Part shown: piece after piece, positions 1 through 64,000 of the stretch
How the letters are laid out: each line of letters begins with the position of its first letter
Position numbering within the stretch: position 1 is the stretch's first letter
Source of the DNA: Bacteroidales bacterium
Lineage (GTDB): Bacteria > Bacteroidota > Bacteroidia > Bacteroidales > UBA932
NCBI GenBank assembly: GCA_017438975.1
Contig: JAFRUH010000025.1
Coordinates: forward strand, 62,001-126,000
Reading direction: 5' to 3'
Length of the DNA stretch: 64,000 bases
Made by a program: the position numbers and the translations under genes
Notes under the pieces: model-generated
Told to the model about the DNA's origin: nothing
The model's input: the letters and a program-made list of their open reading frames with translations, nothing else
The model's database searches: none

Positions 1-2
1 CG

Positions 3-479
3 AAGATCACGACGGCCGACCGGAAGACCACGGTCGCAGCGCGGGAGCGGCTCGAGAAATCCCATTACGCCACGGCCGCCATCGAACTGGAGGACGGAAC
101 GATCCTGACCGCCGAGACCAGTCCCCTGCTCGGACCCAGCGCCGCCCTGCTCCTGAATGCCCTGAAACACATCGCCGGAATCGCGCACAATGTCAAACTC
201 ATCCCCCAGACGATGATCGAACCGATCCAGAAAACGAAGGTCACCTATCTCCACGGCCATAACCCCCGTCTCCATACGGACGAGGTCCTCGTGGCCATTT
301 CCATGATGAGCCTGATCGACGAGAACTGCAAACTGGCCCTGGACCAGCTCCCGAAACTAGAGGGCGCACAGGTCCATTCCACCGTGATGCTCAGCGAAGT
401 GGACCGGAAGACATTCAAGAAACTCGGCATCGGACTGACGTGCGACCCGGTCAAGAAACTAAAGAACCTGCAGAAATAA
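3..479 (+). CDS. DUF1846 (UPF0371) family protein, 3' part only
   Basis: This is the C-terminal 158 codons of a gene whose start lies before the window; the reading frame is open from base 3 to the TAA at 477-479. The visible protein contains a GPSAALLLNALK segment, an HNPRLHTDEVL segment and ends in KKLKNLQK. I recognise these as the C-terminal half of the DUF1846/UPF0371 family, a conserved family of about 500 residues with no firmly established reaction. It converges on serB with only four bases between the stops. Family assignment is from memory of conserved segments and was not checked by search. Confidence 0.75.
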   Translation, partial: KITTADRKTTVAARERLEKSHYATAAIELEDGTILTAETSPLLGPSAALLLNALKHIAGIAHNVKLIPQTMIEPIQKTKVTYLHGHNPRLHTDEVLVAISMMSLIDENCKLALDQLPKLEGAQVHSTVMLSEVDRKTFKKLGIGLTCDPVKKLKNLQK

Positions 480-483
480 GCCG

Positions 484-1710
484 CTACATCTTCCCCTGCT
501 CGCCGAGATGGCTGTCCTTGAATCCGAGGAAATAGAGGATTCCGTCAAGGCCGAGCGTATTGATAGACTGCCCTGCGTGTTTGATCACGCGGGGCTTTGC
601 GTGGAATGCGATCCCGAGGCCTGCCTCGGAAAGCATAGGAAGGTCGTTGGCCCCGTCGCCGACGGCGATGGTCTGGGCCAGGTTGACATGCTCCGACTGG
701 GCGATGAGCTTCAGCAGGTCCGCCTTCCGACGGCCGTCCACGACCTCTCCGAGATAGTTGCCGGTCAGTTTCCCGCCCTCGTCGATTTCCAGCTCGTTGG
801 CGTAGACATAATCGATCCCGTAACGGCGCTGGAGATATTCACCGAAATATGTGAATCCGCCGCTGAGGATCGCGATCTTGTATCCGCAGGTCTTCAAGAC
901 GGACATCAGCCGGTCCGTACCTTCCGTAATCGGAAGATTCTCGGCGATTTCTTTCAGGACGCTGACATCCAGGCCCTTCAAGAGCCGGACACGGCGCGTG
1001 AAACTCTCCTTGAAATCAATCTCGCCCCGCATGGCGCTCGCGGTGATTGCCCTGACCTCCTCTCCGACTCCGGCCCGTTCCGCCATCTCGTCGATGCACT
1101 CTGTCTGGATCAGCGTCGAATCCATATCGAAGCAGATCAGCCGGCGCATCCGCCGGTACATATCGTCCTTCTGGAGAGAAAAGTCCATCCCCGATCCGGA
1201 GGACAGGGACATCAGGCGAGCCTGCATGGCAGAACGGTCCTGGGGCGTTCCACGCAGGGAGAATTCGATGCAGGCCCGGACATTCTTCTCGGGATGCTTG
1301 ATGCTCATCCGTCCGGTCAGCCGCTTGATCGAATCGATGTTCAGGCCCTGCTCGGCGACGACTTCCGCCGCCTGCTGGATCTGCAGCGCCGACAGGCTGC
1401 GGCCGATCATCGTCAGGATATACCGGTTCTTGCCCTGACGTCCTGCCCACTGTTCGTAATCGTCGTCCGGAACGGGTTCGAAGCCGATGTTGACCCCGAG
1501 TTCCGTCGTCTTGAAAAGCAGCTCTTTCATGACCTGGCCGGAATGGGTGTCCTCGATCCGGATCAGGATGCCAAGGGAAAGGGAATTGTGGATGTCGGCC
1601 TGTCCGATGTCGAGAATCTGTGCATCGTACCGGGCCAGAATCTGCATCACGGATGCCGTAAGGCCAGTCTGGTCACGGCCTGTGATACGGATAAGGATCT
1701 GCTCTTTCAT
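484..1710 (-). CDS. serB: Phosphoserine phosphatase with N-terminal ACT region
   Basis: Catalyses the last step of serine synthesis, O-phospho-L-serine to L-serine, in the cytoplasm. The protein is 408 residues. Residues 1-180 look like two ACT-type regulatory domains (MKEQILIRITGRDQTGLTAS at the start). The HAD phosphatase domain begins near residue 190 with FDMDST (Asp195 nucleophile, Asp197 acid/base) and carries a late AVGDGANDLPML motif for Mg binding. Tandem ACT plus HAD is the usual layout of long SerB proteins in Bacteroidota. It has its own upstream -7 box, so it is probably monocistronic. Confidence 0.93.
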   Translation of the reverse strand: MKEQILIRITGRDQTGLTASVMQILARYDAQILDIGQADIHNSLSLGILIRIEDTHSGQVMKELLFKTTELGVNIGFEPVPDDDYEQWAGRQGKNRYILTMIGRSLSALQIQQAAEVVAEQGLNIDSIKRLTGRMSIKHPEKNVRACIEFSLRGTPQDRSAMQARLMSLSSGSGMDFSLQKDDMYRRMRRLICFDMDSTLIQTECIDEMAERAGVGEEVRAITASAMRGEIDFKESFTRRVRLLKGLDVSVLKEIAENLPITEGTDRLMSVLKTCGYKIAILSGGFTYFGEYLQRRYGIDYVYANELEIDEGGKLTGNYLGEVVDGRRKADLLKLIAQSEHVNLAQTIAVGDGANDLPMLSEAGLGIAFHAKPRVIKHAGQSINTLGLDGILYFLGFKDSHLGEQGKM

Positions 1711-1732
1711 GTTCGCTTACGATTTACTGACG

Positions 1733-1740
1733 CAAAGATA
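1733..1740 (-). promoter_or_regulatory. -7 box TATCTTTG for serB
   Basis: Exact match to the Bacteroidota TAnnTTTG -7 consensus on the minus strand, 22 bases before the serB ATG. No convincing TTTG -33 element is seen at 19-21 bp spacing. Confidence 0.6.
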
Positions 1741-1794
1741 GGCATTATTCCGAATATCTCGTATATTTACAAGTCGTATGAAATCCCATGCCTT

Positions 1795-2529
1795 ATGAAA
1801 GCCCTGACACTGATGCTTCTGATGCTCGTTCCCTGCTTCCTGCAGGCGGAATGCCCGGCCCCCTATGAAACGGAAACCTTCACGACGGACGGCGGCAAGC
1901 CGGTCCGAATCACCCTCATCAAGCACGGTTCCCTGGAAATCTCCTATGACGGACTGTCCATCCAGGTCGATCCGGTCAACGGATACGGAAAGCCGACCGA
2001 CTATGCGGCGGAATTCCCGAAAGCCGACGTCATCCTCGTCACCCACGAGCACGGGGACCATCTCGACGGAGAGGCCCTGAAAACCCTCTCCAAGGAGACA
2101 ACCCTGCTGATTCTCAACGGCACGAGTGCGCAAAAAACCGGACGCGGTCTGGTCATCGCCAACGGCGAGACATGGACCCTTCCGAAAGGAATCCTCCTGG
2201 AAGCGGTGCCGGCCTACAACACGACTCCAGGACGGGAAAAATTCCATCCGAAAGGGAACGGGAACGGCTATGTCCTGACTCTCGACGGGCTGAGGATCTA
2301 TATCGCCGGGGATACGGAAGATGTTCCGGAAATGGCTGACCTGAAGGACATCGACATCGCTTTCCTGCCGGTAAACCAGCCTTATACGATGACGGTGGAG
2401 CAATGCGCCGCCGCAACCCGCATCATCCGTCCGAAAGTGCTCATCCCGTACCATTTCGGAAAAACGGATCTGACCGGACTGCAGGAAATGCTGCCCGGCC
2501 AGACCATCCTTTTCAGGAATATGCAATAA
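1795..2529 (+). CDS. Secreted MBL-fold metal-dependent hydrolase
   Basis: A 244-residue protein starting at the ATG at 1795, which begins a hydrophobic signal peptide ending near QAEC. The open frame runs further upstream but that part is antisense to serB. The metal-binding motif THEHGDH lies at residues 83-89, followed by an AGDTED segment near residue 160 and a late PYHFG, the pattern of the UlaG-like / YtnP-like branch of the metallo-beta-lactamase fold. Substrate is unknown. The end of the signal sequence contains Cys20 in an AEC context, so a lipoprotein is possible but the lipobox is poor. It converges on folD with five bases between. Confidence 0.85.
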   Translation: MKALTLMLLMLVPCFLQAECPAPYETETFTTDGGKPVRITLIKHGSLEISYDGLSIQVDPVNGYGKPTDYAAEFPKADVILVTHEHGDHLDGEALKTLSKETTLLILNGTSAQKTGRGLVIANGETWTLPKGILLEAVPAYNTTPGREKFHPKGNGNGYVLTLDGLRIYIAGDTEDVPEMADLKDIDIAFLPVNQPYTMTVEQCAAATRIIRPKVLIPYHFGKTDLTGLQEMLPGQTILFRNMQ

Positions 2530-2534
2530 CGCAC

Positions 2535-3395
2535 CTATGCCTGCATCCTGGACAGGAAGCAGTGGATCGTGTTTTTCATCAACATTGCGATCGTCATCGG
2601 GCCGACTCCGCCGGGAACCGGCGTAATCCACGATGCGACCTTCTCACAGGAAGCGAAGTCCACGTCGCCGCATAGCTTTCCTTCCGCATTCCGGTTCATG
2701 CCGACGTCGATGACGACGGCTCCAGGCTTTACCATCTCCCCCGTCACAAGTCCGGCCTTTCCGACCGCAACGACAAGGACGTCTGCGAGCCGCGTGACGG
2801 CACCGAGGTCGGCCGTGCGGGAATGGGCGATCACAACCGTGGCGTGGCGGTCCAGGAGAAGCTTCGCGACAGGTTTCCCGACGATATTGCTCCGTCCCAC
2901 CACGACGGCCATCTTTCCTTTCAGTTCGACGCCGACGCTGTCGATGAGCCGCATGATCCCGGCCGGAGTGCACGGAACGATGCAATCCTTTCCGAGCCAG
3001 AGACCGCTGACATTGGCCGGATGGAATCCGTCCACATCCTTTTCACGGGAGATCGTATCGATGACCCGTTCTTCGTTTATATGCTTCGGAAGGGGAAGCT
3101 GGACCAGGATACCGTCCACGAGCGGATCGTCGTTCAGTTCACGGATCCTGTCGAGAAGTTCCTCTTCGGAGATTTCCGCCGGCAGTTCGATCAGTCGGGA
3201 GTCCATCCCGGTATACGCCGCCGCCTTGACCTTGTTCCGGACATAGACCTGGCTGGCGGGGTTCTCCCCCACGATGATGACACAGAGGCAGGGTTTGCGG
3301 CCGAAACGGGCCTCCAGTTCCTGCACCTCGGAGCGGACCTCGTCCTTGACAAGGGCGCTCAGGGCTTTTCCGTCAATGATATTACCCATATTCAT
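2535..3395 (-). CDS. folD: Bifunctional methylenetetrahydrofolate dehydrogenase / cyclohydrolase
   Basis: Interconverts 5,10-methylene-, methenyl- and 10-formyl-tetrahydrofolate, the one-carbon donor used by PurH and by GAR transformylase. The protein is 286 residues with the catalytic YVRNKVKA motif at 51-58 (Lys57), a [11 protein letters not shown] segment and the Rossmann motif [11 protein letters not shown]. Its ATG overlaps the purD stop in an ATGA arrangement, making it the last gene of the purine operon, which fits supply of formyl groups to that pathway. ATG 3395 was chosen because of the overlap; an in-frame ATG two codons later is equally possible. Confidence 0.95.
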
Positions 3396-4651
3396 TCAAA
3401 TGCGCAGTGCGCGATGTCTTTCCGATAAAACAAATTCTCGCATTCGATCTTTTCCACCTCCCGGTAGACCTTTTCCCTTGCTTCGGCGACCGTACCGCCT
3501 CCTGCGATGACCATCATCACGCGTCCGCCGGCGGTGACGAGCTGACCTTCCGGGTCCAGGGCGGTCCCCATATGGTAGACCCGGGTCCCGAGCCGGTGCA
3601 TCCCGTTGATCGGGAAGCCCTTTTTATAGGAACCGGGATAGCCTTTCGAAGCGAGCACGACGCCGAGGGTGATGCCGTCCGCCCAGACCGGTTCTTCCGT
3701 CCAGCGTCCGGTCGCAACCGCCTCGCAGATGTCGTACATGTCACTCTTCAGAAGAGGCAGGACGACTTCCGTCTCGGGATCGCCGAACCGGGCGTTGAAC
3801 TCAATGACCTTGATTCCCTGCGGGGTCTTCATCAATCCGCCGTAGAGGACACCCGATAGAGGCCGGCCTTCCTCGCACATCGCCCGGGCGGTCCGGCACA
3901 TGATCTCCTCATAGGCAAAGGCGCGGTCTTCCTCCGTAATGAAAGGAAGACCCGTATATGCGCCCATGCCGCCTGTATTCGGGCCCTTGTCGCCGTCAAA
4001 GGCGCGCTTGTGGTCCTGGGAAAGCGGCATCGGATAGACCCTGGGGCCGTCAACGAAACAGAGAAAAGAGAATTCGGGACCTGTCAGGAAGTCCTCGATG
4101 ACGACTCTTCCCTTTCCGAAAGACTCGTCCAGCAGCATATCCGAAAGGGCGGCGCGGGCTTCTTCCAGGTTCGCGGCGATGACGACACCCTTGCCCGCGG
4201 CCAGTCCGTCATACTTGATGACAGCCGGGAAAGGACGGCCGGAAACATAAGCGAGCGCCTCTTCGTAGGAAGAGAACGCGCGGTAGGCAGCCGTCGGGAT
4301 TCCGTGCCTTTCCATCAGTCCCTTGGCGAATTCCTTGGAACTCTCGATAGCCGTGGCGAGCCGGGTGTGGCCGAAGATCTTCAGGCCGGCGGCGCGGAAA
4401 GCATCCGCGATTCCGGCCGCAAGGGCGGATTCCGGACCGACGACGGTCAGGTCGACCTTCTTCTCAAGGGCAAACGCTTTCAGTCCTTCCACGTCCGTAT
4501 CTTTCAGCGGCACGTTTTCAGCCTGCTGGAGCGTTCCGGCGTTGCCGGGCGCACAGTAGATTTTTCCGACCTGAGGAGAGCGGGACAGAGCGTCCACGAT
4601 GGCGTGTTCCCGTCCCCCTGAGCCGACGACAAGGACAGTCTTTCCTTCCAT
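3392..4651 (-). CDS. purD: Phosphoribosylamine-glycine ligase
   Basis: Makes glycinamide ribonucleotide from phosphoribosylamine, glycine and ATP, step two of purine synthesis. It has 419 residues, normal for the family, with the N-terminal GSGGREHAI motif, an ATP-grasp core ([14 protein letters not shown], then [12 protein letters not shown]) and the typical [12 protein letters not shown] metal-binding segment. It lies five bases after purH and overlaps folD by four bases. Confidence 0.96.
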
Positions 4652-4656
4652 GGCGA

Positions 4657-6186
4657 TCAGTGCTTGAAGTGTCTGACACCCGTAAAGAGCATGGTGATGC
4701 CCAGTTCATCGGCCTTCGCGATCGCATCGGCGTCCCGTATGCTTCCGCCCGGCTGCACGATGGCCGTAACGCCGTATCTCGCCGCGAGGGCAACCGTGTC
4801 GTCGAAGGGCAGGAAACCGTCGGAGGCCAGGATGAGCCCCTCGGTGAAACCGGCGGCCTTCGCTTCTTCCAACGCTATTTCGGCGGAACCGACCCGGTTG
4901 GTCTGGCCGGCGCCGATACCGATCGTATGGTTGTCCCGGACGACGGCGATTGCATTGGACTTGACATGCTTGACGATCTTCCATCCGAAATTCAAGTCGC
5001 CGAGGACCGCATCGGTCGGTTTCACTTTCGTGACGCACATTTCGGGGACGACCTTTTCGACCTGCGTATCCAGTTCCTGGGAAAGCAGGCCGCCGTTGAC
5101 GCTGATATACTGGCGGACCGGAGCATTGTCCCGGGTCATGTCGACCTCCATCACACGGAGATTCTTTTTCGTCGAAAGGATCTCGAGGGCTTCCGGAGTA
5201 TAGGCCGGGGCGATGACGATCTCCAGGAAGATCGGTTTCATTCCGCGGGCGACCTCGGCCGTCAGGGTCCGGTTCACGCCCACGATGCCGCCGTAGATGC
5301 TGACCTTGTCGGCCTCATAGGCGGCCTGCCAAGCCTCTTCGATCGTTGCACCGACAGCTGCGCCGCAAGGATTCATGTGCTTGAGGGCGACGCAGAACGG
5401 CTCCTCGAAGTCCCTCAGGACGTTCAGGGCCGCATTGGCGTCCTGGATGTTGTTGTAGGAGAGTTCCTTTCCCTGGATCTGGCGGGCGAAAGCGAGCGAG
5501 AAGGGAACCGGATCGAGGCCGGCGTAGAACTTGGCGCTCTGATGCGGGTTTTCGCCGTAGCGGAGTCCCTGCTTGAGATCGTATTCGAGGAAGAGTTTTT
5601 CGTTCAGTCCCGCCTGCTTGCGCATATACTGCGCGATGCAGCAGTCGTACTCGGCCGTATGGGTATAAGCCTTGGCGGAAAGCTGAAGGCGCGTTTCCGG
5701 CGTCGTATTCCCTTTCTCACGGATTTCAGCAAGGACGGTATCGTAATCGGCAGGATTGCAGACGATCGTGACGTCCCTCCAGTTCTTGGCGGCGCTGCGG
5801 ACCATGGAGGGGCCGCCGATATCGATATTCTCGATGGCGTCCTCGAGGGTGACTCCTTCCTTCGCGATGGTCTGGCGGAAAGGATAGAGGTTCACGCAGA
5901 CCAGGTCGATCGTCTCGATGCCGTTTTCTTTCAGGGTTTCCATATGGGCGGGCACGTCCCGGCGGGCCAGGATACCGCCGTGAACCTTCGGATGGAGGGT
6001 CTTGACCCTTCCGTCGCAGATTTCCGGGAATCCGGTCACTTCACTGATTCCAATCGTCCGGACGCCCTGGCTTTCCAGAAGCTTCTGCGTTCCGCCGGTC
6101 GCGATGATTTCCCAACCAAGATCGACAAGCCCCTGGACGAATCCTACGAGACCTGTCTTGTCACTGACACTTACTAAAGCTCTCAT
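4657..6186 (-). CDS. purH: Bifunctional AICAR formyltransferase / IMP cyclohydrolase
   Basis: Catalyses the last two steps to IMP: formyl transfer from 10-formyl-THF to AICAR, then ring closure. It has 509 residues. The N-terminal MGS-like cyclohydrolase domain shows KTLHPKVHGGIL at 62-73. The C-terminal transformylase domain has the catalytic Lys-His pair (Lys269-His270) in LKHMNPCGAAVG. It begins 15 bases after purM in an AT-rich gap and is followed by purD. No unusual substitutions were noticed. Confidence 0.96.
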   Translation of the reverse strand: MRALVSVSDKTGLVGFVQGLVDLGWEIIATGGTQKLLESQGVRTIGISEVTGFPEICDGRVKTLHPKVHGGILARRDVPAHMETLKENGIETIDLVCVNLYPFRQTIAKEGVTLEDAIENIDIGGPSMVRSAAKNWRDVTIVCNPADYDTVLAEIREKGNTTPETRLQLSAKAYTHTAEYDCCIAQYMRKQAGLNEKLFLEYDLKQGLRYGENPHQSAKFYAGLDPVPFSLAFARQIQGKELSYNNIQDANAALNVLRDFEEPFCVALKHMNPCGAAVGATIEEAWQAAYEADKVSIYGGIVGVNRTLTAEVARGMKPIFLEIVIAPAYTPEALEILSTKKNLRVMEVDMTRDNAPVRQYISVNGGLLSQELDTQVEKVVPEMCVTKVKPTDAVLGDLNFGWKIVKHVKSNAIAVVRDNHTIGIGAGQTNRVGSAEIALEEAKAAGFTEGLILASDGFLPFDDTVALAARYGVTAIVQPGGSIRDADAIAKADELGITMLFTGVRHFKH

Positions 6187-6201
6187 TTCTATAGAATTAA
6201 T

Positions 6202-7239
6202 TTATTTGTTTTCCATAATCACATTAACTCCCGGAACATACGTCACCCGACCGATGACGGAAGCCTTTTCGCCGCATCCGGCAAGGATCGCGATGGCCTT
6301 CTCAGCTTCCGAAGGATCCAGGACGGCAATCATGCCGATACCCATGTTGAAGATGTTGAACATCTCCCTGTGTGGAACCTTCCCCCACTTCTCGAGCATC
6401 CGGAAGACAGGCAGGATCTCCCAGGTCCCTTCCCGGATTTCAAGTCCCTGTCCTTCCTGGAGAACGCGGGGGATATTCTCGTCGAATCCGCCTCCCGTGA
6501 TGTGGCAGATTCCATGGACATCGCAGGCGCGGATCACGGACAGCATCTGCTTCACATAGATCCGGGTCGGGGTCAGGAGCACCTCGCCGAGGGTCCTTCC
6601 GCCGAACTCGGGGATGGGATCAGCGTATTTCAGCCCGGCGTCCGCGACAATCTTCCGGACCAGGCTGAAACCGTTCGAATGGACCCCCGTGGAGGCGACG
6701 CCGACAAGGACGTCTCCGACCTTAACCTTCGATCCGTCAATGAGTTTCGATTTTTCAACGACCCCCGTCGTATATCCGGCGATATCATATTCCCCGTCGG
6801 CGTACATCCCGGGCATCTCGGCCGTTTCGCCGCCTACAAGGGCGCAGCCGGCCTGACGGCAACCTTCCGCGACGCCTGCGACGATCGCTTCTACCTTGGC
6901 GGGGACATTCTTTCCGAGCGCCACGTAATCCAGGAAAAAGAGCGGTTCCGCTCCCTGTGCGAGAACGTCGTTGACGCACATCGCGACGGCATCGATGCCG
7001 ATGGTATCATGCTTGTCCATCGCGAAGGCGATCTTGAGCTTCGTGCCAACCCCGTCCGTTCCGCTAACAAGGACCGGTTCGCGGATCCCGAGGGCGGAGA
7101 GATCGAACATGCCTCCGAAGGATCCGATGTTCCCCATCGAGCCTTTCCGGGCCGTCGACGCGACGTGCTGCTTGATTCTCCGGACTACTTCGTATCCGGC
7201 CTCGAGATTGACTCCCGCTTTTTCATATGTCTTTGCCAT
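6202..7239 (-). CDS. purM: Phosphoribosylformylglycinamidine cyclo-ligase (AIR synthetase)
   Basis: Closes the imidazole ring, FGAM plus ATP to AIR. The protein is 345 residues with family motifs [13 protein letters not shown], the [14 protein letters not shown] loop and [13 protein letters not shown]. It starts three bases after the purF stop and precedes purH, so it sits inside the purine operon. Sequence looks canonical and full length. Confidence 0.96.
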
Positions 7240-7242
7240 ATA

Positions 7243-8604
7243 TCAGTTGTTTTGGATAATGTCGTCATCATAGAGAAGTGTCGGATACTCGCCGGTGAAA
7301 CAGGCCTGGCAGGGATCCGCGCAGCCGAAGCAGGAATCCCGGGTCGACTCGGGGCTCAGATAACCGAGGGAGTCGGCGCCGATGGCCTCGCAGGCCTCAT
7401 CCAGCGTCCGATGCGAGCAGAGGAGTTCTTCCGGGGTCGAAGTATCGACTCCGTAGTGGCATGTGAACCGCATCATCGGGCTGGCGATCCGGACATGGAC
7501 CTCGCTGGCGCCGGCCTCCCGGAGGAGCCGGACGATCTTCAGGCAGGTCGTGCCCCTCACGATGGAATCGTCGACAAGAACGATCCGTTTCCCCTTGACG
7601 ATGCTTTCCACCGGGGAGAGTTTCATCTTGACACCCAGTTCACGCATGGACTGGACCGGTTCGATGAACGTTCGGCCGACATATTTGTGCTTGACAAGGC
7701 CCATCTCGTAGGGAATCCCGCTCTCTTCGCTGTAGCCCATGGCCGCGCTGAGGCTGGACTCCGGAACGCCCACGACGATATCCGCGTCAGCCGGACATTC
7801 CCGATACAGCCGGCGGCCCGCTTCTTTCCGGTAAGCGTGGACGTTGCATCCGTCGATATCGCTGTCGGGACGTGCGAAGTAGATGTACTCCATCGCGCAC
7901 ATCCGGTGACGGGAAAAATGGGAATAGAGGTTGCTCCGGATCCCATGGGAATCCAGGCAGATGACCTCGCCGGGATTCACGTCCCGGATGAAGGTCGCCC
8001 CCATGATGCCGAAGGCGCAGGATTCGCTGCCGACGACATAGCCGTCGCCGAGTTTGCCGATGCAGAGGGGCTTGATGCCGTATTTGTCCCGACAGGCATA
8101 AATTCGGTTCCGGGTCATGATCAGGAAGGTGAATCCGCCTTCGATCATGTTCAGGGCCTTGATGATCCGCTCGATGCGGTCTTCGCCCGAGTTCTTCTTG
8201 ATCAGATGGGCCAGGACCTCGGAGTCCGTGTCGGTCTGGAAGATCATGCCCCGTTTCTCAAGGTATTCGGCCAGCTGGCGGGCGTTGATGAGGTTGCCCT
8301 CCCCCGCAATGGCGAAATCACCGGTCCGGTGATGGAAAAAGAGCGGTTCTACGTTGTCCAGTCCTCCTTTCGAGACGTTGGCGTACTTGACGCTACCGAT
8401 ACCGATCTTTCCTTTCAGGGAATCGATCGTACCGTCCGGGAAGACTTCGTTCAACAGCCCGAGACCGCGGTAGCGGTAGGATTTCCCGTTCTCGTCGAAA
8501 GTGGCAATACCGCCGCCTTCCTGACCCCGGTGCTGGAGATTGTGAAGGCCGTAATACAATAAAGTGGAGGCGCGCTCGACGCCGTAAACTCCCAGTACGC
8601 CCAT
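7243..8604 (-). CDS. purF: Amidophosphoribosyltransferase with degenerate glutaminase site
   Basis: PurF makes phosphoribosylamine from PRPP, normally with ammonia released from glutamine by an N-terminal Cys nucleophile. This 453-residue copy aligns end to end with bacterial PurF (LQHRGQEGGG at 24-32; PRPP loop VLVDDSIVRGTT at 342-353). Cys236, Cys382, Cys432 and Cys435 sit where B. subtilis-type PurF binds its Fe-S cluster. The residue at the Cys1 position is the initiator Met, the usual GHxRYST is GSVKYAN (Arg73 to Lys), and HNGNL is GEGNL. Asp127 is kept. No in-frame upstream codon supplies a Cys. The start is one base after the purC stop. I infer an ammonia-dependent enzyme; loss of function or a separate glutaminase partner are alternatives. 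Confidence 0.9.
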   Translation of the reverse strand: MGVLGVYGVERASTLLYYGLHNLQHRGQEGGGIATFDENGKSYRYRGLGLLNEVFPDGTIDSLKGKIGIGSVKYANVSKGGLDNVEPLFFHHRTGDFAIAGEGNLINARQLAEYLEKRGMIFQTDTDSEVLAHLIKKNSGEDRIERIIKALNMIEGGFTFLIMTRNRIYACRDKYGIKPLCIGKLGDGYVVGSESCAFGIMGATFIRDVNPGEVICLDSHGIRSNLYSHFSRHRMCAMEYIYFARPDSDIDGCNVHAYRKEAGRRLYRECPADADIVVGVPESSLSAAMGYSEESGIPYEMGLVKHKYVGRTFIEPVQSMRELGVKMKLSPVESIVKGKRIVLVDDSIVRGTTCLKIVRLLREAGASEVHVRIASPMMRFTCHYGVDTSTPEELLCSHRTLDEACEAIGADSLGYLSPESTRDSCFGCADPCQACFTGEYPTLLYDDDIIQNN

Positions 8605-8605
8605 G

Positions 8606-9331
8606 TTACGATTCCATTTTTATGTTTTCCAAACGTTCCAGTACTTCCCGGTAGGACGCGACTACGTCGCTGAGGTCCAGCCGGAAACGGTCCTTGTCGA
8701 GACGTCTTCCGGTCTCCTCGTCCCACAGCCGGCAGGTATCCGGGCTGATTTCGTCCGATATGATCAGTTCTCCGTTGTCGGAAGCCCGTCCGAATTCAAT
8801 CTTGACATCCACCAGTTCGATTCCGGCACGGTGGAAAAGGGCCCGGAGCAGGTCGTTGGCCTTTCTGGCTTCCCGGAACATATGCTCCAGCTCCGGATAG
8901 CTGATCAGTCCAAGTGCGACGGCGTGATGTTCATTGATCAACGGGTTCTCAAGTTCGTCGTTGTTGTAGCGGAGATCGACGATGGTATTGCTCTGGCGGA
9001 ATCCTTCCGGCACACCGAGGCGGGCGGCCAGGGAACCGGCGATGCGGTTGCGGACGATCACTTCCAGGGGGATGATTTCGATCTTGCGGCAGAGCTGCTC
9101 GTCCGGTCCGGTCTTTTCGATGAAGTGCGTTTTCACCCCGTTCCGGTTCAGGTAATCCAGAAGGATGGCGGAGATGCCGTTGTCCAGCACGCCCTTCCCG
9201 ATGAAACGCGCCCGTTTGATGTTGTTGTAGGCAACGGAAATATCCTTGTAGCGGAAAATCACCCGGTCGGGGTTTTCCGTGGAGAATACCTGCTTCTCGT
9301 TTCCTTCGAAAATAAGTTCGTTTTTCTTCAT
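8606..9331 (-). CDS. purC: SAICAR synthetase, B. subtilis/E. coli-like type
   Basis: Ligates aspartate to CAIR using ATP to give SAICAR. The 241-residue protein starts at the ATG at 9331, seven bases after purL; the frame extends slightly upstream into purL. It carries the family signatures PLEVIVRNRIAGSL and DEISPDTCRLWD. The N-terminal glycine-rich motif reads GNEKQVF instead of the usual GKAKxVF, so the first Lys is replaced while the second is kept. It is one of three PurC-family genes in the window and by its motifs is the most likely conventional enzyme of this operon. The stop is one base from the purF start. Confidence 0.9.
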   Translation of the reverse strand: MKKNELIFEGNEKQVFSTENPDRVIFRYKDISVAYNNIKRARFIGKGVLDNGISAILLDYLNRNGVKTHFIEKTGPDEQLCRKIEIIPLEVIVRNRIAGSLAARLGVPEGFRQSNTIVDLRYNNDELENPLINEHHAVALGLISYPELEHMFREARKANDLLRALFHRAGIELVDVKIEFGRASDNGELIISDEISPDTCRLWDEETGRRLDKDRFRLDLSDVVASYREVLERLENIKMES

Positions 9332-9338
9332 TGAATTA

Positions 9339-12300
9339 TTATTTCTTGAAATAATTGACTGCATTTTCAAAGAGAGGCTGGCGGCGCTCCCCTGCGATGT
9401 TCTTGAAAAGGTCTTCCTCGTAGCGTTCGCTGTGTCCCATCTTTCCGAGGATATGGCCGTCAGGGCTCAGGATGCCTTCGATATCATAATAGGATCCGTT
9501 CGGATTGTCGACATAGCGGAAGGCGACCTGGCCGCGTGCAAAAAGTTCGCGGGCCGTTTCTTCACCCACGACAAATTTTCCTTCCCCGTGGCTGAAGGCG
9601 ATGGAATGGCGCTGTCCGGGGGTGAAACCGCTGAGCCAGGGGGAATGGACGGACACGACCTCGGTCGTCGCGATCAGGGAGATGTGACGGTTGATGTCGT
9701 TACGGAAGAGGGTCGGGGAATCCGGCGTGACACAGCCGAGCTTTCCGTACGGGAGCAGGCCGCTCTTGACCAGGGCCTGGAAACCGTTGCAGATGCCGAG
9801 GATAAGACCGCCCCGCTCCAGAAGGGCCGTGATGGCAGTACCGACGGAGGCGTTTCCGATCACGTCCGCGATGAACTTTCCGCTGCCGTCCGGCTCGTCT
9901 CCCGAAGAGAATCCGCCACAGAACGCCAGGATATGGGATTCCGCAATCCGCTCCGAAAGTTCACGGATGGAAGTGAGGACGTCTTCGGGAGTCAGGTTCC
10001 TGAAAATGAATGGACGGACTTCCGCCCCGGCGTTCCGGAAGGCTTTCGCCGTATCGTAATCGCAGTTGGTTCCGGGGAATACCGGAAGACATACCACAGG
10101 GGTTTCCACCGGCGCGCCCGGATAGACCAGGTCGGAAGGATCTTTCCTCTGACATTCGACTTCCGGGACCGGGGCCTCGAACGCGGGCTTGACCCTGGCG
10201 GGATAGAGTTTGGCATACCGTGAGACATAGGCTTCCTCCAGGGCGGCGGGGTCGAGACAGGTGCCGTTGACCTCCATCCCGCCCGAGGTAACCTCACCGA
10301 TCAGTTCGGCCGTCGGGAAATCCACCGGTTTATCCGTCTCGAACAGAATCGATCCGTACGGGAGGGAGAAAAGATCTTTCTCGGATAATTTCACATTGAA
10401 TCCCAGCGAATTGCCAAGGCTCATCTTGACCAGCGCTTCAGCTGCACCTCCGACTCCGGACGCCCAGGCGGCGCAGATCTCGCCGGCGTCGATCCTTTCG
10501 TGGATCCATTTCCAACCCTTGGAGAGGGCCTCCGTATCGGGCATATGATTCGGCAAGGGAGTGTGACGGAGGAGCCAGATCCGGTCCCCAGCCCGCTTGA
10601 ATTCGGGAGAAATGACCTTCCTGGCGTCGACCGTCGTGATTCCGAAGGCGACGAGGGTCGGAGGGACATGGATATGTTCGAATGTGCCGCTCATGGAATC
10701 TTTTCCGCCGATGGATGGAAGACCGAGGTCCCGCTGCATCTTCAGGGTTCCGAGCAGGGCGGCGAAAGGCTTGCCCCAGGTATGCGGATCCTCCGTCATG
10801 CGCTCGAAATACTCCTGGTAGGAAAAACGCATCTTCGAGTAATCCGCACCTGCGGCGACGACTTTCGCGCAAGCGTCGACAACGGCGTAAGCCGCACTGT
10901 GATAAGGACTCCAGAGAGCGAGGTCGGGATCATAGCCGTAGGCCATGACGCTGGCCGTGCGGGTCATTCCTCCGGTCGGGATCTTCTGGACGGACACCTG
11001 CGTCTCCGTCATCTGGCGCTTTCCGCCGTACGGCATCAGGACCGTGGAGCGGCCGATCGTAGAGTCGAACATCTCGACAAGTCCTTTCTGGGAAGCGACG
11101 TTCGGGGAACCCATCAGGGACTCCATCCGCTCTTTCAGGCTCTTCCCGGCAGGCTTCCTGTCGAACGGGTCGCGGTCTTCCACGGAAGAGACGGCCACCT
11201 TGGCGTAATGGGGGGCGCCGGCGCTGTCTATGAAAGAGCGTGCGAGGTCGCAGACGGTCTCGCCATGGAAAAACATCCGCATCCGGGCCCTTCCGGTCAC
11301 ATCCGCCACATGGGTCACTTCGATATTGTCGGCCGCGCAAAGGGCCATGAATTTCTCCTTGTCGGCGGCTTCCACGACGACGGCCATCCGTTCCTGGGAC
11401 TCGCTGATAGCCAGTTCGGTCGCGTTCAGGCCGGAATACTTGGTCGGGACCCGGTCGAGATAGATGTCGAGTCCTCCGGCCAGTTCGCCGATGGCGACAC
11501 TCACGCCGCCGGCTCCGAAATCGTTCGATTTCTTGATGAGGCGGGTCACCTCGGGTCTGCGGAACAGGCGCTGGAGCTGCCTTTCTTCGGGCGGGTTGCC
11601 CTTCTGCACCTCGCTGCCGCAGGTTTCAAGGGAGGCCTCGGTATGTTCCTTGGACGAGCCCGTGGCTCCTCCGATACCGTCCCGTCCGGTCCGTCCGCCC
11701 AGCAGGAGGATGACATCCCCGGGTGCGGGGGTTTCCCGGCGGACGTCGGAAGCTTTCACGGCTCCGACGACGGCTCCGATTTCCATCCGCTTGGCGGTAT
11801 ATCCTTCGGAATAGATCTCCCGAACGTGGGTCGTCGCCAGACCGATCTGGTTGCCGTAACTGGAATAGCCGCCGGCCGCCTTCCGGCTGATCATGCGCTG
11901 GGGCAGTTTGCCGGGAAGGGTGTCGGCCACCGGGGCTAGGATATCCCCGGCACCGGTGACGCGGAGCGCCTGGTAGACATAAGCGCGGCCGGAGAGAGGG
12001 TCGCGGATCGCGCCGCCGAGACAGGTCGCTGCACCGCCGAATGGCTCGATTTCCGTCGGGTGGTTATGGGTTTCGTTCTTGAATTGGAGCAGCCATTTCT
12101 CCGGCTTCCCGTCGACGTCGACATTGATGAAAATGCTGCAGGCGTTGTTCTCTTCGCTCTGCTCCATGTCGTCCAGTTTCCCGCGACTGCGGAGCCATCG
12201 GGCGCCGATCGTGGCCAGTTCCATCAGGCACAGCGGCTTTCCTCCCCTTCCGAGGTCTTTCCTCATCTTCCGGAGCATTCCGAGCGATTCGCCGAACTCT

Positions 12301-13022
12301 TCTTTCATGAAGGAGTCGTCTATCGTGATCTCCTCGATGACGGACGTAAAGGTCGTATGGCGGCAGTGGTCGCTCCAGTAGGTATCCAGGATGCGGAGTT
12401 CGGTCTCGGAAGGGTCCCTGCCTTCCTTGCGGAAATACCGGACCACTTCCCTGAGGTCATCCGTATTCATCGCGAGCCCGTGCTCCTTGCAGAAGGAAGC
12501 GTACCGGCTCTCGTCCATCGCGGTGAAACCGGTCAGGTCTTCGAGCGGCTTGACGTCCGCCTGCTCGCCCCAGGCGAGGACGGAAAGGTCCTTCGGACGG
12601 CATTCGACGGGGTTGATGAAATAATGGCGGATCCGCCCGAGGGTCTCTTCCGTAACCTCGTCGTCGAAGACCAGGAGCCGGGAGCTCTTGATCCGGACGT
12701 CGGCTGCGGGATCGATCAGATGGACACAGTCCACGGCGGAGGAGGCCCGCTGGTCGAACTGTCCCGGAATATACTCCACGGCGATGTATTTCCGTCCCGT
12801 CAGGTCCATCTCTTCCCGGACGGTATCCGTCGCGACCTCGCCGAAGACGCGGAACTTGCACGCTTCGACAAGTTCATCGGAGAACCCGAACAGGTCGTAG
12901 ACATTGATCAGCCTGAGGGATCTCAGGCCCAGGGAAAGATTTTCATTGAACTCCGAGAGCAGGCTGGCCGCTTCGACCCGGAACTGCCTTTTCTTTTCAA
13001 CAAATAACCGCTTGCTGTTCAT
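9339..13022 (-). CDS. purL: Phosphoribosylformylglycinamidine synthase, large single-chain form
   Basis: Converts FGAR, glutamine and ATP to FGAM. The protein is 1227 residues, so it is the fused PurL with its own glutaminase rather than PurLQS. It has a central FGAM synthase core (KNETHNHPTEIEPFGGAATC) and a C-terminal class I glutamine amidotransferase domain with the nucleophile in LGICNGFQ and the His-Glu pair in GHSER, so the triad looks intact. ATG 13022 was chosen because the upstream extension is inside an inverted-repeat spacer. This intact triad contrasts with PurF and CarA in the same window. Confidence 0.95.
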   Translation of the reverse strand: MNSKRLFVEKKRQFRVEAASLLSEFNENLSLGLRSLRLINVYDLFGFSDELVEACKFRVFGEVATDTVREEMDLTGRKYIAVEYIPGQFDQRASSAVDCVHLIDPAADVRIKSSRLLVFDDEVTEETLGRIRHYFINPVECRPKDLSVLAWGEQADVKPLEDLTGFTAMDESRYASFCKEHGLAMNTDDLREVVRYFRKEGRDPSETELRILDTYWSDHCRHTTFTSVIEEITIDDSFMKEEFGESLGMLRKMRKDLGRGGKPLCLMELATIGARWLRSRGKLDDMEQSEENNACSIFINVDVDGKPEKWLLQFKNETHNHPTEIEPFGGAATCLGGAIRDPLSGRAYVYQALRVTGAGDILAPVADTLPGKLPQRMISRKAAGGYSSYGNQIGLATTHVREIYSEGYTAKRMEIGAVVGAVKASDVRRETPAPGDVILLLGGRTGRDGIGGATGSSKEHTEASLETCGSEVQKGNPPEERQLQRLFRRPEVTRLIKKSNDFGAGGVSVAIGELAGGLDIYLDRVPTKYSGLNATELAISESQERMAVVVEAADKEKFMALCAADNIEVTHVADVTGRARMRMFFHGETVCDLARSFIDSAGAPHYAKVAVSSVEDRDPFDRKPAGKSLKERMESLMGSPNVASQKGLVEMFDSTIGRSTVLMPYGGKRQMTETQVSVQKIPTGGMTRTASVMAYGYDPDLALWSPYHSAAYAVVDACAKVVAAGADYSKMRFSYQEYFERMTEDPHTWGKPFAALLGTLKMQRDLGLPSIGGKDSMSGTFEHIHVPPTLVAFGITTVDARKVISPEFKRAGDRIWLLRHTPLPNHMPDTEALSKGWKWIHERIDAGEICAAWASGVGGAAEALVKMSLGNSLGFNVKLSEKDLFSLPYGSILFETDKPVDFPTAELIGEVTSGGMEVNGTCLDPAALEEAYVSRYAKLYPARVKPAFEAPVPEVECQRKDPSDLVYPGAPVETPVVCLPVFPGTNCDYDTAKAFRNAGAEVRPFIFRNLTPEDVLTSIRELSERIAESHILAFCGGFSSGDEPDGSGKFIADVIGNASVGTAITALLERGGLILGICNGFQALVKSGLLPYGKLGCVTPDSPTLFRNDINRHISLIATTEVVSVHSPWLSGFTPGQRHSIAFSHGEGKFVVGEETARELFARGQVAFRYVDNPNGSYYDIEGILSPDGHILGKMGHSERYEEDLFKNIAGERRQPLFENAVNYFKK

Positions 13023-13036
13023 TTTCGTTAAAATTG

Positions 13037-13068
13037 ATGCCCACCTGCACATAAGCGGAGGTGGGCAT
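13037..13068 (-). terminator. Hairpin between purE and purL
   Basis: Arms 13037-13046 and 13059-13068 form a perfect 10-bp stem (core GCCCACCT / AGGTGGGC) with a 12-base loop. On the minus strand it is followed by CAATTTT, a weak U run, and then the purL ATG 15 bases after the stem. It could be a partial terminator, an mRNA-processing or stability hairpin, or a site affecting purL translation. It is the only sizeable spacer inside the operon. Confidence 0.5.
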
Positions 13069-13072
13069 TCTG

Positions 13073-13540
13073 TCAAATCACTGTATTCAATACTTTGTCG
13101 CTCTGTTTCTTGCGGAATTCCGACAGGGCCGCAGCAAGTTCAGGGTGCTGGAGGGCGAGGATGGAGACCGCGTACAGGGCGGCGTTCCGGGACCCGTCGA
13201 TCGCCATCGTCGCGACGGGAATGCCGGAGGGCATCTGCACGATCGACAGCAGGGAGTCCAGGCCGCCGAGAGCCTTGGACCGCACCGGTATTCCGATAAC
13301 CGGAAGGGTGGTCAGGGCCGCTATGACGCCGGGGAGATGGGCGGCTCCGCCCGCGCCGGCGATGATGATGTCCACTCCCCTTTCCCGGGCCGTCGAAACA
13401 TATTCCGCAAGCGGGCCGGGATTCCGGTGGGCGCTGAGGACCTTTTTCTCATACGGGATTCCGAACTCTTCCAGGGTGGTGCAGGCAGGCAACATGACAT
13501 CCCAGTCACTGGCGCTGCCCATGATGATGGATACCTTCAT
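13073..13540 (-). CDS. purE: 5-(carboxyamino)imidazole ribonucleotide mutase (PurE)
   Basis: Forms CAIR in the middle of purine synthesis. The protein is 155 residues with the family motifs GSASDWDVM, SAHRNPG and AGAGGAAHLPGVIAA. No purK is seen in the window, so whether it works as an N5-CAIR mutase with a distant PurK or directly as an AIR carboxylase cannot be decided here. It lies three bases after the purC-like gene and is separated from purL by a hairpin-containing spacer of about 50 bases. Confidence 0.94.
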   Translation of the reverse strand: MKVSIIMGSASDWDVMLPACTTLEEFGIPYEKKVLSAHRNPGPLAEYVSTARERGVDIIIAGAGGAAHLPGVIAALTTLPVIGIPVRSKALGGLDSLLSIVQMPSGIPVATMAIDGSRNAALYAVSILALQHPELAAALSEFRKKQSDKVLNTVI

Positions 13541-13543
13541 ATA

Positions 13544-14224
13544 TTAAGCGAAAAACAGTTTGGACAAAGTCATCGGCTCGATATACTCGCCGTCCTTGTA
13601 GACGCGCATGTTGCCGGAAGCGATCTCGTCGATCAGCATGACGTTTCCGTCCGCATCGTATCCGAACTCGAACTTGATGTCATAGAGAACGAGGCCTTTG
13701 GCCAGGAGGTCGTCTGCGACCACCTTCGTAATCCGGCGGGTCATCTCCTTGATCTCGTCGTACTGGCGCTCCGTCATGACGCCGAGGACGACCAGACCGT
13801 CCTTCGTCACGAGGGGATCTCCCTTCTCATCGTTCTTGAAGGTCATCTCGACATAGGCGGGAAGGTCCGTGCCGGGAGCGATATACTCCCCGTAGCGGCG
13901 GATGAAGCTCCCGACCGCCTTGTAGCGGCAGATCACTTCGAGACCGTGGCCGAAAACCTTAGCGGGCAGGACTTCCATCGTGGTATCCGCAAGATTGGCT
14001 TTGACGAAATGGGTCCGGATGCCGGCGGCGTTGAGTTTTTCGAAGAAATGGACAGACATCCTGAGATTCACGTCCCCGACCCCTTCAATCGTCAGGCCGA
14101 TGGAATTTTCGCCAGGGTCGAACACGCCGTCCTTGCCGGTACAGTCATCTTTGAACTTGAGGAGGTAATGGCCGTTGTCGAGTGCATAGACATCCTTGGT
14201 CTTTCCGGAATAGATTCGTTTCAT
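13544..14224 (-). CDS. SAICAR synthetase family protein, short variant
   Basis: A 226-residue member of the PurC/ADE1 fold and first gene of the purine operon. The N-terminal nucleotide motif is a good GKTKDVY and an [12 protein letters not shown] segment matches the PurC core. The normal DEISPDxxRLWD signature is replaced by [16 protein letters not shown]. From memory, similar short SAICAR synthetase-like proteins occur in gut Clostridia next to other purine genes. It may be an alternative SAICAR synthetase or a related ligase. A full purC lies three genes downstream and a third family member at 28015, so its exact role is open. Confidence 0.7.
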
Positions 14225-14262
14225 ATCGCTGGATTTAATGAAATTCTACTAACAACGGGATG

Positions 14263-14294
14263 CAAATTTACGATGAATATCCGACAGCGGCAAA
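14263..14294 (-). promoter_or_regulatory. Promoter of the purine operon
   Basis: On the minus strand TTTG (14294-14291), a 20-bp spacer and TAAATTTG (14270-14263) match the -33/-7 consensus of Bacteroidota exactly. The ATG of the first gene lies 38 bases after the -7 box. No riboswitch fold or known PurR site was recognised in this short leader. Confidence 0.8.
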
Positions 14295-14359
14295 TCAATT
14301 TGAAAATCTTTTCCGAAAATTATCAACAGCTTTGCTGTTAATATTTTTTGCGAGAATTA

Positions 14360-14392
14360 TTTGGTGAATTGGACGAAATAACCTTACCTTTG
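14360..14392 (+). promoter_or_regulatory. Promoter of the pyr operon
   Basis: TTTG at 14360-14363, a 21-bp spacer and TACCTTTG at 14385-14392 fit the Bacteroidota -33/-7 consensus. Transcription would begin near 14397-14400, giving a leader of about 125 bases before pyrC that contains a short ORF and a terminator hairpin. Confidence 0.75.
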
Positions 14393-14408
14393 CGAAAATT
14401 GTGTCCAG

Positions 14409-14489
14409 ATGATCCGAGTCTTCAGAATCCAGCCTTTGTGCTCCGCAAGTTCCGACGAAATCCTCGTTTCATCTGTTATTTGTTTTTAA
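14409..14489 (+). CDS. Putative pyr operon leader peptide, 26 codons
   Basis: ATG at 14409, about 10 bases after the predicted transcription start, opens a frame of 26 codons ending in a TAA at 14487-14489. Its last codons (GTT ATT TGT TTT) form a U-rich tract at 14475-14487, and the terminator stem begins three bases after the stop. A ribosome finishing this ORF would cover the 5' arm of the hairpin. No Shine-Dalgarno site is visible, as is common in this phylum. The ORF is supported by position and geometry only. Confidence 0.4.
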   Translation: MIRVFRIQPLCSASSDEILVSSVICF

Positions 14490-14492
14490 TCC

Positions 14493-14520
14493 AGACAGCC
14501 TTCAGGGTTGTCTTTTTTTT
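14493..14520 (+). terminator. Intrinsic terminator / attenuator just upstream of pyrC
   Basis: Arms 14493-14500 (AGACAGCC) and 14506-14513 (GGTTGTCT) form an 8-bp stem with one G-T pair and the five-base loop TTCAG, followed by eight T residues at 14513-14520. The pyrC ATG follows at 14524. A terminator between a promoter and the first gene of a biosynthetic operon implies regulated read-through. Confidence 0.7.
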
Positions 14521-14523
14521 GGG

Positions 14524-15801
14524 ATGATGACGCAGACGCTGCTGCTTAGGGGCGGACTCGTAGTGACGGGTTCCGGAAGCCGGAAGGAGGATATCCTGGT
14601 CCGGGACGGGCGCATCGCCCTGACGGGTCCGGGCATCTCCGCTCCCGCGGGTGCTGAAATCCTCGATCTGACCGGGAAGACGGTCGTTCCCGCCTTCGCC
14701 GATCTCCATGTCCACTTCCGGGAGCCGGGATATTCTTATAAGGAAACGATCCGGACCGGGAGTCTCGCCGCCGCCCGCGGCGGATATACCCTTGTCTGCA
14801 CGATGCCGAATCTGAACCCCGTCCCGGACTCGCCCGAAACGCTTGCCATCGAACAGGAGATCATCGACAGGGACGCCGTCATCACGGTGCTCCCCTACTG
14901 CGCGATCACAAAGGGACGGAAAGGGCTTGAAACGGTTGATTTCAAGTCGCTCAAGGGTCACTGCGTCGCTTTTTCCGACGACGGGAGCGGGGTCCAGTCC
15001 GACGGGATGATGCGGAAAGCCATGGAGGCCGCAGCAAAGGAAGGGGTCATCATCGCCGCCCACTGCGAAGACAACACCCTCCTGAGGGGCGGATACATCC
15101 ACGACGGAAGATACGCATCCCTGCACGGTCACCGGGGAATCTGCTCCGAGAGCGAATGGAAACAGATTGCGAGAGACCTGGAACTCGCAGGGGAAACAGG
15201 CTGCCGCTACCATGTCTGCCATATCTCGACGAAAGAAAGCGTAGCAATCATCCGGGAGGCTAAACGGCGCGGGGTCCCCGTCACCTGTGAAACGGCTCCC
15301 CACTATCTGACCCTCTGCGAAGACGATCTCCGCGAGGAAGGACGTTTCAAGATGAATCCGCCCCTCAGGAGCGCCGAAGACCGCTCGGCCCTGATCGAAG
15401 GACTGATCGACGGGACGATTGACGCCATCGCCACGGACCATGCTCCGCATTCGGCCGAAGAGAAATCCCTCGGTCTGGAAAAAAGCGCGATGGGGATCGT
15501 CGGCCTCGAGACCTCCTTCCCGGTCCTCTATACCTCGCTTGTCAAGACCGGCATTCTCTGCCCGGAAAGGCTCATAGAGGCCATGAGCGAAGCCCCGAGA
15601 AGGATTTTCGGGCTCGGAGGCGGACTCGCCCCCGGCTGTCCTGCCGACATTGCCGTCATCGATACGGAGCACCCGTTCACGATCGACAGCCGGACCTTCC
15701 TCTCGAAGGGGAAAGCCACTCCGTTCGACGGTTGGAACGTATATGGAAAAATCATCCTGACCCTCAGGGGCGGGGTGACGGTATATAAAGAAATAGGTTA
15801 A
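14524..15801 (+). CDS. pyrC: Dihydroorotase
   Basis: Cyclises N-carbamoyl-aspartate to dihydroorotate. The protein is 425 residues, the long amidohydrolase-type dihydroorotase, with the metal motif DLHVHFREPG (His62, His64), the FSDDGSG and AAHCEDN segments and a late TDHAPHS. First gene of the pyr operon, with its start three bases after an attenuator-like U tract. A second Met follows immediately, so the true start could be either ATG. carA begins one base after the stop. Confidence 0.95.
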   Translation: MMTQTLLLRGGLVVTGSGSRKEDILVRDGRIALTGPGISAPAGAEILDLTGKTVVPAFADLHVHFREPGYSYKETIRTGSLAAARGGYTLVCTMPNLNPVPDSPETLAIEQEIIDRDAVITVLPYCAITKGRKGLETVDFKSLKGHCVAFSDDGSGVQSDGMMRKAMEAAAKEGVIIAAHCEDNTLLRGGYIHDGRYASLHGHRGICSESEWKQIARDLELAGETGCRYHVCHISTKESVAIIREAKRRGVPVTCETAPHYLTLCEDDLREEGRFKMNPPLRSAEDRSALIEGLIDGTIDAIATDHAPHSAEEKSLGLEKSAMGIVGLETSFPVLYTSLVKTGILCPERLIEAMSEAPRRIFGLGGGLAPGCPADIAVIDTEHPFTIDSRTFLSKGKATPFDGWNVYGKIILTLRGGVTVYKEIG

Positions 15802-15802
15802 C

Positions 15803-16885
15803 ATGAAAAGACCGGAAAAGAAACTTGTGTTGGAAAACGGCCGGGAGTTCTACGGAACCGGGTTCGGAGCGGACTGCCGCAAGGTCTGCGAAATCGTTTT
15901 CAACACGTCCGTAGTCGGGTATCAGGAGATCCTCTCCGATCCGTCTTACGCTGAACAGATTGTCGTGATGACCTATCCCCTCATCGGGAACTACGGGATC
16001 ACGGACGAGGATTTCGAGTCCAGGACGCCTTCGATCGGCGGCCTTGTCGTACGGGAATGCTGCGACACTCCGAGCAATTTCCGCTATACGAAGACCCTGG
16101 AAGAGGAATTGGAGGAGCACGGAATCCCTTGCCTGAGCGGCATCGACACCCGGCTGCTGACGAAGGTGATCCGCGATTCGGGCCGGCCGATGGCGGCTAT
16201 CGTCGAGGCCGGGATGCCGAAGGAGGAAGCCCTCGCCCTGATCGCCTCCACCCGTCGTCCGGACGATCTCGTCGCACGGGTCAGTTGCAGGAAGAGATGG
16301 GTTACGCGCACCTCGAACCACAGGTTCCATGTCGTCGCCGTCGACTGCGGAATCAAGTACAGCATCATCCGGATCCTGAACGGACTGGGATGCAACGTGA
16401 CGATCGTCCCCTTCTCGACTCCGGCGAAAGATATCCTCGCTTTCAATCCGGACGGCGTCCTTCTGTCGAACGGACCTTCTTCCGCCCTGGAAGTACCGGA
16501 AGTCCTTTCCCTTCTGAATGAGTTGAAGGGGAAGCTCCCCATCCTCGGGATCGGACTCGGGCAGGAAGCGATCGGCCTTTCCTACGGAGCCGTCCTTGAG
16601 CCGATCGGCTGCGGCTTCCACGGGGACCATCCGGTGCGTGACCTTTCGTCCGGCAGGATCAACATCGCCGTGCTCAACCAGAGTTATGCCTTCAGGACGG
16701 TCGAAGGGACCGCGCTGAAAGCGACCCACGCCCTCGTTCCGGAAGGATTCGTCGTCGGATTCGAAAACCGTGAAGACCGGGTTTTCGGCGTCCAGTTCCA
16801 CCTGGAATCCGCCCCCGGCCCGACGGACAACCGGTATTTGTTTGACAGGTTTATCCAAATGATGGAGGAAATGCCCCATGCCTAG
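15803..16885 (+). CDS. carA: Carbamoyl phosphate synthase small subunit, glutaminase nucleophile missing
   Basis: CarA normally hydrolyses glutamine and channels ammonia to CarB. This 360-residue copy has the full N-terminal CarA domain and C-terminal class I amidotransferase fold. The nucleophile elbow that normally reads GICLGHQ is GIGLGQE: the Cys is Gly251 (codon GGA at 16553-16555), two base changes from a Cys codon. The adjacent His-Gln is Gln-Glu, SNGPGDP is SNGPSSA and the QNHGFA segment is changed. The His333-Glu335 pair in FHLES is kept. It overlaps carB by eight bases. I infer a structural or allosteric subunit for an ammonia-using synthase. Confidence 0.9.
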   Translation: MKRPEKKLVLENGREFYGTGFGADCRKVCEIVFNTSVVGYQEILSDPSYAEQIVVMTYPLIGNYGITDEDFESRTPSIGGLVVRECCDTPSNFRYTKTLEEELEEHGIPCLSGIDTRLLTKVIRDSGRPMAAIVEAGMPKEEALALIASTRRPDDLVARVSCRKRWVTRTSNHRFHVVAVDCGIKYSIIRILNGLGCNVTIVPFSTPAKDILAFNPDGVLLSNGPSSALEVPEVLSLLNELKGKLPILGIGLGQEAIGLSYGAVLEPIGCGFHGDHPVRDLSSGRINIAVLNQSYAFRTVEGTALKATHALVPEGFVVGFENREDRVFGVQFHLESAPGPTDNRYLFDRFIQMMEEMPHA

Positions 16886-19800
16886 AAGAACCGACATCAA
16901 GAAAGTCATGGTCATCGGCTCCGGTCCGATCGTCATCGGCCAGGCCGCGGAATTCGATTACGCGGGAACGCAGGCCTGCCTTGCGCTCAAGGAAGAAGGA
17001 TACCAGGTCATCCTGGTCAATTCCAATCCGGCTACGATCATGACCGACACCAATATCGCCGACAAGGTCTATATGGAGCCGCTCAAGCTCGACTATATCG
17101 CCAAGATCATCCGCTATGAGCGCCCGGACGCCCTCGTCCCGGGACTCGGCGGACAGACCGGACTGAACCTGGCCGTCCAACTGGCCAAGAAAGGCATCCT
17201 CGAGGAATGCGGCGTCGAAATCCTCGGCACCTCTTTCCAGAATATCGAGAAGGCGGAAGACCGGGAACTGTTCAAGGAACTCTGCATTTCCATCGGCGAG
17301 CCGGTCATCCCGTCCGAAATCTGCTACAGTGTCGAAGAAGGGGTCGCCGCAGCAGAAAAGATCGGCTACCCGGTCGTCCTCCGGCCCGCCTTCACCCTCG
17401 GCGGAACAGGCGGTGGTTTCGCCGACGACGAAGAGCAGCTCCGCGACATGATGCGGAACGCACTCTTCCTCTCACCGGTCCACGAGGTGCTCGTCGAAAA
17501 GAGCATCAAGGGATACAAGGAGATCGAATTCGAGGTCATGCGCGACCGCAACGACACGGCCATCGCCATCTGCTCGATGGAGAATATCGACCCCGTCGGC
17601 ATCCACACGGGCGATTCCATGGTCGTCGCCCCGGCCCAGACCCTGACGGACAAGGAATACCAGATGCTGCGGGACAGCGCCCTCAAGCTGATCCGCGCCC
17701 TCGATATCGAAGGCGGATGCAACATCCAGTTCGCCCTGGACCCGCTCTCTTTCAAGTACTATATCATCGAGGTCAATCCGCGGGTTTCACGGTCTTCCGC
17801 CCTTGCTTCGAAGGCCAGCGGATTCCCGATCGCCCGGGTGACCGCCAAGATCGCCGCCGGACTGACCCTGGACGAAATCACCATCGCCGGGGCTCCTGCC
17901 TGCTGCGAACCCGCCATAGACTATGTCGTCACCAAGGTGGCCCGTTTCCCCTTCGACAAGTTCAGCGAAGCCTCCAACGAACTCGGCACCCAGATGAAGG
18001 CGACCGGTGAAGTGATGAGCATCGGGCGGACCCTCGAAGAAAGCATCCTCAAGGCGATGCGCTCCCTCGAAACCGGCTGCTGCCATATCCACAAGAAGAA
18101 ATTCGATTCCTGGACCGAGGAAGAACTCCTCTCCTATATCAGCAAGCCTACGGACGACCGGATCCACGCCATCGCCCAGCTCCTGCGCCTGAGGATCGAC
18201 CTTTCCCGGATCTATGACCGGACCAAGATAGACATGCTCTTCCTCGAGAAAATCTACAACATCGTCCGGATGGAAAGGCGCGTCAAGGCCGCTCCGCATG
18301 ATATCGATGTCCTCCGCGAAGCCAAGCGGATGGGATTCGGAGACCAGTTCATCGGTGAGCTATGGGGCGTTTCGGAAGCGGATATCATCCGGCTCCGGTT
18401 CCGGGAAGGCATCCTCCCGGTCTACAAGATGATCGACTCCTGCTGCGCCGAGCACGAAACCTATGTCCCCTATTTCTACTCCACCTACGAGGAGGAGAAT
18501 GAATCCGTCCGGAGCGACCGGAAAAAGATCCTCGTCCTGGGATCGGGCCCGATCCGGATCGGACAGGGAGTCGAATTCGACTATTCGACCGTCCATGCCA
18601 TCTGGGCCATCCGCGAGGCCGGTTATGAGGCCATCATCATCAACAACAATCCGGAAACCGTATCCACGGACTATACGATCTCGGACAAGCTCTATTTCGA
18701 GCCGCTGACGACGGAGGACGTCATGAACGTCATCCACCTGGAGCGGCCGGACGGGGTCATCGTCACCCTCGGCGGCCAGACCGCCATCAACCTGGCCGGT
18801 CCCCTCGAGGAGTTCGACGTCCCGCTCATCGGAACAGGCCTCGAGGCCATCGACAATGCCGAGGACCGCAAACTTTTCGAAGCGATCATGCGACGCACCG
18901 GCATCCCGCAGCCCAAGGCCCGCGCCGTCACCGACGTCGAGGAAGGCGTCGAAGCCGCCCGTGAGATCGGCTATCCGGTCCTGGTCCGTCCGAGCTTCGT
19001 GCTGGGCGGACGGGCGATGATGATCGTCGGAAACGACGAAACCCTCCGCCACTATCTCCGGAACGCCGTGGAGATCAACGAGAAGTCCCCGGTTCTCGTA
19101 GACAAGTACATCATGGGCAAGGAGACGGAGGTCGACGCCATCTGCGACGGGAAGGATGTCTTCATCCCGGCGATCATGGAACATGTCGAGAAGACCGGAA
19201 TCCACTCCGGTGACAGTATCAGCGTCTATCCCTCCTTCAGTCTCAGCGCGAAGGTCAAGCAGGAAATCATCGACGATACCGTCAAACTAGGCCGGGAAAT
19301 CGGAATCGTCGGCCTGTTCAACATCCAGTTCATCGTGGACGCCGAGGAGAATGTGTATGTCATCGAGGTCAATCCCCGCTCCTCCCGGACCGTCCCTTTC
19401 ATTTCCAAGGCGACGGGCATCCCGATGGCCAAGATCGCGACGCGGGTCATGCTCGGCCACTCCCTCAAGGAACAGGGCATCACCGAGGTCTACTTCCCGG
19501 AGCGGAAGCGCCACTTCGTCAAGACGCCCGCCTTCTCCTTCGGAAAGATCAAGGGCATCGACACCTACCTCTCCCCCGAGATGAAATCGACCGGCGAGGC
19601 CATCGGCTACGACAATTCGCTGAACCGTGCCCTCTACAAGTCCCTCCAGGCATCCGGTATGGACGTCAAGGCTTATGGAACGATCTTCGCCACCATCGCG
19701 GACAAGGACAAGGAAGAAGCCCTTCCGCTGATCCGCCGATTCTATAACCTCGGGTTCAACATCGAAGCCACGAAGGGAACGGCTGCCTTCCTCAAGCGGA

Positions 19801-20069
19801 ACGGCATCCGGACGAAATGTCTGAGGAAACTCAGCGAGGGGAGCGACGAAATCTACCAGGCACTCCGAAAGGGTCATGTCAAATACGTCATCAATACGAT
19901 CGACCTCAATCAGCGGAGCAGCCATCTGGACGGCTATGAGATCCGCCGGACCGCCGTCGAGAACAACGTGACGGTCTTTACGGCCCTCGAAACGGTCCGC
20001 GTGCTCCTGGACGTGCTGGAAGAGATCACACTCGGCATCTCCACCATCGACGAAGAATACAAGAAATAA
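16878..20069 (+). CDS. carB: Carbamoyl phosphate synthase large subunit
   Basis: Makes carbamoyl phosphate from bicarbonate, ammonia and two ATP. The 1063 residues contain two homologous ATP-grasp halves (each opening with a GSGPIxIGQ motif, near residue 14 and near residue 555), an oligomerisation segment between them and a C-terminal MGS-like allosteric domain. Length and motifs are canonical, including IEVNPRVSRSSALASKASG. The start overlaps carA and its TAA shares a base with the pyrK ATG. Since CarA has lost its Cys, this subunit would have to use free ammonia or another donor. Confidence 0.96.
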   Translation: MPRRTDIKKVMVIGSGPIVIGQAAEFDYAGTQACLALKEEGYQVILVNSNPATIMTDTNIADKVYMEPLKLDYIAKIIRYERPDALVPGLGGQTGLNLAVQLAKKGILEECGVEILGTSFQNIEKAEDRELFKELCISIGEPVIPSEICYSVEEGVAAAEKIGYPVVLRPAFTLGGTGGGFADDEEQLRDMMRNALFLSPVHEVLVEKSIKGYKEIEFEVMRDRNDTAIAICSMENIDPVGIHTGDSMVVAPAQTLTDKEYQMLRDSALKLIRALDIEGGCNIQFALDPLSFKYYIIEVNPRVSRSSALASKASGFPIARVTAKIAAGLTLDEITIAGAPACCEPAIDYVVTKVARFPFDKFSEASNELGTQMKATGEVMSIGRTLEESILKAMRSLETGCCHIHKKKFDSWTEEELLSYISKPTDDRIHAIAQLLRLRIDLSRIYDRTKIDMLFLEKIYNIVRMERRVKAAPHDIDVLREAKRMGFGDQFIGELWGVSEADIIRLRFREGILPVYKMIDSCCAEHETYVPYFYSTYEEENESVRSDRKKILVLGSGPIRIGQGVEFDYSTVHAIWAIREAGYEAIIINNNPETVSTDYTISDKLYFEPLTTEDVMNVIHLERPDGVIVTLGGQTAINLAGPLEEFDVPLIGTGLEAIDNAEDRKLFEAIMRRTGIPQPKARAVTDVEEGVEAAREIGYPVLVRPSFVLGGRAMMIVGNDETLRHYLRNAVEINEKSPVLVDKYIMGKETEVDAICDGKDVFIPAIMEHVEKTGIHSGDSISVYPSFSLSAKVKQEIIDDTVKLGREIGIVGLFNIQFIVDAEENVYVIEVNPRSSRTVPFISKATGIPMAKIATRVMLGHSLKEQGITEVYFPERKRHFVKTPAFSFGKIKGIDTYLSPEMKSTGEAIGYDNSLNRALYKSLQASGMDVKAYGTIFATIADKDKEEALPLIRRFYNLGFNIEATKGTAAFLKRNGIRTKCLRKLSEGSDEIYQALRKGHVKYVINTIDLNQRSSHLDGYEIRRTAVENNVTVFTALETVRVLLDVLEEITLGISTIDEEYKK

Positions 20070-20806
20070 TGGAGAAACACCGTTTTACCATCGAATCCAA
20101 CCGGACCGTCGCCGCTCTCACGCACCGTCTCGTGCTGAAAGCGGATGACCCGGAGCTGGTCGTCGGAGGCGAATTTGTCAACCTTTCCCTCGACGGGTTC
20201 TTCCTGCGGCGCCCCCTCTCCCTCTGCGACCGGGAACCGGGCCGGATCACGCTCCTCTACAAGACCGTCGGCAAAGGGACGGAAGCCCTTTCCGCCCTCC
20301 GGGAGGGAGAAGTGCTGGATGTCCTGACCGGCCTCGGCAAGGGATTCGATGCGGCAGCCTGCCGGAAACGGGCCCTCCTTGTCGCGGGAGGCCTCGGTGC
20401 GGCCCCGCTTTACCTTCTCTGCAAAGAACTGAAGGAACGGGGACGACATGTCACCGCCGTTCTCGGCTTCAACAAGGCTGAGGAGATTGTGCTCGAAGAG
20501 GAATTCCGCGCCCTCTGCGACAAGGTGGTTCTCGCGACCCTAGACGGTTCCGCCGGGGTAAAAGGATTCGTCACCGACGCACTCTCGACCCTGGATCCGG
20601 GCTGGGACTATTTCTATACCTGCGGCCCGCTCGTCATGATGAAAGCCGTCTGCCGGGCTCTGGAAGGGCCCGGTGAGGCCAGCCTCGAAGAGAGGATGGG
20701 ATGCGGAGCCGGATTCTGCTATTGCTGTACCTGCGAGACCGTCTCCGGCCCGAAACGGGTCTGCATGGACGGTCCGGTCTTCAAAAAGGAGGAACTGACA
20801 TGGTAA
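20069..20806 (+). CDS. pyrK: Dihydroorotate dehydrogenase electron transfer subunit
   Basis: Carries electrons from PyrD to NAD+ through FAD and a [2Fe-2S] cluster. The 245-residue protein has a ferredoxin reductase-like FAD domain (RRPLSL), an NAD domain (LVAGGLGAAPLYLL) and the four cluster cysteines Cys212, Cys217, Cys220 and Cys232, the spacing expected for PyrK. An extra Cys219 and Cys222 are present. Its presence shows that PyrD is the class 1B, NAD-linked type. Overlaps both neighbours. Confidence 0.95.
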   Translation: MEKHRFTIESNRTVAALTHRLVLKADDPELVVGGEFVNLSLDGFFLRRPLSLCDREPGRITLLYKTVGKGTEALSALREGEVLDVLTGLGKGFDAAACRKRALLVAGGLGAAPLYLLCKELKERGRHVTAVLGFNKAEEIVLEEEFRALCDKVVLATLDGSAGVKGFVTDALSTLDPGWDYFYTCGPLVMMKAVCRALEGPGEASLEERMGCGAGFCYCCTCETVSGPKRVCMDGPVFKKEELTW

Positions 20807-21711
20807 AGGATCTTTCCGTCCATCTGGCGGGCCTAAGGCTCTCCAACCCGGTCATTCCGGCCAGCGGAACCTTCGGATTCGGACTTGAACTCTCCGGCAG
20901 CTTCGACCTGAACGTCCTCGGCGGGATTTCCCTGAAGGGGACGACGCTGGAGCCCCGGTTCGGGAACCCGACGCCCCGGGTCGCCGAATGTGAAGGCGGG
21001 ATGATCAATTCCGTCGGACTCCAGAACCCCGGAATCGAAGCGCTGGTCTGGGAAAAGGTTCCTGCACTCAGGGATTGTTACAGAGGCGCCGTCATCGCGA
21101 ATATCAGCGGTTTTTCGGTCGATGAGTACCGGACCTGCTGCGCCCTCGCCGACCGCTGCGACGGAATCGACCTGATCGAGGTCAACGTCTCCTGCCCGAA
21201 TGTCCATAACGGCGGGATGGCCTTCGGGACGGATCCCGCTTCGGCCGCCGCCGTAACCCGCGCGGTCAGGGAGGTCTGCCGGAAACCGGTCTTCATCAAG
21301 TTGAGTCCCAACGTGACGGACATCGTGTCCATCGCCCGTGCCTGCGAAGACGCCGGGGCCGACGGCCTGACCCTTGTCAACACCTTCCTCGGGATGCGCA
21401 TCGACATCCAGCGGCGGAAGCCGGTCCTCGCGAACACGACGGGCGGATTCTCCGGCAGGGCCGTCTTTCCGGTCGCCCTCAGGATGGTCTGGCAGGCCGC
21501 CAGAGCCTGCAGGATCCCGATTATGGGCTGCGGCGGAGTGGCTTCGGCGGAGCAGGTCGTTGAAATGATGATGGCCGGGGCGACGGCGGTCCAGATCGGG
21601 GCCGAAAACCTCCGGAATCCCTTTGCCTGCCCCGAAATCATCGCCGCCCTCCCCTCCGTCATGGACCGGCTTGGCATTTCAAGACTCGAAGAAATCATCG
21701 GAACCGTATGA
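20800..21711 (+). CDS. pyrD: Dihydroorotate dehydrogenase, class 1B catalytic subunit
   Basis: Oxidises dihydroorotate to orotate with FMN. It has 303 residues starting at the ATG at 20800, which overlaps the pyrK stop; longer frames upstream are pyrK antiphase. The active-site segment NVSCPNVHNGG carries the catalytic Cys of class 1 enzymes, and the FMN-phosphate region reads PIMGCGGV. It overlaps pyrF by four bases. Confidence 0.95.
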   Translation: MVKDLSVHLAGLRLSNPVIPASGTFGFGLELSGSFDLNVLGGISLKGTTLEPRFGNPTPRVAECEGGMINSVGLQNPGIEALVWEKVPALRDCYRGAVIANISGFSVDEYRTCCALADRCDGIDLIEVNVSCPNVHNGGMAFGTDPASAAAVTRAVREVCRKPVFIKLSPNVTDIVSIARACEDAGADGLTLVNTFLGMRIDIQRRKPVLANTTGGFSGRAVFPVALRMVWQAARACRIPIMGCGGVASAEQVVEMMMAGATAVQIGAENLRNPFACPEIIAALPSVMDRLGISRLEEIIGTV

Positions 21712-22406
21712 ACAGAGACGTCATCATAGCCTGCGACTTCAGCTCCAGGCAAGCCACCCTTTCCTTCCTCGACCGGTTCGGGGAAGGACGCAAGCCTTTC
21801 GTCAAGATCGGCATGGAACTCTTTTACGGAGAGGGTCCCTCGATCGTCCGGGAAATCAAGGCCCGCGGCCACCGGATCTTCCTGGACCTCAAGCTCCACG
21901 ACATTCCGAACACAGTCCGGAAAGCCATGAAGGTCCTTTCCGCCCTGGACGTGGACCTGGTCAATGTCCATGCCGCCGGGACGGTCGCCATGATGAAGGC
22001 AGCCCTCGAAGGACTGACGCGGGAAGACGGGACCCGGCCCCTGCTGATCGCCGTCACCCAGCTGACTTCCACCGGGGATGAAGCGCTCCGGAACGAGCTC
22101 CTGATCGGAGCCGGCATGGAAGAAACCATCCTCCGGTACGCCCGGAACGCACGCGAAGCGGGACTGGACGGAGTCGTCTGTTCTCCGCTCGAAGCAGGCA
22201 TCGTCAAGGAAGCCTGCGGAAAGGATTTCCTGACCGTCACTCCTGGCATCCGTTTTGCGGACTCCGCATCGGACGACCAGGTTCGGATCACCACCCCTGC
22301 CCGCGCCCGGGAACTGGGGTCGGATTACATTGTCGTCGGCCGGCCGGTCACGGCCGCCCCGGATCCCGTAGCCGCCTACCGGAGGTGCCTGGAAGAATTT
22401 GTTTGA
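21708..22406 (+). CDS. pyrF: Orotidine 5'-phosphate decarboxylase
   Basis: Decarboxylates OMP to UMP, the final step of the pathway. The 232-residue protein has the diagnostic DLKLHDIPNTV motif near residue 64 with the catalytic Asp-Lys-Asp set, the early VIIACDFSS Asp and the phosphate-binding VVGRPV near the end. It overlaps pyrD in ATGA fashion and pyrE follows one base after its stop. Confidence 0.96.
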   Translation: MNRDVIIACDFSSRQATLSFLDRFGEGRKPFVKIGMELFYGEGPSIVREIKARGHRIFLDLKLHDIPNTVRKAMKVLSALDVDLVNVHAAGTVAMMKAALEGLTREDGTRPLLIAVTQLTSTGDEALRNELLIGAGMEETILRYARNAREAGLDGVVCSPLEAGIVKEACGKDFLTVTPGIRFADSASDDQVRITTPARARELGSDYIVVGRPVTAAPDPVAAYRRCLEEFV

Positions 22407-22407
22407 T

Positions 22408-23037
22408 ATGAAAAAGGATATTGCAAAACAACTGCTCTCGATAGGAGCCGTTTTCCTGAGGCCGGAAGAGCCCTTTACCTGGGCAAGCGGCATCAAGAGC
22501 CCGATCTACTGTGACAACCGGCTGACCCTCTCGGCCCCCGCCGTTCGGGAGAAAGTCGAGGCTGGACTCGCAGCCCTGGTCCGGAAATACCATCCCGACT
22601 GCGAGATGCTGATGGGAACATCGACCGCCGGCATCGCCCATGCGGCCATCACGGCAACCCTGCTCGGCCTTCCGATGGGGTATGTCCGCTCGGAAGCCAA
22701 GTCCCACGGACGGACCAACCGGATCGAAGGAAGGATGGACCCGGGGACGAAAGTCGTCGTCATCGAGGACCTTATCTCGACCGGCGGAAGCGCCATCGAC
22801 GTCGTCGAAGCGCTCCGGGAAGCCGGGGCCGAAGTCCTCGGTATCGTCAGCATCTTTACCTATGGAATGAAACGGGGTCTCGAACGGATCGCGGCCGCCG
22901 GAACGGTCAACCATTCCCTCTGCGACCTGGATTCCCTCGTGGAAACGGCCGTGGATGAAGGCTATATCGCTCCGCAGTGGAAAGAGCGCATCCTCGCCTT
23001 CCGCGACAACCCTTCGGATGAAAGTTGGATTCAATAA
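22408..23037 (+). CDS. pyrE: Orotate phosphoribosyltransferase
   Basis: Transfers orotate to PRPP to form OMP. The 209-residue protein starts at 22408; an in-frame ATG at 22399 lies inside pyrF and is less likely. The PRPP loop VVVIEDLISTGGS is present near residue 115, preceded by a YVRSEAKSHG catalytic loop. It is followed by pyrB after ten bases. Confidence 0.95.
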   Translation: MKKDIAKQLLSIGAVFLRPEEPFTWASGIKSPIYCDNRLTLSAPAVREKVEAGLAALVRKYHPDCEMLMGTSTAGIAHAAITATLLGLPMGYVRSEAKSHGRTNRIEGRMDPGTKVVVIEDLISTGGSAIDVVEALREAGAEVLGIVSIFTYGMKRGLERIAAAGTVNHSLCDLDSLVETAVDEGYIAPQWKERILAFRDNPSDESWIQ

Positions 23038-23047
23038 AAAGCAGGAT

Positions 23048-24127
23048 ATGAAGCATCTCATCGATCCCATGGACCTGACCAAGGAAGAACTTGACCAGAT
23101 CATCGCGCTGGCGGAAGACATCATCGCCAACCGGGAAAAATACCAGGAAATCCAGGCCCACCGGAAACTGGCTACCCTCTTCTATGAACCCAGCACGCGT
23201 ACGCGCCTGAGTTTCACCGCGGCCATGATGGAACTCGGCGGCAACGTCCTCGGGTTCTCGGACGCGAAAAGCAGTTCCGTAAGCAAAGGGGAAAGCGTGC
23301 AGGACACGGTGCGCGTCGTAGGCTGTTTCGCCGACGTCATCGCCATGCGGCACTATATCGAAGGGGCCCAGCTCTACGCCTCCGAAGTCTCCAAAGTCCC
23401 GATCATCAACGCCGGGGACGGCTCCCACAGCCACCCGACCCAGACCCTGACGGACCTTCTGACCATCCAGCGCGAACTCGGCCGGATCGACGGGATCACG
23501 ATCGGTTTCTGCGGCGACCTGCGTTTCGGCAGGACGGTCCATTCCCTGATCAAGGCCCTGTCCCGTTACAAGGACATCCGGGTCGTCCTGATCGCCCCGG
23601 ACGAGTTGAAACTGCCCGATTATATCAAGCAGGACGTCTGCGACCGGCTCGGAATCCGCTACCGCGAAGTATCCTCGATGGAAGAAGTCATTTCGGAACT
23701 CGACGTCCTGTATATGACCCGCGTCCAGAAAGAGCGCTTCCTGGACCAGGACGAATTCGACCGCGTCAAGGACAGTTTCGTCCTGGACGCCGCCAAGATG
23801 TCCCTCGCCAAAGAGAAGATGGCCGTGCTCCATCCCCTTCCCCGCGTCAACGAAATCCTGACCGAAGTCGACGCCGATCCGAGAGCGGCGTATTTCCGCC
23901 AGGTCGAGAACGGAAAATTCGTCCGGATGGCCCTCATGACCAAGCTGATCGAATGGAAAGACGATCCGGCCCATGCGATGCCCGCCCACGAGATTCCGGT
24001 CACGGATCCCTCGCTCAGATGTCCCAATCCACGCTGTATCTGCAACAATGAGCACGCACCCTACCGTTTCCGCAGGAGCGGGAGCGGAACACTGCGGTGC
24101 TGGTACTGCGATGCTAAGGCTAAATAA
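23048..24127 (+). CDS. pyrB: Aspartate carbamoyltransferase fused to a PyrI-like zinc module
   Basis: Condenses carbamoyl phosphate and aspartate. The first ~310 residues are a canonical PyrB (EPSTRTRLSF carbamoyl phosphate loop, HPTQTLTDL, HPLPRVNEI). The C-terminal ~45 residues add four zinc-type cysteines, Cys325-x4-Cys330 and Cys351-x2-Cys354, in CPNPRCICNNE and LRCWYC contexts. This is the zinc domain normally found at the C terminus of the separate regulatory chain PyrI. The N-terminal effector-binding domain of PyrI is absent. ATG 23048 was chosen; the longer frame runs inside pyrE. The domain may allow trimer-trimer contacts without allosteric nucleotide control. Confidence 0.92.
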   Translation: MKHLIDPMDLTKEELDQIIALAEDIIANREKYQEIQAHRKLATLFYEPSTRTRLSFTAAMMELGGNVLGFSDAKSSSVSKGESVQDTVRVVGCFADVIAMRHYIEGAQLYASEVSKVPIINAGDGSHSHPTQTLTDLLTIQRELGRIDGITIGFCGDLRFGRTVHSLIKALSRYKDIRVVLIAPDELKLPDYIKQDVCDRLGIRYREVSSMEEVISELDVLYMTRVQKERFLDQDEFDRVKDSFVLDAAKMSLAKEKMAVLHPLPRVNEILTEVDADPRAAYFRQVENGKFVRMALMTKLIEWKDDPAHAMPAHEIPVTDPSLRCPNPRCICNNEHAPYRFRRSGSGTLRCWYCDAKAK

Positions 24128-24142
24128 AGTTACAAACTGTTT

Positions 24143-27010
24143 ATGAAAAGACATTTAATCGTACTCATGACGGCCGTCAGCGCCGGATTCCTTTTTGCGG
24201 GAATCGCTGCGGCCAGCGCTTCCGCGCAGGAGGATCCGAGACAGGCGATGATGCGTCCCTTGCCGAACGATCCCGCCGTCCGTATCGGTCACCTCGACAA
24301 CGGACTTACTTATTATATCCGCCAGAATGCCCTTCCCGCCCACCGTGCGGAGTTCTATCTCGCCACCAACGTCGGTGCGATCCAGGAGACCCCCGACCAG
24401 GACGGTCTCGCCCACTTCCTGGAACACATGTGCTTCAACGGCACGAAGAACTTCCCGGATAAGGGGATCCTCGACTACCTCCGTTCCATCGGAGCCGAAT
24501 TCGGCCGGAACATCAACGCCTCCACCGGTTTTGAAGAGACCCAGTACATGCTCAACAACATGCCCGTGGAGCGGGAGTCCGTCGTCGACAGCTGCCTGAT
24601 CATCCTGAAGGAATACGCCTATTTCGTCGTCAACGACCCCGTCGAGATCGACAAGGAGCGCGGCGTCATCATCGAAGAGCGCCGCCAGCGCCGGAACGCC
24701 CAGTGGAGAACCCTGGAGCGCTCCCTCCCCTATTATTTCGGGGACACCAAATACGCGACCTGCACCCTGATCGGCCAGCAGAGCAGCCTCGAGAACTTCA
24801 AGCCCGAGAGCCTCCATGCCTTCTACGAGACCTGGTACCATCCCGGCAACCAGGCGGTCGTCGTCGTAGGTGACGTCGACGTGGACCGTACCGAGGCCAA
24901 GATCCGCGAAATCTTCTCGGTCATCCCGAAGAAAGAGAATCCCAGGCAGAAGGATGTCATCAAGGTTCCCGGACACAAGGAACCCCTCATCGGCATCCTG
25001 ACCGACCCGGAGACGACCTCCCCCTCCATCGAGATGCTCTGGGAGAGCGATGCGATGCCGGAAGAATACAACGCCACGATCATCGGCCAGATGCAGGGAT
25101 ATCTCAAGAATCTCGTCAGTCAGATTATGTACGAACGCTTCAACGATATCACCTCGAAACCTGACAGCCCGTATCTTGCCGGTGCCTTCGGCATCTCGAA
25201 TGTCATCTACGAGAGCGTGGAGGCCGGAATGGCTGACGTCACCCTCAAGGAAGACGATATACTCGGCGGTTTCAAGGCCTTCTACACGGAAATCGAACGC
25301 ATGAAGCGCTTCGGATTCTATGATGATGAATTCGAGCGCGCCAAGACCAATCTGCTGAACTACCTGGAAAACGGGGTCAAGAAAGCCGATACCCGCCGCA
25401 ATCCGGAATTCGTCCGCCCGATCATCCAGAATTTCTTCGACAAGGAACCGATCCTCGATCCCGAAACCGACCTCGAGCTTGGGAAGCAGCTGCTTTCCCA
25501 GATGAACGCCCAGGTGCTCAGCCAGGTCGCGGCCCAGATCATTACCGACGAAAACCTCGTAGTCCTCTATACGGGTCCCGAGAAAGAAGGGATTGCGACC
25601 CCGACCGCCGAGCAGCTGAAGGCTGCGATCGACGAGGTCAAGGCTTCCGACATCCAGCCGAGAGCCGGTGAGGAAATCGCTTCCGAATTCCTCGATCCCG
25701 CCACCCTCAAGGGTGCGAAGGCCAAGGTCGCCAGGAAGCCCGGCATCTACGGTTCTACCGTATGGACGCTCAAGAACGGCGTAAAGGTTACCATCCTCCC
25801 GACCGACTACACCAAGGACCAGATCCTCTTCGACCTGTACAAGGACGGCGGCAAGAGCCTCATCCCGGTCGAGGATCTCGCCTCCTTCAACGAGAGCATT
25901 TACAATATGTACGTCCACAATACCGGTGTCGCCGGCTTCTCCGGGACGCAGGTCTCCAAGATGCTGACCGGCAAGACCCTAAGCGTCACGCCGTACATCA
26001 ATGAACTCGACCACGGCATCCGGGGTAACACCACCCCCAAGGACCTGGAAACGGCCCTTCAGCTGATCTACCTCTTCTTCGTCGAACCTCGTTTCGACCA
26101 GGATGAATTCGACAACGGCATCAACCAGTACCGGGCCGTCCTTCCGAACCTCGTCAATCAGCCGAACTACAAGTTCGCCGACGGGTTCTACAAACTGCTC
26201 TACGGGAACAATCCCCGCCGGCAGCAGCTCAACCAGGAAATCCTGGACAAGGCCAACCTGGAGTCGCTCGGAAAATACTACCGGAAACTCTTCAACGATG
26301 CCGCCGGAACGAACCTCGTCCTCGTCGGCGATATCGATCCGGACACGCTCAAACCGCTTGTCGAAAAGTATATCGGTAGCATTCCCAAGGGGAAGAAAGC
26401 CCTTTCCTGGGTCGATCCGGAAGTCAACATCGTTAAGGGAGAAGTGATCCGGGAAGCGGCCGTCGACATGCAGACCCCGAAGAATACCGTCATCCAGGTC
26501 TACAGCGCCGGTCTCCCCTATTCCGAAGCACGCAAGGCTGCGCTTGACGCCGCGAAATACATCCTCGACATGCGGTATGTGAATTCGCTCCGCGAAGAGG
26601 AAGGAGGCACCTACGGCGCCAGCACCAGCATCTCCCTGTCGAGGAAGCCCAAACAGGAAGGAATCATCGAGGTCTACTTCGACTGCAAGCCCGCTCTTTG
26701 CGACAAGCTCCGCGCCCTCGCGAAGTCCGGCCTGAAAGAACTCGCGGAGCAGGGGCCGACCGACGAAGAGATCACCGCCGCCATCCTGAATCTCAAGAAG
26801 AACATTCCGGAGAGCCGGGTCAGCAACGCCTACTGGCGCGGCAATATCGAGAACTTCATCGAGTACGGAACCGACCGGGACGTCGAGCGTGAAAACGCCA
26901 TCAACGCCCTGAACAAGGATGCCGTCAAGGCCGTCCTTCAGGAGATCCTCGCGTCCGGCAACCTGGTCGAGTACGTCATGAAACCGGCCAATGCGGCCGA
27001 GGTGGAATAA
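24143..27010 (+). CDS. M16 family zinc peptidase, secreted
   Basis: A 955-residue protein with an N-terminal signal peptide ending near ASAQ and two M16 (pitrilysin/insulinase) halves. The inverted zinc motif HFLEH is at residues 91-95, with the downstream third ligand in EIDKERGVIIEE. The second half lacks the motif, as is normal for long M16 proteins. It is probably periplasmic. It starts 15 bases after pyrB without a visible promoter, so it may be co-transcribed with the pyr operon, though a functional link is not evident. Confidence 0.92.
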   Translation: MKRHLIVLMTAVSAGFLFAGIAAASASAQEDPRQAMMRPLPNDPAVRIGHLDNGLTYYIRQNALPAHRAEFYLATNVGAIQETPDQDGLAHFLEHMCFNGTKNFPDKGILDYLRSIGAEFGRNINASTGFEETQYMLNNMPVERESVVDSCLIILKEYAYFVVNDPVEIDKERGVIIEERRQRRNAQWRTLERSLPYYFGDTKYATCTLIGQQSSLENFKPESLHAFYETWYHPGNQAVVVVGDVDVDRTEAKIREIFSVIPKKENPRQKDVIKVPGHKEPLIGILTDPETTSPSIEMLWESDAMPEEYNATIIGQMQGYLKNLVSQIMYERFNDITSKPDSPYLAGAFGISNVIYESVEAGMADVTLKEDDILGGFKAFYTEIERMKRFGFYDDEFERAKTNLLNYLENGVKKADTRRNPEFVRPIIQNFFDKEPILDPETDLELGKQLLSQMNAQVLSQVAAQIITDENLVVLYTGPEKEGIATPTAEQLKAAIDEVKASDIQPRAGEEIASEFLDPATLKGAKAKVARKPGIYGSTVWTLKNGVKVTILPTDYTKDQILFDLYKDGGKSLIPVEDLASFNESIYNMYVHNTGVAGFSGTQVSKMLTGKTLSVTPYINELDHGIRGNTTPKDLETALQLIYLFFVEPRFDQDEFDNGINQYRAVLPNLVNQPNYKFADGFYKLLYGNNPRRQQLNQEILDKANLESLGKYYRKLFNDAAGTNLVLVGDIDPDTLKPLVEKYIGSIPKGKKALSWVDPEVNIVKGEVIREAAVDMQTPKNTVIQVYSAGLPYSEARKAALDAAKYILDMRYVNSLREEEGGTYGASTSISLSRKPKQEGIIEVYFDCKPALCDKLRALAKSGLKELAEQGPTDEEITAAILNLKKNIPESRVSNAYWRGNIENFIEYGTDRDVERENAINALNKDAVKAVLQEILASGNLVEYVMKPANAAEVE

Positions 27011-27013
27011 GGC

Positions 27014-27952
27014 ATGAACCACTTGGGAGAAATCATTTCATTGCTGGTCGCCGTCTCCTGGACGGCGACCGCACTTTTCGCCGACGAGGCCAGCCACCGG
27101 CTCGGCGCGATGACCGTCAATGTCATCCGGCTGGTCATTTCCGCCGTCATCCTCGCCCTCGTCCTCTGGTGCACGGTCGGCTCCCCCTACCCGGTCTATG
27201 CGGACGGCGCCACCTGGCACTGGCTCGGGCTCTCGGCCCTCGTCGGCTATATTTTCGGAGATTTCTGCCTCTTCAACTCATACGTCATCATCGGAGCCCG
27301 TTTCGGACAGCTATTCATGACCCTGGCTCCCCCGGCCGCCGCCGTAACGGGGATGCTCCTCCTCGGGGAAACGATGAGCTGGAAAGCCGTCCTGGCGATG
27401 GTCGTCACCCTCTCGGGTATCGCGATTTCCATCCTCAGCAGGACCGACGGGAAGCATGTCCGGCTCAACCTTCCCCTCAAGGGCATCCTGCTCGGAATCG
27501 GCGCCGGTGTCGGACAGGGCGTCGGTCTCGTGCTGAGCAAGATCGGCCTGCAGCATTACGAAGCCGCCCTTCCCGCGGACACCCCAGCCCTGATGGGAGA
27601 GATGCTTCCGGTCGCTTCTACGATGATCCGTTCCGTGGTAGGCGGGATCGGCTTCCTCGCAATCATGGCCCTGATGAAAGACCTGCCCAAACTGAAAGCG
27701 GCATTCCAGAATCGTGAGGGCATGAAATATGCCCTCCTCACGACTCTCTTCGGGCCCGTGATCGGGGTGTCGCTGTCGCTCATGGCCGTCCGCTCCGCCA
27801 ATGCCGGCATCGCCTCTACGCTGATGGCCCTGACGCCGGTCCTGATCATTATTCCCTATGTTTTCATCTACAAGCGGAAAGTCTCCGGCAAGGAAATCCT
27901 CGGCGCCTGCCTGAGTATGACGGGCGTCGCCTTTTTCTTCCTGCTTAATTGA
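27014..27952 (+). CDS. EamA / DMT superfamily permease
   Basis: A 312-residue integral membrane protein with about ten hydrophobic segments in two EamA repeats, first near residues 5-140 (FLxFGD-type region YIFGDFCLFNSY) and second near residues 155-310. Members export or import small metabolites; the substrate cannot be read from sequence. It begins three bases after the M16 gene and so likely shares its transcript. Confidence 0.88.
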   Translation: MNHLGEIISLLVAVSWTATALFADEASHRLGAMTVNVIRLVISAVILALVLWCTVGSPYPVYADGATWHWLGLSALVGYIFGDFCLFNSYVIIGARFGQLFMTLAPPAAAVTGMLLLGETMSWKAVLAMVVTLSGIAISILSRTDGKHVRLNLPLKGILLGIGAGVGQGVGLVLSKIGLQHYEAALPADTPALMGEMLPVASTMIRSVVGGIGFLAIMALMKDLPKLKAAFQNREGMKYALLTTLFGPVIGVSLSLMAVRSANAGIASTLMALTPVLIIIPYVFIYKRKVSGKEILGACLSMTGVAFFFLLN

Positions 27953-27984
27953 TTTATTTTCTTTTATTAAAGCGGAAAAATTAG

Positions 27985-27992
27985 TATCTTCG
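27985..27992 (+). promoter_or_regulatory. Probable -7 box for purC-purB-purA
   Basis: TATCTTCG differs from TAnnTTTG at one base and lies 22 bases before the ATG at 28015, in a 62-bp AT-rich gap. A T-run sits about 20 bp upstream but no clean TTTG -33 element is present. Confidence 0.4.
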
Positions 27993-28014
27993 CATACGGA
28001 TTTATCAATTCGTC

Positions 28015-28959
28015 ATGAACGCCATCGTTTCTACTGATTTTCACTTTCCGGGTCAAGTCTCGAAATACACCGGAAAGGTCCGTGATGTCTACAGTATCGG
28101 ATCCGATTACCTGATCATGGTCGCGACAGACCGTATTTCCGCCTTCGATGTCGTCCTTCCGAGAGGGATTCCCTTCAAGGGACAGGTGCTGAACCAGATT
28201 GCATCCGAATTCCTCGACGCGACGGCGGATATTCTCCCGAATTGGAAAATCGCCGTTCCGGACCCGATGGTCACCGTCGGCTGGCGCTGCGAACCTTTCA
28301 AGGTCGAAATGGTCATCCGCGGCTACCTGACGGGCCATGCCTGGCGCGAATACAAAGCCGGGAAGCGTACCCTCTGCGGGGTTCCCCTCCCGGACGGGAT
28401 GGTCGAGAACCAGGCCTTCCCGGAACCCGTCATCACCCCGACGACCAAAGCCACCGAAGGTCACGATGAAGATATCAGCCGGGAGGAAATCATCGCCAGG
28501 GGCATCGTCTCCCGGGAAGATTACGAGCAGCTCGAAGCCTACACCCGCGCCCTCTTCCGAAGGGGCACCGAAATCGCGGCCGGGAAAGGCCTGATCCTCG
28601 TCGATACCAAATATGAATTCGGCAAGCGGGACGGACGCATCTTCCTGATGGACGAAATCCATACGCCGGACTCCTCCCGCTATTTCTATGCGGACGGATA
28701 CGCGGAAAGGCTCGCCCGCGGGGAACACCAGAGGCAACTGTCCAAGGAATTCGTCCGCGAGTGGCTGATGCAGAACGGTTTCCAGGGAAAAGAAGGCCAG
28801 CAGGTACCGGAAATGACGGATGAGATAGTCGCCGGAATCACAGACCGTTATGCGGAACTCTTCCGGCAGATCGCCGGACGTCCTTTCGAGGGTGCCGAAT
28901 GCGACGACGTCCCCGCCCGTATTGAAAAGAATATCAATTCATTCCTCCAGACATTATGA
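28015..28959 (+). CDS. purC: SAICAR synthetase, long ADE1-like type
   Basis: A 314-residue PurC of the longer type common in Bacteroidota and similar to yeast ADE1: YTGKVRDVY at the N terminus, [40 protein letters not shown] and the [12 protein letters not shown] signature. It forms an operon with purB, with which it overlaps by four bases, and purA. PurB acts on the SAICAR product, so it is well placed to be the housekeeping SAICAR synthetase. The window also has a B. subtilis-like purC at 8606 and a short variant at 13544. Confidence 0.92.
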
Positions 28960-30248
28960 TCGAGCGCTATTCCCGGAAAGTTATGAGGGACATCTGGACC
29001 GAAGAGAATAAGTTCAGAGCCTATCTCGAAGTCGAAATCCTCTCCTGCGAAGCCTGGATGCGCCTCGGGGTCATCCCGGAGGAGGATGTCGCGAAAATCC
29101 GCGCCGGAGCGACCTTCAGCGTGGACCGCATCAAGGAGATCGAAGCCCAGACCCGCCACGACGTCGTCGCCTTCACGCGCGCCGTCAGCGAAAGTCTCGG
29201 TCCGGAGCGGAAATGGGTCCATTACGGGCTGACTTCGACCGATGTCGTCGATACCGCGAACGGGTACCTCCTCAAGCAGGCCGACGAAATTCTCCTGAAA
29301 GACCTGGAGGATTTCCAGGAAGTGCTCCGCCGCCGCGCCCTCGAATTCAAGGAGACCCCCTGCATCGGCAGGACCCACGGAATCCATGCGGACATCACAT
29401 CCTTCGGCCTGAAATGGGCTCTCTGGTACGAGGAAATGAAACGGAACATCGAACGCTTCCGTTTCGCCGCCAGAGGGGTGGAAGCCGGAAAGATCAGCGG
29501 TGCGGTCGGCAATTTCGCCAATATCCCGCCGTCTATCCAGGACTATGTCTGCGAAAAACTCGGGATCCAGTCCGCCGACATCTCGACCCAGGTCCTCCAG
29601 CGGGACCGGCATGCCTTTTATATCGCGACCCTCGCAATCATCGCCTCGACCCTCGAGCAGATGGCCTTCGAGGTCCGAAACCTCCAGCGCACCGAAGTCC
29701 GGGAAGTCGAGGAGGCGTTCTCCAAGGGGCAGAAGGGGTCCAGCGCCATGCCGCACAAAAGGAACCCGATCAGCAGCGAGAACATCTGCGGCTGCGCCCG
29801 CGTCATGCGCGGATATATGGCCGCATCCTGTGAAAACGTCGCCCTCTGGCACGAGCGGGACATCTCCCATTCCTCGACCGAGCGCATCATCCTCCCGGAC
29901 GCCACCGAGCTCCTGGACTATATGCTGTGCCGCTTCAGGGGGATCCTGGAGAATCTCGTCGTCTACCCCGAAACGATGCGGGCCAACATCTGGCGCACCC
30001 GCGGGGTCATCTTCGCGCAACGGGTCATGAACGCGCTCATCGAAAAGGGACTCTCCCGCGAGGAAGCCTACGACACGGTCCAGCCGATTGCCATGAAGGC
30101 ATGGACAGAAGGTCTTGATTACCAAACGCTTCTTAAAGAAAACGAAAAAGTGATGCAACTCCTCGGCGAAGAAAGCCTGGACGCTTGCTTCACCCTTGAT
30201 TATTATTTCAAAAACGTAGATTACATTTTTAAACGAGTAGGTATATGA
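28956..30248 (+). CDS. purB: Adenylosuccinate lyase
   Basis: Releases fumarate from SAICAR and from adenylosuccinate. The 430-residue protein has the superfamily signature [11 protein letters not shown] near residue 265, the TSTDVVDTA and RTHGIHA segments carrying substrate-binding and acid-base residues. It overlaps purC by four bases at its start and purA by four bases at its end, indicating translational coupling. Confidence 0.96.
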
Positions 30249-31510
30249 AAAAGGTTGATGTGGTCCTCGGTCTCCAGTGGGGCGACGAGGGAAAAGGCAA
30301 GGTTGTCGATGTTCTTACCCCTGATTACAAGGTGATCGCCCGTTTCCAGGGCGGCCCCAACGCCGGTCATTCGCTCGTCTTCGACGGAGACGGGTTCGTG
30401 CTTCACACCGTTCCGTCCGGTATCTTCCGGAAGGACTCCGTCAATATCATCGGCAACGGCGTCGTTATCGATCCGGTCATCCTCCAGGATGAGATCGAAG
30501 CGATCGAGGCCAAAGGCGTCGACATCACCGGAAAGCTGCTGATTTCCAAGAAGGCCCATCTGATCCTCCCCACCCACCGGATGCTGGACGCCGCCAGCGA
30601 GACAGCCAAGGGAAAGGGCAAGATCGGTTCCACCCTCAAGGGCATCGGACCGACCTATATGGACAAGACCGGACGCAACGGCCTCCGCGTCGGCGATATC
30701 CTCTCCGAGGACTTCATCCAGCGCTACGAAGCCCTCAAATACAAGCATTACGGAATTCTCTCCCAGTATAAGTTCCCCTTCGACATCACGGACTACGAGG
30801 TCAAGTGGTTCAGCGCCGTGGAGAGCATGAAACGCTTTACGTTCATCGACAGTGAGTTCGCCGTCAACCGGTATCTCGACAACGATGTTCCTATCCTCGC
30901 GGAAGGCGCTCAGGGCGCCATGTTGGACATCGACTTCGGAACCTATCCTTTCGTCACTTCTTCGAACACGATGACCGCCGGCGTTTGCACCGGCCTCGGC
31001 GTCGCCCCGAACCGGGTCGGCAAGGTCATGGGTATCTTCAAGGCATACTGCACCCGCGTCGGCAGCGGTCCCTTCCCTACCGAACTCTTCGACGCGGACG
31101 GAGAGCGTCTCCGCCAGATCGGCCGTGAATACGGCGCCACGACCGGCCGTCCGCGCCGCTGCGGCTGGCTCGACCTCGTCGCGCTCAAGTACGCGGTCAT
31201 GATGAACGGGGTCAGCGAACTGATCATGATGAAAGCCGACGTGATGAACAACTTCGACACGATCAAGGTTGCAACGGCCTACAAGATCGGAAACGAAACC
31301 GTCGGCGATTTCCCCTACGAATGCCCGAATGATGTCGAACCGGTCTACCGCGAGTTCCCGGGCTGGAAGTCCGACATCACGGGCGTCCGGAAATACGAGG
31401 ACTTCCCCGAGAAGTTCAAACAGTACGTCGACTTTATCGAGAAGGAGACCGGCTGCCCGATCCGCATCATCTCCGTCGGTCCCGACCGGAAAGAGATTGT
31501 TCTTCGGTAA
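30245..31510 (+). CDS. purA: Adenylosuccinate synthetase
   Basis: Couples IMP and aspartate with GTP hydrolysis to give adenylosuccinate, the first step to AMP. The 421-residue protein has the N-terminal loop [10 protein letters not shown], the FQGGPNAGH segment, the [10 protein letters not shown] region and a C-terminal base-recognition segment near SVGPDRKE. It is the last gene of the purC-purB-purA operon. Confidence 0.97.
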
Positions 31511-31543
31511 TCAATTGAAAACGAGAATATAAAGCGAAATTAC

Positions 31544-32953
31544 ATGAAGAAATCCCTCAAGTATTTGATCCTACTTGCCGCCCTCGGATTCTCCCTTTCC
31601 GTCACGGCCCAGGACAAGACGATCCGGAAACTGATCGAACTCGGGACCACCGACAACAAGACCATGGAGATCGAGGATTTCATCGCGAACCGGATCGGCG
31701 GACGTCCGGTCGGTTCGCATGCCCTCGAGGACGCCGAGCGCTGGGTGGCGGACCAGTTCCGTTCCTGGGGTCTGGAAGTCATGGTCCAGGAAGTCGGGGA
31801 AATCCCGGTCGGTTTCAACCGGGGGCCCTGGTCGGGCCGGATCGTGAATAGCGGTGAGCCTCTCCATTTCGGGACCCCGACCTATACTTCTGGGACGAAG
31901 GGCCCCCAGCGGGGTCATGTCGTCATCGTTCCGAAAGATGACCGGGAGTTCGACCGGATGAAAGGAACGGCGAAAGGCGCCTGGGTGCTCCTCGAGAGCA
32001 AATCCAGGGGCTTCGCCCTCAGTTTCAGGGATTCCGTGATGCTCTCCAAACTCATCGATGCGGGCGCCCTCGGGTTCATCCAGTCTGCGGAACTCCCGAT
32101 CCAGATCCATTACGACCGTGCCCACTGCTTCGACATCACGATGGACAATCTCCCCACCGTCTGCGATATCAAACTGGACAAGAACCAGTTCGAGGCGATC
32201 TACGCCAAGGTCAAGGCGCGCGAGAGGGTCGAACTGGAATTCGACATCCGGAACCACTTCTCCCCCGGTCCCGTCAAGTTCCACAACATCCTCGGCATCC
32301 TCCGGGGAAGCAAATATCCTAAGGAATATGTCATTTCCGGAAGCCATCTCGATTCCTATGACGTCGCCTGCGGCGCGGTCGACGACGGCCAGGGAACGAG
32401 CGTGAACATGGAAAGCGCCCGGCTCCTCGCCCTTTCCGGGGCTAAGCCGAAACGGACCATCATCTTCTCGATCTGGACCGGCGAGGAATATGGACTTCTC
32501 GGTTCGAAGTATTTCGTCGAGCAGAAAACCGTTCCGCTGGAGAAGATCTCGAACTACTTCAACCGGGACGGCGGACCGACTGTCGCCACATCCGTGACCG
32601 TTCCCCAGGCGATGTACGACGATTTCGTCAAGATTTGCGAACCGATTCCAGCGATCAATCCGGATTTCCCGTTCGAGGTACGCCTCCGGGAAGGAGGTCC
32701 GGTTCCGAAAAAGGGACGGGGTTCCGATCACGCCCATTTCGTCATGAACGGCGTTCCGGCGGTCTCCCTCGGTCTCCAGGACATCAAGGGATACGATTTC
32801 AATTACCGGGAGATCTGGCATACCGACCTCGACAGGTATGACAAGTGCATCCCCGAATACTTGGAGCATTCGGCCCTGGTCAATGCGATCGTCCTATACG
32901 GTGTCGCGAACCTGGACCACCTCCTCTCGCGGGACGGTTATTACATCGAGTAA
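31544..32953 (+). CDS. M28 family zinc aminopeptidase, secreted
   Basis: A 469-residue protein with an N-terminal signal peptide (cleavage near VTAQ). A PA-like domain fills roughly residues 100-230. The M28 catalytic region follows, with metal and catalytic motifs SGSHLDSYDVACGAVDDGQG and TGEEYGLLGS and a late SDHAHF. These match co-catalytic zinc aminopeptidases and carboxypeptidases, exported to the periplasm or surface. No promoter is evident in the 33-base gap after purA. It ends six bases from the sialidase pseudogene on the other strand. Confidence 0.9.
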   Translation: MKKSLKYLILLAALGFSLSVTAQDKTIRKLIELGTTDNKTMEIEDFIANRIGGRPVGSHALEDAERWVADQFRSWGLEVMVQEVGEIPVGFNRGPWSGRIVNSGEPLHFGTPTYTSGTKGPQRGHVVIVPKDDREFDRMKGTAKGAWVLLESKSRGFALSFRDSVMLSKLIDAGALGFIQSAELPIQIHYDRAHCFDITMDNLPTVCDIKLDKNQFEAIYAKVKARERVELEFDIRNHFSPGPVKFHNILGILRGSKYPKEYVISGSHLDSYDVACGAVDDGQGTSVNMESARLLALSGAKPKRTIIFSIWTGEEYGLLGSKYFVEQKTVPLEKISNYFNRDGGPTVATSVTVPQAMYDDFVKICEPIPAINPDFPFEVRLREGGPVPKKGRGSDHAHFVMNGVPAVSLGLQDIKGYDFNYREIWHTDLDRYDKCIPEYLEHSALVNAIVLYGVANLDHLLSRDGYYIE

Positions 32954-32959
32954 ACTCCT

Positions 32960-33689
32960 TTACGGACAATCGATCAGATCACGAAGACGTACGGCCTGGA
33001 ATACTAACTGGGCCGTACTTCCTTCATAGAGGACGCCGACGGTTTCCTTGTCGACCGGAGCAAGTTCCTTTCGTCGTTCGGACGAGACAGGGAATCCTAT
33101 AGGAATCCGCGCCGTCGTCCCCGCGGGTTCTGAGCGCGATTCCGAGCCGCCGGACAGCCGGTCCTTCTTCTTTCAGTGTGAGGGGGGTCTCCCCCGCTCC
33201 CTCCTTCAGCCGGATCGCCCGGACCCGGCAGGTAAAGGTAGCGGAAAGGTCGACCTTCTTCGAGTCTATCTCCAGGCTGACAAAGAAAAAATTCTGCTCC
33301 CGGACAAGGCTGCTGCGGAAAGGCAGGACAATCCGCCCGTCGCGGGAGGGACGCGCCTTCGAGAGTTCCCGGGCATAGGCGGGATCGTTCCAGAGCGACC
33401 AGCCTCCGGCCCATCGGCCGGACTGGGTCTTGAACTGGTTTGATGTCGTCCTGGAGGTCAGGACAGACGAGGTTCCGGTATAAAAGAGCCTTGCGCTCCG
33501 GACAGCCTTGACGGGGATTCCGTCGAGCTCCAGTTCGAACCGGCCTTCCACTTCCGCCGGCTCATCCGGGACGATCCGGATTTCGGAAACGACATTGCAG
33601 GGACGGTCCACGATGACCGGAATCCGGGGATTGTGGACCTCGGCGGCAAGGCCGGACAGAAGGATGGAAAGGACGGCGGAAAGGATCAT
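32960..33689 (-). pseudogene. Sialidase with internal deletion and frameshift
   Basis: The ATG at 33689 opens a signal peptide and an N-terminal sialidase carbohydrate-binding-like domain, ending with the start of the catalytic propeller (DSYRIPCLVRTTKGT). The frame then breaks and stops at 33024. In the next frame the DNA from about 33072 to 32960 encodes VGVLYEGSTAQLVF and a terminal RLRDLIDC, which matches the end of bacterial sialidases. The five-bladed catalytic core with its Asp boxes is missing, roughly 0.9 kb by comparison with a normal length of about 540 residues. The start overlaps the nagA stop by four bases, so the ancestral operon was nagA-sialidase. Confidence 0.8.
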
Positions 33690-34855
33690 AGAGAAACGGG
33701 TTTTCCGGCCGTAATGACGGAACGTACCCGGATATCGTCATCGAAAAGGACGAAGTCGGCATCCTTCCCGATGCGGATCGAACCCTTGCTGTGGGCGCGG
33801 ACCATCTTGGCCGGGGAGAGGGACATCATCTCTACGGCATCGTACAGCGGTACGCCCGCCTGGTTGACCATGACCCGGACCAGGTGGTCGGCGGTCGCAA
33901 CACTGCCGGCAAGGGCGGAATGGTCCAGAAGCTTTCCGACTCCCTCGTGGATGACGGACTGGGCGCCGTGCGGCGGACGTCCGTTATAGAAAACGGTGCC
34001 TTCGGGCATGCCCGCAGGGGCCAGGGCATCGGTGCAGAGGGCGGTCCGGTCGGCTCCCTTGAACTTCCAGACCATCCGGAGGATCTCCTTCGGAAGATGC
34101 TTCCCGTCCGCGATCATCTCGACGGAAAGCCCGTCCAGGAGATATCCCGCCTCGACGGCGCCGGCGACACGGTAGCATCCGACCTTGTAACAGGCGGACA
34201 TCGCCGAATAGAAATGGGTCATCATCGAATAGCCCGAGAACATGGCGGCTTCGACCTGGGCGAAGGAGGCCGCCGTATGGGCGACGGATGCGACGATGCC
34301 GCGCCTGGAAAGCATTTTCCCGAGAGCGAGGGCGTTGTCGAGTTCCGGGGCGATGCTCCAGCGGATGACCGCGTCGGTATGGGAAAGGATTTCCTCCGCC
34401 CTGGGCAGGTCGGGATCGGAAAGGAAGGCGGGATCCTGCCCCCCGCATTTGACAGGATTGAGGAAGGGACCTTCCAAATGCAGCCCCAGCAGCGTGAAAG
34501 GCGGACGGGAGGCGCGGACCTGGCTGAACGCGTCGAAAACCTGGTACAGTTCCTCGTCGGGGCAGGTCAGCGTCGTCGGGACGATCGACGTCGTACCGTG
34601 GGCGAGATGGAACCGGGCAGCCCCTTCGATGGACTCGGGGGTACCGTCCATGAATCCGAATCCGCCCCCGCCGTGGACGTGGATATCCACGAAACCGGGA
34701 GAGAGGTAGAGACCGCCGGCATCGTATGTCACGACGTTTACACCCAGTTCCCGGACCGGCAGTATATCGGTTATTTTTCCATCCTGGCAGACGACTGCCA
34801 GCCCCTCCCGGATCTCACCGGGAAAGATTACCTTGGCATTGACGATGATCATCAT
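33686..34855 (-). CDS. nagA: N-acetylglucosamine-6-phosphate deacetylase
   Basis: Deacetylates GlcNAc-6-phosphate to glucosamine-6-phosphate in amino sugar use or recycling. The 389-residue amidohydrolase has DIHVHGGGGFGF near residue 57, LGLHLEGPF, the histidines of VAHT and THFYSAM, and the catalytic Asp in LCTDALAPAG. Two Met codons begin the protein; the second could be the start. Overlap with the sialidase remnant downstream suggests a former host-glycan or sialic acid role. Confidence 0.93.
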   Translation of the reverse strand: MMIIVNAKVIFPGEIREGLAVVCQDGKITDILPVRELGVNVVTYDAGGLYLSPGFVDIHVHGGGGFGFMDGTPESIEGAARFHLAHGTTSIVPTTLTCPDEELYQVFDAFSQVRASRPPFTLLGLHLEGPFLNPVKCGGQDPAFLSDPDLPRAEEILSHTDAVIRWSIAPELDNALALGKMLSRRGIVASVAHTAASFAQVEAAMFSGYSMMTHFYSAMSACYKVGCYRVAGAVEAGYLLDGLSVEMIADGKHLPKEILRMVWKFKGADRTALCTDALAPAGMPEGTVFYNGRPPHGAQSVIHEGVGKLLDHSALAGSVATADHLVRVMVNQAGVPLYDAVEMMSLSPAKMVRAHSKGSIRIGKDADFVLFDDDIRVRSVITAGKPVSL

Positions 34856-34877
34856 TGGGAAGCATTGTTAACGAAAG

Positions 34878-34885
34878 CAAATATA
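34878..34885 (-). promoter_or_regulatory. -7 box TATATTTG for nagA
   Basis: Exact TAnnTTTG match on the minus strand, 22 bases before the nagA ATG. It lies 13 bp from the oppositely directed mutY box, so the two promoters overlap back to back in a 62-bp region. Confidence 0.55.
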
Positions 34886-34898
34886 CGAATAAAGTTAT

Positions 34899-34906
34899 TA
34901 TCTTTG
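34899..34906 (+). promoter_or_regulatory. -7 box TATCTTTG for mutY
   Basis: Exact TAnnTTTG match 11 bases before the mutY ATG, implying a very short 5' leader. No TTTG is found at standard spacing upstream. Confidence 0.6.
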
Positions 34907-34917
34907 TCCTGCCCGAA

Positions 34918-35946
34918 ATGAAAGATCCATTCTTTTCTGAAACAATCCTGGACTGGTATGCCCGGAACGGACGCGACCTCCCCTGGAGAAGGACGCGGGA
35001 TCCGTATGCCATCTGGATCAGCGAGATCATCCTGCAGCAAACCCGGATCGCCCAGGGCACGGCCTATTGGGAAAGGTTCATGGCCCGTTTCCCCGACGTG
35101 GAGACCCTCGCGGAAGCGGACGAAGACGAAGTCCTCCGGCTCTGGGAGGGACTCGGCTATTATTCCCGTGCAAGGAACCTCCATGCGGCCGCGAAGCAGA
35201 TTGCCGCGGCGGGGTCCTTCCCGGATACGCTGGATGGCATCCGCTCCCTGAGAGGCATCGGCGATTACACGGCGGCTGCGATCGGGTCCATCGCTTTCGG
35301 GCTGGACGCGGCTGTCCTGGACGGGAATGTCTACCGGGTTCTCTCCCGATACTTCGGCATCGCGACCCCGGTCGGCTCGACTGCGGCGAAGAAAGAATTC
35401 TCCGACCTCGCCCGGGAACTCCTTCCTCCGGGCAAGGCCGCCGATTTCAACCAGGGGATCATGGACTTCGGCGCCATACAATGTACACCCGTTTCCCCTG
35501 CCTGCGGGACCTGCCCCCTGTCCGGCTCCTGCCGGGCATTCAAGACGGACCGGACCGGAATCCTTCCCGTAAAGAGAGAGGCGAAGGCTGCGTCGGTCCG
35601 CCATTTTTCCTATGTCTATCTCCGGAGCGGAGGAATGACGGCTTTCCGCAAAAGGCCGGCCGGAGACATCTGGCAGGGCCTCTGGGAGCCGCTTCTCTTC
35701 GAATCTCCAGACGGAACCGGGGCCCTGCCGGAATGGATCCTCACCCTCTCCCCCGTCCTTCTCCGGGAAGGATTCCGCCACCAGCTGACCCACAGGACAC
35801 TCCTGACGGATTTCTACCGGGCGGAAACGGAGGAAAAGCCGGAGCTTCCCGAGGGGTACCGGTGGATAAAGGAACAGGACCTCGACCGGTTCGGGAAACC
35901 CCGCCTTGTCGAGATCCTGCTGGAGATCCTTGAAGGGAAAGACTAA
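34918..35946 (+). CDS. mutY: A/G-specific adenine DNA glycosylase
   Basis: Removes adenine mispaired with 8-oxoguanine. The 342-residue protein starts at the ATG at 34918, just after a promoter box; the frame extends into the promoter region but that part is not expected to be translated. Seen are the helix motif ILQQTRI (38-44), the helix-hairpin-helix LRGIGDYTAAAI, the catalytic Asp region LDGNVYRV, the [4Fe-4S] cysteines Cys-x6-Cys-x2-Cys-x5-Cys around residues 191-207, and a C-terminal NUDIX-like 8-oxoG recognition domain. Confidence 0.95.
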   Translation: MKDPFFSETILDWYARNGRDLPWRRTRDPYAIWISEIILQQTRIAQGTAYWERFMARFPDVETLAEADEDEVLRLWEGLGYYSRARNLHAAAKQIAAAGSFPDTLDGIRSLRGIGDYTAAAIGSIAFGLDAAVLDGNVYRVLSRYFGIATPVGSTAAKKEFSDLARELLPPGKAADFNQGIMDFGAIQCTPVSPACGTCPLSGSCRAFKTDRTGILPVKREAKAASVRHFSYVYLRSGGMTAFRKRPAGDIWQGLWEPLLFESPDGTGALPEWILTLSPVLLREGFRHQLTHRTLLTDFYRAETEEKPELPEGYRWIKEQDLDRFGKPRLVEILLEILEGKD

Positions 35947-37193
35947 CGCTTGATGCTCTGGCCGATCAGGTAGCAGACGGCGGCGACCGCCATGCCGTTG
36001 ATGGCCGGGAAGCCCCAATGGACGAGGTTGGCGACGACGGCGCCGAGGACTACACCTATGACGGCAGACCAGTCGACCTTCCGGGTAGGCTCGCTTCCGT
36101 CCAGATACGGCTTCTTATTCATGAAATAGCTGATAATCAAAATGATACCGACAGGCGGAAGGGTGCAGTTCAGGACATTCAGCCACCCGCAGAAATTCCA
36201 GTAGAGCCAGACGGCGCTCAGCGTACCGATGATTCCGGAGACCAGGACCATCGTCTTCTTGCTCCAGCCGAAGATGTTGGAAAGACCGAGGCCGGCGGAA
36301 TAAAGCGCGTTGTCGTTGGTGGTCCAGATGTTCAGTCCGAGAACGAGGACCGCGGCGTAGAACAGGTTCAGGTTCAGCATGACCTCGAAAATATCGTTTC
36401 CTCCCGCATAGATGCTCGAAACGGCGCCGAAGAGGAACATCAGGCTGTTACCGATGAAGAAGGCGATAATCGTGGTGATGAGGCCCACCTTTCCGCTCTT
36501 GGCGAAGCGGGTGAAATTCGGGGTGGCCGTACCTCCTGACACGAAACTTCCGACGACAAGACCCGCTCCGGCGATAATGCCAAGGTCCTTTGTCCCTTTC
36601 GAGAACTGGGCGACAAGGCCGGTATCCCCGCTGCGGATCGCCATGATCATCGCGACCGTGCCGAGAATCGCGACCGCCGGGACGGCGATGTAGCTGATAA
36701 TCGTCAGGCTCTTGATTCCGTAATAGGCACTCGCAGTCATCAGAAGGCCCGCGACCGCCACCAGCAGGTATCCCTGCCAGGGCATGTGCTCGGGCGTAAC
36801 TTCAAGTCCCAGGAACTCCTTGGCGACCGGAATCGCGAACATCGCGAGTCCGACCCCGAACCAGCCGATCTGCGTGAAGCTGATCATCGCGCTCGGGAGG
36901 AAACTGCCTTTCGTGCCGAAGCTCCTGCGCGCGAGCATATCGAGGGTCAGGCCGCTTTCCGCGCCGATGTAACCCAGGGAACCGGTATAAGCCGCGAGAA
37001 TCAGTCCGCCGAGAAGAAGGGCCCAGAGGAACCCCTTGAAGTCCAGTCCCTGCGACAGCTGCTGGCCTACCCACATGCTGGCGGAGAAGAACGTGAAGCC
37101 GAGCATGACCATGAACATGCTCAAGTTGCTTTTGCGGCCGGCGCGGTCGACCGGCGTCGATGTGTAGTCTACATCGGTTTTTTTACTGCTCAT
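35943..37193 (-). CDS. NCS1 family nucleobase permease, cytosine permease-like
   Basis: A 416-residue membrane protein with about twelve transmembrane segments, resembling CodB and related nucleobase:cation symporters (early GFTFFSASMWVGQQL, conserved IGWFGVG and LNIWTTNDNALYSAGLGLSN). Cytosine is the likely substrate but purines or allantoin cannot be excluded. The start at 37193 overlaps the upstream phosphoribosyltransferase-like gene by 11 bases, so the two are translationally coupled and probably act together in base salvage. Confidence 0.85.
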   Translation of the reverse strand: MSSKKTDVDYTSTPVDRAGRKSNLSMFMVMLGFTFFSASMWVGQQLSQGLDFKGFLWALLLGGLILAAYTGSLGYIGAESGLTLDMLARRSFGTKGSFLPSAMISFTQIGWFGVGLAMFAIPVAKEFLGLEVTPEHMPWQGYLLVAVAGLLMTASAYYGIKSLTIISYIAVPAVAILGTVAMIMAIRSGDTGLVAQFSKGTKDLGIIAGAGLVVGSFVSGGTATPNFTRFAKSGKVGLITTIIAFFIGNSLMFLFGAVSSIYAGGNDIFEVMLNLNLFYAAVLVLGLNIWTTNDNALYSAGLGLSNIFGWSKKTMVLVSGIIGTLSAVWLYWNFCGWLNVLNCTLPPVGIILIISYFMNKKPYLDGSEPTRKVDWSAVIGVVLGAVVANLVHWGFPAINGMAVAAVCYLIGQSIKR

Positions 37194-38274
37194 ATTGCTG
37201 TTGGATTGATTTGATGGCTTTGATGCGCCTTTCGGCAAGATCGGTGAGGGACAGGGAATAAGCCCCCTTCAGGAACTCCTGCTCCGCGGCCCACAGGGAC
37301 ATCAGCGGACGGGGATCCAGTTCTTTGTAATGATTGACGGAAAGCCAGCGGTCGAAGGTCAGCGGCCGCTGGTAGCCGAGTTTCTCCCCGACCAGCGCGA
37401 CCGGATCGATGTGGTCGGCCCAGGACAGGATTCCCTCCCAATAGTCCATGACCTCCTCGAAATGGAGGGGAATCTCGTATCGGCGGGCCCCGCCGTCGTA
37501 GATGATGCATTTTTCCAGGAGGGCGTCGGGCCGTTCCATGATGTATTTCCTGAAATCAGGGGAGATGACCCCGCCATTCCAGCCGAAATCGATATCGGGC
37601 ACGTTGATCCCGGTGGCCCCTTTGTCTTCGTAGACCGTAAAGATTCCTTCATAGAAGAAGCACTCGAAGCCTTCGAAACCCGGGAAGATCGAACGGATCC
37701 GGACGGTCATTTCTTCCATCAGGGAGATGGCGCGCGTACCGCCGACGGTGAAGAAGATGATCTTGCGGATACTCCCCCCTTTCCTGCGGAAACGGTCCAG
37801 GACATGCAGGAGGCAGAGGCGGAGGGTATCGCCGGTCGCGATGATGTCCCCGATGACGAGGACCCGGTCACGCGTCACCCTGAGCTTTTCGTACTTGATG
37901 TCCAGGCCGGTGATGACGTTGTTTTCGATAATCCGCTCGCAGGAGAGGAAATGCATGTCCCTGACGCGGATACCTGTCTTGTAGCAGGCTTCCTCGACCG
38001 GATAGTTCAGACCTCCCCGAAGGATGGTCAGGATATCAAAATCGCCGCTCATACCGGAAGAGACCAGGTATCGGAGGGCGGCGACGGTTTCGGGGAGCAT
38101 GGACAGGCAGGAATCATATCCTACGACTTCCGGAGAGGCAAGGAGTTTCCGGGTACCGGACCCGCTTAGGATGAAATACCGGTTCAAGAACTGCCCGCTG
38201 CGGAGTTCATAGATATTCGTGGCTTCCTGCGAACCGACAAAATGCAGGTTCGAGCCTTTCAAAAGGTTGGACAT
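37183..38274 (-). CDS. Phosphoribosyltransferase-like protein, unusually long
   Basis: A 363-residue protein I do not recognise as a named family. It has a PRTase-type core: ILRGGL at 84-89, as in uracil and orotate PRTases, and the PRPP-loop pattern VLVIGDIIATGDT at 138-150, where the usual Asp-Asp pair is Gly-Asp. The remaining 200 C-terminal residues, rich in aromatic and charged residues, have no known counterpart to me. It is coupled to an NCS1 nucleobase permease by overlap, so I infer a role in salvage of an imported base, but no substrate can be assigned. Confidence 0.6.
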   Translation of the reverse strand: MSNLLKGSNLHFVGSQEATNIYELRSGQFLNRYFILSGSGTRKLLASPEVVGYDSCLSMLPETVAALRYLVSSGMSGDFDILTILRGGLNYPVEEACYKTGIRVRDMHFLSCERIIENNVITGLDIKYEKLRVTRDRVLVIGDIIATGDTLRLCLLHVLDRFRRKGGSIRKIIFFTVGGTRAISLMEEMTVRIRSIFPGFEGFECFFYEGIFTVYEDKGATGINVPDIDFGWNGGVISPDFRKYIMERPDALLEKCIIYDGGARRYEIPLHFEEVMDYWEGILSWADHIDPVALVGEKLGYQRPLTFDRWLSVNHYKELDPRPLMSLWAAEQEFLKGAYSLSLTDLAERRIKAIKSIQQQYEQ

Positions 38275-38304
38275 GAAAAATCCCGATTAGATTCAACCGG
38301 GTAA

Positions 38305-38335
38305 CAAAGATATGGAAAAAATCTTTTCCCCGCAA
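38305..38335 (-). promoter_or_regulatory. Promoter of the PRTase-permease pair
   Basis: On the minus strand TTG (38335-38333), 20-bp spacer and TATCTTTG (38312-38305). The ATG at 38274 lies 30 bases downstream. Confidence 0.65.
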
Positions 38336-38343
38336 GAAAATGA

Positions 38344-38374
38344 TTGCAGTTTCGCGCTCATTTTTTTACTTTTG
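38344..38374 (+). promoter_or_regulatory. Promoter of the HAD lipoprotein, leaderless geometry
   Basis: TTG at 38344-38346, 20-bp spacer and TACTTTTG at 38367-38374. Only five C residues separate the -7 box from the ATG at 38380. Confidence 0.65.
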
Positions 38375-38379
38375 CCCCC

Positions 38380-39585
38380 ATGAAAAGAATACTCCTCTTC
38401 CTCCTGCTGACGGCCCTTGCAGCGGGCTGCCGGAGACCCGTCCTCGAAGACGGAAACTGGAATCCTCGCGTCCGGGAAGCGCTGGAACAGCTGATCGCGA
38501 CCTGCGGGAAAGATGCTCCCGGTTATGAGCCGGCATGCAAGCCGTACGCCGTGTTCGATTATGACAATACCACGATCATCAACGACATCGCCCAGACCCT
38601 GCTCGTCTACCAGATCGAGAACCTCTCCTTCGCTTTTGCGCCCGAGGATTTCCGGAGCGTCCTGACTGTCGGACTTGAGGGCTGGGATACCGTTTATCCT
38701 GGAGGCGTCACTCCGCAGGGACTCGTCGACGACCTCGTCCGGGACTATGCGGAACTCTATCCCCTCCGGGAGGATCCGGCGGCTTTCCGCGCACTCGACG
38801 CATACAAGGATTTCAGGGCGAAACTCTGGTATCTTTCCTATAACAGCGGGGACGCCCATCCCGGCTCCGAGTTTTCCTGTGTCTGGATCGCGACCCTCCT
38901 CGACGGGATGGACGAAGCGAAGGTCACCTCGCTGACCCGGGAATCCGTGAACCACTGGATGGAGGAACCGCAGATGTACCGGCAGGACTGGACCAGTCCG
39001 GACGGGAAGGTCAGCGTCCGGGTTCCGAAGGGACTGACGCTTACGCCTGAGATGAAAGGACTCTACAAAGCCCTCAGGGACAACGGATTCGACGTCTATA
39101 TCTGCTCCGCGTCCGTGGAGGCGGTCGTCGAGGCGATGGCTTGCGACCCGGCCTACGGGATCGGACTTGACCCGGAGAACGTCTTCGGGATCCGCCTGCG
39201 TCCGACTCCGGACGGGACGGTCCATGCCGTCGCAGACAGCAGCTATGCCCAGCCGTACCGGGAGGGGAAGGTCCGGTGCATCCTGGAAAACATAGCCCCG
39301 GGCCATAATGGCCGCGGGCCGGTCCTTGTCGCGGGGGACAGCAACGGAGACTATGCGATGCTGACTTCTTTCAAGGATCTGAAGGTCGGACTCATCGTCA
39401 ACTGCCACGGTTCGGGCGGAATCGGAGGACTGACCGCCGCTGCCGCCGGGAAAACGCCCGACGTCAGGTTGCGGGGACGGGAGACGCCCCTGTATGTCGT
39501 TCAGGGAAGGGATCCATCCGAACCGGGTTTTATCCCCGACTGGGAATCAGTTCCGGTCCCGCTTCTTCCGGAAGGGAGTGAATAG
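38380..39585 (+). CDS. HAD-superfamily phosphatase-like lipoprotein
   Basis: A 401-residue protein with a lipoprotein signal (LAAGC, Cys17), so it should be anchored in an envelope membrane after export. The HAD nucleophile motif is FDYDNT (Asp60, Asp62), with a later VAGDSNGDYAML Mg-binding motif. The large insertion between them is a cap domain. It resembles SerB-like phosphatases but the extracytoplasmic location suggests a scavenging phosphatase. ATG 38380 was chosen for the signal sequence and promoter. The 3' end overlaps the convergent ThrE-like gene by 39 bases. Confidence 0.82.
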   Translation: MKRILLFLLLTALAAGCRRPVLEDGNWNPRVREALEQLIATCGKDAPGYEPACKPYAVFDYDNTTIINDIAQTLLVYQIENLSFAFAPEDFRSVLTVGLEGWDTVYPGGVTPQGLVDDLVRDYAELYPLREDPAAFRALDAYKDFRAKLWYLSYNSGDAHPGSEFSCVWIATLLDGMDEAKVTSLTRESVNHWMEEPQMYRQDWTSPDGKVSVRVPKGLTLTPEMKGLYKALRDNGFDVYICSASVEAVVEAMACDPAYGIGLDPENVFGIRLRPTPDGTVHAVADSSYAQPYREGKVRCILENIAPGHNGRGPVLVAGDSNGDYAMLTSFKDLKVGLIVNCHGSGGIGGLTAAAAGKTPDVRLRGRETPLYVVQGRDPSEPGFIPDWESVPVPLLPEGSE

Positions 39586-40833
39586 GCGCTGCGGAAGTTC
39601 CATCGCGAGAATAATCCCCAGAACAATCGCAATGGCGATTTTGACTGCCGAGAAGCCGGTGGTCTGTGATTCTATGAACTGACTGGAAATCAAGTAATAG
39701 CTGAACCAGAATATCCCGGCCCCCGGGACAAGGGGGAAAATGCCGCAGAGCAGGTAGACCGTCCCGGGGCAGCGACGGAGGATGGCCGTTATCCGGGCGG
39801 TGACACAGACGGCGAAAGCCGCGATCAAGGTTGAAACGGCCGGCGTGAAAGAAGCGTAGCGGAAGAGCAGCAGATAGACCAGCCAGCCCAGGGCGCCGAT
39901 CACTCCGCTCGGGACGTATTCCCTGTCCGGGACCCCGAAGAGGACGGCGAATGCCGCAGTGCCGACGAAGGCCCCGCAGACCTGCGGAAGAAGACCGGCC
40001 GTTTCCGGCTGGGCCGTCATGAAAGACAATGGAATCAGACCTCCGAAAGCAACCCCGTCGAGGAGGAAGCCGACGCTGACTCCGATTGCGATGCAAAAGA
40101 AACCGAGCATGGCATCCGTCATGCGCGTAATGCCGGCGATATAGTCGGAATTGGCGAGATCCCGGACGCCGTTGACGAAAGGCACGCCGGGAATCAGCGG
40201 CATAATCGCGCCGATGATGATGTTGCTCAAATGCGGACCGAACCCGATCCGGTAGGACAAAAGACACAGCAAGGTCGCGACAAGAGCGTTGCAGATGCCG
40301 CCGACGATCTTCGAAAGATACCGCGAGCTGACCAGCAGGATAAACAGGTAGAGAAGTGCACCGACGGTAAAAGCGGCCGCTGCGTCCATCCATCCACCAC
40401 CGAACACGATGCAGAAACCGGCCGCGCCGAACGCGGAACCGAGGATCTGCTCCCAGAACGGCTTGGGTTTCATGGCCCGGATCTCTTCCAACCGTCTCGA
40501 GGCGCTTTCTATGGTATGACGGCCGGCGGCAATCTCATAGCTGAGGGCATTGACGGCGACCACCTTGTCGAGCCGGATTCCCCGGATCGGGATGAATTCG
40601 ACATTGGCATAACTTGCCGTCTGGGAACCGACCTTTTTCACTTTCCCGGCCGATCCGGTCGTGAAGATTCCGTTGCTGAGCACGAAGAAATTCCCCGAAT
40701 CGACTCCGAAATAGGAGGCGATCCGCGTCATGATATCTTCCACCCTGGAAATCTCCGCCCCGTTTTCGAGCAGGATGTGTCCGGCGGCGGAAGCGAGTCC
40801 GAGGACTTCGGCAAGGTCGTTTTTCTTCTCCAT
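39547..40833 (-). CDS. ThrE-like threonine/serine exporter family protein
   Basis: A 428-residue protein with an N-terminal soluble ThrE domain (residues 1-120, including LENGAEISRVEDIM) and two blocks of hydrophobic segments, so it carries both ThrE parts that many bacteria encode as separate subunits. The conserved PLIPGVPFVNGVRDL segment lies in the first membrane block and LVPGAGIFW in the second. Export of threonine, serine or related solutes is known for characterised members; here it is inferred. Confidence 0.85.
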   Translation of the reverse strand: MEKKNDLAEVLGLASAAGHILLENGAEISRVEDIMTRIASYFGVDSGNFFVLSNGIFTTGSAGKVKKVGSQTASYANVEFIPIRGIRLDKVVAVNALSYEIAAGRHTIESASRRLEEIRAMKPKPFWEQILGSAFGAAGFCIVFGGGWMDAAAAFTVGALLYLFILLVSSRYLSKIVGGICNALVATLLCLLSYRIGFGPHLSNIIIGAIMPLIPGVPFVNGVRDLANSDYIAGITRMTDAMLGFFCIAIGVSVGFLLDGVAFGGLIPLSFMTAQPETAGLLPQVCGAFVGTAAFAVLFGVPDREYVPSGVIGALGWLVYLLLFRYASFTPAVSTLIAAFAVCVTARITAILRRCPGTVYLLCGIFPLVPGAGIFWFSYYLISSQFIESQTTGFSAVKIAIAIVLGIILAMELPQRLFTPFRKKRDRN

Positions 40834-40837
40834 ACGG

Positions 40838-40868
40838 CAAATTTAAAGACTTCCTCCGATTCAGACAA
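40838..40868 (-). promoter_or_regulatory. Promoter of the ThrE-like gene, leaderless geometry
   Basis: On the minus strand TTG (40868-40866), 20-bp spacer and TAAATTTG (40845-40838). Four bases separate the -7 box from the ATG at 40833. Confidence 0.7.
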
Positions 40869-40881
40869 GAAATAAAATCGC

Positions 40882-40889
40882 TATCTTTG
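40882..40889 (+). promoter_or_regulatory. -7 box TATCTTTG for the C69 dipeptidase
   Basis: Exact TAnnTTTG match, 19 bases before the ATG at 40909. It lies inside the same 75-bp divergent region as the ThrE promoter, overlapping its upstream DNA. Confidence 0.6.
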
Positions 40890-40908
40890 TGAAAACAAGC
40901 ACGAAGAT

Positions 40909-42444
40909 ATGAAAAGAATCCTATCGCTCCTTCTGGTCCTGCTTCCCTGCCAGGTCCTCTTCTGCCAGGAATATGAAGAGTCGAACCAGGAAGAATGCAC
41001 CAGCATCGTCGTAGGGCGCCTCGCCAGCACCGACGGATCGGTCATCACTTCACACACCTGCGACGGCGTTTCCCATACCTGGATCTCCCTGGAACCAGCC
41101 GCCCGCCACAAAAGGGGCGAGACCTTCAAGGTCTGCAAAGGGACCCGCCATACGAAATTCCGCGGGGACACCACAGGCGTAAAGGTTGTCGGCGAAATTC
41201 CGGAGGCCAGGCGCACCTATGCTTATATCAATACCGGATATCCCTCGCTGAACGAGAAGCAGCTCGCCATCGGTGAAACGACCTTCGGAGGTCCCGATAC
41301 CCTCAAGAACCCCGACGGCATGTTCCTGATCGAGGAACTGGCCCGGCTCGCCCTGATGCGCTGCGACAACGCCCGGGACGCCGTCCGCCTGATGGGTTCC
41401 ATCGCCGAGAAATACGGATACGGCGATTCCGGCGAATGCCTGACCGTCGCGGACAAGAAGGAAGCCTGGTTCTTCGAGATCCTCGGGACCGGGAAGGGAA
41501 GGACGGGCGCCGTATGGGCGGCCCAGCGCGTTCCGGACGACGAAGTCGCCATTTCCGCCAACATTCCCCGGATCGGGAAGGTCGACCGGAAGAACAAAGA
41601 CTACTTCATGTGCTCCGACAATGTGGAGGCCGTCGCCCGCGAGTTCGGCTTGTGGGACGGCGAAGGAGACCTGGTTTTCTGGAAAGCCTACAACGTTCCC
41701 CGCGCAAAGGGACGCAACTACCAGATCCGTGAGTATTTCGTCCTCAGTCACCTGGCACCTTCCCTCTGCCTGAACATGGACATGGAAGAACTCCCCTTCT
41801 CCGTCAAGCCGGAGAAACCGGTCGACGTCCGCGACGTGATGGCCTTTTTCCGCAGCACCTACGAAGGAACGGACCACGACATGAGCAAGAACCTCCTCGC
41901 CCTGGACAAGGATTCGACCAAGGTCATCAGTCCCCTCGCCCACAACTGGGCGACGGCGACGACACGGAACCTTGTCAATACGATCGCTCCCGGGACGATC
42001 GACTTCTGCCGGACCCTTGCCGTCGCCTGGTGTTCCTACTCCACGGTGCTCCAGCTTCGCAGCTGGCTTCCCGACAGCGTCGGCGGCATCCTTTGGTACG
42101 CGGTTGACAACCCGGGCGAAAGCCCGAGGATTCCGATTTTCTGCGGGAATACCTCCCTCCCCGCCGCCTTCGATTTCTGCGGCCAGAAAGAGTATAAGGC
42201 AGATTGCGTCCTCTGGCAGTTCCGCCGGGCGAACCGTCTTGCGACGGTAGGCTGGCAGAAAGACCGGAAGAAAATCGAAAAGAACATCGCGGAGATGGAA
42301 GAGATGGCTTTCGAAGGACTGGGCAGTCTCCGGGCGGATCCGGAGGTCCTGAACGCCTACACGGCCAAAATCTATGAAGAATCGGCCGCCCGCTGGGCCA
42401 AGATGGAAGAAGAGTTCTGGATGGCGCACGGCCGGGGGTTCTAG
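40909..42444 (+). CDS. C69 family dipeptidase, secreted
   Basis: A 511-residue N-terminal-nucleophile hydrolase of the PepD-like C69 family. A signal peptide (residues 1-19) is followed by a short segment and the presumed nucleophile Cys30 in ECTSIVVGRLASTDGS, the conserved opening of the mature enzyme. Downstream segments such as GDSGECLTVADKKEAWFFE also match the family. It probably cleaves dipeptides in the periplasm. It is followed by an EEP-family lipoprotein after 14 bases. Confidence 0.9.
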   Translation: MKRILSLLLVLLPCQVLFCQEYEESNQEECTSIVVGRLASTDGSVITSHTCDGVSHTWISLEPAARHKRGETFKVCKGTRHTKFRGDTTGVKVVGEIPEARRTYAYINTGYPSLNEKQLAIGETTFGGPDTLKNPDGMFLIEELARLALMRCDNARDAVRLMGSIAEKYGYGDSGECLTVADKKEAWFFEILGTGKGRTGAVWAAQRVPDDEVAISANIPRIGKVDRKNKDYFMCSDNVEAVAREFGLWDGEGDLVFWKAYNVPRAKGRNYQIREYFVLSHLAPSLCLNMDMEELPFSVKPEKPVDVRDVMAFFRSTYEGTDHDMSKNLLALDKDSTKVISPLAHNWATATTRNLVNTIAPGTIDFCRTLAVAWCSYSTVLQLRSWLPDSVGGILWYAVDNPGESPRIPIFCGNTSLPAAFDFCGQKEYKADCVLWQFRRANRLATVGWQKDRKKIEKNIAEMEEMAFEGLGSLRADPEVLNAYTAKIYEESAARWAKMEEEFWMAHGRGF

Positions 42445-42458
42445 AAGATGTTTAAACT

Positions 42459-43463
42459 ATGAAGATGAATACAAGGAAATGGCAGATATGCCTTCTTTCC
42501 GCCTTCCTGGCGGTTGCTGCGGTATCCTGCGTGGACAAAAAGCCCGAGCCCGTTCCCGAGCCCGAACCTGAACCTGTCGTGAATCCCGAACCCGATCCGA
42601 CCCCTCCCCCGGCCCCCGAGCCGGTGAAGACGACCCTCCGGATCATGCAGTTCAATATCCTCCAGTCGACTTCCGAGACCGCCGGGCATGAATGGACGGC
42701 TGTCCGGAAGGCCCCCAGCATCAAGATGCTCCAGGAGACCGCCCCGGACATCATCTGCCTCGAGGAAGCCCGCCGTCTCCAGTGCGACGACCTGAAATCC
42801 GCCCTGCCGGAGTATACCCAGATCCGTTTTGCCAAGGACGGCGTCTTGAAAGACGGACTCCAGGAGAGTTTCACGACCGACAACTTCAAGAACGGAGGGC
42901 AGCGGAACGTCGTGATGTTCAAGACCGACCGCTTCGAATACCTCGATGCCGGACGGTTCTGGTTCAGCGTCGACGGGACCGCCTCCGGCAACCGTTTCGA
43001 CGACGATGCGACGACGCAGAAACTGACTCTCTTCGTCCATCTCAAGGACAAGGTCTCCGGGAAGGATTTCCGCGTCTACTGCACCCACTTCTTCGCCAAG
43101 TGCAATAAGGAGGAAACCCGGGCGAACTGCGTCAGGATGAGCCTAGAAAGCATGCAGAAGGAAGCGAAAGAGAATGAGACCGTCCTCTTCTGTGGCGACC
43201 TGAATCTCGACTACAAAAATGCAGAGGCCCGGAATACCCTCAAACCCCTCCTGGATTATGCAGGCAGCGCCGCCCTCCTCGCAAAGGAGAGTTCCGGCGC
43301 GGAGACGACGACCTACAACAAGTTCGGAACGAGTACGAAAGTCCTGGATTACATCCTCCTCCGCAACGCTTCCGCCCCGGTCTACAAAGTCGTGGACGAG
43401 GACAAATACGGAACCCGCTATGTATCAGACCACTATCCGCTATACGCGGATGTTGAATTCTAA
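42459..43463 (+). CDS. Endonuclease/exonuclease/phosphatase-family lipoprotein
   Basis: A 334-residue protein with a lipoprotein signal (VAAVSC) followed by a Pro-Glu-rich linker of about 35 residues, then an EEP-fold domain: MQFNILQ, ICLEEARR with the metal-binding Glu, CGDLNLDY and a final SDHYPLYAD. This domain is shared by DNase I-like nucleases and inositol or sphingolipid phosphatases; the substrate is unknown. The linker would hold the domain away from the membrane. ATG 42465 is an alternative start. Confidence 0.85.
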   Translation: MKMNTRKWQICLLSAFLAVAAVSCVDKKPEPVPEPEPEPVVNPEPDPTPPPAPEPVKTTLRIMQFNILQSTSETAGHEWTAVRKAPSIKMLQETAPDIICLEEARRLQCDDLKSALPEYTQIRFAKDGVLKDGLQESFTTDNFKNGGQRNVVMFKTDRFEYLDAGRFWFSVDGTASGNRFDDDATTQKLTLFVHLKDKVSGKDFRVYCTHFFAKCNKEETRANCVRMSLESMQKEAKENETVLFCGDLNLDYKNAEARNTLKPLLDYAGSAALLAKESSGAETTTYNKFGTSTKVLDYILLRNASAPVYKVVDEDKYGTRYVSDHYPLYADVEF

Positions 43464-43472
43464 AGCAATCTT

Positions 43473-44459
43473 ATGGCAAAGATCAAAACCATCGGCATTC
43501 TGACTTCCGGCGGAGACGCGCCCGGCATGAACGCCTGCATCAGGGCCGTCACCCGCACGGCCATCTTCAAAGGAATGAAAGTCTACGGCATCTACCGCGG
43601 ATACGAAGGCCTCATCAAGGGAGAGGTCGAAGAACTCACCACGGAGAGCGTCAGCAATACCATCCAGCGAGGCGGAACGATCCTGAAGACCGCCCGCTGC
43701 AAGGCCTTCATGACTCCCGAAGGACGGGAAAAAGGCTATGAAACCCTGAAGCAGTTCGGGATCGACGCCCTGATCGTCATCGGCGGGAACGGCTCCCTCC
43801 ACGGTGCCCAGGAGTTCGCCGCCGAGCACGACATTCCGATCATCGGACTTCCCGGGACCATCGACAACGATCTTTATGGAACGGATTTTACGATCGGTTA
43901 CGACACGGCCTTGAACACCATCGTCGAATGTGTGGACAAGATCCGGGATACCGCCTCCTCTCACGAGCGGATCTTCTTCGTCGAGGTCATGGGGCGGGAC
44001 GCCGGCTTCCTGGCGCAGAACAGTGCGATCGCATCCGGCGCCGAAGCAGCGATCATTCCCGAAGACCAGACGGACGTCGACCAGCTCGCCCAGTTCATCA
44101 GTCACGGGATCCGGAAGAGCAAGAACAGTTCCATCGTACTCGTCTCCGAGGCCCGGAAAAACGGAGTCGGAGGAGCCATGTACTATGCCGACAGGGTGCG
44201 GAACGAGTATCCGCAGTTCGACGTGAGGGTCACGATCCTCGGCCATCTCCAGCGGGGCGGACGTCCCAGCGCCTTCGACCGGATCCTGGCGAGCCGGATG
44301 GGCTACGCCTCGATCGAAGCGCTGATGGAAGGACAGCGGAACATCATGATCGGCATCTCGAATGACGAAATCGTCTATGTCCCGATCTCGAGGGCTGTCA
44401 AGAAAGACAAACCGATCGACAAGGAACTGATCAGCGTCCTGACCGTCCTCTCGACCTAA
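43473..44459 (+). CDS. pfkA: 6-phosphofructokinase
   Basis: Phosphorylates fructose-6-phosphate in glycolysis. The 328-residue protein matches ATP-dependent Pfk[13 protein letters not shown] at 11-22, [26 protein letters not shown] and [15 protein letters not shown]. The usual GGDGS motif is GGNGS with Asn106 in place of the Mg-ATP-binding Asp (codon AAC at 43788). The Gly at the next position favours ATP rather than pyrophosphate. It ends tail to tail with the next gene, overlapping by three bases. Confidence 0.93.
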
Positions 44460-45604
44460 TTCTCTTTGATGAAATAGTCGTACATCCTGCGGAGAGAGCC
44501 GTTGATGACATGGAAATCCCCCTCCTCCGCAGAATTGCTGCATCCGCTCGAGATCATGACGAACCCGAACTTCTTCTCGGGATCGAAGAACATCGCACTC
44601 CGGAGACCATAGGCACCGCCGGTATGCCCGACCAGCCGGACTCCGGGGACATAGCCGCCGTCCGAGACCTTCAGGGCGAAACCGTAGTGCTCATCCTCAG
44701 ACCGGGGCGTCTGCATCATCTTGGAGGATGATTCGCTGATGAGCCGGACGCCTTCCGGGGTCGTTCCGTAGTTCATATGGACACGCATCCAACGGGCCAG
44801 GTCGGGGGCGGAGATCTTCATCCCTCCGGTCGGCGAAAAGAGCGGGGTGTCCTCCCCGGTCCGGTACGCCCGGATCCTTTCGCTCCGGGGTTCATACGCT
44901 TCCACGCTTTCGGTCATCACGCCATCCTTATCGAGGGCATAAAGCTTGACGAAACGGGAGGTATCGAGCGAATCCACGCAGTAGCCGCCGTAGAGCCCCA
45001 GCGGACGGAGCAGATGGCCGACGACATACTGGTCGAAGCGCTCGCCGGAGATTTTCTCGAGGAAGGAGCCAAGCAGGTTGAAATTGAGGTTGCAATACTG
45101 GTAACCGGTACCCGGCTCATACTCATTGTAGCATTTCGCCCAATCCGGATTCCGGTCCGGACGGACTCCGTCGAAACTGAAATACCCCTGGGAATCATTG
45201 AGGCTCGATGTATGGGAAAGCAGCATGGCGACGGTGATCGGGGTATCCGGATAACGCGGATTCCGGATCGGGAACCCGGCCAGTTCACCGGCATCGGCGT
45301 CGAGACTGAGTTTTCCCTGCTCCACCAGCTGGAGGATGGAAACGGCGGTGAAGGACTTGGAAATCGATGCAATCCGGAACAGGGACGAATCCGTGACGGG
45401 AGCACCCGTTTCGAGGTCGGCGACACCGAAGGAATGGGTATAGATCAGTTCATTGTCCTTGACGACGGCGACGGCCATGCCGACGTTGCCGATTTCGTTT
45501 CGGAAGGACTCCATCTCCGCCTCAAAGGCAGAGTAATCGGGAGCCTTCCTGCATCCTGCCGCAAGAAGGGCGAGGAGCAGGAAAAGGGTACGGAATGATT
45601 TCAT
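44456..45604 (-). CDS. Serine hydrolase of the beta-lactamase / penicillin-binding family, lipoprotein
   Basis: A 382-residue protein with a lipobox LLAAGC (Cys18). The family motifs are SISK (Ser80-x-x-Lys83), a YCN triad near residue 169 and HTGG near residue 327. This places it with class C-type serine hydrolases such as esterases, D-aminopeptidases and peptidoglycan enzymes. Antibiotic hydrolysis cannot be claimed from these motifs. It lies 25 bases after the superoxide dismutase and may share its transcript. Confidence 0.88.
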
Positions 45605-45629
45605 TATAAAGGGTTTGAAGGGTCCCGGA

Positions 45630-46205
45630 TCAGCCCAGGCGGGATTCTACGACCTCCCAGTCGATGATTTCCCAGAGGGCAGCGAGATGGGCGGGACGAC
45701 GGTTTTGATAGTCAAGGTAATACGCATGCTCCCAGACATCGAAAGTCAAGAGCGGGCGCAGGCTGCGCTGGACAGGATTCCCGGCATTGGGTTCCTTCGT
45801 GATGATGAGGTGCCCGTCATCCTGCAGGGAGAGCCAGACCCATCCGGAACCGAACAGGGATACCCCGGCCGTTTCGAATTCCTTCCTGAAATACTCGAAA
45901 CTGCCGAATTCCTGCCGGATCAGTTCCGCGATTCCCCCTTCCGGAGCGTTGTCCGGAACGGGGGAACGGAACTGTGTGAAATACAGATTGTGATTCAGGA
46001 CCTGACCGGCGTTGTTCCGGATCCCGCCTTCGCTGCGGATGACGATATCTTCCAGCCGGCTGTCTTCGAAACCGCTTCCGGGAAGGGCTGCGTTCAGGTT
46101 ATTGACATAGGCCTGAAGGTGCTTCCCGTAATGGAAAGACAAGGTTTCTGCGCTGATGACGGGAGAAAGGGCGTCAAGCGCATAAGGGAGACGGATCAGT
46201 TCCAT
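45630..46205 (-). CDS. Superoxide dismutase, Fe/Mn family
   Basis: Dismutates superoxide to peroxide and oxygen. The 191-residue protein has the metal ligands His25 (in SFHYGKH), a His in LNHNLYF near residue 72, and Asp156 and His160 in DVWEHAYYLDY. The metal, iron or manganese, cannot be told reliably by eye. It lies six bases after the outer-membrane protein gene on the same strand. Confidence 0.93.
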   Translation of the reverse strand: MELIRLPYALDALSPVISAETLSFHYGKHLQAYVNNLNAALPGSGFEDSRLEDIVIRSEGGIRNNAGQVLNHNLYFTQFRSPVPDNAPEGGIAELIRQEFGSFEYFRKEFETAGVSLFGSGWVWLSLQDDGHLIITKEPNAGNPVQRSLRPLLTFDVWEHAYYLDYQNRRPAHLAALWEIIDWEVVESRLG

Positions 46206-46211
46206 AATCTG

Positions 46212-47000
46212 CTACAGGAAAAAGCCGACCGTCCAGGTCGAGAACTGCGGACCGTAACCTTCCTTCAGGACAGGCATCGGATTGTATTTCGCAAAGATTC
46301 CGAATCCATCCTTGACGGAAAGCTTGACGTGGGCGTTGTAGGTCACGATGTTGGTCTTGATATCCTTACCTTTCAGCTTATCCTCGGTGAAACCGGTGAT
46401 ATCCGAATTGGCGGTGCCTTTGAACTTGGTCCAGCCGGGGAGGTTGATTTCCGCAGCAGCGCCGAGGGTCATGCAGATCGACTTTCCGAACGTAATCGTA
46501 TAATCGAGCGGAATGTCGAAGCTGAGGATGCGGAGAAGGGACTTCTTGACGGTTCCCGGGAACGGGACGGGAGCGACATGGCCGTCGCGGGCATAAGTGA
46601 TTGCGCCCATCAGGGTAGCCTTGAACTGCTCGGCGGCGTTGGAGCCGGTCGGAAGGTCATAAGGGGCCCAGCAATAATTCTGGGATAGACGGTAGCTGTC
46701 CCAGTTGAGGTCGACTCCGAGGGTGAACATATGATGGGGAGAGGGCTTGACGCCGAACCGGAACAGGTTCAGGAAGAACTCGGTATTCTTTCCGAAACCG
46801 GTATGGTCAGCGAAAGCGGCATCGCCCATTACATTATGGAAGCCCCAGCCGAAGTATTCGAGCACATCGAAGCTGGTCTTGGCCGTAGGCTCCTTGTGAA
46901 GGACCTGATAATCTTCAATCTTGGAGAAATCGGGGAGACCCTGCGCGGAGAGGGACAGGGTAAACATGGCGGCGGCCATGACGATCAAAAATCTTTTCAT
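46212..47000 (-). CDS. Putative outer-membrane beta-barrel protein
   Basis: A 262-residue protein with a signal peptide (ends near LSAQ) and alternating aromatic and polar segments typical of a small beta-barrel, ending in a C-terminal aromatic-rich strand (FSTWTVGFFL). I do not recognise a named family. The start at 47000 begins the signal peptide; the frame extends eight codons further. It heads a minus-strand group with the superoxide dismutase and the serine hydrolase. Confidence 0.75.
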   Translation of the reverse strand: MKRFLIVMAAAMFTLSLSAQGLPDFSKIEDYQVLHKEPTAKTSFDVLEYFGWGFHNVMGDAAFADHTGFGKNTEFFLNLFRFGVKPSPHHMFTLGVDLNWDSYRLSQNYCWAPYDLPTGSNAAEQFKATLMGAITYARDGHVAPVPFPGTVKKSLLRILSFDIPLDYTITFGKSICMTLGAAAEINLPGWTKFKGTANSDITGFTEDKLKGKDIKTNIVTYNAHVKLSVKDGFGIFAKYNPMPVLKEGYGPQFSTWTVGFFL

Positions 47001-47025
47001 ATACTTTTTTGAATTGATATTCACG

Positions 47026-47056
47026 CAAAAATAAATACAATTCTATTTTTTTCCAA
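47026..47056 (-). promoter_or_regulatory. Promoter of the barrel-SOD-hydrolase group
   Basis: On the minus strand TTG (47056-47054), 20-bp spacer and TATTTTTG (47033-47026), 25 bases before the ATG at 47000. Confidence 0.65.
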
Positions 47057-47066
47057 GACAAATGCG

Positions 47067-47074
47067 TAAATTTG
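47067..47074 (+). promoter_or_regulatory. -7 box TAAATTTG for the M49-like lipoprotein
   Basis: Exact TAnnTTTG match, 38 bases before the ATG at 47113. No TTTG element is seen at standard spacing. Confidence 0.55.
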
Positions 47075-47112
47075 CAGCCCGCTGAACAAGACATTAGAAA
47101 AAAGTCATTCAT

Positions 47113-48717
47113 ATGAAAAAGAATCTGATTCTTCTTGCCGGTGCGGCCCTTCTCCTGACCGTATCCTGCAATGTCAAGAAATCCACTCCCCTTTCGAGGA
47201 GCGTCAAGGACTATGAAACCGTCACCATCAAGACCCCGAGCCTGGAAGGAATCACCGACAACGGGAAAGAAGTGCTCAACCTCTACCGCTTCGCCGCCGA
47301 CGAGGCCGATAAGATATATTGGGACCAGTATTTCGGAGACAAGGCCCTGATGGATGCCGTGGAAGACGAATCCGCCCGTGAGTTCGCCATGATCAACTAC
47401 GGTCCATGGGACCGGATCGACGGGAAGCCTTTCATCGACGGATATGATGTCCGGCCCGCCGGCGCGAATTTCTATCCGGCCGACATGACGGACGAAGAAT
47501 TCGCCGCTTTCGACGATTCTCTCAAGTCCAATCCCTACACCCTTGTCAGAAGGGACGGAAACGGAGCTCTCAAGACCGTCTGGTTCCACGACGCATACAA
47601 GGATAACATCGACAAGATCTGCAATTATCTGCAGGCGGCCGCCGACATCACTATCAAGGAAAGCGTCCGGAATTACCTCCTCAAGAAAATCGACGCCCTG
47701 AGAACCGACGATTACTACGAAAGCGACCTAGCCTGGCTCGACATGACGGACAGCAAGATGGACCTCATCATCGGACCGAACGAGACCGAAGATGACCAGC
47801 TCTACGGAACGAAACGCTCCTACGGTGCCTTCGTCCTCCTCAAGCAGCTCGAAAAGACCGCCCAGATCGACCAGCTTACCTCCATGCTGCCGGAACTCCA
47901 GAAGAGTCTCCCCTGCGACGACGCCTACAAGGCTTTCGTTCCCGGAAATGAATCCGACATCTACGCTTACGACGCCCTGTATTATGCCGGCAACTACAAC
48001 GCCGGGATCAAGGTCATCGCAGTCAACCTTCCCTACGATCCGCGCGTCCAGGCCGAAAAAGGAACCCGGACCGTCCTGCTCCACAATGTGATGAATGAAA
48101 AGTTCAACCGGATCGTATTCCCGATTGGAAAACTCCTGATCGACGGGGAACAGGTTGCTCATCTCAGCGACGATGCATTCTTTTGGAACATCGCTTTCCG
48201 GGAGGTTGCCCACGGCCTGGGAGTCAAGGAAACGGTCAACGGAAAAGGTTCGGTTGCCGACGCCCTGGGGTCCGAGGCGCTTCCTTTCGAGGAAATGAAA
48301 GGCAACATCGTAGGGCTCTACCTGGTCTGCAACCTGATGAAGGAGCATCAGCTCTCCGGCATCGTCACGAAGGAAGATGCGATTACGACCTATCTCGCGA
48401 GCCTTCTCCGTTCCGAGCGTTTCGGAACCGGCTCCGCCCTCGGACGCGCCAATATCATGATCTACAATTATCTCTCCAAGAAGGGTGCTTTCGTCCGCAA
48501 CGAGTCCGGCAAGTACCATATCGACTATGCCAAGGCGCAGGAGGCGATTTCCGACCTCGCCGGAGAGATCCTGAAGATCCAGGCGACCGGCGATTATCAG
48601 GCCGCCAAGGCGTTTGAGACGGAATATGCGTTCGTGTCCAAGGACTTCTCCCTCGACCAGCACAACATCCGCCTTGAAGGCATCCCGACCGACATCCGGT
48701 TCGATTTCGAAAAATAG
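47113..48717 (+). CDS. M49-like metallopeptidase-family lipoprotein with altered zinc motif
   Basis: A 534-residue protein with a lipobox (TVSC, Cys19). The C-terminal half resembles a Bacteroidota family related to dipeptidyl-peptidase III, which usually shows HExSHGLG and, later, a second Glu in an EExKADxxGLY segment. Here the first motif is REVAHGLG, Arg363 in place of the first zinc-binding His (codon CGG at 48199), while Glu364, His367 and the later EEMKGNIVGLY are kept. The enzyme may be inactive, use a different ligand or have a binding role. Family assignment is from memory. Confidence 0.7.
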   Translation: MKKNLILLAGAALLLTVSCNVKKSTPLSRSVKDYETVTIKTPSLEGITDNGKEVLNLYRFAADEADKIYWDQYFGDKALMDAVEDESAREFAMINYGPWDRIDGKPFIDGYDVRPAGANFYPADMTDEEFAAFDDSLKSNPYTLVRRDGNGALKTVWFHDAYKDNIDKICNYLQAAADITIKESVRNYLLKKIDALRTDDYYESDLAWLDMTDSKMDLIIGPNETEDDQLYGTKRSYGAFVLLKQLEKTAQIDQLTSMLPELQKSLPCDDAYKAFVPGNESDIYAYDALYYAGNYNAGIKVIAVNLPYDPRVQAEKGTRTVLLHNVMNEKFNRIVFPIGKLLIDGEQVAHLSDDAFFWNIAFREVAHGLGVKETVNGKGSVADALGSEALPFEEMKGNIVGLYLVCNLMKEHQLSGIVTKEDAITTYLASLLRSERFGTGSALGRANIMIYNYLSKKGAFVRNESGKYHIDYAKAQEAISDLAGEILKIQATGDYQAAKAFETEYAFVSKDFSLDQHNIRLEGIPTDIRFDFEK

Positions 48718-48724
48718 TTTCACA

Positions 48725-48838
48725 CCGGAGCGGACCGGGTCCCTCCGGAACCGCCTTCGGCCCCTCCCACTACGTGGGTCCCTCCCTCTTATAGTGCCGA
48801 GGGTGGCATAGGTTCCGGAGGGACCCGGTCCGCTCCGG
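48725..48838. repeat. 28-bp perfect inverted repeat element, 114 bp
   Basis: Left arm 48725-48752 and right arm 48811-48838 are perfect reverse complements (28 of 28, starting CCGGAGCGGACCGGG). The 58-base interior has smaller palindromes, for example CCCAC-TAC-GTGGG at 48766-48778. It occupies almost the whole gap between two plus-strand genes and is GC-richer than its surroundings. No T tract follows, so it is a poor intrinsic terminator. It may be a miniature mobile or REP-like element or a strong RNA hairpin. No second copy was noticed in the window. Confidence 0.85.
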
Positions 48839-48859
48839 CAAGAAAAAACTCGTATTCAC

Positions 48860-50104
48860 ATGAAAGTGACAATCATAGGAGGCGGGGCGGCAGGATGTTT
48901 CGCTGCGGCGAATCTCAAGCGCCTTTCGCCTTCTTTGGAAGTCACCGTACTCGAAGCAGGCCGCAAACCCCTCGCGAAAGTCGCCGTTACGGGAGGCGGC
49001 CGCTGCAATCTCACCAACACCTTCGACTCCATCTCCGACCTCCGGGAGGCCTATCCGCGAGGAGACAAACTGATGCGGCGGCTCTTCACGGTCTTCGGAC
49101 CGGAAGAAACCCGCCGCTGGTTCGAAAACGAAGGCGTCCGGCTCGTGGAGCAGGATGACGGATGCATCTTCCCGACCTCGCAGGACGCCATGGAAATCGT
49201 CAGGACGCTCGAATCGCTGATGCGCCGGCTCGGCGTCGGGGTACGTACCTCTTTCCGGATCAGGGAAATCCTGCCGGAGGGAAGCGGATACCGGGTTGTC
49301 CCGACCGGTGGCGAATCCGTCCTGACGGACGTTGTCGCAGTCATGACGGGAGGCGGTCCCTCTTCATTCCTGAGTCCCCTCGGAATAGAAATCATTCCCC
49401 CGGTCCCTTCGCTATTTACCTTCAACATCGACGACGCCCTTCTGAAAGAGAGGATGGGCCTCGTCATTCCCGAGACGGTCCTGTCCATTCCCGGCACGAA
49501 ATTCCGCTCTTCCGGGACCCTTCTCATCACGGACTGGGGCCTCAGCGGCCCCGCCGCCCTCAAACTCTCGTCCTACGCCGCCCGTTATCTCCATGAGAAC
49601 GGATACAGGGCTCCCCTTTCCGTACAATGGCTCGGAGGAATGGACCTGGAAGGCATCCGGATGCAACTGGACGCACTGCAGGCGTCCCATCCCAGGAAAC
49701 TCGCCGCATCTGTCCATCCCGTGGAAATTCCTTCCCGACTCTGGGCATTCCTGCTCGGACGCAGCGGTTTCCGTCCGGACCAGCGGTGGGGAGAAACCGG
49801 CACGAAAGGGATGAACCGTCTCGCCGATACCCTATATGCAGACCGCTACAGGATCGAAGGACGGTGTGCGTTCAAGGAGGAATTCGTCACCTGCGGCGGG
49901 GTCGCCCTTGCCGCGGTCTCTCCCAAAACACTGGAATGCAAAACCCGACCGGGTCTTTTCTTCGCCGGGGAAGCGCTTGACATCGACGCGATTACGGGCG
50001 GATTCAACTTGCAGGCCGCCTGGACTACCGGATTTATTGCGGCCATGGGGATGTCGGAATACTGCAAAAAAACAGTATCTTTGTCCTATGATGGACAAAA
50101 ATGA
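48860..50104 (+). CDS. BaiN/RdsA-type FAD-dependent oxidoreductase (HI0933-like)
   Basis: A 414-residue flavoprotein. The N-terminal dinucleotide-binding motif is IGGGAAGCFAA, followed by KVAVTGGGRCNLTN, the hallmark of the HI0933/BaiN family, and a C-terminal FAGEALDIDAITGGFNLQAAWTTG segment that completes the FAD site. Family members are annotated as NAD(P)/FAD oxidoreductases, with a bile-acid reductase among characterised ones; the substrate here is unknown. The last 17 bases overlap the Fur-family gene. Confidence 0.92.
   Translation: MKVTIIGGGAAGCFAAANLKRLSPSLEVTVLEAGRKPLAKVAVTGGGRCNLTNTFDSISDLREAYPRGDKLMRRLFTVFGPEETRRWFENEGVRLVEQDDGCIFPTSQDAMEIVRTLESLMRRLGVGVRTSFRIREILPEGSGYRVVPTGGESVLTDVVAVMTGGGPSSFLSPLGIEIIPPVPSLFTFNIDDALLKERMGLVIPETVLSIPGTKFRSSGTLLITDWGLSGPAALKLSSYAARYLHENGYRAPLSVQWLGGMDLEGIRMQLDALQASHPRKLAASVHPVEIPSRLWAFLLGRSGFRPDQRWGETGTKGMNRLADTLYADRYRIEGRCAFKEEFVTCGGVALAAVSPKTLECKTRPGLFFAGEALDIDAITGGFNLQAAWTTGFIAAMGMSEYCKKTVSLSYDGQK
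50076..50083 (+). promoter_or_regulatory. -7 box TATCTTTG for the Fur-family gene, leaderless geometry
   Basis: Exact TAnnTTTG match inside the end of the upstream flavoprotein gene. Four bases separate it from the ATG at 50088, and seven from the next in-frame ATG. Confidence 0.6.
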
Positions 50105-50516
50105 AATCATCGCCCGGATGGAATCCCACGGGATCAAGCCGACGGCCAACCGGATCCTCGTCGCAGAGGCCCTGCACCGCCAGAAACGTCCCATGACCCT
50201 GGCCGAACTGGAGGCCGGACTCGAAACGGTGGACCGGTCCAACATCTTCCGTTCCCTCTCCCTCTTCCGGGAACGTCACTTCATCCACGTCATCGAAGAC
50301 GGATGCGAAGGCACGCGCTATGAACTCTGCCTCAGCACCCACGCCGACCGGGATGAGGACATGCATGTCCATTTCCACTGCGAGCGCTGCCACCGGACGT
50401 TCTGCCTTGACAAGACCCCCGTTCCCCCGGTCTCTCTTCCGGAAGGATTTTCGATGGAAACGGCCAATTACATGATCAAGGGAATCTGCCCCGACTGCAG
50501 CCGCCGCACACAATAA
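50088..50516 (+). CDS. Fur family transcriptional regulator
   Basis: A 142-residue metal-responsive repressor. The N-terminal winged-helix region includes GIKPTANRILVAEAL and DRSNIFRSLSLF. The C-terminal half has HVHFHCERC with a histidine-rich metal site and two CxxC pairs (CERC and CPDC) for structural zinc. The motifs fit Fur, Zur or PerR and do not decide the metal or signal. The frame runs far upstream through the flavoprotein gene; the start is set by the promoter box and the ATG pair at 50088/50091. Confidence 0.88.
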   Translation: MMDKNEIIARMESHGIKPTANRILVAEALHRQKRPMTLAELEAGLETVDRSNIFRSLSLFRERHFIHVIEDGCEGTRYELCLSTHADRDEDMHVHFHCERCHRTFCLDKTPVPPVSLPEGFSMETANYMIKGICPDCSRRTQ

Positions 50517-50543
50517 ACGGTCTCTTTCTTAAACATCCTCCCC

Positions 50544-52079
50544 ATGAAACGACTGATCTTCCTTCTTTTCCTGCTTTCTGCCCTATCCCCTCTGCGCGCA
50601 CAGCGTTTCCAACTTCCCCTCTTCCCCAAGGACCACGACGAAATCTGGGTGCTCTGCGTGGGCAATTCCTTCACCTATTATTACGACGCTGACATCATGC
50701 TCACGGACATCGCCGCGAGCCAGGGAGTCCGTATGCAGGTCGGGAAATTCCTGAAAGGAGGCCAGACTTTCGGCCAGCATCTCCAGTTGAAGCACACACT
50801 GGAAGCCGTCGATTCCGGAGGATATGACTACGCCCTCCTGCAGGATCAGAGCGTCAATGCCGCACGGTATGCCCGAGACGGGGATGCTCAGGTTCTGGAA
50901 GACCTCAAGACCCTGAAATCCAGGATCGTACGGAAGTCCCCCGACTGCAAGGTCATCCTCGAGAGGACCTGGTCCTATTCCGGAAAGGAGGCCGGAGGTT
51001 TCGAAACCGCCGCGAATCTCGACAAATACCTGGAAAAGGGAAACAAGGAGCTCGCTTCCAAGGCCCATACCTGGCTTTCCCCGATCGGCGTCGCCTTCAA
51101 TACCGTCTATCGGGAGCGGCCGGACATCAAACTTCTCTATAAGGATGACAAGCACCAGGGACCTGCCGGTTCCTACCTGAAAGCGTGCGTGAACTACCTT
51201 GTCATCACGGGCCAGCCTTTCCACGGCAACGTGGACCGCTGCGGCCTCGATCCCGAAACCGCCACCTATCTCCGGTCGGTGGCGGAGAAAACCGTGCTCG
51301 GGAAAGAATCACGGTACCACATCAAGCGGGACCGGAAGTTCCGGGAATGCCCCGTGACCCGGGTTATCGCCCACCGCGGTTTCCACCTCGAAGAGAATAC
51401 GCCCGAAAACTCGCTTGCTTCGCTGAAGGCCTCCCAAAGAATCGGTGTATACGGCAGCGAATTCGACATTTGGATTACCTCGGACAGCGTTATCGTTATC
51501 AACCACAACAAATCCTTCCCGACGGATCCCGAAGGCCGGATCATTAAGGAAAGCAGATATGAGGATCTTTCCGGCATCCGCCTCACGAACGGGGAACCGA
51601 TCCCGACATTCGGGGACTACCTCGACCAGACCCTCCGGCAGCCCCGGACTAAACTCATTTGCGAACTCAAGCGCCATGGAGATCCCGAACGGGAGCGGTT
51701 GCTCTTCGATACGGCTTACGCGATGGTCACCAAGAAGGATATGACCCGCCGGATCATCTGGCAGTCATTCAGTTACGATCTCTGCCGCTATATCCGGGAA
51801 AAGGCTCCGGATGCGACTGTCATCTATATCTGCATGGACGAGAAGAGAATGAAGACCCCGGAGGAAATCGCAGCTGACGGAATTTCCGGAGTTAATTATA
51901 AATCAACGGTTTACGATGCGCATCCGGGCCTTGTGGAAGCCCTACACGCCAAAGGATTGTTTGCCAATCTCTGCGTCGAGAAAGACCCCGAAGTGATCGC
52001 ACGGTTCGTCACGGAAGGAGTCGATTTCGTCAGTTCCAACGATCCCGCCGGTATCCAGAAAATGATCCGGGAGCGCTAA
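50544..52079 (+). CDS. SGNH hydrolase fused to a glycerophosphodiester phosphodiesterase
   Basis: A 511-residue exported protein (signal peptide ends near LRAQ). Residues 30-255 look like an SGNH hydrolase of the DUF4886 kind: block I GNSFTYYY (Ser42), later QDQS and the DxxH pair near residues 201-204. Residues 272-508 are a GDPD domain: IAHRGF (His277-Arg278), LEENTPENS, SEFDIWITSD and a final VDFVSSNDP. Together they could deacylate and then cleave glycerophospholipids, but this is inference. It overlaps the convergent ettA gene by four bases. Confidence 0.85.
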   Translation: MKRLIFLLFLLSALSPLRAQRFQLPLFPKDHDEIWVLCVGNSFTYYYDADIMLTDIAASQGVRMQVGKFLKGGQTFGQHLQLKHTLEAVDSGGYDYALLQDQSVNAARYARDGDAQVLEDLKTLKSRIVRKSPDCKVILERTWSYSGKEAGGFETAANLDKYLEKGNKELASKAHTWLSPIGVAFNTVYRERPDIKLLYKDDKHQGPAGSYLKACVNYLVITGQPFHGNVDRCGLDPETATYLRSVAEKTVLGKESRYHIKRDRKFRECPVTRVIAHRGFHLEENTPENSLASLKASQRIGVYGSEFDIWITSDSVIVINHNKSFPTDPEGRIIKESRYEDLSGIRLTNGEPIPTFGDYLDQTLRQPRTKLICELKRHGDPERERLLFDTAYAMVTKKDMTRRIIWQSFSYDLCRYIREKAPDATVIYICMDEKRMKTPEEIAADGISGVNYKSTVYDAHPGLVEALHAKGLFANLCVEKDPEVIARFVTEGVDFVSSNDPAGIQKMIRER

Positions 52080-53752
52080 TCCATCAACTTCTTGTACTTG
52101 AAGCGCTTCGGCTCGACATTGCCGAGGCGCATCTTCCGGTTCTCCTCGTACTCGGAGTAGTTCCCGTCGAAAAAGACGACCTTGGAATCTCCTTCGAAGG
52201 CCAGGATGTGGGTTGCGATCCGGTCCAGGAACCAGCGGTCGTGGCTGACGACGACCGCACAGCCGGCAAAGCCGTCCAGACCTTCCTCCAGCGCACGGAT
52301 CGTATTGACATCGACATCGTTCGTAGGTTCGTCCAGCAGGAGAACATTCCCTTCGTCCTTTAGGGTCAGGGCCAGATGGAGACGGTTCCTTTCGCCCCCG
52401 GAGAGGACGCCGCAGAGCTTTTCCTGATCTGCCCCGCTGAAATTGAACCGGGAGACCCAGGAGCGCGCATTGATGTCCCGGTTTCCAAGACGCACCCATT
52501 CGGAATTGCCGGCGATCGTCTCGTAGACGGTCTTGTCCGGATCGATGCTCCGGTGCTGCTGGTCGACATAGGCGATCTTGACGGTTTCCCCGATATCGAT
52601 CGTTCCGGCATCGGGTTTCTCCAAGCCCATGATCAGGCGGAAAAGGGTCGTCTTGCCAGCGCCGTTCGGGCCGATGACCCCGACGATTCCGGCAGGAGGA
52701 AGCACGAAGTCCAGATGCTCGAAAAGGACCTTGTCACCGTAGGCCTTGGCAACGTCGTGGAACTCGATGACCTTGTTCCCGAGATGGGGACCGTTGGGAA
52801 TATAGATTTCCAGGTTAGCCTCTTTCTGCTTCGCGTCTGCCGCGGCCAGTTTCTCATAGGCTCCGAGACGGGCTTTCTGCTTGGCCTGACGCGCCTTGGG
52901 GGCCATCCGGACCCATTCCAGCTCCCTTTCCAGGGTTTTCCGCCGCTTGGACTCCTGCTTCTCCTCCACGGCCAGTCTCCGGGTCTTCTGGTCGAGCCAG
53001 GAACTGTAATTGCCTTTCCACGGGATTCCCTCGCCACGGTCCAGTTCGAGGATCCATCCGGCCACGTTGTCCAGGAAGTATCTGTCGTGAGTCACGGCGA
53101 TGACCGTACCCTTGTATTGCTGGAGATGGGCCTCCAGCCACTGGATGCTCTCGGTATCGAGGTGGTTCGTCGGCTCGTCCAGGAGGAGCACGTCGGGCTG
53201 GCTCAGCAGGAGACGGCAGAGGGCGACGCGGCGGCGCTCCCCTCCGGACAGATTCTTGACCAGGGCGTCGGAAGGCGGGCACTGGAGGGCGTCCATGGCC
53301 CTTTCCAGTTTCGCATCGACCTCCCATCCGTCCAAATGCTCGATCTTCTCGGTCAGTTCCCCCTGGCGCTCGATCAGAGCGGCCATCTCTTCGTCGCTCA
53401 TCGGTTCCATGAATTTCATGGAGATCTCGTTGTATTCGGCCAGGGTGTCCATGATCTCCCGGACCCCTTCCTGGACTACTTCGATCACGGTCTTTTCCGG
53501 GTCCATCTGCGGCTCCTGCTCCAGATAACCGACCGTATAGCCGGGAGCCCAGACCACCTCGCCCTTGTAGGACTTCTCCACGCCGGCGATGATTTTCAGC
53601 AGCGTGGACTTTCCGGAACCGTTCAGGCCGATGATCCCGATCTTGGCCCCGTAGAAGAAAGAGAGATATATGTCCTTGAGGATGACTTTATTATTGTGCG
53701 GCAGGACCTTTCCCACCCCGTTCATGGAAAAAATGATTTTTTCGTCTGCCAT
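52076..53752 (-). CDS. ettA: Energy-dependent translational throttle protein EttA (ABC-F)
   Basis: A ribosome-associated ABC-F ATPase of 558 residues without membrane segments. Two nucleotide-binding domains are seen: GLNGSGKST near residue 43 and GPNGAGKTT near residue 360, with LSGGERRRVAL and LSGGERNRLHL signatures and LLLDEPTNHLDT / LLLDEPTNDVDV Walker B motifs. The charged linker between the domains (ERELEWVRMAPKARQAK) is typical of EttA and contacts tRNA at the E site. Confidence 0.94.
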   Translation of the reverse strand: MADEKIIFSMNGVGKVLPHNNKVILKDIYLSFFYGAKIGIIGLNGSGKSTLLKIIAGVEKSYKGEVVWAPGYTVGYLEQEPQMDPEKTVIEVVQEGVREIMDTLAEYNEISMKFMEPMSDEEMAALIERQGELTEKIEHLDGWEVDAKLERAMDALQCPPSDALVKNLSGGERRRVALCRLLLSQPDVLLLDEPTNHLDTESIQWLEAHLQQYKGTVIAVTHDRYFLDNVAGWILELDRGEGIPWKGNYSSWLDQKTRRLAVEEKQESKRRKTLERELEWVRMAPKARQAKQKARLGAYEKLAAADAKQKEANLEIYIPNGPHLGNKVIEFHDVAKAYGDKVLFEHLDFVLPPAGIVGVIGPNGAGKTTLFRLIMGLEKPDAGTIDIGETVKIAYVDQQHRSIDPDKTVYETIAGNSEWVRLGNRDINARSWVSRFNFSGADQEKLCGVLSGGERNRLHLALTLKDEGNVLLLDEPTNDVDVNTIRALEEGLDGFAGCAVVVSHDRWFLDRIATHILAFEGDSKVVFFDGNYSEYEENRKMRLGNVEPKRFKYKKLMD

Positions 53753-53769
53753 AATTAATGCGGTTTTGA

Positions 53770-53787
53770 CAAATATACGTATATTTG
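53770..53787. promoter_or_regulatory. Palindromic divergent promoter of ettA and the coiled-coil lipoprotein
   Basis: An 18-bp perfect palindrome holds two TATATTTG -7 boxes, one per strand (53770-53777 minus, 53780-53787 plus), separated by CG. The minus box is 17 bases before the ettA ATG and the plus box is 28 bases before the ATG at 53816. Confidence 0.65.
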
Positions 53788-53815
53788 CAAGGATGAACCA
53801 ATTTTTTTGATGATT

Positions 53816-54403
53816 ATGAAACGTTCCGCTCTTTTACTGATCAGCTCCATGCTGTTCATTCTCCCCTCCTGCGGCATCTTCAATAACTCGTCGCGGGACA
53901 TGAAAGGCCTTTCCAATGACAGCCGGATCGCCATCGACCGCGCCGAGGCGAACCGAAAGGCTTCCGAAAAACAGGCCCGCCGCGACATCAACCGCAGCAA
54001 GGACCTGATCGACCGCTACGAGGATCAGATCAAGGATCTGAAAAGGGCTCAGAACCAAGTCAAAAGCACTATCGTCGTTCCCAAGAAGGAAGAGTTGAAA
54101 CTCCGTCAGGAGCAGCTTAAGAAAGCCGAGAAACTCGCCCGGTCCAGAACCAGCTATGCGGCACCCGACAAGAAAGAGATCCGCGCGATGAAATCAGCCA
54201 TCAAGGATGTCAAGAGCGATATCAAACGGGCTGAAAAGGACATGAAGAGCTACGACAAGCGCATCAAGGAAGTCAGGAAAGACATCCGCGCTGTCAAGAA
54301 GAATATCAAGGAAAGCCGCAAGGATATCAAAGACGCCAAGAGCAACTTCAAGGAAACGAAGGAAGGGATTATCCTGAACGACCAGATCAACCGGATCAAA
54401 TAA
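53816..54403 (+). CDS. Lys/Asp-rich coiled-coil lipoprotein
   Basis: A 195-residue protein with a lipoprotein signal (LPSC) followed by an almost entirely charged sequence, very rich in Lys, Asp, Glu and Arg. The C-terminal half repeats patterns such as DIKxAEKDMK, DIRAVKKNIK and SRKDIKDAK, expected to form a long helix or coiled coil. No enzyme motif is present. It may be a periplasmic spacer or scaffold. An in-frame ATG at 53810 is an alternative start. Confidence 0.75.
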   Translation: MKRSALLLISSMLFILPSCGIFNNSSRDMKGLSNDSRIAIDRAEANRKASEKQARRDINRSKDLIDRYEDQIKDLKRAQNQVKSTIVVPKKEELKLRQEQLKKAEKLARSRTSYAAPDKKEIRAMKSAIKDVKSDIKRAEKDMKSYDKRIKEVRKDIRAVKKNIKESRKDIKDAKSNFKETKEGIILNDQINRIK

Positions 54404-54407
54404 TCTC

Positions 54408-54929
54408 CTACCTGATCCTGGAGAGTTCCGTCTCCAGTTTTTCGATCATCACCGTTCCGATCACGACTCTCCCCTTCGGATCTATCAGATACATGGAGGG
54501 GATCCATTTTACTTGGAAGGCCTTGCCGACCGTACTCTCTTTCTTTTTCTGATAATCACAAAGCTGGAGCCACCGGATATCGTTGTCTTCCAGGTAATTG
54601 ACCAGCTTGTCCCTTTCCGTGTCGAAGGAAATACCGACAAAAGCGACCTTGTCGGAAGCGTATTTTTCGTAAAGACGCTTCATCACCGGCGTATCCTGCC
54701 GGCAATCCGGACACCAGGAAGCCCAGAAATCCAGGACGACATATTTCCCGCGGAAATCTTTCAGGTCGTGGGAAACGCCCGAGGGGTCATTCATCACGAG
54801 GGCCGGGATCCGCGCTCCTTTCCGGAGCATTTCCGTCGCATACTTGGCGTCGGCGTCGACGTCGTCCTGGGCCGCGGCAAGGGCACCGAAGGTGCAAAGG
54901 GCGGCGAGAAGAAGCATTACCTTTTTCAT
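54408..54929 (-). CDS. TlpA-like thioredoxin-fold protein, exported
   Basis: A 173-residue protein with a signal peptide and a thioredoxin fold of the TlpA/ResA type. The redox motif is WCPDC (Cys73, Cys76), followed by a KWIPSMYLIDPKG segment containing the cis-Pro region. It likely reduces or oxidises disulfides in the periplasm. Its ATG overlaps the stop of the DUF5715 gene, so the two are coupled. Confidence 0.9.
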   Translation of the reverse strand: MKKVMLLLAALCTFGALAAAQDDVDADAKYATEMLRKGARIPALVMNDPSGVSHDLKDFRGKYVVLDFWASWCPDCRQDTPVMKRLYEKYASDKVAFVGISFDTERDKLVNYLEDNDIRWLQLCDYQKKKESTVGKAFQVKWIPSMYLIDPKGRVVIGTVMIEKLETELSRIR

Positions 54930-55621
54930 TTTCTCGATGTTATATGGAAACAAGCTTGTTTTTTCTCGTATTTTACATAGCAGAGTCCTTCCCTGCGGAG
55001 ATCCTTGAGAACCTGCCCGAGAACCGCCTTGAGCTGCTCGGGCGGGACCGGCTCATACGGCCTTCCTTTCAGGTCGGGGACGGCCTTGAAACGGGCATAG
55101 GCAATGTCAAAAGTCGTCGCATGGCAATGAGTCGACTTCTCGGCGGCATTGATATTGCCTGATTTCCGAAGCCTGTCGACATCTTCCCGGGTACGCAGGA
55201 CGGAGGTGATGATGAATTTGTTGGGATTGAGACCCTTGGATGCGAGAGAATCCCGGAAGTTCTCTCCAATCCGCTGGAGAAGGTCGGCCGCCTGGCGGGT
55301 CAGGAACGGGATGGAATGGGTCAGGTTGTCTATGACATAACAGTCGCTGTCCTTGATTTCAACCAGCTTCTTTTTCATCCGTTCGGCTTCCTCCCTGTCC
55401 GCGACGGACGGGACGCCGACCACCTCGGCGATGTCGAGCTGGGCCTGGTTCAGGTCGTTGAATTCCTTGAGATAATTGACATCATATACCCGGACAGGAT
55501 GGTTTTCGATGATCCCGTGGACCCACCGGTAATGTCGGATTTCCGAGTGGATCCAAAAGAAAAGGACCAGTGCGATAACCGCGCCGGCAGCAATCAGAAT
55601 TCTGTTTCTAGTCAACTGCAT
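54926..55621 (-). CDS. DUF5715-like membrane-anchored protein with M15-type motif
   Basis: A 231-residue protein with one N-terminal transmembrane segment (residues 7-24) and a periplasmic domain. The segment STHCHATTFDIAY fits the SxHxxxxxxD pattern of M15/LAS peptidases, and FIITSVLRTREDV also matches that fold. From memory this is the DUF5715 family of Bacteroidota. A role in peptidoglycan trimming is possible but unproven. The start at 55621 is set by the membrane segment and the promoter; the longer upstream frame has no sensible protein character. Confidence 0.72.
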   Translation of the reverse strand: MQLTRNRILIAAGAVIALVLFFWIHSEIRHYRWVHGIIENHPVRVYDVNYLKEFNDLNQAQLDIAEVVGVPSVADREEAERMKKKLVEIKDSDCYVIDNLTHSIPFLTRQAADLLQRIGENFRDSLASKGLNPNKFIITSVLRTREDVDRLRKSGNINAAEKSTHCHATTFDIAYARFKAVPDLKGRPYEPVPPEQLKAVLGQVLKDLRREGLCYVKYEKKQACFHITSRK

Positions 55622-55626
55622 TTCTG

Positions 55627-55634
55627 CAAAAATA
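55627..55634 (-). promoter_or_regulatory. -7 box TATTTTTG for the DUF5715-like gene, leaderless geometry
   Basis: TAnnTTTG match on the minus strand, five bases before the ATG at 55621. No clean -33 element. Confidence 0.5.
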
Positions 55635-55668
55635 AGAATAATCTTGATATTAAATCGGAAAAAAAATT

Positions 55669-55676
55669 TTATATTT
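55669..55676 (+). promoter_or_regulatory. -7 box TATATTTG for the phospholipid cluster
   Basis: TAnnTTTG match 24 bases before the ATG at 55701, in a very AT-rich 79-bp gap. A TTG lies 23 bp upstream, slightly long spacing. Confidence 0.55.
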
Positions 55677-55700
55677 GGAAAAATAAACTGGTAATCAACT

Positions 55701-56405
55701 ATGGAAGAAAGGAAACAGTCTGTCCGGATCCAAACCTCCCTGTTCAACGCCGCCGAGAGAAAGCTTCTCATCCGGCTCGCCGAATGGATGCCGGAATGGG
55801 TGACGTCCGACATGCTGACTTTCGTAGGATTTGCGGGCGCAGTCATCATCGCGGCGGGTTATGCCCTCTCGACCATCAATCTCAACTGGATATGGTTCGC
55901 CTGTTTCGGCTTCCTGGTCAATTGGTTCGGGGACTCCCTCGACGGATCACTCGCACGTGTCAGGAAGGCGCAGCGTCCCGTCTACGGTTTCTTCCTTGAC
56001 CACAATGTCGATTGCATCAACGAGTCGATCATGTTCATCGGGGTTGGCCTGTCCCCCCTGATGAGTCTTTCATGCGCCCTTTTCGTCCTCACCGCGTATC
56101 TGCTGCTTTCCGTTTACGTCTACATCAACGCGCATCTCAAGAACGAGTTCAAACTGACCTACGGCGGCCTCGGGCCGACCGAATTGCGGATCATCGCCGT
56201 AATCATCAGCCTCGTCCTTCTCTATGTGAAACCCCTGCGCGAGTTCTCCTGCAGTTTCACCCTCATGGGCTATGAGGTGACGCTCATGACGCTCGACATT
56301 GTGGCTCTTGTCATCGCTGTCGTGATCCTGATCATGTACCTGACAAGCCTCGTGAAGGATGCCCGGGAGTTCTCGATCATCGATCCGCCTAAGAAAAAGG
56401 AGTAA
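55701..56405 (+). CDS. CDP-alcohol phosphatidyltransferase
   Basis: A 234-residue integral membrane enzyme. The catalytic motif is seen as DSLDGSLAR followed by GFFLDHNVD around residues 80-107, carrying the conserved aspartates that bind CDP-diacylglycerol and metal. About six hydrophobic segments follow. The alcohol acceptor (glycerol phosphate, inositol, serine or other) cannot be assigned. It heads a run of four lipid-related genes plus an outer-membrane barrel. Confidence 0.88.
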   Translation: MEERKQSVRIQTSLFNAAERKLLIRLAEWMPEWVTSDMLTFVGFAGAVIIAAGYALSTINLNWIWFACFGFLVNWFGDSLDGSLARVRKAQRPVYGFFLDHNVDCINESIMFIGVGLSPLMSLSCALFVLTAYLLLSVYVYINAHLKNEFKLTYGGLGPTELRIIAVIISLVLLYVKPLREFSCSFTLMGYEVTLMTLDIVALVIAVVILIMYLTSLVKDAREFSIIDPPKKKE

Positions 56406-56411
56406 TGCCGC

Positions 56412-57281
56412 ATGCCGATCGTAACCCTGCAGGATATGGAACGACTTTCCCCACTTTTCAAAGGAAAAGCGGGGAATGCTTTTGCTAAAACCATACTCCG
56501 GATCACGGGCGCGGCAAAGATCGTCGATCTGCACGAAAGGTGCTATACAGGCCAGAGCGGCCCCGAATTCGCCGATGCGATCCTGAAAGACGTCGGCGTC
56601 GACTATCTGGTCGGACACGCGGAAAGGCTCGCATCGATGGCCTCAGGCCCCTTCATCACCGTCAGCAACCACATCTACGGCCATATCGACGGCATCATGC
56701 TGGTCGACCTCATCGGACATATCCGCCCGGAGATGAAAGTCATGGTCAACAAGATCCTGATGTATATCAAGGGGCTTGTCCCCAACTTCATCCCAGTCGA
56801 CCCGACCGGCAACAGGAAATCGGCAGCAACGGCCGAGAGCATCAACGGGATCAAACTTTCCCTCTCCCAAATCCGGAGCGGGGAGCCTCTCAGCCTCTTC
56901 CCTTCCGGTGCCGTCTCCGACCTCAAGGTCCTGGAACGCTTTTCCATCCGGGACCGGGACTGGCAGGATTCCGTCATCAAACTGATCCGGAAAGCGGAGG
57001 TCCCCGTCATCCCGATCCGTTTCTTCGACCGGAATTCCGTTTTCTACTATGCCCTGGGGCTGATCGACTACCGGGTCCGGCTGTTCCGCCTCTGCCATGA
57101 AGTTTTCAACAAGGCGGGAAAGGTCGTCCGCCTGGCCATCGGGGACCCGATCTCCGTCGAAAAGCAGAAGCGTTATCGGGACGATCCTGCATCCTTCAAG
57201 GCTTTCCTCCGCTCCAGTGTCTACGGTATGGAACTGCCCTCTCCCGATGAATTCACGCCCCGTTCACAAATCGTTTTTTGA
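56412..57281 (+). CDS. Acyltransferase of the PlsC-like superfamily
   Basis: A 289-residue protein with VSNHIYGHIDG near residue 84, an acyltransferase NHxxxxD-like block, and a later LFPSGAVSDL block that corresponds to the conserved PEG motif. These support a glycerolipid acyltransferase. It follows the CDP-alcohol phosphatidyltransferase by six bases. The His-to-Asp spacing is longer than the standard HxxxxD, as in some Bacteroidota members. Confidence 0.78.
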   Translation: MPIVTLQDMERLSPLFKGKAGNAFAKTILRITGAAKIVDLHERCYTGQSGPEFADAILKDVGVDYLVGHAERLASMASGPFITVSNHIYGHIDGIMLVDLIGHIRPEMKVMVNKILMYIKGLVPNFIPVDPTGNRKSAATAESINGIKLSLSQIRSGEPLSLFPSGAVSDLKVLERFSIRDRDWQDSVIKLIRKAEVPVIPIRFFDRNSVFYYALGLIDYRVRLFRLCHEVFNKAGKVVRLAIGDPISVEKQKRYRDDPASFKAFLRSSVYGMELPSPDEFTPRSQIVF

Positions 57282-57291
57282 TCCATCGCTT

Positions 57292-58116
57292 ATGAAACCC
57301 CAATCCAAAGTCCAGGTCGTTCTCCTGACCGGCGGCAGCAGCGGCATCGGCGCCGCGACGGCCCGTCTTCTGGCCGAAAACGGTATGACCGTCTATTCCG
57401 GATCGCGCCGCGGAACCGCCGGCGAACCCACGGAAGGCATCATCCCGGTCCGTCTCGATGTCAACGATGAAGCCTCCTGCCGGGAGGCCGTCTCCAGGAT
57501 CGTCGAGGAGCAGGGACGGCTGGACGCCGTCATCTGCAACGCCGGAAACGGCATCTACGGGCCCATTGAGGGCACGACTGACGAAGAAACCCGTTATCAG
57601 TTCGAGACCTGCGTTTTCGGCAGCTTGAAAACGATCCAGGCCTGCCTCCCGCAGATGAGGAAGCAGGGCTTCGGACGGATCATCACCGTCACCTCGGTCA
57701 TGGGCATCCTCCAACTCCCCTACCAAGGACTATACTCCTCGGCCAAGGCCGCCTTGCTCTCCCTGTCGGAAAGCCTGTCCATGGAACTCAGGGGAACCGG
57801 AATCCAGTGCTGCAGCATTCTTCCCGGGGACGTCGCAACCGGTTTTACCGCCGCCCGCACTTTCACGGCCAGTTCGAAAGAGCCGGACTGCCCCTACCGG
57901 GAACAGATGGAAAAGAACCTTGCCCAGATCGAAAAAGACGAAACGACGGGCATGGCCCCCTCCGCCATCGGAAAGGCAATCCTCCGCCAGCTGCGCCGCC
58001 GGAAGATGAGCGTCCGGAAGATTCCCCGCATCGACTACAAACTGGTCGGATTCATCGTCAGGATCCTCCCGGAAGAATGGAAAATCCCTATTTTAGCCAA
58101 ATTATACCATGCGTAA
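57292..58116 (+). CDS. Short-chain dehydrogenase/reductase
   Basis: A 274-residue SDR. Residues 9-20 give the NAD(P) motif TGGSSGIGAAT, NAGNG is the structural motif, and the catalytic Ser-Tyr-Lys set is visible in TSVMG and YSSAK. The C terminus contains basic and hydrophobic stretches that could contact membrane. The start at 57292 follows the upstream stop by ten bases; the longer frame is antiphase to it. The lipid gene context suggests a lipid or fatty aldehyde/ketone substrate, by inference. Confidence 0.86.
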   Translation: MKPQSKVQVVLLTGGSSGIGAATARLLAENGMTVYSGSRRGTAGEPTEGIIPVRLDVNDEASCREAVSRIVEEQGRLDAVICNAGNGIYGPIEGTTDEETRYQFETCVFGSLKTIQACLPQMRKQGFGRIITVTSVMGILQLPYQGLYSSAKAALLSLSESLSMELRGTGIQCCSILPGDVATGFTAARTFTASSKEPDCPYREQMEKNLAQIEKDETTGMAPSAIGKAILRQLRRRKMSVRKIPRIDYKLVGFIVRILPEEWKIPILAKLYHA

Positions 58117-59350
58117 GATTCAAGACAACGACAGATTCTACAATTTCCTCGTCAGGTATCTGAACGTGACCTTTCCGATGTGCTACCGGAAGATCGAACG
58201 CAGGAATCTGGACGCTATCCCGAAGGACGGTGCGGTGATCTTCGCCCCGAACCATGCCAACACCCTGATGGACGCGTTCGCGGTCTTGATTACGGATGGA
58301 AAGCCGAAAGTATTCGTGGCACGGGCGGATATCTTCAAGAAAAAACCGATTTCGGACATCCTGCATTTCTTCAAGATGCTCCCGATCAACCGGATCCGAG
58401 ACGGCGTTGAGAATCTCGCCGCCAACGACGCGATCATGAAACAGTGCATCGACGTACTCTGCGACGGTGTCGCCTTCTGCATCCTGCCCGAGGGAAGGCA
58501 CCGCCCGATGCACAGCCTGCTGCCCCTCAAAAAGGGAATCGCACGGATCGCCTTCGGCGCATACGAACAGATCAAGGAGCGGATGCCCATCTATATCGTC
58601 CCCGTCGGCCTGGAATATGAGGATTACTTCGAATTCCGCTCCCGCCTGCTGATCACGATCGGAAGCCCTCTCCACCTGCAGCAGTTCGTAGAAGAGCACA
58701 AGGAGTTCAACGAACAGGAACTATACCGCCACCTCCTGCTGGACCTCGAGCAGAAGATGAAGGAAACGATCATCTATCTCCCGGACGACGAGCGGTATGA
58801 AGGGGTTTGGGAAGCCGCCAATGTCCTCTCGGGGCGTGAAACCGCCGAAAGCGACAACCTCCAGGAAAGGAAAAGAAGGATCCAGGCGATCGCCGAACGG
58901 CTGCTGAAACGGAATCCCAATGTCATCGAGAGGGAAAAACGCCGCGCCGAGCGGCGGAGAGCGCTTCGGATTCGTCTTCGGAGCCGGGTCGTCCGGAGGA
59001 AGGGCTGGGAACTCATCCTCAGGGGACTTGCCCTCGTCATCCTGTCCCCCGTCGCGCTGCTGGGCGCCCTCCTCATCCTGCCCGCCCTGATCTTGACCGC
59101 GGTTATCAAGAGGAAACTCAAGGACCAGACGTTCATCAACTCTATCCGGTATGTGGCCTGCTATGTAGTGAACCCGATCGTCATGCTGCTGATTTGCCTG
59201 GTTTGTCTCTTCTTCGCCCCCTGGTGGGCATGCCTCGGTGCGTACGTCCTGTCATTCATCGGCCAGATTGCGGTCTATGACTGGACTAACGCCGTCCATC
59301 ACCTGGTCTCCGACATCAAGTACCACCGGTACAGGAAATCGATTGAATGA
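58109..59350 (+). CDS. Membrane 1-acylglycerol-3-phosphate acyltransferase-like protein
   Basis: A 413-residue protein with an N-terminal acyltransferase domain (APNHANTLMDAF near residue 47, LPEGRHR near residue 128) and a C-terminal part with two or three long hydrophobic segments (residues 305-385). The arginine-rich stretch at 270-300 precedes them. Domain order matches the long glycerolipid acyltransferases common in Bacteroidota. It overlaps the SDR gene by eight bases and the next gene by four. Confidence 0.85.
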   Translation: MRKIQDNDRFYNFLVRYLNVTFPMCYRKIERRNLDAIPKDGAVIFAPNHANTLMDAFAVLITDGKPKVFVARADIFKKKPISDILHFFKMLPINRIRDGVENLAANDAIMKQCIDVLCDGVAFCILPEGRHRPMHSLLPLKKGIARIAFGAYEQIKERMPIYIVPVGLEYEDYFEFRSRLLITIGSPLHLQQFVEEHKEFNEQELYRHLLLDLEQKMKETIIYLPDDERYEGVWEAANVLSGRETAESDNLQERKRRIQAIAERLLKRNPNVIEREKRRAERRRALRIRLRSRVVRRKGWELILRGLALVILSPVALLGALLILPALILTAVIKRKLKDQTFINSIRYVACYVVNPIVMLLICLVCLFFAPWWACLGAYVLSFIGQIAVYDWTNAVHHLVSDIKYHRYRKSIE

Positions 59351-60555
59351 GACGGTTCCCGATCCTCATCCTGCTCCTTTTCGCCACAGTTCCGGTTTTC
59401 GCCCAGAAACTCGAGACCCTGGCGGCAACGGGGTATTATGAGACCGGGACCATGGACTTCGGTCCTTATTACCAGACCCTCGGGTACAATGAGATCGAGG
59501 GGCTGAGGCTCGGTCTCGGCCTGCGTACCGGCAAGCTGATCAGCCGCACGGTGCGCGTTTCCGGTTACGGAGCCTATGGATTTCGGGACCACCGGTGGAA
59601 GGGAGGGCTGACGACCGAATTCATGTTCGGGAATGATCCATGGAGAAAACTGACCCTCAGCGCCCGGCACGACCTCGCCCAGCTCGGAACGGCCGCCCAG
59701 CTCCGGGACAACGCCTTCTTCAATTCCCTCCTCGCCCGAAGCACGGGCCGGAGGCTGACCATGGTGGACGAATACAGGATATCCTACGACCACGAGATGG
59801 GTGAGGGCTTCTTCAATTCCCTCTCAGCCGAGCACTCCCGGATCTACGGGAATGCATACGTCCCGATGGTCCGTCCCGACGGGATTCCAATCGCCCGGAT
59901 CGACGTGGACCAGTTCCGTTACCAGGCCCGGCTTTCCTGGGAGGAAGCTGTTTCAAGGGGTGTGTTCGATCTTTATGTCTATCCGACCCGGTATCCCGTC
60001 CTGACGCTGGAAATGAATGCCGGAAGGTCCACGGGCAACCATTTTTTCTTCCGTCCGGAAGTCTCCGTCGACTGGCGGATCGCCGCCGGTGGCGCCGGAA
60101 CCGGTCGTCTCCATACCAACAGCGGATGGATCTCCGGAAAGGTTCCCTACCCTCTCCTGAAACTGCACGAGGCGAACAATACCTTCCTCTATGACCGGAA
60201 TTCCTTCGCCTGCATGGCATATTACGAGTTTGCGTCGGACTTCTGGACCGACATCTTCTATGAGCACGATTTCGGCGGGATTCTCTTCCGACACGTTCCG
60301 CTCTTCCGGAAATGCCGTGAGATGGTTGCCCTGAAAGGCGCCTGGGGAGGGATTTCAAGGAAAAACCGCGGAGAAGAGGCACTCCTCCTGCTACCTGAAG
60401 GAACTTCGCCTCTCGATAAGCCGTACCTGGAAGCAAGCGTCGGGATTGACGGGCTTCTCAGGATCATCCGAATCGATGTCAGCCGGAGACTGACCCTTTC
60501 GACCGGGACATCCCGGGACTGGGCCGTTACGGTCGGATTCCGATCTCTTTTCTAG
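59347..60555 (+). CDS. DUF5686-type outer-membrane beta-barrel, barrel part only
   Basis: A 402-residue protein with a signal peptide (ends near VFAQ). Its segments (GYGAYGFRDHRWKGGLT, RRLTMVDEYRISYDHEM) match the C-terminal barrel of DUF5686 proteins of Bacteroidota, which are normally over 800 residues with an N-terminal carboxypeptidase-regulatory-like domain. That N-terminal domain is absent here and the signal peptide leads directly into the barrel. It ends in an aromatic strand (VGFRSLF). It overlaps the acyltransferase gene by four bases, so co-translation is likely. Confidence 0.75.
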   Translation: MRRFPILILLLFATVPVFAQKLETLAATGYYETGTMDFGPYYQTLGYNEIEGLRLGLGLRTGKLISRTVRVSGYGAYGFRDHRWKGGLTTEFMFGNDPWRKLTLSARHDLAQLGTAAQLRDNAFFNSLLARSTGRRLTMVDEYRISYDHEMGEGFFNSLSAEHSRIYGNAYVPMVRPDGIPIARIDVDQFRYQARLSWEEAVSRGVFDLYVYPTRYPVLTLEMNAGRSTGNHFFFRPEVSVDWRIAAGGAGTGRLHTNSGWISGKVPYPLLKLHEANNTFLYDRNSFACMAYYEFASDFWTDIFYEHDFGGILFRHVPLFRKCREMVALKGAWGGISRKNRGEEALLLLPEGTSPLDKPYLEASVGIDGLLRIIRIDVSRRLTLSTGTSRDWAVTVGFRSLF

Positions 60556-60574
60556 TTTCCCGGCGCTTTACGGG

Positions 60575-61315
60575 CTACTGCTCATCGATTCCGCCGCCGG
60601 TCGAGGCATCGGAGGAATCGGCGATCAGGTGCTCTTTCATCCGGATGCGCGCCCATTGGATCATCTTGAAGCAGAAAAGGAGGATGGCCACGGTAATGCA
60701 GCCGCTGAGTTCCGGAGATACGGCGGACATCATCGCGATGGTATCATAAACTCCGTGACCGATGACCGGAAGAAGCCACATCAGGATACCCGCCATCGGG
60801 GCACGGTACCGGTCGAAATGATGGAGGGAATAATAGTATCCCATGATGACCGCGAAACCGAAATGACCGGGAATCGCGGTCAGGGAGCGTCCGATTCCAG
60901 TCGTGACCCATTCCGTTCCGGAGGCGAAGAGGTACTCGATATTCTCGAAAGCGGCAAAGCCCATGCCCACCGCGACCGCGTAGACGATCCCGTCCATGCG
61001 TTCATCGAAATGCCGGTTGTTTCTGAGGAACATCCAGAGGCAGAACAACTTGGCGGTTTCCTCCGGGATGGCGGCACCGAAGAAAGCGGTCGAGAGAGCC
61101 CCGCCGAAGGAATAGATCTCCGTCGGGAAGAAACCGAGGGCGCGGAGGGGCATGGAAATCATCAGGGAGCAGAAAACGGAAAGCCAACCGACGAAAAAGG
61201 CCTTGATGACCTGTCCGACGGGCTCCCGCTGGAAACGGTCTTGAAGATATGTGTAGAAAAGCAGGATGACGGCCGGAAGCACGGCCAGTCCGATTACGAG
61301 TCGGGTATCAGCCAT
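60575..61315 (-). CDS. PrsW family intramembrane metalloprotease
   Basis: A 246-residue membrane protein with seven or eight hydrophobic segments. The PrsW active-site motifs are seen: PEETAKL near residue 84, FAAFENIEYL near residue 120, PGHFGFAV near residue 150 and GHGVYD near residue 187. PrsW cleaves anti-sigma factors in Bacillus; many homologues have unknown substrates. The start overlaps the TrmO-like gene by eight bases. Confidence 0.9.
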   Translation of the reverse strand: MADTRLVIGLAVLPAVILLFYTYLQDRFQREPVGQVIKAFFVGWLSVFCSLMISMPLRALGFFPTEIYSFGGALSTAFFGAAIPEETAKLFCLWMFLRNNRHFDERMDGIVYAVAVGMGFAAFENIEYLFASGTEWVTTGIGRSLTAIPGHFGFAVIMGYYYSLHHFDRYRAPMAGILMWLLPVIGHGVYDTIAMMSAVSPELSGCITVAILLFCFKMIQWARIRMKEHLIADSSDASTGGGIDEQ

Positions 61316-61988
61316 AGGGTTCGATATCAGTTACGGTTAAAAGATGGTTCACAACTTTGAAGCGGATGTCATAGCCGCGGAATAGCAGGCCGTAGGTCTT
61401 GTCCGAATCGTCCCGGTAGGCAGGCCGGGGATCCAGTTCCAGGATTTCCCGGAGAGCCTCCCGGTCCCCCGGGGAAAAGGGCGTCTCAACGGCGAATAGC
61501 ACTTCCAATTCCGGCTCCGGTGCGCCCGGGACGAACCCCTTCGCAGCATCCGGGAAGGAGTCCGCGTAGACGATATAGGGTTTGATGTCATAGACCGGGG
61601 TCCCGTCCATAAGATCCGCCCCGGTGACATGGATGACAGGTCCGTCCGGAGATGAGAGATCGATCCCGACGACCCGCACGGCAGAAAGGCCGAGCGGATT
61701 GGGACGATAGGGCGACCGGGTCGCCCAGACCCCCAGGGAGGTATTTCCGCCCAGCCGCGGCGGACGGACGGTCGGCTGCCAATCCCCTTTCGCCGGCTTA
61801 TTGGCGGAAAAGCCCCAGACCAGCCAGATCCGGTCGAAACCCTCCAGGCCGCGGAGGGCGTTGGCGTCCCGGTAGGCCGGTTCGAAAACAATCCTGCCCT
61901 CCAGCGAATCCGCCAGACCGCTCTGGCGGGGCAGGCCGAACTTGGACCCGACCGGTCCCCTGTAATATGCCACGGGCTCGATGTTCAT
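61308..61988 (-). CDS. TrmO-like tRNA (adenine-N6)-methyltransferase
   Basis: A 226-residue protein of the TsaA/TrmO fold. TrmO methylates t6A37 in some tRNAs using S-adenosylmethionine. The signature RSPYRPNPLGLS is at 91-102, with the N-terminal SKFGLPRQSGL and the later DxKPYIVYADSF segment. The C-terminal extension matches the full-length E. coli-type protein. Start 61988 was chosen because a promoter lies just upstream; longer frame is implausible. Confidence 0.88.
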   Translation of the reverse strand: MNIEPVAYYRGPVGSKFGLPRQSGLADSLEGRIVFEPAYRDANALRGLEGFDRIWLVWGFSANKPAKGDWQPTVRPPRLGGNTSLGVWATRSPYRPNPLGLSAVRVVGIDLSSPDGPVIHVTGADLMDGTPVYDIKPYIVYADSFPDAAKGFVPGAPEPELEVLFAVETPFSPGDREALREILELDPRPAYRDDSDKTYGLLFRGYDIRFKVVNHLLTVTDIEPYG

Positions 61989-61992
61989 TATA

Positions 61993-62023
61993 CAAAGATA
62001 GGTTCTTTTCCCCGCAATCGCAA
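61993..62023 (-). promoter_or_regulatory. Promoter of the trmO-like/prsW pair, leaderless geometry
   Basis: On the minus strand TTG (62023-62021), 20-bp spacer and TATCTTTG (62000-61993). Four bases separate the -7 box from the ATG at 61988. The whole element sits in the 38-bp gap after the PAP2 gene. Confidence 0.7.
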
Positions 62024-62026
62024 CCG

Positions 62027-62770
62027 TCAGAAGACCCAGGAAAGGGCGAAACCATATTCCGGAGCGCCCAAACCGTTCCCGATCCTCGGGACTACGGTCA
62101 GGGAAGCCGGGATGCAAGGGAACAGCCTCCTCTCATACGGGAGCAACCAGTAGCCGATGTTCGCACAAAGGATTCCGACGGCGGCGCCTCCCAGCACGTC
62201 ATTGAACCAGTGCCGGTCGTGCACGATCCGGAGGAACCCGGTCCCCGCCGCAAGGATATAGGCGCCCGTTCCCCACCAGGGACCGAACTCCTTCCGGACC
62301 AGTTCCGCGCCCATGAACGCAGTGGCGGTATGGCCAGAGGGAAAAGAATTACGGGCGGAAAGATCCGGCCTCATGTCCCGCACGGTGTATTTGATGGTAT
62401 TGACCATAATTCCGAGAGAGAGCCAGGAGGTAGCCAGAATCAGGGTCCGTTCCCCGAAACCATGGTCCCGACGGCCTCCCGGAGCGAGGAGGAAAACAGC
62501 GTTGGAAACATACTGCAGACCGTCTTCCACGTCAAAATTCCAGCCCTGGTCGAACTCACGTCCCCAATCCCGGACCGGAGCGTTGATTTCCCGCACGATC
62601 CACGGGTTTCCGACGCCGACCGCTCCGGCCGTCATCAGGACGGCAGGTACCGCAAGCTGCGGCCACCGGAGCCGCTCGCCCTCCCGCACCATGAGAGAAT
62701 CCCTGTCCCTTGCCGGGAGGGGAAAAAAGGAAAAGGCGGTGAGCAAAAGCAGAAAGAGGGCCCTTCTCAT
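62027..62770 (-). CDS. PAP2 family membrane-associated phosphatase
   Basis: A 247-residue protein with a signal-like N terminus and the three PAP2 motifs: KYTVRDMRP, FPSGHTATAF and RIVHDRHWFNDVLGG, giving the catalytic His pair. Substrates of exported PAP2 enzymes include undecaprenyl pyrophosphate, phosphatidic acid and phosphatidylglycerol phosphate; no choice can be made. Its ATG overlaps the upstream lipoprotein stop by four bases. Confidence 0.9.
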   Translation of the reverse strand: MRRALFLLLLTAFSFFPLPARDRDSLMVREGERLRWPQLAVPAVLMTAGAVGVGNPWIVREINAPVRDWGREFDQGWNFDVEDGLQYVSNAVFLLAPGGRRDHGFGERTLILATSWLSLGIMVNTIKYTVRDMRPDLSARNSFPSGHTATAFMGAELVRKEFGPWWGTGAYILAAGTGFLRIVHDRHWFNDVLGGAAVGILCANIGYWLLPYERRLFPCIPASLTVVPRIGNGLGAPEYGFALSWVF

Positions 62771-63612
62771 TTGTAGCGCATTCTGTGGTGGTCCGCATAG
62801 GAGCAGAAAACGACGAAGAGATCATCGCCCGGCACGAGATCGAGCATGACCTTCGTTTTCTTTCTCCGGATCTTGTAGGTTACGTCCGAGATGGTTCCGG
62901 TATCCGGATTCCACACGGTCGGCCGACGGCCGGAGACCCGGAATTTCAGCTTGGCCCGGACCGGTTCCGCCCCGTCATAGCGGACATGGTAGATTTCCGC
63001 GTCGGGAAGATGGCGGTGGACATAACTGACTCCCTGGATCCTGGTTTTCATGTCCTGCAGTACGTCTGCGGCCTTGAGGATGGACCCCGGAGTCCGCCCG
63101 GACATGACGTTCCCGTTCATCCAGACCCGTTCAACGGTCCGGAAGAAGGAGACGGAATCGGACGGGTTCTCAACGGCGACTGGACGCTTTCCTCCGATAA
63201 AGGCGCCCTCGGAAGAGAGCACGGAAAGGCGCAGGAGTTCATCCATCGAGAGAGTGTCCTTTCCAAGGAGGAGGATCCGGTAGTTGGACCCCTCGTCGGT
63301 ATAGAGACGGTTGTGCCGGACATGCAGATGGTCCATGAAAACGGCCATGGAAAGGGTATCGGCTGCGTATCCGTCGGGAATCGCCTGGCAGGGATCTCCG
63401 TACAAGAGGATATCCGCGACGGGAATACCCTCTCCGAGAAGGAAAGACTTCCGGTCCTGCTTGCAGGAATCGGGAATCGAGAGGAAGCCCTCCGTCAGGC
63501 GCAAGAGGGTCTTTTCGGACGAGGCGATATCCACGAACGCATAACGGTTCCCGTGCTGGCAGCCGGCCAGCAGGAACAATGCGGCAAGAATCCCTGTCAA
63601 TTCCCGTTTCAT
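62767..63612 (-). CDS. Lipoprotein resembling the C-terminal region of large glycoside hydrolases (GH106-like)
   Basis: A 281-residue protein with a lipobox (LLAGC, Cys18). Its body resembles the C-terminal part of Bacteroidota GH106-type alpha-L-rhamnosidases: GEGIPVADILLYG, a NYRILLLGKDTLSMDELLRL segment, SYVHRHLPDAEIYHV, and a final WNPDTGTISDVTY region ending in FVVF. The catalytic barrel that normally precedes these is absent. It therefore looks like a reduced protein, kept in frame and expressed as a lipoprotein. The start is set by the signal; upstream in-frame sequence includes the promoter. Confidence 0.6.
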   Translation of the reverse strand: MKRELTGILAALFLLAGCQHGNRYAFVDIASSEKTLLRLTEGFLSIPDSCKQDRKSFLLGEGIPVADILLYGDPCQAIPDGYAADTLSMAVFMDHLHVRHNRLYTDEGSNYRILLLGKDTLSMDELLRLSVLSSEGAFIGGKRPVAVENPSDSVSFFRTVERVWMNGNVMSGRTPGSILKAADVLQDMKTRIQGVSYVHRHLPDAEIYHVRYDGAEPVRAKLKFRVSGRRPTVWNPDTGTISDVTYKIRRKKTKVMLDLVPGDDLFVVFCSYADHHRMRYK

Positions 63613-63629
63613 GGCTCGATAATTGAATT

Positions 63630-63637
63630 CAAATGTA
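63630..63637 (-). promoter_or_regulatory. -7 box TACATTTG for the GH106-like lipoprotein
   Basis: Exact TAnnTTTG match on the minus strand, 17 bases before the ATG at 63612. Confidence 0.55.
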
Positions 63638-63660
63638 GCAATAAATTGTTGAAATTTGCG

Positions 63661-63668
63661 TATTTTTG
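63661..63668 (+). promoter_or_regulatory. -7 box TATTTTTG for gpmA
   Basis: TAnnTTTG match 38 bases before the gpmA ATG; the intervening leader is A-rich with no obvious structure. Confidence 0.5.
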
Positions 63669-63706
63669 CATCACAAAAAGCCAAAACAGCATAAACCATA
63701 TCAAAA

Positions 63707-64000
63707 ATGAAAAGAATCGTACTTGTAAGACACGGAGAAAGTGTCTGGAACCAGGAAAACCGTTTCACGGGATGGACCGACGTGGATCTCAGCCCGAAAG
63801 GCGTCAATGAAGCCATCGAGGCCGGAAAACTGCTGAAAGCGGAAGGATTTACCTTCGCCAAGGCCTATACGTCCTACCTGAAGCGTGCCGTCAAGACCCT
63901 GAACAACATCCTCGACAATATGGACCTGGACTGGATCCCGGTCGAAAAGAGCTGGCGTCTCAACGAGAAGCACTACGGAAACCTCCAGGGCTTGAACAAG
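63707..64000 (+). CDS. gpmA: 2,3-bisphosphoglycerate-dependent phosphoglycerate mutase, 5' part
   Basis: The first 98 codons of a glycolytic phosphoglycerate mutase that continues past the window. The histidine phosphatase motif VRHGES (His9 phosphorylated) is followed by [12 protein letters not shown] and the [14 protein letters not shown] segment that marks cofactor-dependent GpmA. The start fits the [10 protein letters not shown] opening. Confidence 0.95.

Follow-up and report, generated by a model that had tools for sequence, protein, structure and literature searches.

A putative UTP-sensing, translation-coupled attenuator ahead of the UMP operon in Bacteroidales

Introduction

Why should a predicted transcription terminator stand between a promoter and the first gene of an operon for UMP synthesis? 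The question is raised by a 64,000-nucleotide stretch of the genome of a Bacteroidales bacterium (hereafter the window), in which a hairpin followed by a run of T residues directly precedes pyrC. UTP-sensing attenuation is textbook knowledge for enteric bacteria, and in the rph-pyrE attenuator of E. coli the translated frame stops a few bases short of the hairpin. For Bacteroidota, none of the matches listed in a search of open-access titles and abstracts described attenuation of this type; the large prediction sets PMC8040213 and PMC4833913 could include such leaders in their tables. As far as those listed matches show, the kind of attenuator described here is new for the phylum. On sequence analysis, we consider that the window leader is probably a translation-coupled transcription attenuator that senses UTP in the manner of pyrBI and pyrE.

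Anatomy of the leader and its operon

The features of the locus are given in Table 1. The original prediction had placed a promoter, a 26-codon ORF, a U-rich tract and a terminator-like hairpin with eight T residues ahead of a complete UMP operon, and the sequence confirmed each of these. The close-packed row of genes covers all six steps to UMP by NCBIfam matches, with pyrK matching only below the curated cut-offs. The proposed spacing was also borne out, as the leader stop codon (TAA, ending at 14489) and the hairpin stem (from 14493) are three bases apart. The stem has the 8 bp first described, but 9 if the closing U-G pair is counted. A GGG lies between the T run and the pyrC ATG.

Table 1. 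Features of the pyrC leader and of the operon behind it, in window coordinates
Feature	Position	Strand	Remarks
Promoter, Bacteroidota-type	14360..14392	+	TTTG 14360-14363, 21-nt spacer, TACCTTTG 14385-14392; read from sequence
Leader ORF	14409..14489	+	ATG 14409, TAA 14487-14489; 26 codons + stop; product MIRVFRIQPLCSASSDEILVSSVICF
U-rich tract over last leader codons	14466..14487	+	presumed UTP-sensitive slow zone for RNA polymerase
Terminator hairpin (predicted)	14493..14513	+	AGACAGCC...GGTTGTCT; 8 pairs, 9 with closing U-G; loop 3
Run of eight T	14513..14520	+	read from sequence
pyrC, dihydroorotase	14524..15801	+	NCBIfam TIGR00857 above cut-off
carA, carbamoyl-phosphate synthase small subunit	15803..16885	+	NCBIfam above cut-off
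carB, carbamoyl-phosphate synthase large subunit	16878..20069	+	NCBIfam above cut-off
pyrK, dihydroorotate dehydrogenase electron transfer subunit	20069..20806	+	E 5e-61, below curated cut-off
pyrD, dihydroorotate dehydrogenase	20800..21711	+	NCBIfam above cut-off; start picked by eye
pyrF, OMP decarboxylase	21708..22406	+	NCBIfam above cut-off
pyrE, orotate phosphoribosyltransferase	22399..23037	+	TIGR00336 above cut-off
pyrB, aspartate carbamoyltransferase	23048..24127	+	TIGR00670 above cut-off; start picked by eye

Folded together with its flanks, the hairpin reaches -11.5 kcal/mol (z -3.9), a value equalled by none of 200 shuffles; the whole 124-nt leader folds less strikingly (z -1.9), with 10 of 200 shuffles as good. 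Scanning both strands of the window returned five strong hairpin-plus-T sites (dG ≤ -8); at the pyrC site alone, a TAnnTTTG promoter precedes the hairpin by 40-180 nt and a long ORF follows it within 60 nt. TAnnTTTG is given as the housekeeping promoter consensus of a flavobacterium in a section of PMC9723704. Elsewhere in the window, a 363-codon ORF has its ATG 8 nt behind a strong hairpin with a T run (38282-38301, minus strand), with no TAnnTTTG promoter in range.

Occurrence of the element across Bacteroidota

The window PyrC type (E ≤ 1e-60) is patchily distributed. It was found in 47 of 151 genomes of the genus, 9 of 149 of the family and 6 of 393 of the order (the window's own genome counted in each), and also in 17 of 40 genomes in the genus of G034 and 80 of 150 in the family of G359. 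Named loci with this type come from uncultured rumen and gut Bacteroidales, Alistipes, Tidjanibacter, other Rikenellaceae and Muribaculaceae. From 179 Bacteroidota loci, 166 distinct pyrC upstream regions were obtained after removal of 12 duplicates and one region shorter than 120 nt; the fetched stretches L221, L227 and L228, which gave no tblastn match, had been excluded beforehand.

Hairpins with a T tail and a folding energy of at most -8 kcal/mol were sought within 350 nt around the pyrC start; 122 of the 166 regions held one, compared with 10 of 830 dinucleotide shuffles. When an exact TAnnTTTG at the right distance was also demanded, the figures were 118 and 0, respectively. The element test was further applied to 472 ORFs of the larger Bacteroidota loci, a control from which the window's own pyrC was left out because a longer reverse-strand ORF overlaps it. 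This gave 22 matches, comprising 19 pyrC, two pyrK (L014, L019) and one purE (L035).

No element was detected in 40 of the 166 regions, seven of which show by eye a bulged or large-loop hairpin with T residues, left unscored (L041, L097, L165, L196, L220, L224, L229). Twelve further loci with an element-less pyrC were followed downstream, some only as far as the contig end: the element stands before pyrK in two and before pyrD in one, and was seen in none of the other nine. In five loci whose pyrC is without it, the element precedes pyrK (L014:13350, L019:11498, L262:2174, L264:1556) or pyrD (L268:2313). Given the 472-ORF control and this follow-up, the element is associated mainly with the heads of pyr operons.

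In other Bacteroidales, the full anatomy was absent before pyrK in 27 loci taken from the top-ranking of 233 matching genomes (30 loci were read, and three inside pyrC operons were set aside); some of the hairpins there look like the ends of the preceding gene. On a quick tree of PyrC built from 78 chosen rows, the element label changes 12 times among Bacteroidota rows (L086, counted as element-less, does have a leader and a hairpin after a 5-of-6 promoter), and a single origin of the attenuator is therefore unsupported. Nor did this tree give a direction for transfer of the operon between Clostridia and Bacteroidota. As a separate observation, the predicted PyrC of L015, L018, L020 and L049 starts about 50 residues late and misses its N-terminal part, the late starts falling close before an LPAF(C/A)D(I/L)HVHFR stretch.

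The leader ORF and its stop codon

Two of the 126 hairpin regions have no exact promoter, which left 124 leaders. The short ORF proved to be kept in relatives: a frame of at least 8 codons, with its ATG close to the promoter and its stop at -15 to +45 of the hairpin start, occurs in 121 of the 124, against 31.8 expected when the leader behind its ATG is shuffled. The three leaders with no such ORF (L160, L168, L169) were left out of the codon counts. The stop falls at -14 to +13 in 112 of the 121. Its exact place varies between groups, with a TGA at the loop and the start of the 3' arm in L004-type leaders and a TAA inside the 5' arm in Alistipes-type leaders, and in L020 and L049 the frame passes through the hairpin, as in E. 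coli pyrL. The leader peptides are dissimilar from group to group, whereas the frame and the point where it ends are conserved. The leaders of L004, L006, L007, L102, L105 and L134, of 9-30 codons, have their stop at or in the hairpin.

According to PMC4824070, an E. coli terminator is nearly silenced by the translating ribosome if the stop codon lies close to it, termination is near-full beyond about 30 bp, and intermediate distances show a strong sequence dependence. By this comparison, most of the stop-to-hairpin distances measured here would fall within the silenced range.

A CATA motif also recurs in the leaders. Of 42 representatives, 20 have it 9-33 nt downstream of the leader AUG; shuffles give 5.4, and among 436 ordinary ORF starts 29 have it. 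Its commonest offset from the AUG is 17, so that AUA is codon 7 (for example in L013, L125 and L180). Its position is spread alike from the AUG (sd 6.4 nt) and from the promoter (6.9), neither being singled out as the anchor. The window leader (14409-14489) has no CATA.

A U-rich tract at silent positions

In 18 representatives (80% clustering with a lenient score), the U fraction reaches 0.66 in the bin -15 to -11 before the hairpin, against mostly 0.12-0.30 beyond -25, and C falls to 0.03 in the same bin. This low C suggests UTP rather than CTP as the likely signal. Codons were counted in 42 representatives (70% clustering with gap and mismatch costs). Third positions in the last 27 nt hold 177 U to 41 C, against 203 to 234 in earlier codons (p = 3e-18), and 34 of 36 scorable leaders show the silent switch toward U. 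The window leader has 5 U to 0 C at third positions in its U tract and 2 U to 8 C earlier (p = 0.007). Since the shift sits at silent positions, it points to selection on the RNA and not on the peptide.

No such switch was seen in 17 ordinary ORFs ending beside terminators (28:38 versus 107:148, p = 1), and 32 ordinary nearby terminators have A-rich 5' flanks (U 0.23 versus 0.46, p = 4e-9). In E. coli pyrL the tract is also rich in U, yet silent positions in the last 27 nt hold 1 U to 5 C, so that the silent switch by itself does not test for the pyrBI type.

Six of the 42 representatives (L226, L004, L102, L025, L105 and L134) have a weak U tract or none, with no 12-nt stretch holding more than 5 U. 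Among these, the short leaders L004, L102, L105 and L134 may sense a signal other than UTP. That short leaders with no clear U tract, such as L004, still put their stop at or in the hairpin would suit a translation-coupled attenuator that reads the general state of translation or growth (ribosome supply or initiation rate), its U tract only slowing the polymerase so that the ribosome stays close. We regard this as unlikely, given that 21 of the 22 element matches in the loci tested stand before pyr genes and that silent positions are enriched in U and depleted of C.

PyrR and the clostridial relatives

Control of the terminator by PyrR or by some other RNA-binding protein had been raised as an alternative to the ribosome. 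A recurring core in the 5' arm of the hairpin, roughly GRYRRCY, and the recurrence of CATA near leader codon 7 could be read in its favour. A search for PyrR, however, returned no match in the window's own genome and none over the cut-off in 16 Bacteroidota genomes that carry this type of pyrC; weak matches below the cut-off in six of the 16 are presumably other phosphoribosyltransferases. PyrR control of the window leader was rejected on these results. The likeness to a PyrR-binding loop first seen at 14488-14498 did not hold up either, because this stretch is largely the 5' arm of the stem and no PyrR was found in the genome. Nor would a protein account for the kept leader ORF and its stop position, and overall we judge protein control to be very unlikely.

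No Rfam family reaches its gathering score in the window; at E ≤ 10, six unrelated families appear, far below threshold. As for the Rfam PyrR element itself, it is found neither in the window nor in 13 clostridial loci, five of them in PyrR-bearing genomes. This insensitivity means that its silence in the window says little.

The clostridial relatives of this pyrC frequently have hairpin-plus-T leaders (21 of 43), a likeness to the Gram-positive PyrR attenuators, and five of the six genomes behind these relatives carry PyrR over the cut-off. The Bacteroidota element, in contrast, has a leader ORF and neither PyrR over the cut-off nor an antiterminator. A different leader element, built around CGATACNGNGATATCGGCAAGAT and ending in CGGCAAGAT, lies upstream of pyrC in nine of 44 clostridial loci (L033, L038, L052, L057, L066, L070, L074, L077, L089). 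We take it to resemble PyrR sites; the Rfam PyrR element was not reported in L038, L052, L070, L074, L077 or L089, which bear it.

Hairpin structure and antiterminator search

The covariation expected of a conserved stem was seen in part. Hairpin sets were chosen by first letters and length, and pairing percentages are high by construction, the hairpins having originally been detected as perfect stems. One type supplied 28 distinct hairpins, in which three of the seven pairs are changed on both sides; the score for covariation and the count of changed cells both exceed those of all 500 shuffles. The count of pairs changed on both sides is, however, unremarkable (186 of 500 shuffles as high), and 18 distinct Alistipes-type hairpins give a weak signal (17 of 500). 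A general pause hairpin before the U tract was rejected, with a mean z of +0.06 over 42 leaders and a z of -0.7 for the small stem in the window.

An upstream partner for the 5' arm, which would act as an antiterminator, was found in none of 42 leaders at z < -2 (mean z +0.43), in agreement with the original prediction. Its absence fits the ribosome as the opener of the terminator. As no leader has a clearly better-than-chance partner, the element is distinct from attenuators of the trp/his type. The short ORF ahead of a terminator does recall such leader-peptide attenuation, of which a section of PMC9723704 gives hints before amino-acid operons in a flavobacterium. Here, however, the last leader codons hold F 46, I 32, S 30, V 27, L 25 and others with no dominant amino acid, no regulatory codon is held in common, no antiterminator partner was found and the product of the pathway is UMP, so that control by an amino acid is extremely improbable. 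We give almost no credence to arrest of the ribosome by a nascent leader peptide on a pyrimidine ligand, since the stretches such as FWQQDYWSGF common to Alistipes-type leaders are set against peptides that vary between groups and U in the RNA as the common feature.

Proposed mechanism and known systems

Taken together, the kept hairpin, the leader ORF, the position of its stop, the silent U choice and the lack of both antiterminator and PyrR favour the translation-coupled, UTP-sensitive model that had been proposed for the leader. From the observed anatomy, conservation and pyr association, we infer the following course of events. RNA polymerase would start a few nucleotides after the TACCTTTG box, and a ribosome would load at the leader AUG. 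With ample UTP, the polymerase would clear the U tract ahead of the ribosome, the hairpin would fold and transcription would stop at the T run before pyrC. With scarce UTP, the polymerase would be slowed in the U tract, allowing the ribosome to catch up and reach the stop codon. Its footprint on the 5' arm would then block the hairpin, and pyrC-carA-carB-pyrK-pyrD-pyrF-pyrE-pyrB would be transcribed. The dependence on UTP is deduced from the U tract and the pathway.

By sequence and folding, the locus has a predicted terminator of the pyrBI type between promoter and first pyr gene; by position, it has a leader ORF whose ribosome could cover the hairpin (121 of 124 leaders); and a U tract upstream of the hairpin is present in the window and in most representatives. 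E. coli pyrBI, with its leader pyrL, is alike in its leader ORF, its U-rich tract before the hairpin, its intrinsic terminator inside or beside the ORF and the gene start directly after. Read in the same way, pyrL also has no stronger upstream partner for the 5' arm, and its hairpin lies inside the leader. We saw no sequence relation between the two, which belong to different phyla and have different promoter types. Relative to the hairpin start, the stop lies at +43 in pyrL, whereas it is usually at -14 to +13 here (112 of 121), and the pyrL U tract is further from the hairpin (-30 to -16) and has no silent U switch. The element described here would also control a full UMP operon headed by pyrC, unlike the pyrBI attenuator. 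The window resembles rph-pyrE in that the frame closes a few bases short of the hairpin, but the upstream frame there is a full gene (rph) and not a 26-codon leader. Within the phylum, the closest comparison is with the flavobacterial amino-acid leader-peptide attenuators, for which attenuation was inferred in PMC9723704; these serve amino-acid operons, and the relevant section names no pyr case.

For pyrL, a need for tight coupling of transcription and translation is described in PMC5021804, and B. subtilis is reported as uncoupled in PMC7819879. None of the open-access papers listed in our searches was a direct study of this coupling in Bacteroidota. The mechanism proposed here needs a ribosome close to the polymerase, and the element is therefore a natural quantitative test of coupling in this phylum. 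If the model is true, transcription and translation are closely coupled in Bacteroidota, and the control of pyrimidine supply with no PyrR in a major gut group is explained. With roughly even confidence, we extend the model to many gut Bacteroidales, including the Alistipes-type group and the family of the window. These would use a UTP-sensing, ribosome-dependent terminator where their clostridial relatives have PyrR, with a geometry of its own (the stop at or in the hairpin, and a short form with no U tract), and CATA may help to time the ribosome relative to RNA polymerase.

Other observations

The single purE match, in a Muribaculaceae locus (L035:17172-17522), has a TAACTTTG promoter and a 37-codon leader ORF (MRQQSHSILRKPRRKRKAFRAVMNGEACGYACRIVNR); the stop codon of this ORF starts 6 nt ahead of a strong hairpin, and the sequence separating the two is A-rich. 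It is possibly a purine counterpart of the pyrC leader, represented by one case; ordinary terminators share the A-rich approach of this hairpin.

The C-terminal tail of the window's PyrB contains Cys pairs (CPNPRCIC...CWYC); it has the look of a zinc site and may resemble PyrI.
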